Part shown: positions 1 to 54,838 of the stretch, in pieces
Layout of the letters: every line of letters starts with the position of its first letter
How positions within the stretch are numbered: the stretch's first letter is position 1
Assembly (NCBI GenBank): GCA_003249935.1
Contig: QKHT01000201.1
Location: 1 to 54,838, forward strand
DNA length: 54,838 nucleotides
Source of the DNA: Bacteroidota bacterium
Lineage (GTDB): Bacteria; Bacteroidota; Bacteroidia; Bacteroidales; UBA5342
Direction of reading: 5' to 3'
Notes under the pieces: generated by a model
Seen by the model: only the letters and a program-made list of their open reading frames with translations
Told to the model about the DNA's origin: nothing
The model's database searches: none
Translations under genes and position numbers: made by a program

Positions 1-154
1 TTGCGCTCTGTCCAAAAGTGACATTTGATGAAAACAAAAATTTTCTGTAAGCCGTAGACATTATGTCGCAAGGGTAGTTGAACGAGAAAATTTAAGACTA
101 AATAAAATTTAACGAACTATTATAACAGTAATACTCCATTTAAATCACAAATAA

Positions 155-1651
155 ATGACTAAACAAAATTTAATTAACACCAAAATCGGGGCATTATTTT
201 TATTTGCCGCCTGCAATACTTTACAGGCAACGTCAAAAAAGCCCAACATTATCTGGATCTTTTCAGACGACCATTCTGTGCAGGCTATTGGCGCATATCA
301 TGGTCGGTTTGCGCCGCTAAATCCTACGCCCAATATCGATAAAATTGCAAATGAAGGTATGCGATTCGATCGTTGTTATGTTGCTAATTCAATCTGTGCA
401 CCAAGTCGTGCCACGTTGCTTACCGGTTTACATAGCCACCTCAACGGCAAAATTGATAACAAAGCACCTTTCGATCACAACCAACAGCAGTTCCAGAAAA
501 TTTTGCAGAAAAATGGATACCAAACTGTTTTGATTGGTAAAATTCATATTGATGGTAAAATGCAGGGCTTCGACCATTGGGAGGTACTTCCGGGGCAGGG
601 CGAGTATTATAATCCTGAATTTATCAGCGAATCGGGGAAGTATAGGGCCAATGGTTATGTTACCGACATTATCACAGATAAAGCACTGGATTGGTTGCAA
701 AATAAACGCGATAAAAACAAACCATTTATGCTCATGATTCATCATAAATCACCGCACCGGAACTGGATACCGGCACAACGGGATATGCATAAATACGACA
801 ACGTTGAAATTCCCGAGCCGGATAACCTTTTCGACGATTATAATACCCGAACCACCGCAGCACACAAACAAAAAATGTCGATAGATATTGATATGACTCT
901 GGATAAGGATTTGAAGCTTGGTGATGATTTTGGCGGGCCTGCCGGTATGTACAATGAACGCAAGGAGTGGTTTGCAAAAAATAATCCAACAGGAAAAGAT
1001 TTGGTTCACTGGAAATATCAAACTTATCTCAAAGATTACCTGAGTTGTGTATGGGGCGTTGACGAAAATGTAGGCCGCGTATTGGACTACCTCGAAAAAA
1101 ATGGTTTGGATAAAAATACGGTGGTTTGCTATTCGTCCGACCAAGGATTTTATAATGGCGAACATGGCTGGTTCGATAAGCGCTTTATGTACGAAGAGTC
1201 GTTCCGCACGCCATTATTAGTACGTTGGCCGGGACATATCAAAGCGGGTTCGGTTAATACCGATCTGGTTCAGAACATCGATTTTGCCGAAACTTTTTTG
1301 GATTTGGCGAAAACAAAAATTCCTGAAAACATGCAAGGGGTAAGTATAGTGCCATTGTTAAAGAGCAAAACACCTGCCGATTGGCGGAGGTCTCTCTATT
1401 ATCACTACTACGAATATCCGGGAGCACACAATGTACGCAAGCACGAGGGGGTAACCGACAAACGTTATAAACTGATCCGATTTTACGGTAAGGATGTTCC
1501 CGGTGGCGGGGAATGGGAACTTTATGATCTCGAAAAAGATCCTTCTGAGATGAATAATGTATATGATAATCAGGAATATGCTGAGATTGTAGTTCAACTC
1601 AAAAAGGAACTTGCAAACTTACGCGTAAAGTATAAGGCAAATTTAGATTAA
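155..1651 (+). CDS. S1-family sulfatase, GlcNAc-6-sulfatase-like
   Basis: Hydrolyses sulfate esters, probably on a glycan in the periplasm or at the cell surface. The 498-residue protein opens with a signal peptide; Cys20 follows LFAA, a poor lipobox. Asp38-Asp39 begin the metal site and Cys81 in CAPSR is the residue that must be converted to formylglycine, followed by the usual TLLTG. A second metal/active-site motif reads SSDQGFYNGEHGW, and the following FDKRFMYEES stretch resembles mucin-desulfating GlcNAc-6-sulfatases as I remember them. Substrate is therefore a guess; the S1 fold is secure. It is the first of two co-oriented sulfatases, separated from the next by 258 bp without a recognisable promoter. 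Cys rather than Ser at the active site means an anaerobic-type maturase (anSME) is the expected activator, and none lies in this window. Confidence 0.93.
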   Translation: MTKQNLINTKIGALFLFAACNTLQATSKKPNIIWIFSDDHSVQAIGAYHGRFAPLNPTPNIDKIANEGMRFDRCYVANSICAPSRATLLTGLHSHLNGKIDNKAPFDHNQQQFQKILQKNGYQTVLIGKIHIDGKMQGFDHWEVLPGQGEYYNPEFISESGKYRANGYVTDIITDKALDWLQNKRDKNKPFMLMIHHKSPHRNWIPAQRDMHKYDNVEIPEPDNLFDDYNTRTTAAHKQKMSIDIDMTLDKDLKLGDDFGGPAGMYNERKEWFAKNNPTGKDLVHWKYQTYLKDYLSCVWGVDENVGRVLDYLEKNGLDKNTVVCYSSDQGFYNGEHGWFDKRFMYEESFRTPLLVRWPGHIKAGSVNTDLVQNIDFAETFLDLAKTKIPENMQGVSIVPLLKSKTPADWRRSLYYHYYEYPGAHNVRKHEGVTDKRYKLIRFYGKDVPGGGEWELYDLEKDPSEMNNVYDNQEYAEIVVQLKKELANLRVKYKANLD

Positions 1652-1909
1652 CTTTTATGAATTATACATGCAGTCCGGATTAAAGTGATAGGAACATTTG
1701 GATTGAGCCTTAAAATTATTCGTATTTTAGAGGGTTTGGTTTGTATTGATGATACAACTAACCTTTCTTTTTTTGTTCACATATGTAATTCGATAGATTG
1801 TAGTAACTTCTAAAAATAACTGGAGATTAACCAGAATGCAATCATCATAAAATCTTGTGATTTATATTTACAAATTGCTAATCGAAATATTTAAAAATAA
1901 AAAGAAACA

Positions 1910-3355
1910 ATGAATTCAAAAATTCTTCAAACCATCGCATTTGCATCTCTTTCGATTGCTGCTGGTTCACAACAAAAACCCAATGTCGTGGTTATCTTTT
2001 CCGATCAGCTTGCCCCATGGGCCTTAAGCTGTTATGGCGGAACCGATATTCAAACGCCTAATATCGATAAACTTGCCCATGAAGGTGTGCGGTTCAATAA
2101 TGCTTATTGCATTAAGGCTGTTTGTACACCTTCGCGAGGCTCAATGCTTACCGGTTTGTATCCTTTTGCACACGAAGCAGAGAATAACCAGATGTTGCTG
2201 AGTAATGATGTGGAAACGTATGCCGACGTGCTTAACGCCCATGGTTACAAAACCGGATATATCGGAAAATGGCACCTTGCGGGACACATGGGGCCAAATC
2301 AAAATCCAAACTGGAATCCTTCGCCCAATGGTGGTTTTAAGGATGCGACATATATGTATAACAACGGACATTGGAAAAACATTATTGATCGTCCCGGAAG
2401 TACACCGTTGGTGTCGACAAATATATCAGCCAATCCCGATGAATATGGTACCGACTGGCTTTTTAATAAGGGATTCGATTATATCGAAAGCCATAAAAAT
2501 GAACCGTTTGCGTTGGTTGTTTCCCCTCCCGATCCCCATCCCGGACTAAAAGTACGCGAACCGTACAACAAAATGGTTGATGTAAAAAAACTGAGTTATC
2601 CCAAGTCGCTCTATCCTGAAAACCTGCACAATCAGAAAAATGGTTCTGCCTATAAACCCGAACCCCGATTGTTAAATAATAAGGCTCAGTACCTTGGAAT
2701 GGTACTTTTGCTTGATGAATATATCGGCAAATTGATTGAAAAACTTAAAGCCGATGGAATTTACGATAATACCATCATCATTCTAACTGCCGACCATGGC
2801 GAAATGATGGGTGCTCACGGATGCGCAGGAAAGGCGGTCCCTTATCAAGAGGCTTACAATATTCCGTTTATCGTTCATGCGCCAAAATTATTTAAACCCA
2901 AGGTAATTAATGATTTATATTCGAACCTCGATTTTAAATCGACGCTTCTGGGGTTGTTAAAGTTTGAGGGAAAACCAAATCATGGCTATGACAAAAGCTT
3001 TTTGATAACCGGAGTGAAACCTAAAACTGCTGTGGATGAAAATATATTCTTCGACTTTGCAAAAGGTGGAAAAGATGCAGATGAAGAGGGCGGCAAACCA
3101 CATGTAGGCGTTATTACCCCGGAATATTGGCTGGCAGTAAACTTTAATAAAACGGATCAGGATGTTACCGGTGTCGAAAGTGTTTTGTTATTCGATCGTA
3201 AAAACGACCCATTACAATTAAACAATCTGTATGGTGCGGCCGGGCAGAATGCAAGATCAAAGGCGTTGTTGAAGCTAATATCCGATGAATTTAAGCGTGT
3301 AAAAAACGCAAATACGTTTGTGTTGGAATTTATTGATAGAGAGATTAAAAAGTAG
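1910..3355 (+). CDS. S1-family sulfatase
   Basis: A second secreted sulfatase, 481 residues. The short N-terminal signal peptide ends near residue 20. The metal motif FSDQ (Asp32, Gln33) replaces the more common DD pair, Cys72 lies in CTPSR followed by GSMLTG, and the second metal motif TADHGEMMGAHG is near residue 295. The overall order is that of an arylsulfatase-type S1 enzyme, but the C-terminal half differs clearly from the upstream sulfatase, so the two are not recent duplicates and probably remove sulfate from different positions or sugars. It converges on the T9SS cargo operon, with a shared hairpin terminator between them. Exact subfamily not assigned. Confidence 0.92.
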   Translation: MNSKILQTIAFASLSIAAGSQQKPNVVVIFSDQLAPWALSCYGGTDIQTPNIDKLAHEGVRFNNAYCIKAVCTPSRGSMLTGLYPFAHEAENNQMLLSNDVETYADVLNAHGYKTGYIGKWHLAGHMGPNQNPNWNPSPNGGFKDATYMYNNGHWKNIIDRPGSTPLVSTNISANPDEYGTDWLFNKGFDYIESHKNEPFALVVSPPDPHPGLKVREPYNKMVDVKKLSYPKSLYPENLHNQKNGSAYKPEPRLLNNKAQYLGMVLLLDEYIGKLIEKLKADGIYDNTIIILTADHGEMMGAHGCAGKAVPYQEAYNIPFIVHAPKLFKPKVINDLYSNLDFKSTLLGLLKFEGKPNHGYDKSFLITGVKPKTAVDENIFFDFAKGGKDADEEGGKPHVGVITPEYWLAVNFNKTDQDVTGVESVLLFDRKNDPLQLNNLYGAAGQNARSKALLKLISDEFKRVKNANTFVLEFIDREIKK

Positions 3356-3470
3356 TATTAGATGAAAGGTTCGGAAAGTAATTCTATGTTTAATTGGTAA
3401 ACCAATCGTTTTCGGAATATTTCATGCGATTCGACCTGCATAAGTAATATTTAATACCCTGAATAATCAA

Positions 3471-3499
3471 AAAGGGCTGCCTATAACAGGCAGCCCTTT
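3471..3499. terminator. Bidirectional rho-independent terminator
   Basis: A perfect 12-bp stem (AAAGGGCTGCCT at 3471-3482 with its complement at 3488-3499) and a 5-nt loop sit between the convergent sulfatase and CBM6 genes. A residues on one side and T residues on the other allow it to end transcripts from both directions. Confidence 0.85.
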
Positions 3500-3536
3500 C
3501 CTATTGCAAACTGGTATTTTTAGTTTCAGGCTATTT

Positions 3537-5369
3537 TTACTTGTCGATTAATACCTTCAGGTTCTCTGAATGTGTTTCATCTGAAATATGAAGCATATAA
3601 ATGCCATTGTTAAGATTAGAAATATTGAGGGTGTTGAAGTTCCCTTGATTAAGCTTAAACGATGCTTTTGTTCGCCCGGATAAATCGAACAGTGTTGCGG
3701 TTGCATTGTTTGAGATTGAACCAACAATTTGCAATTTGTTGCCGGAGCAATATGCCGAAACAGCTTTTGGGGTGTCGATCTCCTTTTTAGATACAAAATT
3801 TGCTTCAAGACTAAAATAATCGACATTTACACTGCCATCCACCCATTCAAGTTTAATGACATCGGGATCGTTATTGCTGTCGGTGGGTTTGGTATTCATC
3901 GAAAATAACAAGGTTTCCTGAAATGTGAACCAGCCGCCGGTTGCCGGTATTGCAAAAGTGCCTATCTCCTGGTCGTTTAGCCAGATACGTATGGTCTGTG
4001 GATTTGGATTGGCATGATTTAATACTATATCAAACAGCGGTTTGTCGATGTCAGGGATGGTGTATTGCGTCCAGTCACCCGGTGCTGTCCAGCAAATATT
4101 TGCGCCATTGCTCCGGTTGCTGTTTGCATTTTCCAATTGCACGGCACCTGATGTTCCTGTACCCTGGTCCTTGCCATCATCGCGGTACGAAAGAGATCCT
4201 GCTTGAATTGAAAAGTCTTTAAATGCCACATTTGCACCGCCATAATCAAAGTCTTCAGCTTCAATCCTTTCATTCCAGCTTGCTCTTGTTTTATAGGCTC
4301 CCGAAGTTGCCCTGGATGCATAAGCGGTGAGTTCCGGTGAGGTATTTAGCTCGGTAGTGTTATCGGTTGCAACAGCTGTTATAATGGACTTGCCACCGGG
4401 TAATGCATAGGCAATTTCCCAACGATTGTTGCCACTATTATATATGCCTGAACCAATATTTGTTGCACCATTATAAAACACAACCGACGATATGGTTCTG
4501 CCAGCAGAAGCTGTTGCCTCGGCCTGAAGTGTAATAACATCTCCGGAATTGTTGTAGCTGTTATTGGCTGGAGCTGAAATGGATACAGTTGGTTTTGTTG
4601 ATGCCGGCACTTTGAGGAAAACGAAACCACCAAAAGCACCATTCCAGTTGTCGCCTTTGTGATGAACCTTTACAACATAAGTCCCCGCTGCAATTGTTGC
4701 TGCTGTCTTAACCTTTATCCAGTTCGAAGAGTTATCGGTGCCGGTTGGCGAGGTGTTTACCGAAATATAGGACATCTGACAGGTGCCATTAGTCGATGAA
4801 GTGCCTAAAGCACTTGTTTTGGCAAGCGGGGCCGTATTAAAAGTAAAGGAATGAACCGCAGTACTCATATCTGCCGGGTTATAAATATAAACGGCATAAT
4901 CGCCTTTGTTGCCCCCACGTTTTCTGATATACAAATTGTAATCGGTAGTTTCTGTGAATGTCACTGTGTAATAAAAGATGGCACCCCATGCGGTGTTGTC
5001 AAATGTTTTTGAATCCGTACGCCATCTTAGTCCTGTGCCAGCCACACTGGTGCCGGTTGTTTCAGAAAATACCCTTGGTGGAGTCCATCCATTGGAATTG
5101 CCAATAACAATGGCATCATTACTTGCCCCCTTTACATAAGTCTTGTTCAAATCGGTAAGGAGTGCGGTTGTTCCTGTTGAAGATTTGTCGAAATGCGATC
5201 CAAGAACCACCCAGGATGCATCCCAAACATTTTCAAGGTCAGCTTCAACCTTATCCGTTGGCATAACAAATGGCGATCCATCGTTATACGGAAAATAAGC
5301 ATAAGGCGTTTGTGCCTTTGTACTTATCATTATAAAGAATGTAATTGCTAAAATAAAATGTGTTTTCAT
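3537..5369 (-). CDS. Secreted CBM6/Ig-like protein with T9SS sorting domain
   Basis: No catalytic domain is recognised in these 610 residues. After a signal peptide (about 1-19) comes an N-terminal beta-rich region (about 20-255) that I cannot assign; it reads like a carbohydrate-binding or adhesive jelly-roll module. An Ig-like domain follows (about 260-350, starting at TKPTVSISAPANNS), then a CBM6-type module (about 365-535, beginning WNERIEAEDFDYGG with the typical GDWTQY and closing VNVDYFSLEA). The last 70 residues (DLSGRT, NGIYMLHI) are a type A T9SS C-terminal sorting domain, so the protein should cross the outer membrane. It is the last gene of a three-gene operon, 35 bp behind the GH43 gene. 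Likely role is binding the polysaccharide attacked by the neighbouring enzymes; that is inference. Confidence 0.85.
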   Translation of the reverse strand: MKTHFILAITFFIMISTKAQTPYAYFPYNDGSPFVMPTDKVEADLENVWDASWVVLGSHFDKSSTGTTALLTDLNKTYVKGASNDAIVIGNSNGWTPPRVFSETTGTSVAGTGLRWRTDSKTFDNTAWGAIFYYTVTFTETTDYNLYIRKRGGNKGDYAVYIYNPADMSTAVHSFTFNTAPLAKTSALGTSSTNGTCQMSYISVNTSPTGTDNSSNWIKVKTAATIAAGTYVVKVHHKGDNWNGAFGGFVFLKVPASTKPTVSISAPANNSYNNSGDVITLQAEATASAGRTISSVVFYNGATNIGSGIYNSGNNRWEIAYALPGGKSIITAVATDNTTELNTSPELTAYASRATSGAYKTRASWNERIEAEDFDYGGANVAFKDFSIQAGSLSYRDDGKDQGTGTSGAVQLENANSNRSNGANICWTAPGDWTQYTIPDIDKPLFDIVLNHANPNPQTIRIWLNDQEIGTFAIPATGGWFTFQETLLFSMNTKPTDSNNDPDVIKLEWVDGSVNVDYFSLEANFVSKKEIDTPKAVSAYCSGNKLQIVGSISNNATATLFDLSGRTKASFKLNQGNFNTLNISNLNNGIYMLHISDETHSENLKVLIDK

Positions 5370-5404
5370 AACTACTGAGATTTAAAAATTTACTTAATAT
5401 ATAA

Positions 5405-7918
5405 TTACTTGATAATAAGTTTTTTGCATGCAATGGTCGAATTTTGAGCATAGATACAAACCTGATAAATTCCTTTTTCGAATGTTGAACAATCGATAGT
5501 TGGTGTTAATCCTTTTTCGAAGCTTTGTTGGAACGCAACACGACCTAACATATCGATGATTACGACCTTCGTTTTCATATTCTGAATGCCCGTCAATTTA
5601 ACTACATTGCGAGCAGGATTTGGACTTAGCTTAATATCGCCAATCGATTGTTGGCCAATTGCATTATCGGTCTGATGCTTAATGATTTTAAACCAGTTGA
5701 GATTTAAAAGAAAACCGGAGCCAACAAATATTAATTTAACTGTGTGAGCACCTTGCGTTAACGAAACCTTGGCGGGTTCGGTGGTTTTCCATACCTGCCA
5801 TCCGGTGGTGTTACCAACAACTACCGTTTGTTCAAGTTTTCCATCTACCCAAAACTGAATCGATCCACCTGCCGAGCCGGATGCTACTCTGAACAGCACA
5901 TCATAATCGTCTGTTTTATCTACGCTTATCGAATATTGCGTCCAGTCGTTATTTTCAATATAATTTACATCTTGTCCACCAAATACATCACTGCAATTTT
6001 CCTTTTTTGTTCCACTTTCAGCAATATAATTTTCGGCCTGATAGGCTGTAAGCGTAACGGTAACATTAACCTCTAATTGGCTTACACAACCACTGATACT
6101 TTTGAAATATAATTTGTATTTACCTTGGTTTTTAACATCGGCAATAAATGTTTGATCTTTTTGATCAGATGCGAGGTTGTTTGGACCAGTCCAACTCCAT
6201 GTGCCATTTTCTGTCGATTCGGGTAAAAGTTTTACTACTTGCCCCCATTCTGCTTTCAAATCGGTTGTTTCTGTTTTTGTTTCGCTATCGAGTTGGCAAA
6301 AAAGTTTCGCAACCGCAGTACAGGTTTCAAATTTTACTTCAATGTTATTGTCTTCACTTATGGCATCGATAGTATAAGTGCTTACTGCACCTTTCGATAC
6401 GCCATTAACAATTACATCGCCGATTTTGTATCCCGAATTGCTTGCAAATGAAAACGTTGCACTGGTTCCTTGTTTATAGAATGTAACGTCGCCCGGAATA
6501 ATCGTGCCACCTGTTGAAGCGATTGGCGTAATTTTGTAATAGTTGAACCCGGAGTTTAAGGTTAGCTTGCTAATATTAAGAATATCGCCGGCTTGTTCGC
6601 TTTTGAAAAGCGTTCTCAATAGAAATCGGCCTTTATCTAATTTAATGGTGCCCGAAATTTTTTGGCTACCGGATGTGATGGGTATTGTTGAACCGAGTTT
6701 TCCGTTTATGTAAACTTCGATGATTCCTGCGTTTTTAATATTTGCAGATTCTATTTCGATATTGTAACTATCGCTTCCCAATACATCGATCACATATTCC
6801 GCAAAATCGGTATTGTTGATAGATGTTACAGAATTTCCACTTACAGTTATCCCTTGTTGTTTATAGGTTTTTATTGCTTCAATGCTTCCGGGAATTGTGG
6901 TTGCTGGTGAAGACCAAACCATGTCTCTTGCTACCGAAGTTTTACTGTCTTTTTCAACAAATTTGATAGTTCCATCGGGGTTGTGATAAAGGTAGGCAAC
7001 GCATGTATTTCGCTTCCAGCTGTTTCCTCCGTTATAGCTACCTGTATGGTAAAAAATATACCATTGACCATGATATTCTACAATCGAGTGGTGATCTTGT
7101 GCACCTGTCGGGTTTTCCTTTATTCCGCCTTTGAACTCGAAAGGGCCATAAGGACTATCACCCACGGCATAAAGCGCACCATAACTTTTGGGATCGGTTC
7201 CTACCTTAACTCCTTTGTAATTAGACCACGACAAGTAATACTTACCATTGTATTTGTGCATGAATGAACCTTCTACATAGTTGTTGGGATCGCAACCAAT
7301 ATCTATGCGCCTCATGTCTTCGGCTAATTCTATCATGTTATCCTTCAGTTTTGCAACAAATGGACTACCGGTATATCCAAAATAAAGATATGCTTGTCCA
7401 TCGTCATCGATAAAACACATGGGGTCGATGCCGGTTGTTCCTTGCAGAAAATCTTTTTCAGGTATAAATGGACCTTGCGGTTTGTCGCTCACTGCCACCC
7501 CCGTTCTGAAATTGGTTCCGCCTGATTTTAAGGTTGATGGAAAATAAAAGTAATACTTGCCATTTTTATAGGCACAATCGGGTGCCCACATGCTTCCGGT
7601 CCCGTTCCATTCTACATCACGCGAATGAAGTACTTCGCCGTAATCGGTCCAAGTTTCGAGGTCGGTGGTTGAAAATACATGATAACCATCCATGCCATCG
7701 TAATTGTTTCCGGCATTATCGGGGTCATGCGAGGCATACATCCATAGTTTACCATCGGCCCACACTTTACACGATGGGTCGGCGGTGCGCATGTGCGTAA
7801 CAAATGGATTGCCGGTTGCTTTAAATACATAAGGATAAACAATCGACGGGTCTTGAGCCTGAACATTGTATCCTGCCCAGAGTAGGACTGCTGAAAAAAT
7901 TGGAATTTTTAATTTCAT
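5405..7918 (-). CDS. Glycoside hydrolase family 43 with CBM6 and T9SS sorting domain
   Basis: A secreted five-bladed beta-propeller glycosidase, typically an alpha-L-arabinofuranosidase, beta-xylosidase or exo-galactanase. The catalytic triad is visible: Asp47 in TADPSC (general base), Asp165 in TGIDPMCF (pKa modulator) and Glu216 in YVEGSFM (general acid). The propeller spans about residues 28-330. It is followed by a beta-sandwich region (about 340-460), an InlB/Big-type repeat (about 460-530), a spacer with a PKD/Ig-like feel, a CBM6 module (about 640-745) and a T9SS sorting domain at 754-837 with SPNPARN. Signal peptide is residues 1-21. It starts 9 bp after the beta-helix gene, so the two are surely cotranscribed. 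Family and secretion route are firm; the exact sugar released cannot be read from the sequence. Confidence 0.93.
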   Translation of the reverse strand: MKLKIPIFSAVLLWAGYNVQAQDPSIVYPYVFKATGNPFVTHMRTADPSCKVWADGKLWMYASHDPDNAGNNYDGMDGYHVFSTTDLETWTDYGEVLHSRDVEWNGTGSMWAPDCAYKNGKYYFYFPSTLKSGGTNFRTGVAVSDKPQGPFIPEKDFLQGTTGIDPMCFIDDDGQAYLYFGYTGSPFVAKLKDNMIELAEDMRRIDIGCDPNNYVEGSFMHKYNGKYYLSWSNYKGVKVGTDPKSYGALYAVGDSPYGPFEFKGGIKENPTGAQDHHSIVEYHGQWYIFYHTGSYNGGNSWKRNTCVAYLYHNPDGTIKFVEKDSKTSVARDMVWSSPATTIPGSIEAIKTYKQQGITVSGNSVTSINNTDFAEYVIDVLGSDSYNIEIESANIKNAGIIEVYINGKLGSTIPITSGSQKISGTIKLDKGRFLLRTLFKSEQAGDILNISKLTLNSGFNYYKITPIASTGGTIIPGDVTFYKQGTSATFSFASNSGYKIGDVIVNGVSKGAVSTYTIDAISEDNNIEVKFETCTAVAKLFCQLDSETKTETTDLKAEWGQVVKLLPESTENGTWSWTGPNNLASDQKDQTFIADVKNQGKYKLYFKSISGCVSQLEVNVTVTLTAYQAENYIAESGTKKENCSDVFGGQDVNYIENNDWTQYSISVDKTDDYDVLFRVASGSAGGSIQFWVDGKLEQTVVVGNTTGWQVWKTTEPAKVSLTQGAHTVKLIFVGSGFLLNLNWFKIIKHQTDNAIGQQSIGDIKLSPNPARNVVKLTGIQNMKTKVVIIDMLGRVAFQQSFEKGLTPTIDCSTFEKGIYQVCIYAQNSTIACKKLIIK

Positions 7919-7927
7919 AACTGATTA

Positions 7928-10648
7928 TTAGAAAATGGTGATTATTTTGTTGATCACATTATTGTTGCTCGAAATCCTGAACAAAAGCATGGTTTTTTTA
8001 CCGAGTTCATTTGTATCGATTGTCGTAACCGGTGAAATCAGTTTTTGAGAGTAGATCTTTTCGCCTAATAGCGTGAAAACCTGAAGTGTGGCATTGGTAT
8101 GGTTATCATCAATTTGAATGTTAACTACATTTTGTGCAGGATTTGGATAAATTGCAACATTTTGCAACGTATTATTGCGAACAGCCGATGGCGTAGTTGA
8201 TTCGAATTTTACCCAGTCGAGATCGAAGATGTCCTTTCCTCCCACAAAAACTAAGTATACATCCTGAATTCCGGAGACCGTCATATGGCCCGAAAACTGC
8301 TTGTATTGACACCATCCGCCTGTGTTTGTTATTGGAATTTCGCCAACTAATGGTCCATTTACTGCACCCAATCGGATTTCAATTTTCATCATATCCGTCG
8401 CAGTAACTCCCGAAGTAACGTTTACAATACATTTTGCATTGGTATTGGCAAAGTCGATATTTTTATACATAATCCATTCGCCACCATCTATTTGTCCTAT
8501 ATGTTGAACACAAAAAGGATCGTTTTTTAAACCTTCGGAAGCTTTGTTGTTTGCCTCGGCCTGAAATGTTTGGTATGCCGAAATAATGGGTAATACGTTG
8601 ATATTGGATGTTGCAGTTATTGTTTTATTGTCGCTGCTCGTAGCAGTTGTTGTGATAACGTGCTTTCCGGCGGTTACATTGTTTAATGTATACGTGTATG
8701 GAGGCTCAGAAAACGTTTTCTGAACTTTGCCATCAATAGCCAATACAACACTGGTAATACTCCCTTTCTCGTACCACGCATTCGCTTTTACTTCAACCAT
8801 ATCGCCCACTGTATATGTTGTATCATTTTTGGGTGAAATAATAGCAACAGTTGGATAGCTATTGGCTTCGAGTGGTTGAAGGACACAATGGTCGATATAA
8901 TAGTGCGATTGGTTAACTAAGCTTTCGGTTGGCGAAACAACGGTGAACCATGCATAATACATTTTTGACCAGGAAATGTCGACAATTGCTGATATTTCGC
9001 GCCATTCGGTGGTACTTAGCTCGATTGTTGGCGTTTTAAATTCTGGATCGGGATCGCCGGCAGGGGTAATTCCCTTGTCGCGCTTAATGTATACCGAAGC
9101 ATAGGCTTGAATTGGATTGCCGGGAGCTTGTTTTACCATAGCCGATATTTTATATCTACCCGGGCCATAAGCTAATAATTGTTGCGTGATGGTTTGTTTA
9201 CAGCCCTGATTAGAGTAACCGCTGTAACCTCGAATTACTTCGAGCGAACCGTTTCCCTGATACGATACTTGATTGTTGAACCATAAACCCGATACGTTCT
9301 CGACCCACGGATCTTTTCCCTCTTCGATGTTTGGATTTACCAAAACATTGTTGTCATCGCAATTGGTCAAACATTTCCCAATTAATTTGAATTGTCGGTA
9401 GCTTCGGTTTTTCTCCGTATCAACCGATTCGATCCGAATGGTATGGTTGCCTCTTGTAATATTTTTAATCGTTTGCTTTACAACGCCGCCTGTTGTGGTA
9501 ATGATTGCTTTTCCATCTAACAATACGATTGTTGAATCGACAGATGTTTCTTCATCGGTAGCCAGTACATCGAGCAAGTAATCGGAGCCTTCGTCGACTT
9601 TTGCATTTTGATAGGCCGAATTAATAGCAATATATGGGGCCGGCGTATCGTCGAAAAAAGTTTTATCTTTTGGTTCTTTTTCGCCACAAATAGTTCTGTT
9701 GCCCCACGTATTTAATTGGTAGGCATATTGGCGAACATTAATATATGAATTGGTGATGGTTAAGTCGAGACCACCGGATCCTCCTAAATCGAATAGTGAG
9801 GCTTGTGGAACATCGAAATGACAGTTCTTCATCGTAACCGTTCTTTTGTCGGTACCGGCACTCCATTGAAAAATCGGACAGGATCCTTCCCATTCGCCAC
9901 GACCCGAATTGCCAATTATGGTAACATTCTCGATATTTGCAACACAATTGCCATAAGTACCCCAACCAAATTGGAATGGTACTGAATTTAATATCATTTT
10001 GATGGTGCAATCTTTAACGGTAAGATCTTTGTAAATTTTTATCACATCGTCGCCTGTTTCGAAATAGCAGTTTGTAATGGTCGAAAAATGACCACCTTCG
10101 AAACCATCACTATGGTTTTTCCAGCCTCCCCGATCATCAATTATGTTACAATTGCTCATGTGTGCCGGCCGATCCCAACAACGTACCGCATACGCTCTGG
10201 CATTTTTTATAGTCAAATTATCGACAGATAATACAAAGTAGGTCCATTTTTTTTCCTCGGCCTGAATTTGGGCGTACTCTTGTTCTTTCCCTTCAACGCC
10301 TGCATTTAATGGCCATGCTTGTGTATGCGTTCCAAAAATTACTGAGGTGTTACGATCTTCACCTTGTATTAAAATTTTTCCGCTAACATGAAATGCGGCA
10401 TCAACGGTAACATTCGATTTTATGAAAATTTTGGTGACGGTAGCTGGTACATCCCAAATAAAATCCTTGGTTCCTTTAGCGGCAAATCGAACTTCGCCCG
10501 AAGCCGTTATGGTTACAATGCCTGTTGCTTGATTGTATTCGGCCTTGCCTGTATAATTCCTGATAAAATCATCGACGCTTTCTTGTGCAAATAGTGGGAT
10601 GAAAACCTGACTTATAAAAAGCCAAACGAAAATTAACTTTAATTGCAT
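7928..10648 (-). CDS. Secreted parallel beta-helix protein with CBM modules and T9SS tail
   Basis: A multi-domain exported protein of 906 residues. Signal peptide is 1-22. Residues about 25-340 form a right-handed beta-helix (pectin-lyase-like fold), visible in repeating turns such as VDNLTIKNARAYAV, MSNCNIIDD and ITNCYFETGDDVIKIY; the GDDVIKIY and QFGWGTYG stretches resemble the active-site region of GH28/GH49-type polysaccharide hydrolases, but no family is certain. Then come an Ig-like domain (about 350-425), a CBM4/9-like jelly roll (about 435-590), a second Ig-like domain (about 597-680), a CBM6 (about 690-815, FQAEANN to LDWVKFE) and a T9SS sorting domain (about 828-906, YPNPAQN). It leads the cargo operon and so is probably the main depolymerase; that function is inferred. 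Confidence 0.82.
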   Translation of the reverse strand: MQLKLIFVWLFISQVFIPLFAQESVDDFIRNYTGKAEYNQATGIVTITASGEVRFAAKGTKDFIWDVPATVTKIFIKSNVTVDAAFHVSGKILIQGEDRNTSVIFGTHTQAWPLNAGVEGKEQEYAQIQAEEKKWTYFVLSVDNLTIKNARAYAVRCWDRPAHMSNCNIIDDRGGWKNHSDGFEGGHFSTITNCYFETGDDVIKIYKDLTVKDCTIKMILNSVPFQFGWGTYGNCVANIENVTIIGNSGRGEWEGSCPIFQWSAGTDKRTVTMKNCHFDVPQASLFDLGGSGGLDLTITNSYINVRQYAYQLNTWGNRTICGEKEPKDKTFFDDTPAPYIAINSAYQNAKVDEGSDYLLDVLATDEETSVDSTIVLLDGKAIITTTGGVVKQTIKNITRGNHTIRIESVDTEKNRSYRQFKLIGKCLTNCDDNNVLVNPNIEEGKDPWVENVSGLWFNNQVSYQGNGSLEVIRGYSGYSNQGCKQTITQQLLAYGPGRYKISAMVKQAPGNPIQAYASVYIKRDKGITPAGDPDPEFKTPTIELSTTEWREISAIVDISWSKMYYAWFTVVSPTESLVNQSHYYIDHCVLQPLEANSYPTVAIISPKNDTTYTVGDMVEVKANAWYEKGSITSVVLAIDGKVQKTFSEPPYTYTLNNVTAGKHVITTTATSSDNKTITATSNINVLPIISAYQTFQAEANNKASEGLKNDPFCVQHIGQIDGGEWIMYKNIDFANTNAKCIVNVTSGVTATDMMKIEIRLGAVNGPLVGEIPITNTGGWCQYKQFSGHMTVSGIQDVYLVFVGGKDIFDLDWVKFESTTPSAVRNNTLQNVAIYPNPAQNVVNIQIDDNHTNATLQVFTLLGEKIYSQKLISPVTTIDTNELGKKTMLLFRISSNNNVINKIITIF

Positions 10649-11025
10649 TGTATTGATTTGTTTTAAAATAATTTAAATCGATAAGCAATTTTAGCTGAAT
10701 ATAGGATACATGAATTGTCAAGACGGTTTTAATAATTATCATAGCGTATTTTAATCGCGATTTTACAAAGTACCGGATTTAAAATTTGTATAAATGAAAA
10801 CATTTGAATGTTACATGTTTGAGGTTTATTGAACATATGTTGTAACCATACGTAAAGCGTTATGTCCGTTGTTTTCAGGTATAGCTTTTGAATACAATGA
10901 ATATGCTAACACATGCGAAAAATTGAGGATACTCAAATCTTTCGCTTACCTGAAACACTTACGGCGAAAGAGATTTTAATTTGCGGGGGAGACTTTATAT
11001 CGTTTACAAATGGCAGGGATTGTGG
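10649..11025. promoter_or_regulatory. Gene-free 377-bp region upstream of the T9SS cargo operon
   Basis: No gene fits here. It must hold the promoter of the minus-strand cargo operon and the 3' end of the hybrid regulator gene. No TAnnTTTG element is present in the right orientation, so transcription probably needs an activator. Two structures stand out: a 9-bp inverted repeat (TTTCAGGTA at 10873-10881, TACCTGAAA at 10947-10955) and an 8-bp stem (TCTTTCGC at 10938-10945 with GCGAAAGA at 10964-10971) that has no T-run after it and so is not a typical terminator. Confidence 0.45.
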
Positions 11026-14000
11026 CTATTGTTTTTCGGCCAAAAATTCGCGAGGCGTCTTTTTGTAAACGGTCTTAAATTCACGGGTAAAATTAGAGGC
11101 CGACATTCCAATAAATGTTGCTGCTTCGTTTATTAATCCATCGTTATTCATAAGATACTGTATTCCAAGTTTTAAACGTACTTGTTTTACAAATTCTGCG
11201 GGTGTTAACTGTGTCGCCTCTTTTACTTTTTCAAAAAAGATTGATCGGGAAAGACCTAAATGAGTATACAAAAGTTCCAGACTGAAATTTGGTTCTGCCA
11301 TGTTGGCTTTGATTAACGAAATTAGCTTTTCGGTAAATGCAACATGACCTTTTTCTGTGGTAAACGATTTAGCATTCAAAACAGCGTCGTTTGTGTATTT
11401 TGCGATGAGCGTATCTCTGTTTTGAATAACCGAATTAGCTTTTTTAACCAAATATTCGAGCGAAAAAGGTTTCGAAATATAGTCGTCGGCACCATTTTCA
11501 ATGCCTTTTAGCTTATCTTCAATTTCCGTTTTTGCTGTTAGTAAAATAATCGGAATATGGCAGGTGTCAAAATCTTCTTTTATGGTTTGACAGAGCTCAA
11601 GTCCATCGGCAATTGGCATCATAACATCCGAAATGATTAAATCGGGCATCTTTTGTTTTGCCATTTCGATTCCAACACGGCCATTTTCGGCCGAAATTAC
11701 AAAAAAGTCCTGCGAGAGTTTTGCGTTTAAATAATTTCGCAATTCGATATTGTCTTCAACGATTAAAATAGTACGTTTTTTTTCAAATGGTTCGCTATGG
11801 TCAATGACCGTTTGCATCTCTATTGTTTCGGAATATTCGATCTGTTGAGGAGAGAAAAATCGATGATTATCCGAAAAGTCGATATTCTTTTCAATTTCAT
11901 TTTCGAGCGGCGTTACTTTTGGAAATGAAATTAGAAAATCGGTACCAACACCGCTTTTGCTTGTAATTATAATTCGACCATTTAATAATAAAACCAAATT
12001 TTTCAGCAGCGCTAACCCAATCCCGTATCCAACATGATTTTCGGTGTTCTGATTGTAAAATCGATCAAAAATCAATGGTAAACTCTCTTCGTTAATGCCA
12101 ATTCCCGAATCGCTAACTAAAATACTATAATGTGGATTGTCGAAATTTTCGGATACAATTTCGTATTTGTATTTATTTTTATCGATAATATTGGTTGGAA
12201 GCTCGCCTGCGATTACAGTTACCGATATTTTGCGAATTTTTTTAACCGATTTGAATGCATTCGAAAGTAAATTGTACAGTATGGTTTCGAGTTTTACAGC
12301 ATCAATCCATGTTTCTAACGGATGCTTCAAAAGGTTTACACTCAATTCTATTTCCGATTTTTGTGCCGGAATAATAAACGATCCTACGATATTATTGATT
12401 ACCTGATTGATATTTAATTGACTATACGATACTTTATCGAGACCACTTTCGGTTTTACGAAATTGTATCAGTTGATCGACAAGCCGAAGCAAGCGATTGG
12501 CGTATTTTAAAGCAAGATTTAACGAATAACTGGTTTCGCGCGACCTGCTTTTGCTTTTTAACTCAAGTAGTGGCGAAATAATAAAGGTAAGCGGTGTACG
12601 AAATTCGTGTGAAATGTTGGTGAAAAACTGAAGTTTCGTGTTTAATAATTCCTCTTTTTTCTTTTCCTCTATTTCAACCAATTTTAATTGATGCTGTGCT
12701 TTGTAAAGCCTGTACTGATTGTAATAGATGGAGACCAAAAGGGCTAAAAATAGTACGACATATATGATATAAGCAAACGAACTTTGCCACCACGGAGGGG
12801 TAATTTTAACCAACAATGTTGCGCATTCGTCAAACCATAACTGATCGTTATTTGTTCCCCAAACTTCGAATGTGTATGTCCCATACGGCAAATTGGTATA
12901 TTTAGCCTCGTTTTCGCCCGGCTTAGTAGTTTTCCAATCATTATCAAATCCTATCAATCGATACTTAAAGATATTATTAATGCTATTTGCATAGTGCATC
13001 GAGGCAAACCGCAAGGCAAAATCGTTTTGACGATAATTGAGTGTTATTTTTTTTGTATATGTTATTTGCTCTTTTAGTATGGCATTTTTTTGAAATGAGG
13101 GTTTAATCGGAATGCCGTTCACTAACAGTGTGGTTATCACTACATTCGATTTTATTCTATTGGGTTCTATTTTGTTGGGATCGAAATAAGTTATTCCATC
13201 TACGCCACCAAAATAGAGTATGTTACTTTTGCTTTTAAAACACGAAGTTACCTTAAAGGCCTCAACTTTAATGCCATCATTCGTATTGTAATTAATAAAT
13301 CGATTGTTTATTGTGTCGAAAACCGAAAGCATATTGCCGGCACACCAAATTCGCCTTTTATCGTCTATGAGTAAACCCTCAACATCGTTAGAAGGTAAGC
13401 CATTTTTTATGTCGTAATATGAAGCTTTATATTCGCCATAACCATTTTTATCGACCTTGTTGCCCGATATCACAACTTTGTTTAAGCCGCCACCAAGCGT
13501 TCCTAAAAAATAGGTGCTGTCGTTATATTTTGCTATGGGGAAAATCATATTCGACGATATGGAGGCTGGCAAACTTCTGTTGCCTTTGTATTTTATAATT
13601 TTATCCACATTCCCTTTTTTATCGAGCAAAATACGGTTAAAACCATTGTTGGTCGTAGCCAGTATTTCGTTTTTTGCAGTATCCGATAAAATAAAGTTGA
13701 TTTTTTGCGAGGTTAATAATTCCGAATGGTTATTATTGATTGAGCTAAATTTTCGTTTGCCATTCGACGTTATGTCTACAATTACTATCCCCTCGTTAGA
13801 AGAACCTAACCATGTTTTTCCAAATTTGTCGAATGCAATAGACGGAAAAAGATCTGCATTTATCCCATTGTCGATAAGTTCTTGAATGGTAATGTAACTA
13901 AATAGTCGGGTGTGTTTATCATATATTTCTACGCCAAGGTTGGTCCCGATCCAAATTTTTCCGTCGCCATTACCCGAAATACAATGAATGTTTTTCTTGG

Positions 14001-15321
14001 GCAAGTTTACAATATCGTTGAGTTGATAAAAATTCTCACTCTTGCCATTTAATTTGTTAAAAAGTGCTATGCCACTGGTCGATCCAAACCATAATTGACC
14101 ATCTTCATCTTCAAAAATTGTTCTGATTGATTTTCCTTGAGGATAATAGCCCGTTGCAGAAGTTTTGGACGATATCCAATTAAAGGGTTTTTGATTTAAA
14201 TCTATAATATAGAGATTATTTTCGTATGAACCTACAAATAAACAACCCGACCGATCGAGCATTAGTGTTGTAACGGTCAGCGAATTAAGATTAAAATCCT
14301 CGTCTGTGTTTGTACTGTTGTATAATACATCAGGGTATTTAAAGTCGGTGTAATTTTTGGCATGATGGATGAATCCGTTAGAAAAAAACCAATAATCACC
14401 ACTATATTTCGATTGTGTAATTGAAGTGAAGTAAGAATATTCAAAAATTTTTCTGTCTTGAAAAACGCGTGGCTCCATCCTTTTTTCCATTACCAGATCG
14501 ATTTTTGTATGTTTATTTTCGGTTAACGAAAGTTTATGAAACATCACGTTATTCGAATTACTATAAATAAGTAAGCCATCGTTATTGATGTAAATGTTAG
14601 CAATAAAGTTTTTCCACCCATCAGGCTTCCAATCTACATAGTTGTAAAACAGACCAACATATTCTATATTTCTACCGTTTTTGTGTAACTGAATCAGGCC
14701 GTTATAGGTTGCAATCCATATATTTTTAAACTGATCTTCGATAATATCGTTAAAATTTAAATCGCCCATGTTTTGAGGAAAATTCAGGATTTCGTTGTCC
14801 CCAACTATTTTAATATTGGAAGGTTCTCTGTCGTCGAGAACCATAACTTTATTCGATTCCAATACCCATTTTAAGTTATCCGAGTCTATAAAAATTTTCT
14901 TAAATGGGTGCGTGTTTAATGCGGTGTAGTTCGCATTTTTGTTGTTAGCGGAAAGTGGGATGAAACACTCTCTTCTTAAATCAAATTGTCCAATGCCACC
15001 ATCGGTCGCCATCCAAAGCTTTTCGTTTTTTATTGCAATTTGTTGAATACGGTTTTGTGTGGATGGACGCGTAGTATCGGTACTAAAGAACTGATTAAAT
15101 CCATAGCCATCGTAACGATTTAATCCATTAAACGTTCCGAGCCATATAAAACCAACACTATCCTGCGCAATGGATAATACATCGGTATGACTTAACCCAT
15201 CACGAAGTTTTAGTCGTTTAACCCTGTAATGTAATTCATTTCCGTATGTCGCAAAAATAGTTGTTAAAGCAAACCAAAGAACTATTGATAATGTATACCG
15301 ATTTCCTATTTTATGCATCAT
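11026..15321 (-). CDS. Hybrid two-component system sensor/AraC regulator (HTCS)
   Basis: A one-protein signalling system of 1431 residues. After a signal peptide, residues about 30-760 form two beta-propellers from Reg_prop repeats (SIAQDSVGFIWLGTFNGLNRYD is the first). A Y_Y_Y domain (about 765-840) and one membrane helix (848-868) follow. The cytoplasmic part has a HisKA domain with His905 in NISHEFRTP, an ATPase domain (NLLSN near 1017-1021, SDSGIGI, GYGIGLAL), a receiver domain starting near 1184 with Asp1232 in ISDVMMP, and an AraC-type DNA-binding domain (about 1331-1431). Such proteins sense oligosaccharides in the periplasm and switch on the adjacent degradation genes. Position suggests the T9SS cargo operon as target and perhaps the sulfatases. 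A TAGTTTTG element (15354-15361) 33 bp upstream may be its -7 box, but no -33 TTG is at the right distance. Confidence 0.95.
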   Translation of the reverse strand: MMHKIGNRYTLSIVLWFALTTIFATYGNELHYRVKRLKLRDGLSHTDVLSIAQDSVGFIWLGTFNGLNRYDGYGFNQFFSTDTTRPSTQNRIQQIAIKNEKLWMATDGGIGQFDLRRECFIPLSANNKNANYTALNTHPFKKIFIDSDNLKWVLESNKVMVLDDREPSNIKIVGDNEILNFPQNMGDLNFNDIIEDQFKNIWIATYNGLIQLHKNGRNIEYVGLFYNYVDWKPDGWKNFIANIYINNDGLLIYSNSNNVMFHKLSLTENKHTKIDLVMEKRMEPRVFQDRKIFEYSYFTSITQSKYSGDYWFFSNGFIHHAKNYTDFKYPDVLYNSTNTDEDFNLNSLTVTTLMLDRSGCLFVGSYENNLYIIDLNQKPFNWISSKTSATGYYPQGKSIRTIFEDEDGQLWFGSTSGIALFNKLNGKSENFYQLNDIVNLPKKNIHCISGNGDGKIWIGTNLGVEIYDKHTRLFSYITIQELIDNGINADLFPSIAFDKFGKTWLGSSNEGIVIVDITSNGKRKFSSINNNHSELLTSQKINFILSDTAKNEILATTNNGFNRILLDKKGNVDKIIKYKGNRSLPASISSNMIFPIAKYNDSTYFLGTLGGGLNKVVISGNKVDKNGYGEYKASYYDIKNGLPSNDVEGLLIDDKRRIWCAGNMLSVFDTINNRFINYNTNDGIKVEAFKVTSCFKSKSNILYFGGVDGITYFDPNKIEPNRIKSNVVITTLLVNGIPIKPSFQKNAILKEQITYTKKITLNYRQNDFALRFASMHYANSINNIFKYRLIGFDNDWKTTKPGENEAKYTNLPYGTYTFEVWGTNNDQLWFDECATLLVKITPPWWQSSFAYIIYVVLFLALLVSIYYNQYRLYKAQHQLKLVEIEEKKKEELLNTKLQFFTNISHEFRTPLTFIISPLLELKSKSRSRETSYSLNLALKYANRLLRLVDQLIQFRKTESGLDKVSYSQLNINQVINNIVGSFIIPAQKSEIELSVNLLKHPLETWIDAVKLETILYNLLSNAFKSVKKIRKISVTVIAGELPTNIIDKNKYKYEIVSENFDNPHYSILVSDSGIGINEESLPLIFDRFYNQNTENHVGYGIGLALLKNLVLLLNGRIIITSKSGVGTDFLISFPKVTPLENEIEKNIDFSDNHRFFSPQQIEYSETIEMQTVIDHSEPFEKKRTILIVEDNIELRNYLNAKLSQDFFVISAENGRVGIEMAKQKMPDLIISDVMMPIADGLELCQTIKEDFDTCHIPIILLTAKTEIEDKLKGIENGADDYISKPFSLEYLVKKANSVIQNRDTLIAKYTNDAVLNAKSFTTEKGHVAFTEKLISLIKANMAEPNFSLELLYTHLGLSRSIFFEKVKEATQLTPAEFVKQVRLKLGIQYLMNNDGLINEAATFIGMSASNFTREFKTVYKKTPREFLAEKQ

Positions 15322-15560
15322 TCAAAGTGGTTCCTTTATAGTTGATAATGATACAAAACTATAAAATTTGAGATGAATTAAAATTTGTCATACCATTTTT
15401 ATTCTAATACGATTGGCGTATCGATTGAATCTTTTGGTATAATGGATGGATAAACGTTGATTCGCTCTGCTTTATGTGTAAATTGTTTAATCGCAATTCT
15501 TTTTAATCTATTGATTATCAGGTGTGATACTAATTGTTGTGTTAAAATAAATTAATTGTG

Positions 15561-15590
15561 TTGTGTTTACGATATCCTGTTGTAATTTTG
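15561..15590 (+). promoter_or_regulatory. Promoter of the tetR-efflux operon
   Basis: TTG at 15561-15563, a 19-bp spacer and TAATTTTG at 15583-15590 match the Bacteroidota housekeeping promoter. Transcription should begin near 15597. This places an upstream in-frame ATG at 15558 outside the transcript and fixes 15624 as the TetR start. Confidence 0.7.
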
Positions 15591-15604
15591 CTGCACAAAA
15601 TAAA

Positions 15605-15618
15605 TGAATACTCATTCA
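15605..15618. promoter_or_regulatory. Probable TetR operator
   Basis: TGAAT-ACTC-ATTCA is a perfect 5-bp inverted repeat with a 4-bp centre, lying about 8-21 nt after the predicted transcription start and ending 5 bp before the tetR start codon. Its TGAAT/ATTCA arms are of the kind bound by many AcrR/FadR-like TetR proteins. A dimer bound here would block its own operon. Confidence 0.65.
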
Positions 15619-15623
15619 CTTAT

Positions 15624-16208
15624 ATGGCAAAGCAAGTAGATAGTTCAAAAATGGATCGTATTCGCGAAAAAACCATGGATACTGTGGTTGAACGCGGATA
15701 TGGTGGTGCCTCGATTTCGCTCATTGCTAAAGGTGCCGAAGTGTCGGAGGGTTACCTATATCGGTTTTATAAAGGGAAAAGCGAATTGGTAAACGATTTA
15801 CTCAACACCAATGTGCTCGAAATAAGCAATCATATAGAAGACCTCACAACCGATTTTGCGACAATAAAGGATATTATGGCCTACTTAGTCCGTTATTTTT
15901 TCGAAAAGGCAAAGGAAAATCCGAGGCAAATTAAATTCTTATTTGTACTTATGAATGATTATGCTTTTTCTGTTGGGCAACCACAGCTAAACAGTATTAA
16001 GAGGCTTTGCGAAAAGATTATAGCTATAGGGCAAACCACGGGCGAAATTAGCGATCACATTAAACCATTGGATGTGTACTTAATGGGTGTGGTAATGCCG
16101 ATTCAGTACCTTAATCTTCAGTTCAAACAAATTTTCGACGATTGCATCTGGACCGATGCCGATCGCGACAGGCTTATAGCAACTATTCTCATGATATTAC
16201 AAAAATAA
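15624..16208 (+). CDS. TetR/AcrR-family transcriptional repressor
   Basis: A 194-residue ligand-responsive repressor. The N-terminal helix-turn-helix is plain: MDRIREKTMDTVVERGYGG, then ASISLIAKGAEVSEGYLYRFYKGKSEL, the TetR signature. The C-terminal all-helical part is the ligand pocket and dimer interface. The start at 15624 (MAKQVDSSKM) is chosen because a consensus promoter and operator lie between it and the upstream in-frame ATG at 15558. Only 10 bp separate its stop from the tolC-like gene, so it is the first gene of the pump operon and regulates itself together with the pump. The inducing compound is unknown. Confidence 0.92.
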   Translation: MAKQVDSSKMDRIREKTMDTVVERGYGGASISLIAKGAEVSEGYLYRFYKGKSELVNDLLNTNVLEISNHIEDLTTDFATIKDIMAYLVRYFFEKAKENPRQIKFLFVLMNDYAFSVGQPQLNSIKRLCEKIIAIGQTTGEISDHIKPLDVYLMGVVMPIQYLNLQFKQIFDDCIWTDADRDRLIATILMILQK

Positions 16209-16218
16209 TTATAAACAG

Positions 16219-17712
16219 ATGAAGCGAATATTGTATCCGGTTACATTTTTTGCTATGATGGCATTGCCGTTATGGGGACAAAAGTACCTCTCTTTTCCCG
16301 ACGCTTTGCTCCTGCTTAAAGGTAACAGTCACGTTTTAAAGCAAACAGAATTTTTGCAAAAGGAGAAGCAGGCCGAAAACATGGCCAATAAAGGACTACG
16401 ATTACCAAATGTATCGCTTAGTGCCAATTACATGGCCATGAGCGAGAACCTCGAATTGGATCTTACGCCTGTAAAAGATGCCATCACGCCGTTGTACTCG
16501 TCGTTGAGTAAATATGGAACGTTTTCGGGTGTGCCAAATCCCGATCCAAATACCAATGTGGCGATGCCTTATTTGCCCGATAATATTTCTACTGCTGCCG
16601 TTCGCGACAAGCTGAGTAAAGGCCTGGATGCGGTAAATAGCGGTGAATGGGTTAAAACCATTCAGGAGAAACAGTTTGCCACGGTAAATGCCGGTTTTGT
16701 ATGGCCGTTGTATACCGGGGGTAAAATAAATGCAGCCAACAAGGCCTCGCAATTGCGTTGCAACGAGGCCGATGAGATAATGCGTCAGCGCGATGGTGAA
16801 GTGATTAATGAATTGGTTGAACGCTATTTTGGTCTGAAACTGGCTCAATCGGTAGTTGAGGTACGTAAAACCGTTTACAATGGTTTGCAACAGCATTTTT
16901 CGGATGCCCAAAAATTGCGCGACAACGGTATGATTGCCGACGCTGAGCTGTTGCATGCCAAAATGTTTTTTTATGAAGCCGATCGCGAACTCAAAAAATC
17001 GGTACGCGAAGCCCGGATTGTGGCCGATGCGCTTCAAAATACGCTGGCCGTGGCATTTACAGATAGTATTGTGCCCAACGATCCGTTGTTTGTAATTAAC
17101 GATATTCAGCCGCTCAACTGGTTCAGCCAAAAAGCCACAGATAAAAATCCGCAACTGGCGCAGGTAGAGCTTAAAAAATCGCTCGCATTGCAGGGCATTA
17201 AAGCCGCAAGGGCCGGCTTGATGCCTACGGTTGCTGCCATGGGAACTTACGATTTGGCCAATTACAAACTTTCGCCCTATATGCCCGAGTGGGTTGTGGG
17301 TGTCGGATTGCAATGGACATTGTTTGATGGTGCTACTGCGGCACGAAAACTGAAGGCCTCGAAGTTGGTATTTGAACAGGTACAGCAAGCCGATATGAAG
17401 GCCAATAGCGATGTTGGCACAGGTGTAACAAAATATTATCAGGAGATGATGTCGGCCAAAGAGCAGGTGGAGCAAATGCAAACTTCGCTCGATTTTGCTA
17501 CTGAATATTTGCGCATCCGCGAACGGGCTTTTAAGGAAGGTATGGCTACATCGACCGAAGTGGTGGATGCGCAACTTAATCTGGCTAAGGTTCGAACCGA
17601 AAGATTGTCGGCCGTGTACAAATTCGATGTGTCGATGATGCGGTTGTTGCAGATTTGCGGCATACCGGAATGGTTCGAACAGATGAGACAAACAGGTATT
17701 GTAATTAATTAA
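16219..17712 (+). CDS. TolC-family outer-membrane efflux protein
   Basis: The outer-membrane channel of a tripartite exporter, 497 residues with a signal peptide (about 1-20). Two long alpha-helical hairpin repeats are visible (for example NELVERYFGLKLAQSVVEVRKTVYNGLQQHFSDA and the matching C-terminal QMMSAKEQVEQMQTSL region with RERAFKEGMATSTEVVDAQLNLAKV), as expected for TolC. It is cotranscribed with the TetR gene (10 bp gap) and the HlyD gene (18 bp). Base composition of this operon is visibly richer in G and C than the AT-rich hybrid regulator gene next door, which might reflect a different origin. Assignment to the family is firm; the exported compound is not known. Confidence 0.93.
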   Translation: MKRILYPVTFFAMMALPLWGQKYLSFPDALLLLKGNSHVLKQTEFLQKEKQAENMANKGLRLPNVSLSANYMAMSENLELDLTPVKDAITPLYSSLSKYGTFSGVPNPDPNTNVAMPYLPDNISTAAVRDKLSKGLDAVNSGEWVKTIQEKQFATVNAGFVWPLYTGGKINAANKASQLRCNEADEIMRQRDGEVINELVERYFGLKLAQSVVEVRKTVYNGLQQHFSDAQKLRDNGMIADAELLHAKMFFYEADRELKKSVREARIVADALQNTLAVAFTDSIVPNDPLFVINDIQPLNWFSQKATDKNPQLAQVELKKSLALQGIKAARAGLMPTVAAMGTYDLANYKLSPYMPEWVVGVGLQWTLFDGATAARKLKASKLVFEQVQQADMKANSDVGTGVTKYYQEMMSAKEQVEQMQTSLDFATEYLRIRERAFKEGMATSTEVVDAQLNLAKVRTERLSAVYKFDVSMMRLLQICGIPEWFEQMRQTGIVIN

Positions 17713-17730
17713 GCTGAAAAATATAACGAC

Positions 17731-18726
17731 ATGAAAAAGACAAAATATTTTATTGTAACACTGGGCATTGTGGCTTTACTGGCGTTTTTGGTGTATAGTA
17801 TTGTGTTAATATCCAAACCTAAGGCCATTGAAGTGCAGGGCGAAGTGGAAGCGACCCAAGTTAAGGTAGCTTCTAAACTCATCGGCAGGGTCGAAAACCT
17901 GAAGGTGCGGCGCGGTACCAATGTGCAAAAAGGCGACACGCTGTTTATGATTTATAGCCCCGAAGTGGAAGCTAAAATGATGCAGGCACAAGGCGCCCGT
18001 TCGGCAGCCGAAGCTCAAAAAAACAAAGCCTACAACGGAGCTCAAAAGGAAGATATCGAAGCCGCACACAATGTGTATATTAAGGCGCAGGCCGCTGCCG
18101 ATTTGTACGAAAAAACCTGGCATCGTGTGGCTAACCTGTATGCCGAAGGGGTAGTGTCGGCCCAAAAGCGAGATGAAGCCGAAACGCAATATAAAGCCGG
18201 AATAGAAACGGCAAATGCCGCAAAGGCGGTTTGGCAAAAGGCGGTTAAAGGTGCTCGAATTGAAGACAAAGCAGCTGCTACGGGCATGTTTATGAATACC
18301 GAGGGTATTGTATCCGAGGTTCAGGCCTACCTTAACGAACGGTTTGTAATTGCACCGGCCTCGGGCGAAGTAGCCAATGTGCTGGCCGAAGAGGGCGAAC
18401 TGGTTTCGGCTGGTTTTCCGGTGTTGCTGGTGGTTGATTTGACCGATGTGTGGGTAACTTTTAACCTTCGCGAGGATTTGTTGGCCTCAATTAAAATGGG
18501 TTCGGAAATTATGGCCCGCTTTCCGGCTCTCGGCAACCGCGAAGTGAAACTGAAAGTAACCTATATTAACGTACTTGGCGAATTTGCTACCTGGAATGCC
18601 ACCAAAACATCGGGCGATTTTGATATGAAAACGTTTGAAGTGCGGGCTGTGCCAGTCGAAAAAATTGAAGGATTCAGACCGGGCATGTCGGCTATTGTAA
18701 ACTGGAATAACGTGGCTAAAAACTAA
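17731..18726 (+). CDS. HlyD-family periplasmic adaptor
   Basis: Links the inner-membrane permeases to the TolC channel. The 331-residue protein has one N-terminal membrane helix (about 7-27, ITLGIVALLAFLVYSIVLI-like), a biotinyl-lipoyl-like half-motif (EVEATQVKVASKLIGRVENLKVRRGTNVQKGDTLF, about 36-72), a helical hairpin rich in Ala and Lys (about 80-180), the returning lipoyl half (FVIAPASGEVANVLAEEGELVSAG) and a beta-barrel domain. It resembles the YhiI-type adaptors that work with ABC-2 permeases. Eight bases separate its stop from the first permease start. Confidence 0.93.
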   Translation: MKKTKYFIVTLGIVALLAFLVYSIVLISKPKAIEVQGEVEATQVKVASKLIGRVENLKVRRGTNVQKGDTLFMIYSPEVEAKMMQAQGARSAAEAQKNKAYNGAQKEDIEAAHNVYIKAQAAADLYEKTWHRVANLYAEGVVSAQKRDEAETQYKAGIETANAAKAVWQKAVKGARIEDKAAATGMFMNTEGIVSEVQAYLNERFVIAPASGEVANVLAEEGELVSAGFPVLLVVDLTDVWVTFNLREDLLASIKMGSEIMARFPALGNREVKLKVTYINVLGEFATWNATKTSGDFDMKTFEVRAVPVEKIEGFRPGMSAIVNWNNVAKN

Positions 18727-18734
18727 TTGCGGCC

Positions 18735-19925
18735 ATGATAAATCTTCACGATATAAAACAAAATCCGTTAATTCGGGTGGTATTGCGCGAAGTTGAGCGC
18801 ATTAGCTCGTCGTGGATGTTTGTGTTTGTCGCTATTGTGGCACCTGCTGTGGCCTATACGCTTATTTATGCGTTGTTTTCGCAAGGCGTGGTGCGTAATT
18901 TGCCGGTGGCGGTATGCGACTGCGACCAGTCGGCCCTGTCGCGACAGGTTATTCGGCTGATTGATGCGACAGCCGCAGCCAATGTGGTGTATCGCTGTAC
19001 TTCGGATGCTGAGGCGATTAAATTGATGAAGAGGGGTAAAATCGATGCTTTTTTGTCTATACCCGCCAATACCGAACGGGACGTGATTCGCGGTTCTGCC
19101 CCGCATATCGGCTTGTTTGTAAATAATACCAATATTGTAAAGGGTGGCGTGTTGCAGTCGGCATTGGGTAAAACGCTGGCTACGGTATCGGCCGGAATTA
19201 AACTTCAGGTGTATGCCAAAACCGGGAAAACCGGCACCGACCCCATGGGTGCTGTATTGCCGGTGAGGCTTTCGTCGCACGTGTTGTATAATCCGTTCGG
19301 TAATTACAGCTACTTTCTGGCCGTGGGGCTGCTTTCGCTAATGGTGGTGGTGTTTACCTTTTTGGGTTCGGTGTATGCCGTGGGTATCGAATTAAAGGAA
19401 GGTACCGGCCCCGAATGGCTTGGTTCAGCCAATAATAGTATATTGGTTGCCCTGGCAGGAAAGTTTTTACCCTGGTTTTTTCTGTTTTTGATCAATGTTT
19501 TGGCTGTAAACTACATTTTTGTTGAGTTTATGGGGCTTCCGATTAAAGGTAACGTATGGGTATTGATTTTGGTGGGAACCGTAATGATTTGGGCTTACCA
19601 AGGTATGTCGGTGGTTTTTTTGGCTCTTACTGCCAATTTGCGCCTCAGTTTGTCGCTCGGCTCGGCCTATACACTGATGGCTTTGACGTTTTCGGGGCTT
19701 ACTTTTCCGCTTTTAGCCATGCCGCCGGTGGCTAAGGTTTTTGCGCATATTTTTCCGTTCACCTATTGGCTTAAGTTAGTGCTGAGCCAGTCGTTGCGCG
19801 GCGAAGCGTTGGTGAATACAGTGGGGCCGATAGCGGTAATGCTGGTGTTTATTGCGCTGGGTATTGCCATGATGCCAAAACTAAAAAGGATTTTGCTCGA
19901 TGAAAAATATTGGGGTAAAGTGTAA
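18735..19925 (+). CDS. ABC-2 type exporter permease
   Basis: A 396-residue inner-membrane permease of the ABC-2 (PF12698-type) family. One N-terminal membrane helix (about 25-45) is followed by a long periplasmic domain containing RNLPVAVCDCDQSALSR, then five or so helices from about residue 185 onward. The same plan recurs in the next gene, with which it presumably forms a heterodimer. No Walker A/B protein is encoded in the operon, so the energising ATPase must come from elsewhere or the complex works differently. The start codon lies 8 bp after the adaptor stop. Likely substrates in this family are drugs, lipids or polymers; none can be named. Confidence 0.9.
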   Translation: MINLHDIKQNPLIRVVLREVERISSSWMFVFVAIVAPAVAYTLIYALFSQGVVRNLPVAVCDCDQSALSRQVIRLIDATAAANVVYRCTSDAEAIKLMKRGKIDAFLSIPANTERDVIRGSAPHIGLFVNNTNIVKGGVLQSALGKTLATVSAGIKLQVYAKTGKTGTDPMGAVLPVRLSSHVLYNPFGNYSYFLAVGLLSLMVVVFTFLGSVYAVGIELKEGTGPEWLGSANNSILVALAGKFLPWFFLFLINVLAVNYIFVEFMGLPIKGNVWVLILVGTVMIWAYQGMSVVFLALTANLRLSLSLGSAYTLMALTFSGLTFPLLAMPPVAKVFAHIFPFTYWLKLVLSQSLRGEALVNTVGPIAVMLVFIALGIAMMPKLKRILLDEKYWGKV

Positions 19926-21149
19926 ATGGTAGTTACTATGATTTCGAAAATTAAAGCGTTTATCGAAAGTGTATCGTACTGGTATATTTACGAATTTAAC
20001 AAGATAATAAAGGATTCGGGTGCATTGCTGATTTTTGTACTCGGCATGCTGGCGTATCCGGTAATATATTCTACCGGATATCAGCGCGAGGTGTTGCGCG
20101 ATATTCCGGTGGCTGTGGTAGATCTGGACCAAACGCAGTCCTCACGGCTGCTTACCCGTATGTTCGATGCGGCTCAACAAACCAGGGTGGTTGCCACGAC
20201 TGCCGCCATGTCCGATGCGCGTGAGGCGTTTCAAAGTGGCGAAGTGGAAGGTATTCTCTGTATTCCTCAAGGATTCGAGAAAGATATTTACAAAGGAAAA
20301 CAGGCCGATGTAAGTGTATATTGCGATGGGGCATACTTCCTTTACTACAAGCAGGTTCTCGCTTCGGCTACCTATTCGGTGGGCACAATTTCGGCTTCGA
20401 TAGAAGTTAAGCGGTTGCTGGCTTCGGGGGTGAACCTCGGGATGGCCACTCAGGCGCGTAATCCTGTGCCAACTACCATCTCTATGCTTTATAACCCAAT
20501 AGGTGGGTACGGTTCGTACGTTATGCCGGGGATTATTATTGTTATTATTCAGCAAACCCTACTCGTCGGCATTGGCATGATCGGGGGTTCATCCAGCGAA
20601 AAGCATTATAAAAACTATCTCGTTCCCGATAATGTGTCAACAAAGTCCATTCCTTCGTTTTTACTCGGAAATGCAGGTGCTTACATGACGCTCTATTTTT
20701 TTAACGCCATTTACGCGCTGGTTTGGCTCTACGATTGGTTCAGTTTTCCGGATAAAAGTGGTTTTTTGCCCGTGGTGGTGTTGCTGATCCCCTTTGTGCT
20801 GGCTGTAACGTTTTTTGGTATCGGCATAGCGTTCTGGTTCAAAAAACGCGAAAACTCTATTCTCACCATGGTGTTTCTGTCGCCCATTGTCTTTTTTCTG
20901 TCGGGGGCTTCGTGGCCTGTAACCTCAATGCCGGTGGCATTGCAATGGCTTGCCAAACTGTTTCCATCAACCACCATGGTGCCGGCTTATTTGCGGGTGC
21001 GAACCATGGGGGCCTCGCTTAACGATGTGTTGCCCGATTTAGGCGTGTTGTGGCTGGAGGCATTTCTCGGATTTGGGTTTGCATTTTTCAGTTTTTATCT
21101 GGCCCAAAGGCATGTGGTTAAAAAAACAGTGGTTGAAGCCAAACTATAA
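19926..21149 (+). CDS. ABC-2 type exporter permease, second subunit
   Basis: A 407-residue homologue of the preceding gene with the same layout: an N-terminal helix (about 37-55), a periplasmic domain with RDIPVAVVDLDQTQSSRL, and a C-terminal membrane bundle containing YNPIGGYGSYVMPGIIIVIIQ. The annotated ATG directly follows the previous stop; a second in-frame ATG at 19938 (MISKIKAF) is an equally good start. It is the last gene of the operon and is followed 40 bp later by a strong terminator. Confidence 0.9.
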   Translation: MVVTMISKIKAFIESVSYWYIYEFNKIIKDSGALLIFVLGMLAYPVIYSTGYQREVLRDIPVAVVDLDQTQSSRLLTRMFDAAQQTRVVATTAAMSDAREAFQSGEVEGILCIPQGFEKDIYKGKQADVSVYCDGAYFLYYKQVLASATYSVGTISASIEVKRLLASGVNLGMATQARNPVPTTISMLYNPIGGYGSYVMPGIIIVIIQQTLLVGIGMIGGSSSEKHYKNYLVPDNVSTKSIPSFLLGNAGAYMTLYFFNAIYALVWLYDWFSFPDKSGFLPVVVLLIPFVLAVTFFGIGIAFWFKKRENSILTMVFLSPIVFFLSGASWPVTSMPVALQWLAKLFPSTTMVPAYLRVRTMGASLNDVLPDLGVLWLEAFLGFGFAFFSFYLAQRHVVKKTVVEAKL

Positions 21150-21189
21150 AAGAAATTTCTCATTCATTCATACAGTTTTTTATTTTGTG

Positions 21190-21229
21190 GTCGGAACCGT
21201 GTACGCTGCATGGTTCCGACTTTTTTTTT
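21190..21229 (+). terminator. Rho-independent terminator of the efflux operon
   Basis: A 12-bp stem with one G-T pair (21190-21201 with 21209-21220), a 7-nt loop and a run of nine T (21221-21229) follow the second permease. The hairpin overlaps the stop codon of the convergent DUF4403 gene. Confidence 0.9.
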
Positions 21230-22625
21230 ATTGTTTTGGTGGTAGCAGTGCCGCTTTCAGATTTCCTCCGAATACGACATTGGCCTTTACCGATTGGTTT
21301 GTGAGTATAATATCGCTAACGGTTATTTTGCTCAAATTGCCCTGTATGGCAAATCCGTGTCCGAGGTCAACCTCGCGAATGTAGTTGTTAAGTTGTGTTT
21401 CTATGGTTCTGATATTGTTGCCTATTGGAATAATCATCGACGACTGTATGGCTTGCTCAATTTTTCCGTTAAACAACCAACTTGCCGAGCCTATTACGAT
21501 GTTGCGCGTTTTAATATCAAATTGCAGATCCTTAATCCTGAGCGATGTGTCGGTCGGGTTAAATGTCGGAATACCTGTGAAATAAAGTTTGCCGCGTATG
21601 CTGCCACTCACGTCGGTTTCTATTACCATTTTTTTATTGCTGCCGTAAATGCGGATGTCGTTAATTTTAATTTTCCGGTTACCCATAACGATGGTCGTAT
21701 CTTTGAGTATTTGTTTGGTTATCCGCTCAATAGAGGGGTAGGGGAGGTTGGTAAGCAGGTTGACATTGAAATCGTTATCGATTTTGTCGGTGATTTTTAA
21801 AATAGGAAGTGCCGTATTTGTTTGTGGAAGTGGCACCGAATCCATGTAGCAGTTTAGGCGGCCCGCAATGGCTGCTTTGTATACCAACCGGCCGTTGGCA
21901 CCGGCTATGGGTAACGAACTCACCGTTTCTGGTGTAAATTGAACCCATAGATTGTAATCGGCCGGTATTTTTATGGCTTTTTGAGTCATTTCTACAACCA
22001 TTTGAGCATATTTTTTCATGTCGATGCTGGAGGCCACAGCTTCGTCGATGCTCTTTTCTAAGGTTTTACTGTTGCTTTTTAGCAGAATGTTGGCAATAAC
22101 GGTAATGGGTAAATCGAACCCGGCAATAGAAATGGTGGGCGATTTAACCCAGGTGTAACCATCGGTTGTCGTGGTGGTTCGCAAACGCCAATCTTCGTTG
22201 ATGTTGATTTTTGTACGATATTTCAGTATTATTTCTCCTTTGTAGTCGCGATAATCCGAGAAGGTCATGCCAAGTTTTTTTATGTTAAACCCGTAGTTAA
22301 TATCCAATCGTAACGGCAGCTCCCACGCCAATTCGTTGCCGGTAAGCCGCAGGTTCATGTTGCCACTTTTAAAAACCTGCATCTTCAGGTTGTCGTTATT
22401 ATTGTCGGTATAGCTTGTGTCGGCATACAATAGTCCTACCAATTCGCGGTTTACGGCTTGTTCCAGCTCCGCAATGCCCAAATCGAACGGGATGGCAATA
22501 TTAGACAATGGTGCCTTGATTGTTTCGTTTACATAACTCTCGGTGGGGGCAGTGGTTTGCACTGTTTTACAGCCTGCAAGTATTGCAGTTAAAATGCTAA
22601 TGGTGAATAAAATACGTGTAAACAT
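21228..22625 (-). CDS. DUF4403 family lipoprotein
   Basis: A 465-residue exported protein of unknown function. The start at 22625 (MFTRILFTISIL) is preferred to 22673 because it places a clean lipoprotein signal at the N-terminus, ending in the lipobox LAGC; the extra upstream residues would spoil it. The mature part is beta-rich with repeated features (IAIPFDLGIAELEQAVNREL near the start and a similar SSMIIPIGNNIRTIETQLN near the end) and matches DUF4403 as I remember it. It lies alone on the minus strand, convergent with the efflux operon and divergent from the third sulfatase. Role not known. Confidence 0.8.
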   Translation of the reverse strand: MFTRILFTISILTAILAGCKTVQTTAPTESYVNETIKAPLSNIAIPFDLGIAELEQAVNRELVGLLYADTSYTDNNNDNLKMQVFKSGNMNLRLTGNELAWELPLRLDINYGFNIKKLGMTFSDYRDYKGEIILKYRTKININEDWRLRTTTTTDGYTWVKSPTISIAGFDLPITVIANILLKSNSKTLEKSIDEAVASSIDMKKYAQMVVEMTQKAIKIPADYNLWVQFTPETVSSLPIAGANGRLVYKAAIAGRLNCYMDSVPLPQTNTALPILKITDKIDNDFNVNLLTNLPYPSIERITKQILKDTTIVMGNRKIKINDIRIYGSNKKMVIETDVSGSIRGKLYFTGIPTFNPTDTSLRIKDLQFDIKTRNIVIGSASWLFNGKIEQAIQSSMIIPIGNNIRTIETQLNNYIREVDLGHGFAIQGNLSKITVSDIILTNQSVKANVVFGGNLKAALLPPKQ

Positions 22626-22799
22626 TTTGGTCCAAAAATTTGATTGCAATATTACAAATTTGTACCGAAACAATACATTGGTTTTGATATTAATTTGTGT
22701 CCATTGTGGGGTAAAAGGTGCATCTGCTGTCTATAATCGGCGTTTTGTAAATGTTCTGAATGTACTTATGTGTGTCACTTAAGTCCATATTTTCGGCGA

Positions 22800-22826
22800 T
22801 TGGGTAATTGGATTAAACTAAATTTG
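22800..22826 (+). promoter_or_regulatory. Possible promoter of the third sulfatase
   Basis: TTG at 22800-22802, a 16-bp spacer and TAAATTTG at 22819-22826. The -7 element is exact but the spacer is at the short end. Predicted 5' leader is about 50 nt. Confidence 0.4.
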
Positions 22827-22883
22827 ACCATCCACAGATGTTTGGTTATTTTTACAATATTAATTTTCAATACCAAATGATCC

Positions 22884-24395
22884 ATGATAAATAAAAATCA
22901 TTTTACAGGCAGTGTTTTAACCTTGGCCATGATGGTTCCGTTGGCTACTTCATGTACTCAACCGGTTCAACCAAAAACAGAGGCACCTAAAAAAATTAAT
23001 ATCCTGTGGCTCTATCTCGAAGATCTTACACCGGCTTTCAGTACTTATGGTAAGGCCTATAATCCTACGCCGCATTTCGACGATTTAGCCAAACATGGCG
23101 TGCTGTTTACCAATGCATTTTGTACTACACCGGTATGTTCGCCGGCCCGTTCGGCTGTTATTACCGGTTCGATGCCAACTACACTCGGCGTTCACCAGCA
23201 CCACAGTTCGCGCACGGCCGAAAGTGCCATCTTTCTGCCCAATGGTTATAAAACCATTCCCGAAATATTTAAGGAGGCTGGTTTTTATACCTATAACTCG
23301 GGTAAAGAGGACTATAACTTTATGTACAACCGCAAAAATCTTTACGATGGCGATTATCATGCCACATTTTGGTACACCATAGAGGGCGAGGGGGGCTGGT
23401 CCGGCCGAAAACCGGATCAGAACTTTTTTGGCCAAATTCAATTTTTGGGCGATAAATGGGCGCTGGAGCAATATGCCGATTCATTTCATGTAGATCGTAA
23501 TTCGTTTCCATTGCCTTCGTACTATCCCGAAGATCCTATCGTTCGCGAAGATTGGGGCGGACATCTCGATGCGGCTAAAATTACCGATTACGAAGTAGGT
23601 AAAATTCTCGACTCTCTTAAACGGGCCAATTTGCTCGAAAATACCGTTATTCTCACGTTTTCCGATCATGGCGATCAGTCACTACGTCACAAACAATTTT
23701 TGTACGATGGTGGTTTGCATATTCCGTTTATTGTGTCGTATTATGGTAACGATCCCCAAATAAAAGCTAAAATTAAAGCCGGTACGGTGCGCAACGACTT
23801 GGTTAGCGGCATCGATTTCGGGCCTACCTCGCTCGCTTTAGCCGGGTTAAAAATTCCGGCATACATGGAAGGACACGATTTGTTTGCCGATGATTTTAAG
23901 CCACGCGATTACGTGATTGGAACCCGCGACCGGATGGACTTTACCATCGATCATATCCGTTCGGTTCGAACCAAAGATTTTAAATATATCCGTAATTATA
24001 TGCCCTGGAAGCCGTATATGCAGCCCAATTTCCGCGACCGCTGGCCGGTATACACCCACATGAAGGAGCTTTATGAACAGGGCAAACTCAATGAAAAACA
24101 GGCTTGGTTTTGGGCTCCAACCAAAAGGGCCGAGGAGCTGTATGATTTAAACAACGATCCCGACGAAACGGTGAACCTGGCTTACAACAATCAATACAAA
24201 GACGAATTAGTGAAGATGCGTGGCATTCTCGACAACTGGATTAAGGAGACAAACGACCAGGGTCAGTATCCCGAACGGGTGGAGCAGTTACGGTTTATTC
24301 TCGACCGTTGGGGGCCGGCTCGCTGTACCGATTCTATTTTTATACCGCTAAAGGAACATCCCATGTCGGGAACGCCCAAAGTGAGTATTCGATAA
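22884..24395 (+). CDS. S1-family sulfatase, lipoprotein
   Basis: A 503-residue sulfatase anchored by a lipid: the signal peptide ends in LATSC with Cys24 as the lipidated residue. The first metal motif is Glu46-Asp47 (LYLEDLTP) in place of DD, Cys85 in CSPAR is the formylglycine site followed by SAVITG, and TFSDHGDQSLRHKQ near residue 260 supplies further metal ligands. The GDQ.LRHK pattern is typical of a subset of S1 enzymes with exo-acting substrates, which is memory rather than a search. It stands alone with its own terminator, next to a deoxysugar kinase/aldolase pair, and may act on the same sugar. Cys-type, so dependent on an anaerobic maturase encoded elsewhere. Confidence 0.93.
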   Translation: MINKNHFTGSVLTLAMMVPLATSCTQPVQPKTEAPKKINILWLYLEDLTPAFSTYGKAYNPTPHFDDLAKHGVLFTNAFCTTPVCSPARSAVITGSMPTTLGVHQHHSSRTAESAIFLPNGYKTIPEIFKEAGFYTYNSGKEDYNFMYNRKNLYDGDYHATFWYTIEGEGGWSGRKPDQNFFGQIQFLGDKWALEQYADSFHVDRNSFPLPSYYPEDPIVREDWGGHLDAAKITDYEVGKILDSLKRANLLENTVILTFSDHGDQSLRHKQFLYDGGLHIPFIVSYYGNDPQIKAKIKAGTVRNDLVSGIDFGPTSLALAGLKIPAYMEGHDLFADDFKPRDYVIGTRDRMDFTIDHIRSVRTKDFKYIRNYMPWKPYMQPNFRDRWPVYTHMKELYEQGKLNEKQAWFWAPTKRAEELYDLNNDPDETVNLAYNNQYKDELVKMRGILDNWIKETNDQGQYPERVEQLRFILDRWGPARCTDSIFIPLKEHPMSGTPKVSIR

Positions 24396-24405
24396 TACAA
24401 AAAAA

Positions 24406-24438
24406 AACACCGGCCCTTAAATGGTCGGTGTTTTTTTT
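24406..24438. terminator. Rho-independent terminator after the third sulfatase
   Basis: A 10-bp stem with one G-T pair (24406-24415 with 24423-24432), a 7-nt loop, a preceding run of A and a following run of eight T. The symmetric A/T tracts permit termination in both directions. Confidence 0.88.
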
Positions 24439-24515
24439 ATAACTACGCAGTGTTTTTTATGGGTGAACCGTGGTCGAAAATACAAAATCGGGGTCGGAAT
24501 ATAAACTCGCGTTCA

Positions 24516-24641
24516 TTTTGATGCCGATGTCGTATGTTTTCACCCCGTTATCGTATGTTTTGATGCCGATGTTGTATGTTTTTACCCTGTTATCGTATGT
24601 TTTCACCCCGTTATCGTATGTTTTGATGCCGATGTCGTATG
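24516..24641. repeat. Six-unit 21-bp tandem repeat with two alternating cores
   Basis: Each unit is TTTT, a 10-nt core, then TCGTATG. The core is either GATGCCGATG (units 1, 3, 6) or CACCCCGTTA (units 2, 5; unit 4 is a TACCCTGTTA variant); unit 3 has one C-to-T change in the tail. A seventh TTTT follows, after which the pattern breaks. It lies between the sulfatase terminator and the 3' end of the convergent kinase gene, so it is intergenic. Confidence 0.95.
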
Positions 24642-24704
24642 TTTTCTATGTGGCGGAGCACATTTTATGCTCAATTTCGATTTATTTGATTGGGATAGGC
24701 ATCT

Positions 24705-26057
24705 TTACACTTTTTTTAATCCCAGGTTTAATTCCGGTAATGTATTGTTTCCGAAGGCACCATAGACCATAATCGCTGCGCCAAGAGCAGAGGCATTGTC
24801 TGTTTGCGATGTAAAAAAGTCCATTTCGTTAAAATGTTTCGATAATAATTTCATAAAACCTTTGTTGCGCGAAAATCCACCGGTGACATAGGCTTTCGAA
24901 ACTTTTTTTGTGTCGGGAATTACCATTCGTATGGCTTCGCTGCATTTACATGAAAGGTCGATTAACATCTGTTTATATGCTGATTCGAAATTTGCAAACC
25001 GGTTCAAATCTACGGTTGTGTCCGCTTCGTTCATGTTTTGGTTCATGCAAAAAAAGACAGTGGCATTTTCGGGTGCGTGGTTAATCTCTTCGTTTGTCCA
25101 TTGCATCTGTTCGAAAGCCTTTGGTTCAACCCCGAAATGCGCCGCTATATGCTTGAGGTTTACATCGTGAATATGGCCCATAAACAGGCGCGAGGCTTTT
25201 ACCGGTGTTTGCTGAACGCTCAGGTAGCAAAGACAATCGGCTTCCAATTCGGCTTTGGTGAGCGGCGTTTCGTTAAACGGATTCATGGTGATGCACCATG
25301 TGCCGGTAGAAATGAGTACAAACGGTTCGGTGCCATCGTAAAAATAAGGTGCCAGAGCCGCCGAGCTGTCGTGAATGCCGGTTCCAACAAAAACATTTTC
25401 GCCATACATTGCTGTGGCAAACATTTTGGTGTTGGCTGTTGGCGTGGGTAACGCTATTTGTTCTTGTTGGAGCCAATGATGATAGCACTGTTTGTCGAAA
25501 TCCCAAAGTGCCGTATGGCATCCGATAGACGTATACTCCGAAACAACCTGTTGTGTAAGTAAATAGGTGAAGTATTGCGGGAAATGCAGAATGTGCGCCA
25601 CTTGTGAATAAATTTCCGGCTTATACTTTTTTAACCATAGTATTTGAAGTCCCGAATTCAACATCCCTAATGCCGGCGAAGCAGTAACCCGCGAAAATTC
25701 ATCGACACCACCGTTAGTGCCATAGAGTTCGTCCGTACATCCTTCGGGCATCGGGCGCAGATAGTTGTAAACAGGTGTTAGTCGGTTACCGTTTTGGCCG
25801 ACATACACCATCGTGGCACCATAAGTCGAAAAATTTACGGCCACTACTTTGTATGTATCGCATGTAATTAATGACTTTAGCGTGCTTTTTACCCATTTCT
25901 CAAGCTTGTCGCCACAATCGCAGCTATAACCATCCTCATCGGCCGACTCTTCAAATATGTCTTCGTGTTGCGACACCAGATTCAGATTTTGGTCAAATAG
26001 CAGTATCTTTTTGTTTGTTTTGCCAATGTCGAATATGGCAATGACCTCTTTTTTCAT
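24705..26057 (-). CDS. FGGY-family carbohydrate kinase
   Basis: Phosphorylates a sugar or ketose using ATP in the cytoplasm. With the start at 26057 (MKKEVIAIFDIGKTNKK) it is 450 residues; the upstream ATG at 26129 would overlap the aldolase gene by over 60 bp. Visible motifs are the N-terminal phosphate loop DIGKTNKKILLFD, AVNFSTYGATMVYV, a mid-protein GTGIHDSSAALAPYF with ISTGTWCI, and the C-terminal adenosine region AYVTGGFSRNKGFMKLL. Length and motifs fit the rhamnulokinase/fuculokinase branch. It lies 10 bp behind a class II aldolase gene, which together give kinase and cleavage steps of a deoxysugar pathway; the isomerase is not here. Rhamnose or fucose is my inference. Confidence 0.88.
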   Translation of the reverse strand: MKKEVIAIFDIGKTNKKILLFDQNLNLVSQHEDIFEESADEDGYSCDCGDKLEKWVKSTLKSLITCDTYKVVAVNFSTYGATMVYVGQNGNRLTPVYNYLRPMPEGCTDELYGTNGGVDEFSRVTASPALGMLNSGLQILWLKKYKPEIYSQVAHILHFPQYFTYLLTQQVVSEYTSIGCHTALWDFDKQCYHHWLQQEQIALPTPTANTKMFATAMYGENVFVGTGIHDSSAALAPYFYDGTEPFVLISTGTWCITMNPFNETPLTKAELEADCLCYLSVQQTPVKASRLFMGHIHDVNLKHIAAHFGVEPKAFEQMQWTNEEINHAPENATVFFCMNQNMNEADTTVDLNRFANFESAYKQMLIDLSCKCSEAIRMVIPDTKKVSKAYVTGGFSRNKGFMKLLSKHFNEMDFFTSQTDNASALGAAIMVYGAFGNNTLPELNLGLKKV

Positions 26058-26067
26058 ATCGTTGTGG

Positions 26068-27195
26068 TTACAAATTTTTCGCCATTTTACGTCGGTAATT
26101 CTCAACTTCCCAATTGTCGATAAATGCAATTTGGGCTTTGGTCATAAACCTTGGGCCACCAAAATGTGTCGAAATCCGGCTTATTTTTATCATATCTTCA
26201 AATACATCCAGTACAATGTCGGCACCTTTTTCACTTTCCTCAATAGCCAGTAGTCCTACACCCTGTATCCCAATAATCTTTGCAGCATAACCCTTTTCTT
26301 TTTCAAAATTTCTCGCAATTTCGGCAAGTTGAGCCAATTGTTCCGGCGTGTCTGTCCCTTTTGATGTGAAAATATAGGCCGATTTGCAATACACAATATT
26401 ATCGGGTGTAAACGGAATGCTTACGTTTTGCCAGCTTTCGGCATTGGTCGTGTAGTCTGTTATTAAGGGCGAAGTACGTAATTTAAGTACTTTATTTCCA
26501 AAATACCCTTGGTGTTCTATTGTTTTGGTCGAACCATGTTCGAAGGTTATGGGTGGCTTTACGGCATCGTTCAATTTGCCCATAACGGTATCGTAAATAG
26601 CATCGATTTGCGCAATTGTGTCGCCGGCTACAAAAATGCCATGGTTTTCGAGGAATATGACTTCAGGCGATTTTTTGTGAACCGATTCGTAGTTCAAAAC
26701 CTCTGTTTCTACTACTTTAAAAAGTACAAATCCGGGGTCGGTGTAAGGAATATACAGTACTTCGTTGCCAAATAGTTGCTTGATGATGGTTTGGCTGTTT
26801 TGGGCACAAAGTAACCCATTAATCAGGGTGGGGTGGGTATGAACCACAAAATTGTATTTGAGTAAGTCGTGCAATGATGTTTCAACCGAGGGGCGTTTGG
26901 TTTTGTCGCCTTCTATGCAAAGTTCTAGCATTGCTTTTACCTGGGCTTCGCGCTCGGTGGCATTAGTGCTTAGTTCGGCATGGCTTATTGCGGCAAGTTT
27001 TTGACGGTTCAAACATACAAAACCTGTTTCGGTAATGGTTTCGAGTGCTACACCACTGGCTTTAACCCAAATGTATTCGTCGGTTTTAAACGATGTGTTG
27101 CCTCCACCGGCAATCACAAAATTCTGATCCGAACCATACCTTTGCGATGCGTTTGCAATCTGTTTGAGCCCTATGGATTGTTCTGTTTTAATCAT
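26068..27195 (-). CDS. Class II aldolase/adducin family protein, 1-phosphate aldolase
   Basis: Likely cleaves a ketose 1-phosphate to dihydroxyacetone phosphate and an aldehyde in the cytoplasm. The 375-residue protein has the class II aldolase fold at about 10-220: GGGNTSFK (30-37) for phosphate, Glu105 in SVETSLHD, zinc ligands His119 and His121 in VVHTHPTLINGLL, and His185 in ENHGIFVAG. The C-terminal 150 residues exceed the usual 210-230 length and match the aldolase half of the bifunctional RhaD-type rhamnulose-phosphate aldolase/dehydrogenase, here without the dehydrogenase half. First gene of a two-gene operon with the kinase. Confidence 0.86.
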   Translation of the reverse strand: MIKTEQSIGLKQIANASQRYGSDQNFVIAGGGNTSFKTDEYIWVKASGVALETITETGFVCLNRQKLAAISHAELSTNATEREAQVKAMLELCIEGDKTKRPSVETSLHDLLKYNFVVHTHPTLINGLLCAQNSQTIIKQLFGNEVLYIPYTDPGFVLFKVVETEVLNYESVHKKSPEVIFLENHGIFVAGDTIAQIDAIYDTVMGKLNDAVKPPITFEHGSTKTIEHQGYFGNKVLKLRTSPLITDYTTNAESWQNVSIPFTPDNIVYCKSAYIFTSKGTDTPEQLAQLAEIARNFEKEKGYAAKIIGIQGVGLLAIEESEKGADIVLDVFEDMIKISRISTHFGGPRFMTKAQIAFIDNWEVENYRRKMAKNL

Positions 27196-27228
27196 AATAT
27201 CGTATCTGTAATTTTATTTTAATTTATT

Positions 27229-27257
27229 TTGTCCTTTTTGTTATTTCAATATCTTTG
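27229..27257 (+). promoter_or_regulatory. Promoter of the AraC-family gene
   Basis: TTG at 27229-27231, an 18-bp spacer and TATCTTTG at 27250-27257. Predicted start near 27264, giving a leader of about 100 nt that contains the inverted repeat at 27307-27346. Confidence 0.65.
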
Positions 27258-27291
27258 TAATTGAAACAATGGATACCGATAATAGTGTGTT

Positions 27292-27322
27292 CAAAATTAG
27301 GGTATTGCAAACCATGCATCAA
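27292..27322 (-). promoter_or_regulatory. Promoter of the aldolase-kinase operon
   Basis: On the minus strand TTG (27320-27322), a 20-bp spacer and TAATTTTG (27292-27299). It faces the AraC promoter head-on, so the two predicted transcripts would overlap near 27264-27285. Confidence 0.6.
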
Positions 27323-27346
27323 TGGGTATTTTGATTGATGGTTTGC
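27307..27346. promoter_or_regulatory. Imperfect inverted repeat, candidate operator or leader hairpin
   Basis: GCAAACCA (27307-27314) and TGGTTTGC (27339-27346) pair perfectly; ATCAAT (27318-27323) and ATTGAT (27334-27339) can pair inside. The repeat covers the -33 region of the aldolase promoter and lies 16 bp before the AraC start codon, so it could be a regulator site or an RNA hairpin in the AraC leader. Confidence 0.5.
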
Positions 27347-27362
27347 ATAAAATGATAATGTT

Positions 27363-28235
27363 ATGAAAACCGATTTTTACAAGTATATTCCGCATGGCGA
27401 AGACGATGAGTTGTGGGGTTTATATATTAATGTTTCGGGCAAAGCTACCATTGCGCCCAATACTGTTTATCCGCCATACGGTCACCCGTCGGGCTACTAT
27501 TTTCACTGGCACCGTGGTCGTACCTTAAAAGAGTATCAGATAAATTATGTTACAGAAGGAAGTGGTGTTTTCGAAACGCGCGATGCGGTTACGCCTGTAA
27601 AAGCGGGTTCAATCATTATTATTCGACCCGACGTTTGGCATCGCTACCGTCCCGATATCGATCTTGGATGGACTGAACATTATATCGGTTTTAATGGCGA
27701 CTGGGCTCACCGGTTATTTAAACATCCGGTGTTCGACCGAAATAACGATGTGATTCATATTGGGTTTAATGATCGGATCATAACCGGTTTCCTTCGTATT
27801 ATCGACGAGATTAAGGAAGAAAAGCTCGGTTATCAGCATGTTTGTGCCGGTTTGCTTACCGAAATTCTCGGGTTAACAATCTCAGCCCTTAAAAATAAAG
27901 ATTTTTCGGGTAAGGATATCGAAGTTAAAATTCGAAAAGCATGTGTTATTCTTAGAGAACGTATAACAGAAAATATTGATATTCAGCAGCTCGCCGATGA
28001 ACTTAATCTTGGTTATTCTTACTTTCGAAAAATGTTTAAAGAAATTAATGGTATTTCGCCGGCGCAGTACCATTTAATGTTGCGGCTCGAAAAAGCGCGT
28101 GAATTATTGGTAACCACAGATAAAAGTGTTAAAGAAATTGCTATTATTCTTGGTTTTCAGAGTATTTTTTATTTTTCGCGTATTTTTAAAAAGAAAATGG
28201 GACTCATTCCAACTGATTTGCGAAAAAATTGGTGA
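27363..28235 (+). CDS. AraC-family transcriptional regulator
   Basis: A 290-residue sugar-responsive activator. The N-terminal cupin domain (about 35-160) has the usual ligand-binding beta-barrel features, with GYYFHWHRGRTLKEYQINYV and IIRPDVWHRYRPD. The C-terminal AraC DNA-binding domain (about 190-290) carries both helix-turn-helix units: IQQLADELNLGYSYFRKMFKE and VKEIAIILGFQSIFYFSRIFKK. It is divergent from the aldolase-kinase operon, separated by 167 bp holding both promoters, and is the obvious candidate regulator of that operon. It converges on the citrate synthase gene with a shared terminator. Confidence 0.92.
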   Translation: MKTDFYKYIPHGEDDELWGLYINVSGKATIAPNTVYPPYGHPSGYYFHWHRGRTLKEYQINYVTEGSGVFETRDAVTPVKAGSIIIIRPDVWHRYRPDIDLGWTEHYIGFNGDWAHRLFKHPVFDRNNDVIHIGFNDRIITGFLRIIDEIKEEKLGYQHVCAGLLTEILGLTISALKNKDFSGKDIEVKIRKACVILRERITENIDIQQLADELNLGYSYFRKMFKEINGISPAQYHLMLRLEKARELLVTTDKSVKEIAIILGFQSIFYFSRIFKKKMGLIPTDLRKNW

Positions 28236-28295
28236 CCGGAATTTGATCTTGGTCTATTCAATGATGTGGAATCGGTATTTCAACAGGTTTATCAT

Positions 28296-28328
28296 AAAAA
28301 TGGCCATCATTTCATGATGGCCATTTTT
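28296..28328. terminator. Bidirectional rho-independent terminator
   Basis: A perfect 15-bp stem (28296-28310 with 28314-28328) and a 3-nt loop lie between the convergent AraC and citrate synthase genes. The stem begins with five A and ends with five T, so it serves both strands. Confidence 0.92.
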
Positions 28329-28335
28329 GTGATTT

Positions 28336-29676
28336 TTATCTCTCCTCAATTGGAATAAATGATTGCTTTGGAAATACATTTTTGTAACCGGGACGAATAA
28401 TCCGCCGGCTCGAAAATGTCATCTCTTCTAATCGGTGGGCACACCATCCTGCAATACGCGATACGGCAAAAATTGGCGTAAATAGTTCCTTCGGAATTTT
28501 TATCATATCGTACACAAATCCCGAATAAAAGTCAACGTTGGCACAAACTGTTTTGCCTCCACCTTTATATTCAAAGAATACTTTCGGGGCCAAATGTTCA
28601 ATCTGTTCGTAAAGTAAAAATTCATCCAATCGTCCTTTCTCTTCGGCAAGACTTCTCGCTTTTTCCTTTAAAAGTATGGCCCTCGGATCCGAAATGGTAT
28701 AAATTGCATGACCTATACCATATATCTTTCCATTGCCATCAAACGCTTTGCCTTTCAAAATTTTCATCAGGTATTCCGAAATCTCTTTTTCGCTACCCCA
28801 GTCTTTGACGTTCTTTTTTATATTTTTCATCATCTCCAACACCTGAAGGTTCGCTCCACCATGTAAACGGCCCTTGAGTGAACCAATTGCAGCCGCAATA
28901 GCCGAATAGGTGTCTGTTTGCGACGAACTTACCACGCGCGTTGTAAATGTACTGTTATTCCCTCCGCCATGTTCTGCATGCAACACAAGGCAAAGATCCA
29001 AAACATCGGCCTCAAGTTTGGTATAGTCGTGGCCTTTTAACATATACAAAAAGTTCTCGGCAGTGCTGAGCTCTAATTGTGGATGACGGATTACAAGCGA
29101 TTTGCGTTGGTAAGTGTGCCGCATCCCAAAGTAAGCATAGGAAGTTATTACTGGAAATTTGGCAATGAGGTTCAACGACTGATCGAGTAGGTTGGGTAAG
29201 CTGTAATCTTCAGCTTTTTCGTCTTCCACATATAGGCTGAGTACACTTCGGGCCAGCATATTCATTACGTCTTGTCCGCGTAGTGATAAAATCATGTTCT
29301 TTGAAAAGAACTGCGGCAAATCGCGTAACGATGAAAGATATTCCGAAAATTTGCTCATTTGTTCGGCAGTAGGAAGATGTCCTGTTAATAAGAGAAAACA
29401 TGTTTCATCAAATCCGTGAATGCCGCTTTTTTGCGCGCCATGTACAAGGTCCGAAACTTCAATGCCCCTATAAAATAACTGTCCGTCTATGGGCTTAAGC
29501 TTGTCGTCGATTTTTTCATAGCCAACCACATCGCCTACCTTGGTTAGCCCTGCAACTACCCCAGACCCATCACTGTTGCGCAATCCGCGTTTTACATTGT
29601 AGGTATCAAACAACCCCTTGTCTATCTGACAGGAATCGTAAACCATCTCCGAAAATTGATGTAATAAATTCTCCAT
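28336..29676 (-). CDS. gltA: Citrate synthase
   Basis: Condenses oxaloacetate and acetyl-CoA to citrate in the first step of the TCA cycle. 446 residues from MENLLHQFSEM at 29676; the longer reading from 29739 would overlap argH. Active-site features include LHAEHGGGNNSTFTTRVVSSS with the catalytic His, the GRLHGGANLQVLEMM loop, IYGIGHAIYTISDPRA and the CoA/citrate residues near SRIAGWCAHRLEEM. The long N-terminal extension resembles the eukaryote-like citrate synthases common in Bacteroidota. It begins 7 bp after the argH stop, so the two are translated from one transcript, an unusual pairing. Confidence 0.95.
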   Translation of the reverse strand: MENLLHQFSEMVYDSCQIDKGLFDTYNVKRGLRNSDGSGVVAGLTKVGDVVGYEKIDDKLKPIDGQLFYRGIEVSDLVHGAQKSGIHGFDETCFLLLTGHLPTAEQMSKFSEYLSSLRDLPQFFSKNMILSLRGQDVMNMLARSVLSLYVEDEKAEDYSLPNLLDQSLNLIAKFPVITSYAYFGMRHTYQRKSLVIRHPQLELSTAENFLYMLKGHDYTKLEADVLDLCLVLHAEHGGGNNSTFTTRVVSSSQTDTYSAIAAAIGSLKGRLHGGANLQVLEMMKNIKKNVKDWGSEKEISEYLMKILKGKAFDGNGKIYGIGHAIYTISDPRAILLKEKARSLAEEKGRLDEFLLYEQIEHLAPKVFFEYKGGGKTVCANVDFYSGFVYDMIKIPKELFTPIFAVSRIAGWCAHRLEEMTFSSRRIIRPGYKNVFPKQSFIPIEER

Positions 29677-29683
29677 TTTATCT

Positions 29684-31024
29684 TTACTTTTTATATCTCC
29701 ACAATTTTTCGATAGCCGCATCGGTCTTATCGAATGCAAACCGGGACAGAATTTCGCTCATTAAACCACTTATTTCAGTATTACACAGATTGCCTGCACT
29801 GCCCTCGTGGGTGTGGTTAATCTCGGTGCTGTATCTAAACTCTCCCTGTTCTATTTGCATACCTACCTGTTTGTAAGCATCGCGAAATGGTACACCTTGT
29901 AGTACTAATTTGTTTACTTCTTCTACGCTGTACATATAGCCATACTTATCATCCGACATTATAGTACGGTTCACCTCTACCTCACTCATAATATAAGTGC
30001 TCATTTCAAGGCAATCTTTTAATGCCTCAAGCGCAGGCAAAAATATCTCCTTGGTTATTTGGTAATCCCTGAAATAGCCCGATGGTAAGTTGTTCGTAAT
30101 AGATTGTATCTGAACAGGCAGTGACATAATCAGGTTGCATTTTGCTCTTAAAAGTTCAAATACATCCGGGTTTTTTTTATGTGGCATTATGCTTGAACCG
30201 GTGGTGTACTTGTCGGCTAATTTTATGAAACCGAAGTTTTGGCTGGTGTACATACAAGCATCAAAAGCAAGTTTCGAAAGGGTAGAGGCAATGCCGGCCA
30301 TCGCATAGGCCGTGTAGCGTTCCATTTTACCACGGCCCATTTGTGCATAAACAACATTGTAGTTCAAACTCTCAAATCCAAGTAAATCTGTAGTTAATTG
30401 CCTGTTTAATGGAAAACTCGAACCGTACCCGGCCGCAGAACCCAAAGGGTTGCGGTTACATACATCATAGGCCGCAAATAAGAGTCGTAAGTCGTCGACC
30501 AAACTTTCGGCATAGGCTGCAAACCACAATCCAAATGAAGAGGGCATTGCTACCTGCAAATGGGTGTATCCGGGGAGTAAAACATCTGCATAAGTATTAC
30601 TCTGTAAAATAAGTACGTCGAATAAGGATTTTACTAATCCTGTAATTTCGCGTATTTCGTTTCTTGTAAAAAGTTTGAGATCCAGTAAAACCTGATCGTT
30701 TCGCGATCGGCCACTGTGTATTTTTTTTCCCAACTCGCCGTATGCGCGAGTAAGCATCAATTCTACTTGCGAGTGTACGTCTTCTATCCCCTCCTCAATA
30801 ATAAAATCTCCGTTTTTTATCGTCGACAAAATTTCACGCAGCCCGTCAAGCAAGGTGTTAAGCTCGTTGTGTTCAAGCAGACCTACTTTTTCGAGCATAA
30901 TGATGTGTGCCATCGAACCGGTGACATCGCTTTCGGCCAAAAACAAATCCATTTCACGGTCTTTCCCAACTGTAAAATGTTCAATTTTCTTATCTACCGA
31001 TGTGTTTTTCTCCCACAATTTCAT
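29684..31024 (-). CDS. argH: Argininosuccinate lyase
   Basis: Splits argininosuccinate into arginine and fumarate, the last step of arginine synthesis. The protein is 446 residues from MKLWEKNTSVDKKIEHF (31024); the upstream ATG at 31084 is not supported by similarity to the family. The fumarase/aspartase superfamily signature TTGSSIMPHKKNPD is present near residue 275, along with HSGRSRNDQV and LPGYTHLQVAMPSSF with the catalytic His. A full consensus promoter lies about 200 bp upstream, leaving a long leader. Other arg genes are not in the window. Confidence 0.96.
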   Translation of the reverse strand: MKLWEKNTSVDKKIEHFTVGKDREMDLFLAESDVTGSMAHIIMLEKVGLLEHNELNTLLDGLREILSTIKNGDFIIEEGIEDVHSQVELMLTRAYGELGKKIHSGRSRNDQVLLDLKLFTRNEIREITGLVKSLFDVLILQSNTYADVLLPGYTHLQVAMPSSFGLWFAAYAESLVDDLRLLFAAYDVCNRNPLGSAAGYGSSFPLNRQLTTDLLGFESLNYNVVYAQMGRGKMERYTAYAMAGIASTLSKLAFDACMYTSQNFGFIKLADKYTTGSSIMPHKKNPDVFELLRAKCNLIMSLPVQIQSITNNLPSGYFRDYQITKEIFLPALEALKDCLEMSTYIMSEVEVNRTIMSDDKYGYMYSVEEVNKLVLQGVPFRDAYKQVGMQIEQGEFRYSTEINHTHEGSAGNLCNTEISGLMSEILSRFAFDKTDAAIEKLWRYKK

Positions 31025-31350
31025 TTCAATCTTTTTTATTGTGTGCTTTAAAACTGAGCCGTAAATTTGATCTTTAAATATCAAATGGGGTTCACCCTTA
31101 AAAAACGATGCCGTTTTGTTTTAATTATTACCGATAATTTAGAATATATCGTGCTTTGAATTTATTGAACCAATCTGAATCCTTCAATAATAACTTTTCA
31201 GAATTTATTCAATATGATGCTGATTTACGCAAATATATATCACGAATGCATCTGATACAAACTAAAGCATCTCAAATAGAAACAAAACAGCCGTATTTAT
31301 TATTTTTTGTGTATTATTATGAAATGTGACTTTTGTCATATTTACATATT
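31025..31350. promoter_or_regulatory. argH leader and upstream gap (326 bp)
   Basis: No gene is seen. The stretch holds the argH promoter at 31230-31260 and about 200 nt of AT-rich leader after it. I found no ARG-box-like palindrome, riboswitch-like fold or terminator hairpin that I could defend. Confidence 0.5.
31230..31260 (-). promoter_or_regulatory. Promoter of argH-gltA
   Basis: Minus strand TTG (31258-31260), a 20-bp spacer and TATATTTG (31230-31237). Predicted start is near 31222, about 200 nt before the argH start codon. Confidence 0.6.
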
Positions 31351-31662
31351 TTATGCTTCTCCTCTTGATCCAAAACCCATAGGCATAGGTGGCATCCCTT
31401 CATTGCCATGTAACACAATCGGGCCATTGAACGACTCGAATTTGTCAATATTTTCTTCCAATGCCAGCATTAATCTTTTGGCATGTTCGGGAGTGAGGAT
31501 AATGCGACTTTGCACTTTTGCCTTTGGCATTCCCGGCATTATACGTATAAAGTCTATAACAAATTCGCTGCTCGAATGGCTTATTACGGCCAAATTCGAA
31601 TAAATACCCTGAGCAATTTCTTCCGATAGCTCAACATCTATTTGTCCTTGTTTATTTTCCAT
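31351..31662 (-). CDS. DUF3467 family protein
   Basis: A small conserved cytoplasmic protein of 103 residues, function unknown to me. The start is MENKQGQIDVELSEEIAQG at 31662. The family core AQGIYSNLAVISHSSSEFVIDFIRIMPGMPKAKVQSRIILTPEHAKRLMLALEENI covers most of the sequence, and the tail is rich in Gly, Met and Pro. It lies directly downstream of rpoC on the same strand but beyond two terminator hairpins, so it is expressed either by read-through or from an unrecognised promoter between them. Confidence 0.8.
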   Translation of the reverse strand: MENKQGQIDVELSEEIAQGIYSNLAVISHSSSEFVIDFIRIMPGMPKAKVQSRIILTPEHAKRLMLALEENIDKFESFNGPIVLHGNEGMPPMPMGFGSRGEA

Positions 31663-31697
31663 GTTTGTTAAATTTTTAAAGTGTAAAGATAGCAAAA

Positions 31698-31728
31698 AGC
31701 AGCATCCGTTATTTAAACAGATGCTGCT
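31698..31728 (-). terminator. Second hairpin downstream of rpoC
   Basis: A 9-bp stem (AGCAGCATC at 31698-31706 with GATGCTGCT at 31720-31728) and a 13-nt loop, followed on the minus strand by TTTT. It lies 36 bp before the DUF3467 start, so it may back up the first terminator or sit in the DUF3467 leader. Confidence 0.65.
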
Positions 31729-31738
31729 TTAAAAAGAT

Positions 31739-31763
31739 AAAGACCGGCAATGCGCCGGTCTTT
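31739..31763 (-). terminator. Rho-independent terminator of the rpoBC operon
   Basis: A perfect 10-bp stem (31739-31748 with 31754-31763) and a 5-nt loop 20 bp after the rpoC stop codon, followed on the minus strand by a T-rich tract (31731-31738). Confidence 0.9.
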
Positions 31764-31782
31764 ATCGTATTTTCTTGGAATT

Positions 31783-34700
31783 TTATTCAAATTCCGAATC
31801 TTCGTAAACCTTGTTGTGCCGGTTGGCTCTGTCCATCTCTTCGCGAGATCCAACGATAATGTTGGCAAATTCGCGTTGACCTGTACCTGCCGGAATAAGG
31901 TGACCACAAATAACGTTTTCTTTCAAACCTTCTAAGTAGTCTACTTTTCCTTGTATCGCTGCTTCGTTCAGAACTTTTGTTGTTTCCTGGAACGATGCTG
32001 CCGAGAAGAACGAAGTTGTCTGAAGTGCTGCACGAGTAATCCCTTGCAATACCTGCGACGAAGTAGCCGGAATCACATCACGCGCTTCAATAAGCTTTAA
32101 GTCGCGACGTTTTAACTGGCTGTTCTCATCACGTAATCGGCGAGCCGTAATCACCATACCTGGTTTCAATGTCTGAGAATCTCCACCATCCAGAACTACT
32201 TTTTTGCCCCAAACACGGTCGTTCTCTTCCATAAACTCAAACTTGTCAATCACTTGTTGCTCAAGGAATACTGTGTCGCCCGGATCCTCAATGCAAACTT
32301 TGCGCATCATCTGACGAACAATGACTTCAAAGTGCTTGTCGTTAATTTTTACACCCTGAAGACGGTATACATCCTGTACTTCGTTTACAATGTATTCTTG
32401 TACTTCTGTTGGACCTTTTATTCTAAGAATATCCGATGGCGTAATAGCACCGTCCGAAAGTGCCATCCCTGCACGAATGTAATCGTTCTCCTGTACCAAA
32501 ATCTGTTTTGATAACTGAACAAGGTACTTCTTAACTTCACCAGCTTTGGTTGTAACTACAATCTCGCGGTTACCTCGTTTAATCTTGCCAAAAGAAACCT
32601 CACCATCAATTTCAGCTACTACGGCCGGATTCGATGGGTTACGGGCTTCAAATAGCTCGGTAACACGGGGAAGACCCCCGGTAATATCGCCTGCTTTACC
32701 AACTGCACGAGGTATTTTTACTAAAATCTGACCGGTTACAATTTGTTGGTTTTCTTCTACCGAAAGGTGAGCTCCCACAGGAAGGTTGTACGATTTTAGC
32801 ACTTCGCCATTTTCGTTTACAACTTTCATTACCGGAATCTTGGTTTTATCCTTGGCTTCGATAATAATCTTCTCACTCATACCGGTTTGCTCATCCGACT
32901 CTTCTTTAAATGTAATATATTCAATTACACTTTCGAAAACCAAACGACCCGATGTTTCTGAAACGATTACGGCATTGAAAGGATCCCATTCGCAAACTGT
33001 TGTTCCCTTTGCAATTTCAGCTCCATTCTTCACATAAAGCTTTGCTCCGTAAGGGATATTATGTGTGGAAAGAACAATGCGGGTTTTTTTGTCGATAATG
33101 CGCATTTCGCCCAAACGACCAATGACCACATCTACCGCAGTCCCATCTTTGTCCGATGACAATACGGTACGAACCTCTTCAAATTCTACAATACCATCGT
33201 ATTTAGCAACTACACTGTTGTCTGTGGCAATGTTTCCTGCTGTACCCCCTACGTGGAACGTACGAAGTGTAAGCTGTGTACCCGGTTCACCAATAGACTG
33301 AGCCGCAATTACACCAATGGCTTCACCTCTTTCTACCATCCGGCCGGTTGCAAGGTTTCTTCCGTAACATTTACAACAAACGCCTTTTCTGGCTTCGCAG
33401 GTAAGTACCGAACGTACTTCCACTGCTTCAATCGGCGAGGCTTCAATGGTTTTTGCTGCTTTCTCATCAATAATCTCGCCCGATTTAACAACAATCTCGC
33501 CGGTTTGCGGGTGCTGCACATCGTGAACCGATACACGGCCAAGAATACGATCGTAAAGCGATGAAACAATTTCATCCTTATTTTTAATAGCGCTTACAGT
33601 TACGCCACGCAATGTGCCGCAATCTTCTTCGCCAGCAATTACATCTTGCGATACATCAACCAAACGACGGGTAAGGTAACCTGCATCCGCTGTTTTAAGT
33701 GCGGTATCGGCCAAACCTTTACGTGCACCGTGGGTCGAAATAAAGTACTCAAGAATCGAAAGACCTTCTTTGAAGTTCGAGAGAATCGGGTTTTCAATAA
33801 TCTGTCCGCCTTCTGCACCCGACTTCTGAGGTTTTGCCATCAAACCACGCATCCCTGAGAGCTGACGAATCTGCTCTTTAGAACCACGAGCCCCCGAATC
33901 GAGCATCATATAAACCGGGTTGAACCCTTGGCGGTCGTTGGTGAGCTGATTCATAACGGTAGCCGTTAATCGCGAGTTGATGTGCGTCCATGTATCAATA
34001 ATCTGGTTGTAACGCTCGTTATTGGTAATGAAACCCATGTTATAGTTGTTCAGAATCTCTTCTACTTCAGCATATCCTTCCTGAACAAGTTTCTCTTTTT
34101 CATCAGGGATAATTACATCGTGCAGGTTAAACGAAAGGCCACCCCTGAATGCCATGGTGTAACCAAGCGATTTAATGCTGTCGAGGAAATCGGCTGTTTT
34201 GGCCGAACCACAGATGTTAAAAATATCACCAATAATATCGCGTAACGATTTTTTTGTCAAAAGTTGATTGATATAACCTGCCTCAGCCGGTACACATTCG
34301 TTGAAGATTACTCTACCAACCGTGGTTTCAATCAGTTGAAGTGTTAAATTGCCATCTTTATCAAAGTCTTTTGTCCGAACCTTAATTATGGCGTGCAATT
34401 CAACTTTCTTTTCATTGTAAGCAATCTGAACCTCTTCGGGGCTGTAGAAAATTAATCCTTCGCCTTTAGCTCCTGCACGTGGTTTGGTAATGTAATACAA
34501 CCCAAGTACCATGTCTTGCGAAGGAACGGTAATAGGAGCACCATTTGCAGGGTTAAGAATGTTGTGCGATGCAAGCATCAACATCTGAGCCTCGAGAATA
34601 GCAGCATTGCCCAACGGGAGGTGAACCGCCATCTGGTCACCGTCGAAGTCGGCATTGAAAGCCGTACATGCCAACGGGTGAAGCTGAATGGCTTTTCCTT

Positions 34701-36063
34701 CTATGAGTTTTGGCTGGAATGCCTGTATACCCAAACGGTGAAGGGTCGGTGCACGGTTCAACATTACGGGATGACCTTTTAATACATTTTCGAGGATATC
34801 CCAAATCACCGGATCGCGACGGTCAACTATCTTTTTAGCAGATTTTACTGTTTTTACGATACCCCGTTCAATAAGCTTACGAATTACAAATGGTTTGTAT
34901 AATTCTGCAGCCATCTCTTTCGGAATACCACATTCGTGCATTTTTAATTCGGGTCCAACCACAATTACCGAACGTGCCGAGTAGTCTACACGTTTACCAA
35001 GAAGGTTTTGGCGGAACCGGCCCTGTTTTCCCTTAAGGCTGTCGGAAAGCGACTTAAGTGGTCTGTTGGCATCGGTTTTAACTGCGCTCGACTTTCTTGA
35101 GTTATCGAATAGGCTATCCACAGCTTCCTGAAGCATACGTTTTTCGTTACGCAAAATTACTTCAGGTGCTTTAATTTCGATTAACCGCTTTAAACGGTTG
35201 TTGCGAATAATTACACGACGATAAAGGTCGTTGAGATCCGATGTCGCAAATCGACCACCATCCAACGGAACCAGCGGACGTAATTCCGGCGGAATTACGG
35301 GAACAATTTTTAAAATCATCCACTCCGGTTTGTTGCGGCCTTTCGACGCACGGAATGCTTCAACAACGTTCAATCGTTTGAGTGCCTCATTTTTACGTTG
35401 TACACTGGTCTCGCTGTATGCTTTGTGACGTAAATCGTACGACAAAGAATCTAAGTCAATACGCGACAAAAGTTCATACATCGCTTCAGCACCCATCTTT
35501 GCGATGAATTTGTTTGGATCGCTATCATCCAATAAATGATTTTCGCGTGGAATTGAATCCAGAATATCCAGATACTCTTCTTCCGTTAAAAAATCCAATG
35601 TAGATACACCGTCGGCTTCTTTAATACCGGGCTGAATAACTACATATCGTTCGTAATAGATGATTGCGTCAAGTTTTTTTGTCGGTAAACCCAACAAATA
35701 ACCGATTTTATTTGGTAAAGAACGGAAATACCAGATGTGCGCCACCGGAACTACGAGCTGAATATGCCCCATACGTTCGCGGCGAACTTTTTTCTCTGTT
35801 ACCTCTACCCCGCAGCGATCGCATACGATACCTTTGTATCGGATACGTTTATACTTACCGCAATGACACTCATAATCTTTTACCGGACCGAAAATTCGTT
35901 CGCAGAAAAGGCCATCGCGCTCGGGTTTGTACGTGCGGTAGTTAATGGTTTCAGGCTTTGTTACCTCGCCGCTCGACAATTCGAGCATCTCTTCGGGAGA
36001 AGCCAAACCAATGGATATACGTGTGAAATTGTTCTTTACCTGTTTCTCTTTACGGAATGCCAT
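31783..36063 (-). CDS. rpoC: RNA polymerase beta' subunit
   Basis: Largest subunit of RNA polymerase, 1426 residues. The N-terminal zinc ribbon ([20 protein letters not shown], about 66-85), the catalytic magnesium motif NADFDGD near residue 469, and the C-terminal zinc-binding cysteines ([21 protein letters not shown]) are all present. The protein is complete and collinear with Bacteroidota homologues in the order of its conserved blocks. It begins 55 bp after the rpoB stop and ends the long ribosomal/RNA polymerase operon; two hairpins follow. Confidence 0.99.
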
Positions 36064-36118
36064 ACCGTTACTTTTATTTTATTAACCGGTCAATAATAAC
36101 CAAAAAAATAACTAATTA

Positions 36119-39100
36119 TCAAGACTCGAGATGGATGCTGAGACCCAGACCACGAAGCTCATGTAAAATTACATTCAATGCTTCAGGTATGCCGGGTTCA
36201 GGCATTGGTTCACCTTTTACAATTGCTTCGTACGCTTTCGCACGACCAAGCACATCATCGGACTTAATTGTGAGAATTTCCTGAAGAATGTTCGCTGCAC
36301 CAAATGCCTCAATTGCCCAAACTTCCATTTCACCAAAACGCTGACCACCAAACTGTGCTTTACCGCCTAATGGTTGTTGTGTAATAAGTGAATATGGTCC
36401 AATTGAACGGGCATGCATCTTGTCTTCTACCATGTGGCCTAACTTTAGCATGTAGATGATACCTACCGTAGCAGGCTGATCAAAGGGCTCGCCGGTTCCA
36501 CCATCATAGAGCTGAGTACGGCCCAAGCGTGGAATCCCTGCTTTGTCGCAATATTCTTCGATATCCTTTAGTTTGGCTCCGTCGAAAATCGGGGTTGCAA
36601 ATTTTACGCCCAATTCACGGCCGGCCCATGCAAGAACGGTCTCATAGATCTGCCCAAGGTTCATACGCGATGGTACACCCAATGGGTTCAATACAATATC
36701 CACCGGCTTGCCGTTTTCGAGGAAAGGCATGTCTTCATCACGTACAATTCGCGAAACAATACCCTTATTCCCATGTCGACCCGCCATTTTATCGCCAACA
36801 GTAAGCTTACGCTTTTTAGCAATATATACCTTGGCCAACTGGATAATACCTACGGGAAGTTCGTCGCCTAAAGTAAGATTATATTTTTTACGTTTGGCTT
36901 CTGCATCCAGTTCTTTATATTTACGTTGGTAGTTAATTATCGTGGCACGTATCAGATCGTTTTTACTTTTGTCTGTTGTCCACTTATCTAACTGTACGTT
37001 CATATAATCTATCTCAAAAAGCACTTTTTGAGTAAATTTTGCACCTTTGGCTACAAGCTCGGTTCCAAGATAATCCTTGATCCCTTGCGATGTTTTCCCA
37101 TTTACAAGATAAAACAATTTGTCGACATGTCGATCCCGTAATACGGCGGCCTTTTGCTCAAATTCAGCATCAATCTTTGGTAAAAGCTGTTTGTCGGCCA
37201 TACGACCTTTGCGGCTCTTTACCACTTTCGAGAATAGTTTTTTATCGATAACCACACCTTTTAACGACGGTGGTGCTTTTAAAGATGCATCCTTCACATC
37301 GCCGGCTTTGTCTCCAAAAATGGCACGTAGCAACTTTTCTTCAGGAGAAGGATCGCTTTCTCCCTTTGGTGTAATTTTACCAATGAGAATATCTCCCGGT
37401 TTAACATGCGCACCGATACGGATCAATCCGTTTTCATCCAAATCCTTTGTGGCTTCTTCACTCACGTTTGGAATATCGGCAGTAAGTTCTTCAATACCTC
37501 TTTTTGTATCACGAACCTCAAGCGAATATTCGTCAATATGCAATGAGGTAAATATGTCCTCTCTGACTACACGTTCCGAAATTACGATCGCATCCTCAAA
37601 GTTATACCCTTTCCATGGCATGAATGCTACCATAAGGTTTCTTCCAAGTGCAAGCTCACCGTTTTGTGTAGAATATCCTTCGGTAAGAATCCGTCCTTTC
37701 CAAACCCGTTCACCTTTTGCAACAATCGGTTTAAGATTGATATTCGTGCTTTGGTTGGTTTTTAAGAATTTAGGCAATTTATAAGTGCGAACATTTTCTT
37801 CAAAACTTACAAATGCTTCTTCCTCAGACCAGTCGTATCTTACTACAATCTCTTCAGCATCTACCCGTTCTACAATTCCATCCCCAGTCGCCACAACTTG
37901 TGTTCGCGAATCGGCAATAATTTTGTCTTCAAGTCCTGTTCCTACAATTGGTGCTTCCGGAGAAATAAGCGGTACGGCCTGACGCATCATATTCGATCCC
38001 ATTAATGCACGGTTCGCATCATCATGTTCGAGGAACGGAATGAGTGAAGCTGCAATGGAAGCAATTTGATTCGGCGCAACGTCCATCATCGTAACGTTCT
38101 CAATTTCAGTAAATGGGAAATCACCATCAAGACGTGATTTTGCACGGGCGTTTATAAATTTACCATCGGCATCCAATGGCGCATTGGCTTGAGCAATTGT
38201 TTTACCTTCTTCGTCTTCTGCACTAAGATATACCGAACCTTCAACGCTTAAATCCACTACACCGTTAGTTACCTTACGATATGGTGTTTCGATAAAACCA
38301 AGATTGTTAACTTTAGCGAAAACGCATAGCGAAGAAATCAAACCAATGTTTGGACCTTCAGGTGTTTCAATCGGACACAAACGGCCATAGTGAGTATAGT
38401 GAACGTCACGTACCTCAAAGCCTGCACGATCACGCGAAAGACCACCGGGTCCCAGTGCCGACATACGTCGCTTGTGCGTCATTTCGGCCAATGGATTGGT
38501 TTGATCCATAAATTGAGACAATGCATTTGTTCCGAAGAACGAGTTGATTACCGAACTGATTGTTTTCGAATTAATCAGATCGATAGGCGTAAACACCTCA
38601 TTATCGCGAACGTTCATCCGTTCACGAATGGTACGTGCCATACGAGCTAATCCAACGCCAAATTGATTGAAAAGTTGCTCACCCACAGTACGTACACGGC
38701 GGTTACTTAAGTGGTCAATATCGTCAACATCAGTTTTCGAATTGATCAGTTCTATAAGATATTTTATAATAGCTATAATATCCTCTTTTGTTAATACTTT
38801 AGTTTCAGCATCAACCTCAAGATTCAATTTAGTATTGATTCTATAACGACCTACATCACCTAAATCGTAACGTTTATCAGAAAAGAAGAGTTTGTCAAAT
38901 ACCTCACGTGCTGCGGCTTCATCAGCTGGTTCAGCATTTCGTAACTGACGGTAAATGTACATTACCGCTTCTTTTTCTGAATTACACGGATCCTTTTGCA
39001 GTGTGTTGTAGATAATGGCATAGTCAGAAAGTACAGAATCCTCTTTATGCAAAAGGATATTCTGCACACCTGAATCTACAATGTATTCAATGTTATCGTT

Positions 39101-39934
39101 GTCGAGTATTGTTTCACGATCGAGAATTACCTCGTTTCGTTCAATCGATACAACCTCACCGGTATCTTCGTCAACGAAATCTTCTATCCAGGTTTTTAAT
39201 ACCCTGGCAGCCAGTTTACGACCAACAACACGTTTAAGTGCAGATTTGGAAACTTTTACCTCTTCAGCTAATTCGAAGATTTCGAGAATGTCTTTATCAC
39301 TTTCAAAACCGATAGCACGCAAAAGAGTAGTTACAGGTAACTTCTTTTTACGGTCGATGTATGCATACATCACACTATTAATATCGGTTGCAAACTCAAT
39401 CCACGATCCTTTAAAGGGAATGATTCTCGCAGAATAAAGTTTAGTGCCGTTGGCATGTGTGCTTTGTCCGAAAAATACACCGGGTGAACGGTGTAGCTGC
39501 GAAACAATAACCCGTTCGGCACCATTAATAACAAATGTACCTTTGGGCGTCATATTTGGTATTGGCCCAAGGTATACATCCTGAATTACCGTATCGAAAT
39601 CCTCATGTTCGGGATCGGTGCAATAAAGTTTCAGTTTTGCCTTTAAAGGAACTGAATACGTTAAGCCTCGTTCCAAACACTCTTCGATTGAGTATCGAGG
39701 TGGATCGATAAAATAATCCAAAAACTCCAGAACAAAGTTGTTTCTGGTATCTGTAATAGGAAAGTTTTCAGCAAAAACTTTATAAAGCCCTTCGTTCTTG
39801 CGATTTTCCGGTGTTGAATCTAATTGAAAAAATTCTAAAAACGATTTCAATTGGACTTCAAGAAAGTCCGGATAATCTAATTGCGACTTGATGGATGCGA
39901 AGGAAACCCTTTCGGCTTGTTTGTATTCCGACAT
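36119..39934 (-). CDS. rpoB: RNA polymerase beta subunit
   Basis: Second-largest RNA polymerase subunit, 1271 residues, full length. Recognisable blocks include the rifampicin-binding region ([25 protein letters not shown] then [19 protein letters not shown], about 470-510), [21 protein letters not shown], and the C-terminal [23 protein letters not shown] motif. The rifampicin pocket residues read as in sensitive strains (Q, D, H and S at the expected places), so no resistance change is obvious. It follows rplL after a 203-bp gap containing a hairpin that probably lowers its transcription relative to L7/L12. Confidence 0.99.
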
Positions 39935-40080
39935 TTACAAACAGTTTTGTTGAATATTTATTTAATGAGTTCACAACTCGAAAACGGATACCGACTCAAA
40001 TAATATCCTTTAATTTAAAATCATTCTATTGATTAACAGGTGTTTATGCTGTTTAATAGAAGCCACGCTTATAAATACAG

Positions 40081-40113
40081 AAAAAGGTTTGGAACCGAAT
40101 CCGGCTCCAAACC
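40081..40113 (-). terminator. Attenuating hairpin between rplL and rpoB
   Basis: On the minus strand a 12-bp stem with one G-T pair and a 4-nt loop (40086-40113) is followed by TTTTT (40081-40085). It lies 24 bp after the rplL stop. A partial terminator or RNase site here, as known in other bacteria, would give L7/L12 in excess over RNA polymerase. Confidence 0.75.
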
Positions 40114-40137
40114 AATGTCCCGTATTAGTAGGGAAAA

Positions 40138-40515
40138 TTATTTAAGCTCAACAACAGCTCCTGCTTCTTCAAGCTGAGCTTTGAGTGCTTCTGCTTCGTC
40201 TTTTGAAACACCTTCTTTGATCAAGCCAGGTGCTGCATCAACAACTGCTTTTGCTTCTTTAAGACCAAGACCTGTAAGTTCTTTCACCAACTTAACAATT
40301 GCAAGTTTGCTTGCGCCTGCATCTTTAAGAACCACATCGAATGATGTTTTTTCTTCTACTGCAGCAACTTCGCCAGCAGCAGCAGGTGCAGCTACCGCAA
40401 CAGCAGCAGCAGCAGGTTCGATACCATATTCATCTTTTAAGATTGTTGCAAGCTCGTTTACCTCTTTAACGGTTAGATTTACTAACTCTTCAGCAAGTTT
40501 CTTGAGATCAGCCAT
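40138..40515 (-). CDS. rplL: 50S ribosomal protein L7/L12
   Basis: Stalk protein that recruits translation factors, 125 residues. It has the N-terminal dimerisation helices, the Ala-rich hinge (about 34-52) and the C-terminal factor-binding domain with [20 protein letters not shown]. Follows rplJ after 54 bp. Confidence 0.98.
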
Positions 40516-40569
40516 TTTACTATAATTTGAAAATTTTAAACTAAATAATTTACTCTCGAAAAATAATTA

Positions 40570-41091
40570 CTAATTCTCGCGTTCACCGAGAGTTTTGAGA
40601 ACGCCATGAATGATTGAGCCACCCGATTGAAGTGCTGAAATAACATTTTTAGCAGGCGATTGGAGTAGTCCAATAACTTCGCCAATAAGTTCTTCCTTGC
40701 TTTTTACTACGAGTAATGCTTCTAATTGGTTTTCTCCAACAAATATCGATTCTTCAACGTAAGCCGCCTTCAGAATTGGTTTTTTGTTTTTCTTACTAAA
40801 TTCTTTAAAGAGTTTAGCCGGAGCGTTACCTGTGTTACTGAAAAATACCGAAGTACTTCCTTTTAAAGAAGGGAAAATTTCATCAAATTTTCCTTCATAT
40901 TGTTCCAGAGCTTTCTGCAGAAGTTTGTTCTTAACAACAACTAATTCGATGTCGCTTTTATAACAAGCTCTTCTAAGGGCCGATGTAGTTGCAGCATTTA
41001 AATCTGCAATGTCACCCAAATAGAAATGATTGTATTCATTAATCTTCTGAGACAACTCACCAATAATTGTACCTTTATCTTCTTTCTTCAT
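40570..41091 (-). CDS. rplJ: 50S ribosomal protein L10
   Basis: Base of the ribosomal stalk, binding 23S rRNA and L12 dimers, 173 residues. The conserved SALRRACYKSDIELVVVKNKLLQKAL segment and C-terminal L12-binding helix are present. Only 12 bp separate it from rplA, so there is no room for the long autoregulatory L10 leader known in E. coli. Confidence 0.97.
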   Translation of the reverse strand: MKKEDKGTIIGELSQKINEYNHFYLGDIADLNAATTSALRRACYKSDIELVVVKNKLLQKALEQYEGKFDEIFPSLKGSTSVFFSNTGNAPAKLFKEFSKKNKKPILKAAYVEESIFVGENQLEALLVVKSKEELIGEVIGLLQSPAKNVISALQSGGSIIHGVLKTLGEREN

Positions 41092-41103
41092 GAGTTATGT
41101 CGA

Positions 41104-41799
41104 TTAATGAATTACCAATTTGCTATCGACTTTTACACCCGGACTCATTGTACTTGACAAGAAAATACTTTTTACGTACGTTCCCTTTGCAGCTGAAGGT
41201 CTCAACTTCATTATCGTGTCAATGAATTCCTTGGCATTATCCACAAGCTTATCAGGTGAAAAAGAAACTTTTCCAATTGATGTGTGTACAATACCGTAAC
41301 GGTCTACTTTAAAGTCAATTTTACCTTGTTTTACTTCTTTAACGGCTTTCCCGATTTCCATCGTTACCGTACCCGATTTTGGATTCGGCATGAGTCCACG
41401 GGGACCTAAAATACGTCCAAGAGCACCGATTTTAGCCATAACCTGTGGCATTGTAATAATTACATCCACATCTGTCCAACCGGCTTTAATCTTATCAATA
41501 TACTCATCAAGACCAACATGATCAGCACCAGATGCTTTAGCCTCTTCTTCCTTATCAGGCGTACAGAGTACCAATACGCGAACGTCTTTGCCGGTACCGT
41601 GAGGTAACGATACAACACCACGTACCATCTGGTTAGCTTTTCTTGGATCTACACCTAAGCGTATGTCGATATCAACAGAAGCATCAAATTTCACAGTTGT
41701 AATATCTTTTACAAGCTGTGCAGCTTCGTCGAGTGAATAGGCTTTACCCGCATCAACTTTTGCGACCGCTATTTTCTGGTTTTTTGTTAGTTTTCCCAT
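41104..41799 (-). CDS. rplA: 50S ribosomal protein L1
   Basis: Builds the L1 stalk at the tRNA exit site, 231 residues, normal length. Conserved [17 protein letters not shown] and [19 protein letters not shown] motifs are intact. It follows rplK after 18 bp. Confidence 0.98.
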
Positions 41800-41817
41800 A
41801 TTAATTGCGTTCTTAAA

Positions 41818-42261
41818 TTAATTATTACCGGGCATCTCACCCGTTACGGTTATACCCATACTCCTTGCAGTACCGGCAACCATGCTCATGGCTGCCTCGA
41901 TTGTGAAGCAATTCAAATCTTCCATTTTGTCCTCTGCAATAGCTCTAACCTGTTCCCAGGTTACCGATGCTACTTTTTTGCGGTTTGGCTCAGCAGAACC
42001 ACCTTTTAATTTGGCAGTTTCCATAAGCTGTATCGCAGCAGGAGGTGTTTTAATAACAAAATCGAACGATTTGTCAGAAAATACAGTAATTAATACAGGT
42101 AAAATTTTACCTGGCTTATCCTGTGTTCTGGCATTGAATTGCTTGCAGAATTCCATAATATTCACACCCTTAGAACCCAATGCCGGGCCTACCGGGGGTG
42201 ACGGATTTGCAGCACCGCCTTTTATTTGCAGTTTAATTAATGCAGCAACTTCTTTAGCCAT
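41818..42261 (-). CDS. rplK: 50S ribosomal protein L11
   Basis: Binds the GTPase-associated region of 23S rRNA, 147 residues. The proline-rich [21 protein letters not shown] start and the C-terminal rRNA-binding [16 protein letters not shown] are typical. Follows nusG after 48 bp. Confidence 0.98.
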
Positions 42262-42309
42262 GTGTACTGTTCACTTAATAAATTTAATAAAATAAATGTT
42301 TTGCCTCAG

Positions 42310-42858
42310 TTATTCCTTTTCAACGTCCATAAAACCCAATTCAAGAGGTGTTTTTCGACCAAAAATTTTGACCATCACTTTGAGTTTACGTTTCTCTTCG
42401 TGAACCTCTTCAATTGTGCCTGTAAATCCATTGAACGGACCGGCATTCACTTTCACACTTTCGCCAACGAAATAAGGGATTGACATCTCTTCTTCCGAAT
42501 CTGAAAGTTCGTCGACCTTTCCCAAAATACGCTTAACTTCTGATAATCGTAGCGGAGTAGGCTCATTGCCACCGTCCCCAAGGAAGCCGATTACATTAGT
42601 CATATTGCGCAACAAGTGAGGCACTTCTCCTACAAGAATGGCCTCAATCAATACATATCCCGGGAGATAAGCACGCTCTTTGCTGACTTTTTTACCATTA
42701 CGTATCTGATATACCTTTTCGGTTGGTATAAGTACTTGAAAAACGTAATCTTTGAGCTCTTCATGCTGTATGGCGTGCTCAATAGATTCTTTTACCTTTT
42801 TCTCTTTTCCTCCAATGGCACGTAAAACGTACCATTTTTTTTCCAGCTTTTCGCCCAT
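42310..42858 (-). CDS. nusG: Transcription termination/antitermination factor NusG
   Basis: Couples RNA polymerase to Rho and the ribosome. The start at 42858 (MGEKLEKKWYVLRAIGG) gives 182 residues; an in-frame ATG 9 bp earlier is less likely. The NGN domain (about 8-110, with YLPGYVLIEA) and the KOW domain (about 125-182, GESVKVNAGPFNGFTGTIEEV) are both complete. It lies 12 bp behind secE in the standard secE-nusG-rplK order. Confidence 0.97.
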   Translation of the reverse strand: MGEKLEKKWYVLRAIGGKEKKVKESIEHAIQHEELKDYVFQVLIPTEKVYQIRNGKKVSKERAYLPGYVLIEAILVGEVPHLLRNMTNVIGFLGDGGNEPTPLRLSEVKRILGKVDELSDSEEEMSIPYFVGESVKVNAGPFNGFTGTIEEVHEEKRKLKVMVKIFGRKTPLELGFMDVEKE

Positions 42859-42870
42859 TACCAACACAAA

Positions 42871-43062
42871 TTAATATACCATCTTGTAGATAAGCTTCAT
42901 CAGCCACTCGAAAATAAAGTCCATACCAAAGACAACAAGTGCAATCAGAAGGGAAGCAGTTAAAACAACCATTGCACTATTCATTAACTCCGACCACGTG
43001 GGCCAGGTAACCTTGTTAACAAGCTCATCGTACGATGTTTTGAGCGTTTCTATAAACTTCAT
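42871..43062 (-). CDS. secE: Preprotein translocase subunit SecE
   Basis: A 63-residue single-helix subunit that clamps SecY. An amphipathic N-terminal segment (LKTSYDELVNKVTWPTWSEL) is followed by one membrane helix (about 27-50). Short form, as usual in Bacteroidota. Confidence 0.95.
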   Translation of the reverse strand: MKFIETLKTSYDELVNKVTWPTWSELMNSAMVVLTASLLIALVVFGMDFIFEWLMKLIYKMVY

Positions 43063-43081
43063 ACGTTTTAAATAGAATTTG

Positions 43082-43154
43082 CACGGGCTGAGAGACTCGA
43101 ACTCCCGACACCTGGTTTTGGAGACCAGTGCTCTACCAACTGAGCTAAGCCCGT
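43082..43154 (-). tRNA. trnW: tRNA-Trp (CCA)
   Basis: A 73-nt cloverleaf with acceptor ACGGGCT/AGCCCGT, anticodon stem-loop CTGGT-CTCCAAA-ACCAG and the usual GTTCGAGTC T-arm. The 3' CCA is not encoded. It lies between tuf and secE and is cotranscribed with them. Confidence 0.95.
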
Positions 43155-43159
43155 GTAAA

Positions 43160-43186
43160 AGTCCCGGAAGTATTCCTTCCGGGACT
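43160..43186 (-). terminator. Hairpin between tuf and tRNA-Trp
   Basis: A perfect 10-bp stem (43160-43169 with 43177-43186), a 7-nt loop and a TTTT run that ends at the 5' end of tRNA-Trp. It may partly terminate tuf transcripts or mark a processing site. Confidence 0.75.
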
Positions 43187-43213
43187 ACTTATTTTATTTC
43201 TCTTAATACTAGA

Positions 43214-44398
43214 TTAGTCGAGAATCTCGGTAATCTGACCTGCACCTACTGTACGACCACCTTCGCGAATTGCAAAACGTAAACCTACGTTGCAAGCTAC
43301 CGGGTAGATCAATTCCACAGTAATTGTTAGGTTATCACCCGGCATAACCATTTCAGTTCCTTCTGGAAGTGAAATTTCACCAGTGATGTCCATTGTGCGG
43401 AGGTAAAATTGTGGACGATATTTGTTGTGGAATGGGGTATGACGACCACCTTCTTCTTTTTTCAGGATATAAACCTCAGCTTTAAATTTCTGATGTGGTT
43501 TAATTGTGCCTGGTTTACAAATAACCATACCACGTTTGATGTCGTTTTTGTCTACACCACGAAGGAGAAGACCTACGTTGTCACCAGCCTGACCTTCGTC
43601 AAGTATTTTGCGGAACATTTCAACACCAGTACATACCGATTTCTTTTCGATACCTAAACCAATGATTTGAACCTCTTCGCTGGTTCTAACAATACCCGTT
43701 TCGATACGACCTGTTGCTACTGTACCACGACCTGTAATCGAGAATACATCTTCAACCGGCATAAGGAATGGTTTTTCAACATCGCGGGGTGGAATTGGAA
43801 TCCAGCTATCTACTGCATCCATTAATTCCATTATCTTAGCTTCCCATTCTGGTTCTCCGTTCAAGCCACCCAGTGCTGAACCAAGAATAACAGGAGTATT
43901 ATCGCCGTCAAAGTTGTAAAATGAGAGAAGGTCACGAACTTCCATTTCAACAAGTTCAAGGAGTTCCGGATCATCTACTGCATCTACTTTATTGATAAAT
44001 ACTACAAGACGTGGCACGTTTACCTGACGAGCAAGTAGAATGTGTTCGCGCGTTTGTGGCATTGGACCGTCTGTTCCTGCTACAACGATAATTGCGCCGT
44101 CCATTTGGGCTGCACCTGTTACCATGTTCTTAACATAGTCAGCGTGTCCGGGACAGTCTACGTGTGCATAGTGACGGTTGTCAGTTGAATACTCAACGTG
44201 AGCAGTGTTGATTGTAATACCCCTTTCTTTTTCTTCGGGAGCATTATCAATTTGATCAAATTCTTTTATCTCACAGAACCCTTTCTTTGCCAGCACTTTA
44301 GTAATGGCAGCAGTAAGGGTGGTCTTACCATGGTCTACGTGACCAATTGTACCAATATTTACGTGAGGCTTCGACCTGTCAAAGTGTGCTTTAGCCAT
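43214..44398 (-). CDS. tuf: Elongation factor Tu
   Basis: Delivers aminoacyl-tRNA to the ribosome, 394 residues. The G1 motif [10 protein letters not shown], the DCPGHADY motif, [10 protein letters not shown] and the C-terminal beta-barrel domains are intact. It sits between tRNA-Thr and tRNA-Trp, the usual Bacteroidota arrangement, and no second tuf is visible in the window. Confidence 0.99.
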
Positions 44399-44450
44399 AA
44401 CTCAAATAAAAAATTGTTATAAATTCAAAAAAAATAGTTTCTATACTACG

Positions 44451-44522
<72 letters not shown>

Positions 44523-44569
44523 AAAATCCAATCAGGATTTTAAATGCAACCCAATTTTGGGCCACTTTG

Positions 44570-44642
44570 AGCGGGAGACGGGGCTCAAACCCGCGACCCT
44601 CAGCTTGGAAGGCTGATGCTCTATCGACTGAGCTACTCCCGC
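44570..44642 (-). tRNA. trnG: tRNA-Gly (TCC)
   Basis: 73-nt cloverleaf; acceptor GCGGGAG/CTCCCGC, anticodon loop CTTCCAA, T-arm CGGGTTTGAGCCCCG. No encoded CCA. Confidence 0.94.
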
Positions 44643-44686
44643 AAAATATCTTAAATACGGTTATCGATTGTATGCCGTATTGTTAG

Positions 44687-44769
44687 TGGGGAAAGAAGGA
44701 TTCGAACCTCCGAAAGCGTCAGCTAACAGATTTACAGTCTGCCCCATTTGGCCACTCTGGAATTTCCCC
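44687..44769 (-). tRNA. trnY: tRNA-Tyr (GTA)
   Basis: 83-nt cloverleaf with the long variable arm of bacterial tRNA-Tyr; acceptor GGGGAAA/TTTCCCC, anticodon loop CTGTAAA. No encoded CCA. First gene of the tRNA-tuf transcription unit. Confidence 0.94.
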
Positions 44770-44897
44770 GATGATATTTTTGTTTGAGAAAAATTGTTGT
44801 CCTTTTCTCTTACCTGTTGTTCCCATAATTTCAAGTTCAAGACTTTAGAATGAACCGCTGTTACATTCCCGTTATATACCCTGTCTCAAACGGTGTG

Positions 44898-44926
44898 CAA
44901 ATGTAGACTTTTATTTCTATTTACAA
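44898..44926 (-). promoter_or_regulatory. Promoter of the tRNA-tuf-secE-ribosomal unit
   Basis: Minus strand TTG (44924-44926) inside a T-run, an 18-bp spacer and TACATTTG (44898-44905). Predicted start near 44890, about 120 nt before tRNA-Tyr. This is a strong match, as expected for a highly expressed operon. Confidence 0.75.
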
Positions 44927-45014
44927 AAATATTTTGGCAATTTTTTCATAATAAATTTCATTAAAAAAACGCTTCCCGATACACAACTATCTCATTTTGC
45001 CACCTTTTGACGCA

Positions 45015-45314
45015 CTAATTTCCTTTAACTTTTTCTTTGTGTTTTTTTACCTGACGCCGTAATGCTTCTACGGCCAGGTCTACAGCTTCCTCGAAACTGT
45101 CGGCCACTTTTTCTGCAAACATTTCTTCTTTCGGAACAGTAATCTTTATTTCAACATGTTTGTTGTTATTTGTTTCTGGTTTTATAACCTTTAAAAATAC
45201 TTCAGCTTTTAATATACCTTCGTTGTATTGATCCAACTTTGCTAATTTTTTTGTTACAAAATCTTGTAGCTGAGCTGTAGCGTCAAAGTGGATTGAATTA
45301 ATGCGGATTTCCAT
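45015..45314 (-). CDS. hpf: Ribosome hibernation promoting factor (short HPF/RaiA type)
   Basis: A 99-residue protein that binds the 30S decoding centre in stationary phase. The start MEIRINSIHFDATAQLQDFVTKKLAKL and the conserved SFEEAVDLAVEALRRQVKKHKEK end are typical; the basic C-terminal tail is short, so this is the short form lacking the dimerisation domain. It follows xerC by 18 bp. Confidence 0.93.
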   Translation of the reverse strand: MEIRINSIHFDATAQLQDFVTKKLAKLDQYNEGILKAEVFLKVIKPETNNNKHVEIKITVPKEEMFAEKVADSFEEAVDLAVEALRRQVKKHKEKVKGN

Positions 45315-45332
45315 AAAATTTCCTCCTGTGGT

Positions 45333-46220
45333 TTATGCTCTTGGATGAGCAAGTTTATAAACTTTAATTAATTCGTTAAATGTGTTGTGTGTGTAAACCT
45401 GAGTGGCAGACAAGTTAGCATGTCCGAGAAGCGTTTTAACTGAGTTTATGTCTGCTCCATTATTAAGAATCAATGTTGCAAATGTATGTCGTAATATATG
45501 TGGACTTCGTTTGGTTAATGTGGTTACTGTTCCAAGGTATTTTGTAACTACCTTGTAAATCAATTCGGAATAGGTTTTTTTTCCTTTAGACGTGATGAAA
45601 ACATGTTCGGTGTCACAATTCATTATCAAAGCTCTTTGTGAATAGTAACAATTTAGTTTGGTGAGGAGTTCATCACTGATAGGAATTTGTCGTTGTTTGT
45701 TTCTTTTTCCGGTGACTTTAAGCACTTTCAGCGAAGAGTCGATGTCTTTGGTTTTTAGTTCAATTAATTCGGAAAGACGCATACCTGTAAGGTAAAACAT
45801 CTCAATAATCATCTTGTCCCGATGCCCCTCGAAATTGTCCGGAAAACCATTGGTGTCGAGTAATTTGTCCATTTGATCGGCTCGCACAAATTGTGGTAAA
45901 GATTTGTGTCTTTTTGGACCTGAGAGCGATTTGGCCGGATTGGTTGTAATGTAGTCGTGTCGCAAAAGAAACCGATAGAACGACTTTACAGCCGATAACT
46001 TCCTGTTAACTGTAACTGCGGAAAGTTTTGACTCCATAAGTGAACTTATCCATTTTCTTATGTCAGTCGGGGAAACTTTATCTGGCTTAAATTCTTCAAA
46101 ACCACGGTTGTGTTGAAGAAATTCTATAAATTGGTCTAAATCTGTTTGATACGACAATAAAGTATGAGAAGAATAGTTCTTCTCATACTTTAAATATTTT
46201 TGAAATATTTCTATTGTCAT
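45333..46220 (-). CDS. xerC: Tyrosine recombinase XerC/XerD
   Basis: A tyrosine recombinase of 295 residues that resolves chromosome dimers. The start at 46220 (MTIEIFQKYLKYEKN) fits the family; the upstream ATG at 46259 only adds a non-conserved stretch. The N-terminal SAM-like core-binding domain is followed by the catalytic domain: Arg in LTGMRLSELIELK, Lys in VTGKRNKQR, HILRHTFAT and the nucleophile Tyr in ATQVYTH. The position between rpsU and hpf is conserved in the phylum, so this is the housekeeping enzyme, not a mobile-element integrase. Confidence 0.92.
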   Translation of the reverse strand: MTIEIFQKYLKYEKNYSSHTLLSYQTDLDQFIEFLQHNRGFEEFKPDKVSPTDIRKWISSLMESKLSAVTVNRKLSAVKSFYRFLLRHDYITTNPAKSLSGPKRHKSLPQFVRADQMDKLLDTNGFPDNFEGHRDKMIIEMFYLTGMRLSELIELKTKDIDSSLKVLKVTGKRNKQRQIPISDELLTKLNCYYSQRALIMNCDTEHVFITSKGKKTYSELIYKVVTKYLGTVTTLTKRSPHILRHTFATLILNNGADINSVKTLLGHANLSATQVYTHNTFNELIKVYKLAHPRA

Positions 46221-46280
46221 CAATCCGGACTGTCGTTTTATTGTATAGCGAAGATACAAAAAAACTTCTCCGAAAAAAAA

Positions 46281-46472
46281 CTATTCTTCTACTTGTTGGA
46301 GCTGTTGCACGTAAATTGCTTTCAGCTTTTGTTGACGGCCAACTACCGAAGGTTTGTAAAACGCCTGACGTGAACGCAATTCGCGCATTACACCTGTTTT
46401 CTCAAATTTGCGTTTGAACTTTTTTAAAGACCTTTCGATATTTTCGCCTTCTTTTACCGGTACAATAATCAT
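46281..46472 (-). CDS. rpsU: 30S ribosomal protein S21
   Basis: A 63-residue basic protein of the small subunit. It begins MIIVPVKEGENIERSLKKFKRKF and continues with the expected RELRSRQAFYKPS. First gene of an rpsU-xerC-hpf operon, with a promoter about 30 nt upstream. Confidence 0.96.
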   Translation of the reverse strand: MIIVPVKEGENIERSLKKFKRKFEKTGVMRELRSRQAFYKPSVVGRQQKLKAIYVQQLQQVEE

Positions 46473-46508
46473 ACTTTTAACTATTTAATCGTTTTTATTT
46501 TCGACTCG

Positions 46509-46539
46509 CAAAATTATACATTGTTATTAACACCAACAA
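46509..46539 (-). promoter_or_regulatory. Promoter of rpsU-xerC-hpf
   Basis: Minus strand TTG (46537-46539, or 46534-46536 with a 17-bp spacer), a 20-bp spacer and TAATTTTG (46509-46516). Predicted leader is about 30 nt. Confidence 0.65.
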
Positions 46540-46561
46540 ATATTTTGCCTTGTTTTTTGAA

Positions 46562-47950
46562 TTAAATTAATCGTTTAATGTCATTAATTATTCTAATGGC
46601 CAATTCATCTGCTTTTTCAGTCGTTTCGGCTTCGGCATAAACCCGAACAATGGGTTCGGTATTTGATTGCCGGAGATGAACCCAGCCTTCGGGGAAATCG
46701 ATTTTTACACCATCTATAGTCGATATTTCGTTTTCTGCACTGTATTTTTCGATAATTTTAGTGAGTGCCGCTTTAAATGCTGCGGTATCTGATATATCGA
46801 GTTTGTTTTTCGAGATGACATATTGCGAGAATTGTTTTCTGATTTCGGATACCGGTTGATTCTTTTCTGCAAGATAGGAAAGGAATAGTGCGATGCCCAC
46901 GAGGGCATCACGGCCATAATGACTATCCGGATAAATTACGCCTCCATTACCTTCACCACCAATTACGGCATTGGTCGCTTTCATTTTTTCAACTACATTT
47001 ACTTCGCCCACTGCCGAAGCATTATAGATTCCCCCATGTTTTCTTGTTATATCACGGAGAGCACGGGAAGAACTTAAATTCGAAACGGTATTTCCAGGTT
47101 TGGTTGTAAGAATATAATCAGCTACTGCAACAAGCGTATACTCCTCGCCGAACATTGTTCCATCTTCGCACACAATAGCTAATCGATCCACATCAGGATC
47201 AACCACAAACCCAACATCTGCTTTATTTGATTTTACAACTTCAGATATTTCGGTTAGATTTTCGGGAAGTGGTTCAGGATTATGGGGAAAGTATCCATTT
47301 GGTTCGCAATAAAGTTTAATAATCTGTTCAACCCCGAGTTCTTTCAGAAGTTCCGGTATACAAAGGCCGCCAACCGAGTTGACACAGTCGATTGCAACCC
47401 TGAAATTGGCATTTTTAATGGCTTGAACATTAACCATTGGCAATTTAAGAACTTCGTCGATGTGTATTTGGGCGTATCCCGGTTTGGTGGTTCTTGAACC
47501 GATTTCGTCGATGTTTGCAAATTCTACCGAGCCATCGTTAATAATTTTTAGCAGTGCTTCGCCATCGGCAGCCGACAGAAACTCTCCCTTTCCGTTCAGC
47601 AGTTTTAGCGCATTCCATTGATCGGGATTATGGCTGGCAGTAAGTATGATGCCACCATCGGCTTTTTCTATCGTAACGGCGATTTCGGTTGTTGGTGTAG
47701 TGGCCAACCCAATGTTAAGAACATTTATGCCCATAGACATAAGAGTGCCACATACTAATTCGTCGACCATTGGTCCCGAACGTCGCGCGTCGCGTCCAAC
47801 CACTACAAGTGGATTTTTCTTACCTGAGGCTGTTTTTATCCATTTGGCATACGCCGAAACATATTTTACAATGTCTACGGGAGTGAGGCCTGAACCGGCT
47901 GCACCTCCGATGGTGCCTCTAATGCCGGAAATTGAAGAAATAAGTGCCAT
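46562..47950 (-). CDS. glmM: Phosphoglucosamine mutase (phosphohexomutase family)
   Basis: Converts glucosamine-6-phosphate to glucosamine-1-phosphate for cell-wall precursors. The 462-residue protein has the phosphoserine loop ILTASHNPDQWNALK, the magnesium loop DPDVDRLAIV, the sugar-binding GEGNGGVIYPDSHYGRDAL and the C-terminal phosphate-binding RQSNTEPIVRVYAEA. Phosphomannomutase-like members of the same family are hard to tell apart by eye; glmM is the usual name in this phylum. It ends a run of four closely spaced minus-strand genes, 40 bp after the methyltransferase. Confidence 0.88.
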   Translation of the reverse strand: MALISSISGIRGTIGGAAGSGLTPVDIVKYVSAYAKWIKTASGKKNPLVVVGRDARRSGPMVDELVCGTLMSMGINVLNIGLATTPTTEIAVTIEKADGGIILTASHNPDQWNALKLLNGKGEFLSAADGEALLKIINDGSVEFANIDEIGSRTTKPGYAQIHIDEVLKLPMVNVQAIKNANFRVAIDCVNSVGGLCIPELLKELGVEQIIKLYCEPNGYFPHNPEPLPENLTEISEVVKSNKADVGFVVDPDVDRLAIVCEDGTMFGEEYTLVAVADYILTTKPGNTVSNLSSSRALRDITRKHGGIYNASAVGEVNVVEKMKATNAVIGGEGNGGVIYPDSHYGRDALVGIALFLSYLAEKNQPVSEIRKQFSQYVISKNKLDISDTAAFKAALTKIIEKYSAENEISTIDGVKIDFPEGWVHLRQSNTEPIVRVYAEAETTEKADELAIRIINDIKRLI

Positions 47951-47990
47951 TGTATATTGCGTTTATTTTTGAAAATTTAGCAGATTAAAT

Positions 47991-48635
47991 TTAAGCTTTT
48001 TCAAAACTGTATAAGTTATAGTCGAAAATGCGACCACCTTTTAATTTGTTTTGGGATGTAAGCTTCATTTGATGATTGTAAAACAAATGAAGATATTCTT
48101 GTTCCGTTTTCTGATGTGGATGTAATACATCGAATGGCCCAGATGCAAAAATCTTTTTTAACCAAGTTTTTTTGTGAACATCAAGCGATACGATGAGCCT
48201 TCCTCCGGAATTGGTCAGTTTGCAAAGTTTTTTTACAGATTCTTCAAGATTTTCGAAATGGTTTAGAGCATTCAAACAGAAAACAACATCGAACGAATTG
48301 ATTGTATTAAAGGCTTCGAAGCTGATATTGTTGAACTTAACCCATGGATACATTTTACGACTAAAAAAAGAGAGTTCGTTTTCGTAGCTTTGAAGTAGGG
48401 GGTCGACAGCAGTTATATCTGCATTTTCGAGCATAATGTACATTCCTGCAGGGCCGCAACCAACATCTATTGCAGAGATGTCGGTTGTTTTGATTGGGGG
48501 TTCAATCTTATCTAATACCGATTGCCAGTAGCGTTTTTTATCTTTAAGATATTGTGGATTCTGACTTTTTGCATACGATTTCCACCATCGGATTTCGAAG
48601 TACTGAGCCAGTTTCCAACGGCTTTTGTTATTCAT
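47991..48635 (-). CDS. Class I SAM-dependent methyltransferase
   Basis: A 214-residue methyltransferase with substrate unknown. Motif I reads AIDVGCGPAGMYIMLENADITAVDP (about 56-80), motif II FDVVFCLNALNHFENLEESV, and motif III GGRLIVSLDVHKK. No substrate domain is added. The start codon lies 2 bp after the stop of the DUF2797 gene, so translation is probably coupled. Confidence 0.85.
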   Translation of the reverse strand: MNNKSRWKLAQYFEIRWWKSYAKSQNPQYLKDKKRYWQSVLDKIEPPIKTTDISAIDVGCGPAGMYIMLENADITAVDPLLQSYENELSFFSRKMYPWVKFNNISFEAFNTINSFDVVFCLNALNHFENLEESVKKLCKLTNSGGRLIVSLDVHKKTWLKKIFASGPFDVLHPHQKTEQEYLHLFYNHQMKLTSQNKLKGGRIFDYNLYSFEKA

Positions 48636-48637
48636 TG

Positions 48638-49432
48638 TTAATAATATAATTCAATTTCGACGCCGGTTTGCGATCGCATATTCATAGCGGCACCATGTTC
48701 GAATAAAAGATATTGCCCTTTAATTCCGGACAATACGCCTTCAACCATTTCGTCGCCCGGTAAATTAATTACCTTAGTAATGTATGGATAATATTTTACC
48801 TGATACAGAAATGTGTTTAACAAATCCTCATCGATATAGTATTGCTGTAATTCTGAGGGCAATAATGTAAGTAAATTGTGCTTTTCGTTTATCAGATTTA
48901 CATCTGTTGGAAATTTCTCAAGGAGCATTTTTCTAAAATCGGTTTTGTCTGCATAAAATTGTTTTAGAAAAACTTCGCAAACCCCGGCGATATAACGGTT
49001 AGGAACGCGCAATACCGGAATTGCACAGATGGCACCCTGATCGAGCCACCGGATTGGTATTTGTGTTTCGCGGGTTACGCCAACTTTTATTGTATTGGTA
49101 TAAGAAAGATATACAATATGTGGCTGAATATGGTTGGCTTCGGCCCATACCATATCGCGGGCTATACCTAAATGTGCTTTACAAAGTTCCGGTCTTAATA
49201 CGCAAGCTTCATTTTGAGGCAATGCACTAAAACAATTCCAGCAAAAACCTTCGCCATACGTCTTTGAAAGTGCTGCTTCGCATGCAACGCATCTGATGTT
49301 TCCGGTAGCTTTAATTGATATTCTTTTACCAATGAGCGAATTGAACTTTACATGTACATTGCCCGAAATCCATTCATAATCCACTGGTCTGCATGGGGTT
49401 GCCGTAAGTTTGCACAAATATCCTTTTACCAT
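48638..49432 (-). CDS. DUF2797 family protein
   Basis: A 264-residue protein of unknown function. A four-cysteine motif (CVACEAALSKTYGEGFCWNC, about 48-67) probably binds zinc, and a further conserved core includes CEVFLKQFYADKTDFRKML. Length and motif match DUF2797 as I remember it. It lies between a TonB-dependent receptor (16 bp) and the methyltransferase (2 bp). Confidence 0.8.
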   Translation of the reverse strand: MVKGYLCKLTATPCRPVDYEWISGNVHVKFNSLIGKRISIKATGNIRCVACEAALSKTYGEGFCWNCFSALPQNEACVLRPELCKAHLGIARDMVWAEANHIQPHIVYLSYTNTIKVGVTRETQIPIRWLDQGAICAIPVLRVPNRYIAGVCEVFLKQFYADKTDFRKMLLEKFPTDVNLINEKHNLLTLLPSELQQYYIDEDLLNTFLYQVKYYPYITKVINLPGDEMVEGVLSGIKGQYLLFEHGAAMNMRSQTGVEIELYY

Positions 49433-49448
49433 TATTTATTTTAAGTCC

Positions 49449-51842
49449 TTAAAATTCTATCATTAATCCAATGGATGGAAGCAAGGTACCACTCTCATTT
49501 TTTAGCTGTTCGAGCTCATAATGTGTTGCATCTTTTAAAACCGGTGAACCATTGGAATCCAATTTTTTTGCAAGAAATGGTTGACCTTGGTATTTAAAGT
49601 TGTATGCATTTTGAAGATCGAGATACATGCCTAACATCCAGCCCGAAAAATAGTAATATTTATCGACGCGTACATCAAGTTGGTGGAAATTTTTTAGTCT
49701 GAGTGAATTAAATTTGGAATAATCGAGATAGGCTTGCCCTTTTAAGTCATAAGCTTCGATGTTCGACGACAGTTCTTCGTTGTAGGGTGTGTATGGTGCT
49801 CCGCCTACAAATCGCCAACGCAAACCAATAAGCCAGTTTTTTGGCAATGTTTGGCTGCCTGTAAGTGTAAACAAGTGTCGGTTGTCCCATGCCGAAGGTA
49901 GGTAGATGCCGTTTCCATTGTCGAATTCACTGCGAACATAAGTGTAGGAAGCAATAAAATTAAGTCCTTTATGTCCGGTCCAGCGAGCCAGCATTTCGAG
50001 CCCCAAAGCACGACCTTTGGATGAGGATGCAACCGGTTCATCGCCAAAAACGCCATAATCGCCTCCTTTGGATGCCATCGATACCGAATCGCGCAGCGAA
50101 AGCGGATAGTTAGCATAATTTTTATAAAAACCTTCGATGGTGAATTTGGCATGGTTCACCGGGTTGAATTCGAGCCCTGCGGAAAGTTGCTGTGACTGAA
50201 TGTAGGAAATGTGATTTGCTTTATTAATAAGCGTTTTGTTTTCGTCGCGATATCCCAAAGTGGTGTATGCGGGCAACTGGAAGTAAATTCCTGAACCAAA
50301 ATTGAATGCCCAACGGTCTGAAATTTGGTAGGAACCACTGAGCCGTGGTGAGATTTGGTTGAGTGGATTGGACATATCCGCAGAATAGGTATTTCCGTCG
50401 ACCCGGATGCCAAGTGAAAGGTTCAGCCTTGCATTATTACTTTGACCCGAGAATTGTGCAAATGAGTGATATCTGAAAAAACCGAGGGAAGAGGTGTTGT
50501 CGATAATCAGTTTTTGATTATTTACAAAAAGTTGTTGGTATACGCTATTATTAAAGGTGCTTTGTTCCATACCTGCACCATATACAAATTTGTATCGGTT
50601 GAGCCGCATGGCGTGTTCGTAGCGTATTTTGGTTTCTACTTCGTCACTCACCAAATCGTAATTCAGGTTAGCCTTACTCGATTCGTCATTATTTAAGTAT
50701 TTGTATATTTTATTGTTCAAATGGTTTCGACTCAATGCCAGTGTTTGAAACCCGTTTTTTACATAGTGTTTATATACTGCACCCACAGTGTAGTTCCACT
50801 GGTCGTTGTAGGGTAGGTAGCCCAAAATATACTTTTTGTCGGGTGTGTCGCCTGCATCCTTGTTTAGAGTAAGCACATCGAATGCACCAATACCAATAAC
50901 GGTTAATTCGTTTTTTTCGTCGATTCGCGTTTTTGTTTTAATGGTTACGTCGTTAAAAGTTGGTAAAAACGGCAATCCAATCGCACCGAAAAGTAGTTGG
51001 AGGTACGATCGGCGTGCACTTGCAAGGTATGTGGTTTTTTTTCCGATGGGTCCGTCTGTCGACAGAGATACTTCGGAAGCACCAAGCGTTGCTTTGTACT
51101 TCCGTTCTTCCTGGTTGCCATCAATCAGTTTAAGATCGAGCAAAGCACTTAGTCCATCGCCTCTGTTTACAGGGAACGAGCCCGATGTAAATTCGGCTTC
51201 GCGTATCAGGTCGGCATTAATAATCCCAACCGGTCCGCCCGATGCACCCTGTGTGGCAAAATGGTTCAGATTCGGAATTTCGATGCCATCTACGTAAAAC
51301 GAATTTTCTGATGGTCCACCACCTCTTACAATCAAGTCGTTTCGAAAAGAAACGGTACTTCCAACGCCCGGAAACGCTTGGATTACACGGCTAATATCCC
51401 GATTTCCACCCGGGCTGCGCTCAATTTCGCTAATGCCTATTCTGCGAAATGAAAGAGGCGTTTCCTCCGGTTTCCTAAAGGTGTTGGCCTGAACTTTTAC
51501 CTCCGAGAGCGTTTGTGAGGTCTGTTGTAACTGAATGTTAAAGTAGTTAATGCCCGGTCTGAGGTTTATCTCTTCGGTCACTTTTCGTTCGTAGCCCACA
51601 AAAGAGACTTCGAGTCTGATGATTCCGGGTTTCAGCCCATCGATTACATAATTGCCTTTTTCATCTGCAACGGCACCAATTGCTGCTTCCCATAACTTTA
51701 CGGTGGTAAACGGAATTGGCCTGTTGGTAGTATAATCAGAAATTTTACCCTTTAGTGTCGTTTGGGCTGTTGCTATCCATATTGTTGATAAAAAAAAACA
51801 AATGGCAGAAAATCTTTTGTTTGTCAATTTGGTATGGCTCAT
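49449..51842 (-). CDS. TonB-dependent outer-membrane receptor
   Basis: A 797-residue outer-membrane receptor. After the signal peptide (about 1-26), a carboxypeptidase-regulatory-like domain (about 28-110, TTLKGKISDYTTNRPIPFTTV) precedes the plug domain (about 125-245, VIQAFPGVGSTVSFRNDLIVRGG and FYVDGIEIPN) and a 22-stranded barrel. No SusD partner is adjacent, so it is not a classic glycan importer; metal, siderophore or peptide uptake are options. It appears to lead an operon with DUF2797, methyltransferase and glmM genes. Confidence 0.92.
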   Translation of the reverse strand: MSHTKLTNKRFSAICFFLSTIWIATAQTTLKGKISDYTTNRPIPFTTVKLWEAAIGAVADEKGNYVIDGLKPGIIRLEVSFVGYERKVTEEINLRPGINYFNIQLQQTSQTLSEVKVQANTFRKPEETPLSFRRIGISEIERSPGGNRDISRVIQAFPGVGSTVSFRNDLIVRGGGPSENSFYVDGIEIPNLNHFATQGASGGPVGIINADLIREAEFTSGSFPVNRGDGLSALLDLKLIDGNQEERKYKATLGASEVSLSTDGPIGKKTTYLASARRSYLQLLFGAIGLPFLPTFNDVTIKTKTRIDEKNELTVIGIGAFDVLTLNKDAGDTPDKKYILGYLPYNDQWNYTVGAVYKHYVKNGFQTLALSRNHLNNKIYKYLNNDESSKANLNYDLVSDEVETKIRYEHAMRLNRYKFVYGAGMEQSTFNNSVYQQLFVNNQKLIIDNTSSLGFFRYHSFAQFSGQSNNARLNLSLGIRVDGNTYSADMSNPLNQISPRLSGSYQISDRWAFNFGSGIYFQLPAYTTLGYRDENKTLINKANHISYIQSQQLSAGLEFNPVNHAKFTIEGFYKNYANYPLSLRDSVSMASKGGDYGVFGDEPVASSSKGRALGLEMLARWTGHKGLNFIASYTYVRSEFDNGNGIYLPSAWDNRHLFTLTGSQTLPKNWLIGLRWRFVGGAPYTPYNEELSSNIEAYDLKGQAYLDYSKFNSLRLKNFHQLDVRVDKYYYFSGWMLGMYLDLQNAYNFKYQGQPFLAKKLDSNGSPVLKDATHYELEQLKNESGTLLPSIGLMIEF

Positions 51843-51927
51843 TACTACTGTATATTATTGTTCATCTGGTTAATACATAAAACCAAAAACAATACGAAAT
51901 GTTTTCCGAATATTTACTTTTAAAATA

Positions 51928-51957
51928 AAAAAGGTCACCGTAACCGATGACCTTTTT
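51928..51957 (-). terminator. Rho-independent terminator of rplS
   Basis: A 10-bp stem AAAAAGGTCA/TGACCTTTTT (51928-51937 with 51948-51957) and a 10-nt loop, 20 bp after the rplS stop; the T-run lies within the stem end on the minus strand. Confidence 0.85.
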
Positions 51958-51976
51958 ATATTCGCGTAAAGCGAAA

Positions 51977-52324
51977 TCACATTCTTTTTTCTTTGATACG
52001 TGCTTTTTTACCTCTGAGTGCACGCAAATAGTACAGTTTTGCTCTGCGAACAACACCATGTTTGTTTACAGTAATACTGTCGATAAATGGAGACTCGAAA
52101 GGGAAAATACGCTCAACACCGATGTTGTCAGAAATTTTACGAACGGTAAAGGTTTTTTTTGTGCCCTGACCTTTGATTCTGATTACAACACCACGGAACA
52201 TCTGAATACGTTCCTTGTTGCCTTCAACAATTTTGTAAGCAACAGTGATGGTATCACCGCTTTTAAACTCCGGATAGTTTTTTTCGATCGCAAATGCTTG
52301 CTCCGCAATTTTAATTAAATCCAT
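51977..52324 (-). CDS. rplS: 50S ribosomal protein L19
   Basis: A 115-residue protein at the subunit interface. The conserved [29 protein letters not shown] and [21 protein letters not shown] are present. Single-gene unit with its own promoter and terminator. Confidence 0.98.
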
Positions 52325-52386
52325 TGTAATACTATTTAAAAATTAAGAGCAATGTAACAGGCCACTTATAATTCCCGACAGAGATT

Positions 52387-52398
52387 GCCCAATTGGGC
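52387..52398. promoter_or_regulatory. 12-bp palindrome at the rplS transcription start
   Basis: GCCCAATTGGGC is a perfect palindrome covering the predicted start site of rplS, directly after the -7 element. Possible operator or leader structure. Confidence 0.45.
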
Positions 52399-52400
52399 GG

Positions 52401-52431
52401 CAAATATAGTACTTAATTCACAATATACCAA
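52401..52431 (-). promoter_or_regulatory. Promoter of rplS
   Basis: Minus strand TTG (52429-52431), a 20-bp spacer and TATATTTG (52401-52408). Predicted start near 52394, giving a leader of about 70 nt. Confidence 0.7.
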
Positions 52432-52433
52432 CC

Positions 52434-53324
52434 CTATTTTCTATTTTTCCAGTCTCTTGGATCATATTTTCTGCGTACGCCATGCGAGTTGTTACAGTCG
52501 TAATTGTCGCGTATAGCTTTTCGTGGTTGCATGTTGCGCGGCGTATTTTTGCTTTTTTTTGTAAAATGGTACTTAATACCCACTTGAAGAATATAATAAA
52601 AATCATTACCGCCCGATGCTCCGGGTGCCGACGTAGCATTGATGGGTTCAAATTTGCCGCTGACCTTGTTGTAAAATATGTTATTTGCCAAATCATAGGG
52701 ATACGTTTCGTGTCCATCCAGTCCATCCGAAAACGCGCTGTTTCCATTGACTTCGCCAAACAGGGTAAATTTTCGGCTCAAATTCAAATCCACGCCCATA
52801 CCAGCTTTCAGTGCCATCGCATTGCCTTTGCCATGAGCCGGAATACAGGTGTTGTCGGGCGTTCCGGGAATGCCAAACCACGGTGCCCCATCGCCCCATA
52901 AAACCATTTCATTGTATTGCATGTACGCTGCACCAAAAGAAAAATAAGGTTCAATCAATCGCTTTGAACTCGTGGTTATTATGCTCATAATATTTAGATT
53001 AGCCGTAACTCCAAATTCGTAAAAATCCGAATTCATGGTTCTTCTCACAAGTGCTCCGGCAAATTCGGTGCCGGTAAAATTGCCTTTAAGTAAGCTCGTT
53101 TTTATATTAAACCACGGCAATGGGTTCACCTGAAAAAGTATGCCATAAGCACTCGATACATTATCCGAAGGCGGAAAATCGCCAAAAATGGCATTTGCTC
53201 CACCCGAAATACCAATAGTATACAAATTGTCCGGCTCCTTAAAATTATTGTATTGTGCTTGTAATAAGCAGGTTGAAAATAAAAATAAGGATAAAAAAAT
53301 GCGATTAATATTGGTGCAAAACAT
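52434..53324 (-). CDS. Outer-membrane beta-barrel protein (DUF6089-like)
   Basis: A 296-residue exported protein with signal peptide (about 1-23). The alternating pattern of aromatic and polar residues (YTIGISGGANAIFGDF, SDFYEFGVTANLNI, IEPYFSFGAAYMQY, FYYILQVGIKYHF) indicates an eight-stranded barrel. The start of the mature part resembles the DUF6089 family linked with the gliding/T9SS machinery, but that is not secure. The basic C-terminal tail (KKSKNTPRNMQPRKAIRDNYDCNNS and on) lies outside the barrel. It is expressed from its own promoter upstream. Confidence 0.75.
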   Translation of the reverse strand: MFCTNINRIFLSLFLFSTCLLQAQYNNFKEPDNLYTIGISGGANAIFGDFPPSDNVSSAYGILFQVNPLPWFNIKTSLLKGNFTGTEFAGALVRRTMNSDFYEFGVTANLNIMSIITTSSKRLIEPYFSFGAAYMQYNEMVLWGDGAPWFGIPGTPDNTCIPAHGKGNAMALKAGMGVDLNLSRKFTLFGEVNGNSAFSDGLDGHETYPYDLANNIFYNKVSGKFEPINATSAPGASGGNDFYYILQVGIKYHFTKKSKNTPRNMQPRKAIRDNYDCNNSHGVRRKYDPRDWKNRK

Positions 53325-53369
53325 ATTTGCGAAATTGTAATGTTAAAATTCTCTCTGTTATTAACATAG

Positions 53370-53403
53370 CAAATATATAAAACGGTTCTAAATAAAAAAA
53401 CAA
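53370..53403 (-). promoter_or_regulatory. Promoter of the beta-barrel gene
   Basis: Minus strand TTG (53401-53403), a 23-bp spacer and TATATTTG (53370-53377). The spacer is at the long end of the accepted range. Confidence 0.5.
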
Positions 53404-53441
53404 AACCCCAAATTTAGTTCCATCCTAGCGATAATAATTGC

Positions 53442-53541
53442 AAGGGCGTGCCCTTCGCCTCCGGCTCAGGTCGGGCTTTTCGCTTGTAGTCCTCGGCTCG
53501 CAAGCTCGCCTGTGGGCTACCGCTTCAATCCCTCACGCATG
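53442..53541. repeat. Structured intergenic repeat of a Bacteroidota type
   Basis: About 100 bp that are much richer in G and C than the surroundings. It has a tight AAGGGC-GT-GCCCTT palindrome at one end (53442-53455), a GTAG...CTAC stem in the middle, and reads GCGTGAGGGATTGAAGCGG from the far end on the minus strand. I remember elements with these same ends as common in genomes of this phylum. It lies between the beta-barrel promoter and the activase gene. Confidence 0.7.
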
Positions 53542-53566
53542 GTTCTTAGCTTTGCAGAATTTGCGT

Positions 53567-54502
53567 TTAGTGTGAGATATAACCCGTGACGGCTATTCCC
53601 AATGCCGGAAATTCATTCTGAATAGCCAAAACACGAGAATAATCAACTGAATTTTGCGTCTTGTCATTTAACGCCCATTTTATTCCCATTCGCAGGTATT
53701 TGTCTTCGCACAAATCGTTAAACATGCAAAGTTCCCAGTTTTTAACCTGTTTTAGCGAATGCTCAATAAACTGACCTATGGCAAAGAGGTTTTCGTTATC
53801 GTCGGTTATTCCGGGAATAAGCGGTGTGCGAATTTCAATTTCAGGAAAAGAAGAATGGCTTGTCCGAAAACTGTTCAGCCATTCAATAGTACCCATTAAT
53901 TTTTGAATAGGCAACCCCGTGTATTTAAGTGATTGTTCAGGATCAAGTGTTTTAATGTCGAGAAAAACAAGATCGGTAAACGGTATAATTTTCTCCAATG
54001 CCGATTCCGATACCATTCCTGAAGTATCAAACGCGGTATGAATTCCCTCTTCTTTACATCGTTTAAATAATTCGGAAACAAAATCGGGATGGTTTCCGGG
54101 TTCGCCGCCCGTAACAGTTACTCCGCCGCCCGACGATTCGAACAGGTATTTATCCTGAAGAATAATTCGCATCAATTCGTCGACCGACTGTTCTTCTCCA
54201 ATCTTCTCAATAGCTTCGGATGGGCAAACCACTGTGCAAAGCTGACATCCGATGCAAGTATTTCGGTCGATTGTAATTCCATTCTCTGACAATTCTATTG
54301 CATTTACCGGACACATTTCAACGCAAGTTCCGCAGCCAATACATTTGGAGGCATTAAACCACACTTCCTTCTTTGGACTGATGCCTTCGGGATTATGGCA
54401 CCAGGTACAATGCAAAGGGCAGCCTTTAAAATAGATAACAGTTCGGAAACCCGGACCGTTATGGGTATTGAGTCGGTCTATTTTAAAAATTAGTGCTTTC
54501 AT
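53567..54502 (-). CDS. Glycyl-radical enzyme activating protein (radical SAM)
   Basis: Installs a glycyl radical on a partner enzyme under anaerobic conditions. The radical SAM cluster motif is Cys28, Cys32, Cys35 (GCPLHCTWCHNPEG). A double 4Fe-4S ferredoxin insert follows, with Cys54, 57, 60, 64 and Cys83, 86, 89, 93. The GGVTVTGGEPGNHPDF motif near residue 125 completes the family pattern. At 311 residues it matches PflA-like activases with extra clusters (such as YjjW or CutD types). No glycyl-radical enzyme gene lies in the window, so its partner is unknown. The usual SPASM domain of sulfatase maturases is absent. Confidence 0.9.
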   Translation of the reverse strand: MKALIFKIDRLNTHNGPGFRTVIYFKGCPLHCTWCHNPEGISPKKEVWFNASKCIGCGTCVEMCPVNAIELSENGITIDRNTCIGCQLCTVVCPSEAIEKIGEEQSVDELMRIILQDKYLFESSGGGVTVTGGEPGNHPDFVSELFKRCKEEGIHTAFDTSGMVSESALEKIIPFTDLVFLDIKTLDPEQSLKYTGLPIQKLMGTIEWLNSFRTSHSSFPEIEIRTPLIPGITDDNENLFAIGQFIEHSLKQVKNWELCMFNDLCEDKYLRMGIKWALNDKTQNSVDYSRVLAIQNEFPALGIAVTGYISH

Positions 54503-54612
54503 GTAAATTTTAATAGTGGCAATATTGTTTATTTTTTCTAATCAATAGTTCGGTGAAAAAAACAATTAATTGACTGAAAATCAACAAAATAAATTACTAA
54601 AAATTTGGATAA

Positions 54613-54675
54613 AGCCCTGAAAATCAGTATCTTAATAGATTATTCCGTAATTTAAAAAGAATGATCTTCAGGGCT
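54613..54675 (+). repeat. Inverted repeat around the transposase start codon
   Basis: AGCCCTGAA (54613-54621) and TTCAGGGCT (54667-54675) can pair with 45 nt between them. The ATG at 54661 lies just inside the second arm. The first arm could also be part of the terminal inverted repeat of the element. Confidence 0.6.
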
Positions 54676-54838
54676 ATTAAAAACGTTAAGTGTTTTATAT
54701 TCAATGTGTTACAAAATGATTCTTTTTCAAAGCTTAATAAGCCTCGAAAAGAGTTCATCATCAATGTTCTTTGGCATATTTTGAGCATCAAAGGTAAGAT
54801 TAATTTTCTTCAGTTTGAACGATTTTCATCCTATTGCG
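54661..54838 (+). mobile_element. Insertion-sequence transposase, N-terminal part only
   Basis: Reading from the ATG at 54661 gives 59 codons without a stop to the window edge. The protein begins MIFRAIKNVKCFIFNV and contains KLNKPRKEFIINVLWHILSIKGKINFLQFERFSSY, which I recognise as the start of DDE transposases of IS4-like elements of Bacteroidota (the usual pattern is PRK.FI...L.LSI.GKINFLQ.ERF). The catalytic residues lie beyond the edge. The element's left end should be a little before 54613. The gene is on the opposite strand to the activase and 158 bp from it. Confidence 0.8.

Follow-up and report, generated by a model that had tools for sequence, protein, structure and literature searches.

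An apparently genome-specific family of 21-bp intergenic repeat arrays in a Bacteroidota genome and its possible role as a helically phased platform

What maintains a tandem array in which the unit length is exact and the unit ends are shared, while the interior alternates between two cores? Such an array lies between a sulfatase gene (22884-24395, plus strand) and a convergent FGGY kinase gene (24705-26129, minus strand) on a Bacteroidota contig of 54,838 nucleotides, the whole of which is referred to below as the window. An earlier note, made from the letters alone, had suggested that the array might bind a protein, serve in recombination or vary in length, and that either duplication of a core pair or selection on the cores could account for the alternation. 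We analyzed the array together with related copies in the same genome, and compared it with other genomes and with known repeat systems.

Structure and setting of the array

Re-reading of the DNA confirmed that positions 24516..24641 of the plus strand hold six units (A, B, A', B', B, A), each exactly 21 bp long, with a partial unit TTTTC after them. By Tandem Repeats Finder no other array of the window scores as high: this one reaches 169 at period 42 and 143 at period 21, the runner-up 42. It was described as lying between a terminator and the end of the convergent kinase gene, and this is borne out. The intrinsic terminator of the sulfatase gene (24400..24438, plus strand) is a hairpin with a U-run, in which a 19-nt inverted repeat, 89% complementary and with a 1-nt loop, is followed by T8; it forms a boundary outside of the repeat. 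The kinase stop codon is at 24705-24707. The array is intergenic and non-coding, as had been surmised, and the number of sigma-70-type promoters predicted in the region 24300-24900 does not exceed the level of shuffled sequence.

The repeated structure extends to the left of position 24516. The leader ACAAAATCGGGGTCGGAATATAAACT (24482..24507, plus strand), an inverted and diverged copy of the array unit, is the most conserved part across the four copies described below. It is followed by a first motif CGTTCATTT (24510..24518, plus strand) in the 21-bp register common with the array and is preceded by GGGTGAACC (24461..24469, plus strand), a near-copy of the word GGTTGAACC. The units do share their ends, given earlier as constant flanks TTTT and TCGTATG, but the latter is not fully constant, as unit 3 has TTGTATG. 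The constant part can be read as a motif CGTNYRTTT that recurs every 21 bp exactly, with a 12-nt spacer between motifs. Motifs 2-7 (24531..24644, plus strand), namely CGTATGTTT at 24531, 24552, 24594, 24615, and 24636 and TGTATGTTT at 24573, are spaced by exactly 21 bp, and the two cores sit within the spacers.

These cores had been taken for unrelated sequences, which proved wrong. Cores A and B match at five of ten positions and differ at the other five, and the unit of a cleaner paralogous array on contig C322, TTT(T/C)GACCCCGATGTCGTATG, is two bases away from core A and three bases away from core B. Since both are only a few bases from this unit, the two cores are, judged by their sequences, diverged descendants of one unit. 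The C322 array alternates as well (TTTC, TTTT), and a 42-bp higher-order repeat is present in both arrays. In agreement with the proposal that a 42-bp A+B pair was duplicated and then rearranged, Tandem Repeats Finder prefers period 42 to period 21. Duplication of a two-unit block would explain why variant spacers, both from one ancestral unit, alternate, and A B A B B A probably arose from a 42-bp-phased ABABABA that lost a single A. The other proposal, that the cores themselves are selected, finds no such agreement: the cores behave as spacer, and the binding function that we favor below relies on the constant motif and its spacing.

Related copies within the genome and the search beyond it

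The source assembly, assigned to Bacteroidota by its gene content, consists of 4.27 Mb in 326 contigs, of which the window is contig C312. The earlier note had proposed a search of the rest of the genome, and blastn found three further copies, C322:5960-6200, C208:1187-1335, and C197:54981-55101. The profile built from the four copies detected no further close copy in the genome; one of its weaker matches (E = 0.06) revealed a fifth, kindred array on contig C117. All four copies are intergenic, those in the window and on C208 being located between convergent genes, that on C322 between divergent genes, and that on C197 between co-directional genes. The C117 array lies between divergently oriented genes for a HAD hydrolase and Dus, so that the contexts of the five arrays are mixed (two convergent, two divergent, and one co-directional). 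The C322 copy is flanked by genes for an SRAP peptidase and a hybrid histidine kinase, and the C197 copy by those for a helicase-like ATPase and a MarR-type regulator, with the histidine kinase, ATPase, and MarR assignments made by eye from the translations. Elsewhere on contig C197 (49641-49781; L133:9641-9781), 8.8 units of the 16-bp sequence GCCTTCGGCGTTGATG occupy DNA without a called open reading frame.

Each of the four copies has a leader, which repeats the unit in inverted orientation, and after it two to seven direct 21-bp units. When one mismatch is allowed, the leader pattern ACAAAATCGGGGTC(G/A)(A/G)AA(T/C)ATAAACT has four occurrences in the genome and no more, all of them in these copies, and the element profile weakly matches the minus strand of every copy, which fits the leader as an inverted unit. 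A word resembling GGTTGAACC stands to the left of the leader in all four copies; such a word within 40 bp in four of four copies would have a chance probability of about 1e-7 if the copies were independent, but given their shared ancestry this is really one event. All left ends carry a T-GAACC word, and the C197 copy also has GGTTTGAA on its right, with weak end-to-end complementarity; no feature is consistent among the right ends of the four copies. Copies may reach new intergenic sites in a MITE-like manner, and their unit number probably shifts in steps of 21 and 42 bp by slippage or unequal recombination. Inspection of the copies established neither terminal inverted repeats nor target duplications, nor any empty site, and MITE-like mobility is presumed here.

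The contigs carrying the arrays have in common the genome-specific word GGTTSAACC (GGTTGAACC/GGTTCAACC). It is the most over-represented 9-mer of the genome (79 occurrences versus 10 expected in 473 kb), and GGTTGAACCGC was counted 115 times in this genome and zero to six times in each of 30 relatives. The word is found both inside genes and between them, with no shared flanks and no evident strand bias, and could be an uptake, recombination, or methylation word. The possibility that GGTTGAACCGC belongs to a large dispersed element was rejected, as the flanks share nothing past the word.

Neither the array nor the leader was recognized among the relatives compared, where the earlier note had also proposed to look. 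One genome of the species was compared, and the nearest other genomes in the comparison belong to other genera. In 60 relatives, blastn produced a single 35-bp match outside the repeat, and in 395 genomes of the class it gave short weak matches, of which those inspected were unrelated. The leader pattern has one chance match in 393 genomes of the order, inside a SprA-like coding region, and a pattern scan of GTDB contigs yielded 10 single matches with no array around any of them. DNA searches of plasmids, phages, and IMG/VR gave no match. A three-motif pattern did have matches in IMG/VR, but most of these fall within open frames and resemble coding repeats. The two best are iteron-like 21-bp repeats of CGTTCATTT inside phage replication-initiation genes (L285:1204-1256 and L290:1561-1611), where they encode the heptad linkers VQNERTI and EMNDPVL. 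The element is best read as a genome-specific small repeat family.

Motif spacing and competing explanations

Counting sites with one mismatch, CGTNYRTTT is present in register seven times in the window (24510 to 24644), eight times in the C322 copy, five times in the C208 copy, and three times in the C197 copy. The motif has 157 occurrences in 564 kb of DNA from this genome, where 25 pairs are found at a distance of 21 bp, 21 pairs at 42 bp, and one pair at all other distances from 10 to 60 bp. Control words form zero or single pairs, and no CGTNYRTTT pairs were found in 13 other genomes sampled. In the window array itself, the spacers are mostly still alike (identity 0.71), and the constant columns do not cluster significantly (a run of nine, P = 0.08).

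The C117 array (L150:1302-1617) contains 15 motifs of the CGTTTATTT type in 14 successive steps of exactly 21 bp, and its link to the four copies consists of the 9-nt motif and the spacing. Identity among its units is 0.88 in the motif (0.45 in shuffled sequence) and 0.50 in the 12-nt spacer (0.35 in shuffled sequence), so the spacers have largely diverged yet keep some similarity, and ancestry is not fully erased. As this array was selected via the four-copy model, the motif resemblance is not fully independent evidence; the length of the array, the exactness of its steps, and the divergence of its spacers do count as independent. Retention of motif and spacing beside largely diverged spacers points to selection on both of the former. 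Because CGTNYRTTT pairs concentrate at 21 and 42 bp and the C117 array keeps precisely these features, we take the constant ends to be what is functional and regard the cores as spacer.

We therefore tentatively favor, with confidence a little short of even, a genome-specific, MITE-like modular non-coding repeat whose constant part is a helically phased motif for protein binding or DNA bending. The motif and its spacing would be under selection as a platform in which 21 bp corresponds to two helical turns; a dimeric or oligomeric DNA-binding protein would most likely occupy one face of the helix, and the phased T-tracts possibly assist by bending the DNA. In favor of this reading are the four intergenic copies, the C322 units from which both cores derive, the motif pairs, the C117 array, a peak of intergenic arrays at 21-22 bp in the order (see below), and the word GGTTSAACC that the contigs have in common. 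Against it weigh the mixed gene contexts, the likeness of most spacers in the window, and the partly selected resemblance of C117. The protein-binding array of the earlier note thereby becomes the favored function, on a different basis: binding is suggested by the constant motif and the exact 21-bp spacing rather than by the two cores. For the recombination site and the phase-variable tract of that note, the single genome of this species gave no direct support.

The main rival, which we regard as quite possible, is a passive, functionless MITE-like minisatellite: a short palindromic repeat would have picked up a tandem array of 21-bp units and then spread, reaching four intergenic sites. What is constant would then simply not yet have mutated, and the C117 array would be an unrelated old minisatellite. 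The variable number of units between copies (from two to seven), the absence of the element from the sampled relatives and collections, and a plan resembling BrickBuilt (leader, tandem units, intergenic position, and species-limited distribution; PMC4596501) and BOX (PMC3049150) all agree with this explanation. However, neutral decay would strike motif and spacer alike and add insertions and deletions, so C117, where 15 motifs follow one another in 14 exact steps of 21 bp although the spacers have largely diverged, is unexpected under it; the recurrence of the motif and its spacing across all five arrays likewise speaks against this rival. An assembly artefact is scarcely credible, despite the fragmentation of the assembly into 326 contigs: the units are non-identical, the array is short (126 bp), and related arrays are carried by five contigs with different flanks.

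Three further explanations assign a different function to the repeat. Iterons about two helical turns apart are known in plasmids, and the array could be a relic or copy of replication-origin iterons, for instance of those in phage replication-initiation genes, where the 21-bp repeat codes for a heptad linker and at the same time serves as a binding site for the initiator. Direct repeats about 21-22 bp apart with a constant core are indeed present here, the reverse frames are open in the four copies, and two IMG/VR contigs (L285, L290) have 21-bp CGTTCATTT arrays inside genes matching replication initiation families. Nevertheless, this origin seems improbable, as these viral matches had been selected by motif, no initiator gene was seen beside the copies inspected, the C117 array is full of stops (6-15 in each frame), and searches with the encoded peptide gave no phage relative and only three weak plasmid matches. 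We consider it somewhat less probable still that the element acts as RNA, with a read-through transcript folding the inverted leader onto an array unit and so stabilizing or terminating the neighboring mRNAs. Leader-array duplexes have energies of -23 to -30 kcal/mol, and of 500 shuffled leaders 20 pair as well in the window, four in C322, one in C208, and none in C197, so that the pairing beats nearly all shuffles in three copies and is less clear for the window. Among the three copies folded, C322 is more stable than shuffled sequence (z = -3.7), but the window is no better than shuffles (z = -0.2) and C197 has z = -1.4; moreover, the C322 copy lies between divergent genes, and no Rfam family was found at the gathering score. 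Finally, a translated protein of seven-residue repeats, KTYD-I/N-G-V/I in the reverse frame or STPMSYV in the forward frame, is highly unlikely and was rejected. Two frames are open across all four copies, and the reverse peptide of the window weakly matches phrog_30105 (E = 2.7e-4), but a 21-bp unit that lacks stops necessarily leaves each of its frames open, a clear excess of synonymous changes was seen in none of them, and the C117 array is closed in every frame. Besides, no Pfam family was detected, and in the reverse frame of the window a stop lies immediately outside the array, within which GTG is the only start.

Arrays of similar period and known repeat systems

Profile and peptide searches revealed arrays of similar period and other sequence in other Bacteroidota, and we therefore surveyed periods without such bias, applying Tandem Repeats Finder and a lag test to stretches of this genome and of its relatives picked regardless of repeats, although some of the genomes had surfaced in the earlier repeat searches. 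The intergenic DNA sampled from 11 genomes of the order, about 185 kb, contains 17 arrays with a period of 21 or 22 bp (13 at 22 and four at 21), compared with a mean of 0.76 arrays per period at other lags (Poisson P of about 2e-12 for the excess). Other orders and E. coli, represented by 63 kb of intergenic sequence, yielded no array of period 21-22. Several of the units in the order are palindromic, which the unit of the window is not. It is conceivable, although we hold it rather unlikely, that intergenic motif arrays spaced by two helical turns constitute a widespread undescribed class in this order, in which the motif, often palindromic, is particular to each locus or genome and the spacing alone is common to all. 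Such arrays would be putative phased multi-site platforms for DNA-binding proteins, and the window array would be a 21-bp member with the motif CGTNYRTTT.

Intergenic arrays of period 21-22 with differing, often palindromic units are common in the order and were observed at L180, L186, L239, L243, L246, L252, L260, L261, L265-L268, L230, and L231, and genome G205 has five of them in 80 kb by the lag test. Long, apparently intergenic arrays of 21-22 bp with the palindromic units CCCCGACGTCGGGG and TTCGACATCGAA are present at L158 (genome G239) and L157 (genome G351), and the G351 array starts with an inverted unit, like that of the window.

If the two-turn spacing is selected, the arrays would represent the footprint of a candidate DNA-binding or chromosome-organizing protein in Bacteroidota, a phylum whose nucleoid and non-coding repeats have received little study. 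A ready bait for the putative binding protein would be the C117 array, which retains motif and spacing although its spacers have largely diverged. If the arrays are passive, they would still be a second family of the BrickBuilt kind and a warning not to annotate the reverse-frame peptides as genes.

Among known systems, plasmid and phage iterons are similar in having direct repeats about two helical turns apart with a constant core and a variable remainder, but here no initiator gene was found alongside and the arrays occupy five chromosomal loci. REP/BIME elements (PMC3733652) are likewise short, intergenic, of palindromic character, and sometimes tandem; however, they are high-copy elements with a GTAG or CGTC tag and a body of 20-40 bp, and the present family, with four copies by blastn and profile search and no shared tag at the ends, does not belong to them. 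The BOX elements of Streptococcus pneumoniae (PMC3049150) are also modular intergenic repeats with a variable number of tandem middle units and a predicted stem-loop, and can similarly make open frames on both strands. They come from another phylum, and neither their boxA and boxC ends nor their high copy number has a counterpart here; the four copies showed no module structure with two ends.

The closest system in plan appears to be BrickBuilt of Porphyromonas gingivalis, a species-limited element composed of a leader, 23-bp tandem units, and a tail in 19 intergenic copies, which has bidirectional promoter activity in E. coli and for which nucleotide matches were reported in P. gingivalis and P. 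gulae only (PMC4596501). The present family differs in its unit of 21 rather than 23 bp, in its four rather than 19 copies, and in its leader, which is an inverted unit; neither a tail nor IS5-like terminal inverted repeats were identified, and the kindred array keeps mainly motif and spacing. The likeness is one of plan, no relation in sequence being known, and membership is not claimed. Both families belong to Bacteroidota and consist of dispersed, non-identical intergenic copies in which a leader precedes short imperfect tandem units of variable number; both are limited to a species or its closest kin, and in both one copy lies directly behind a terminator.
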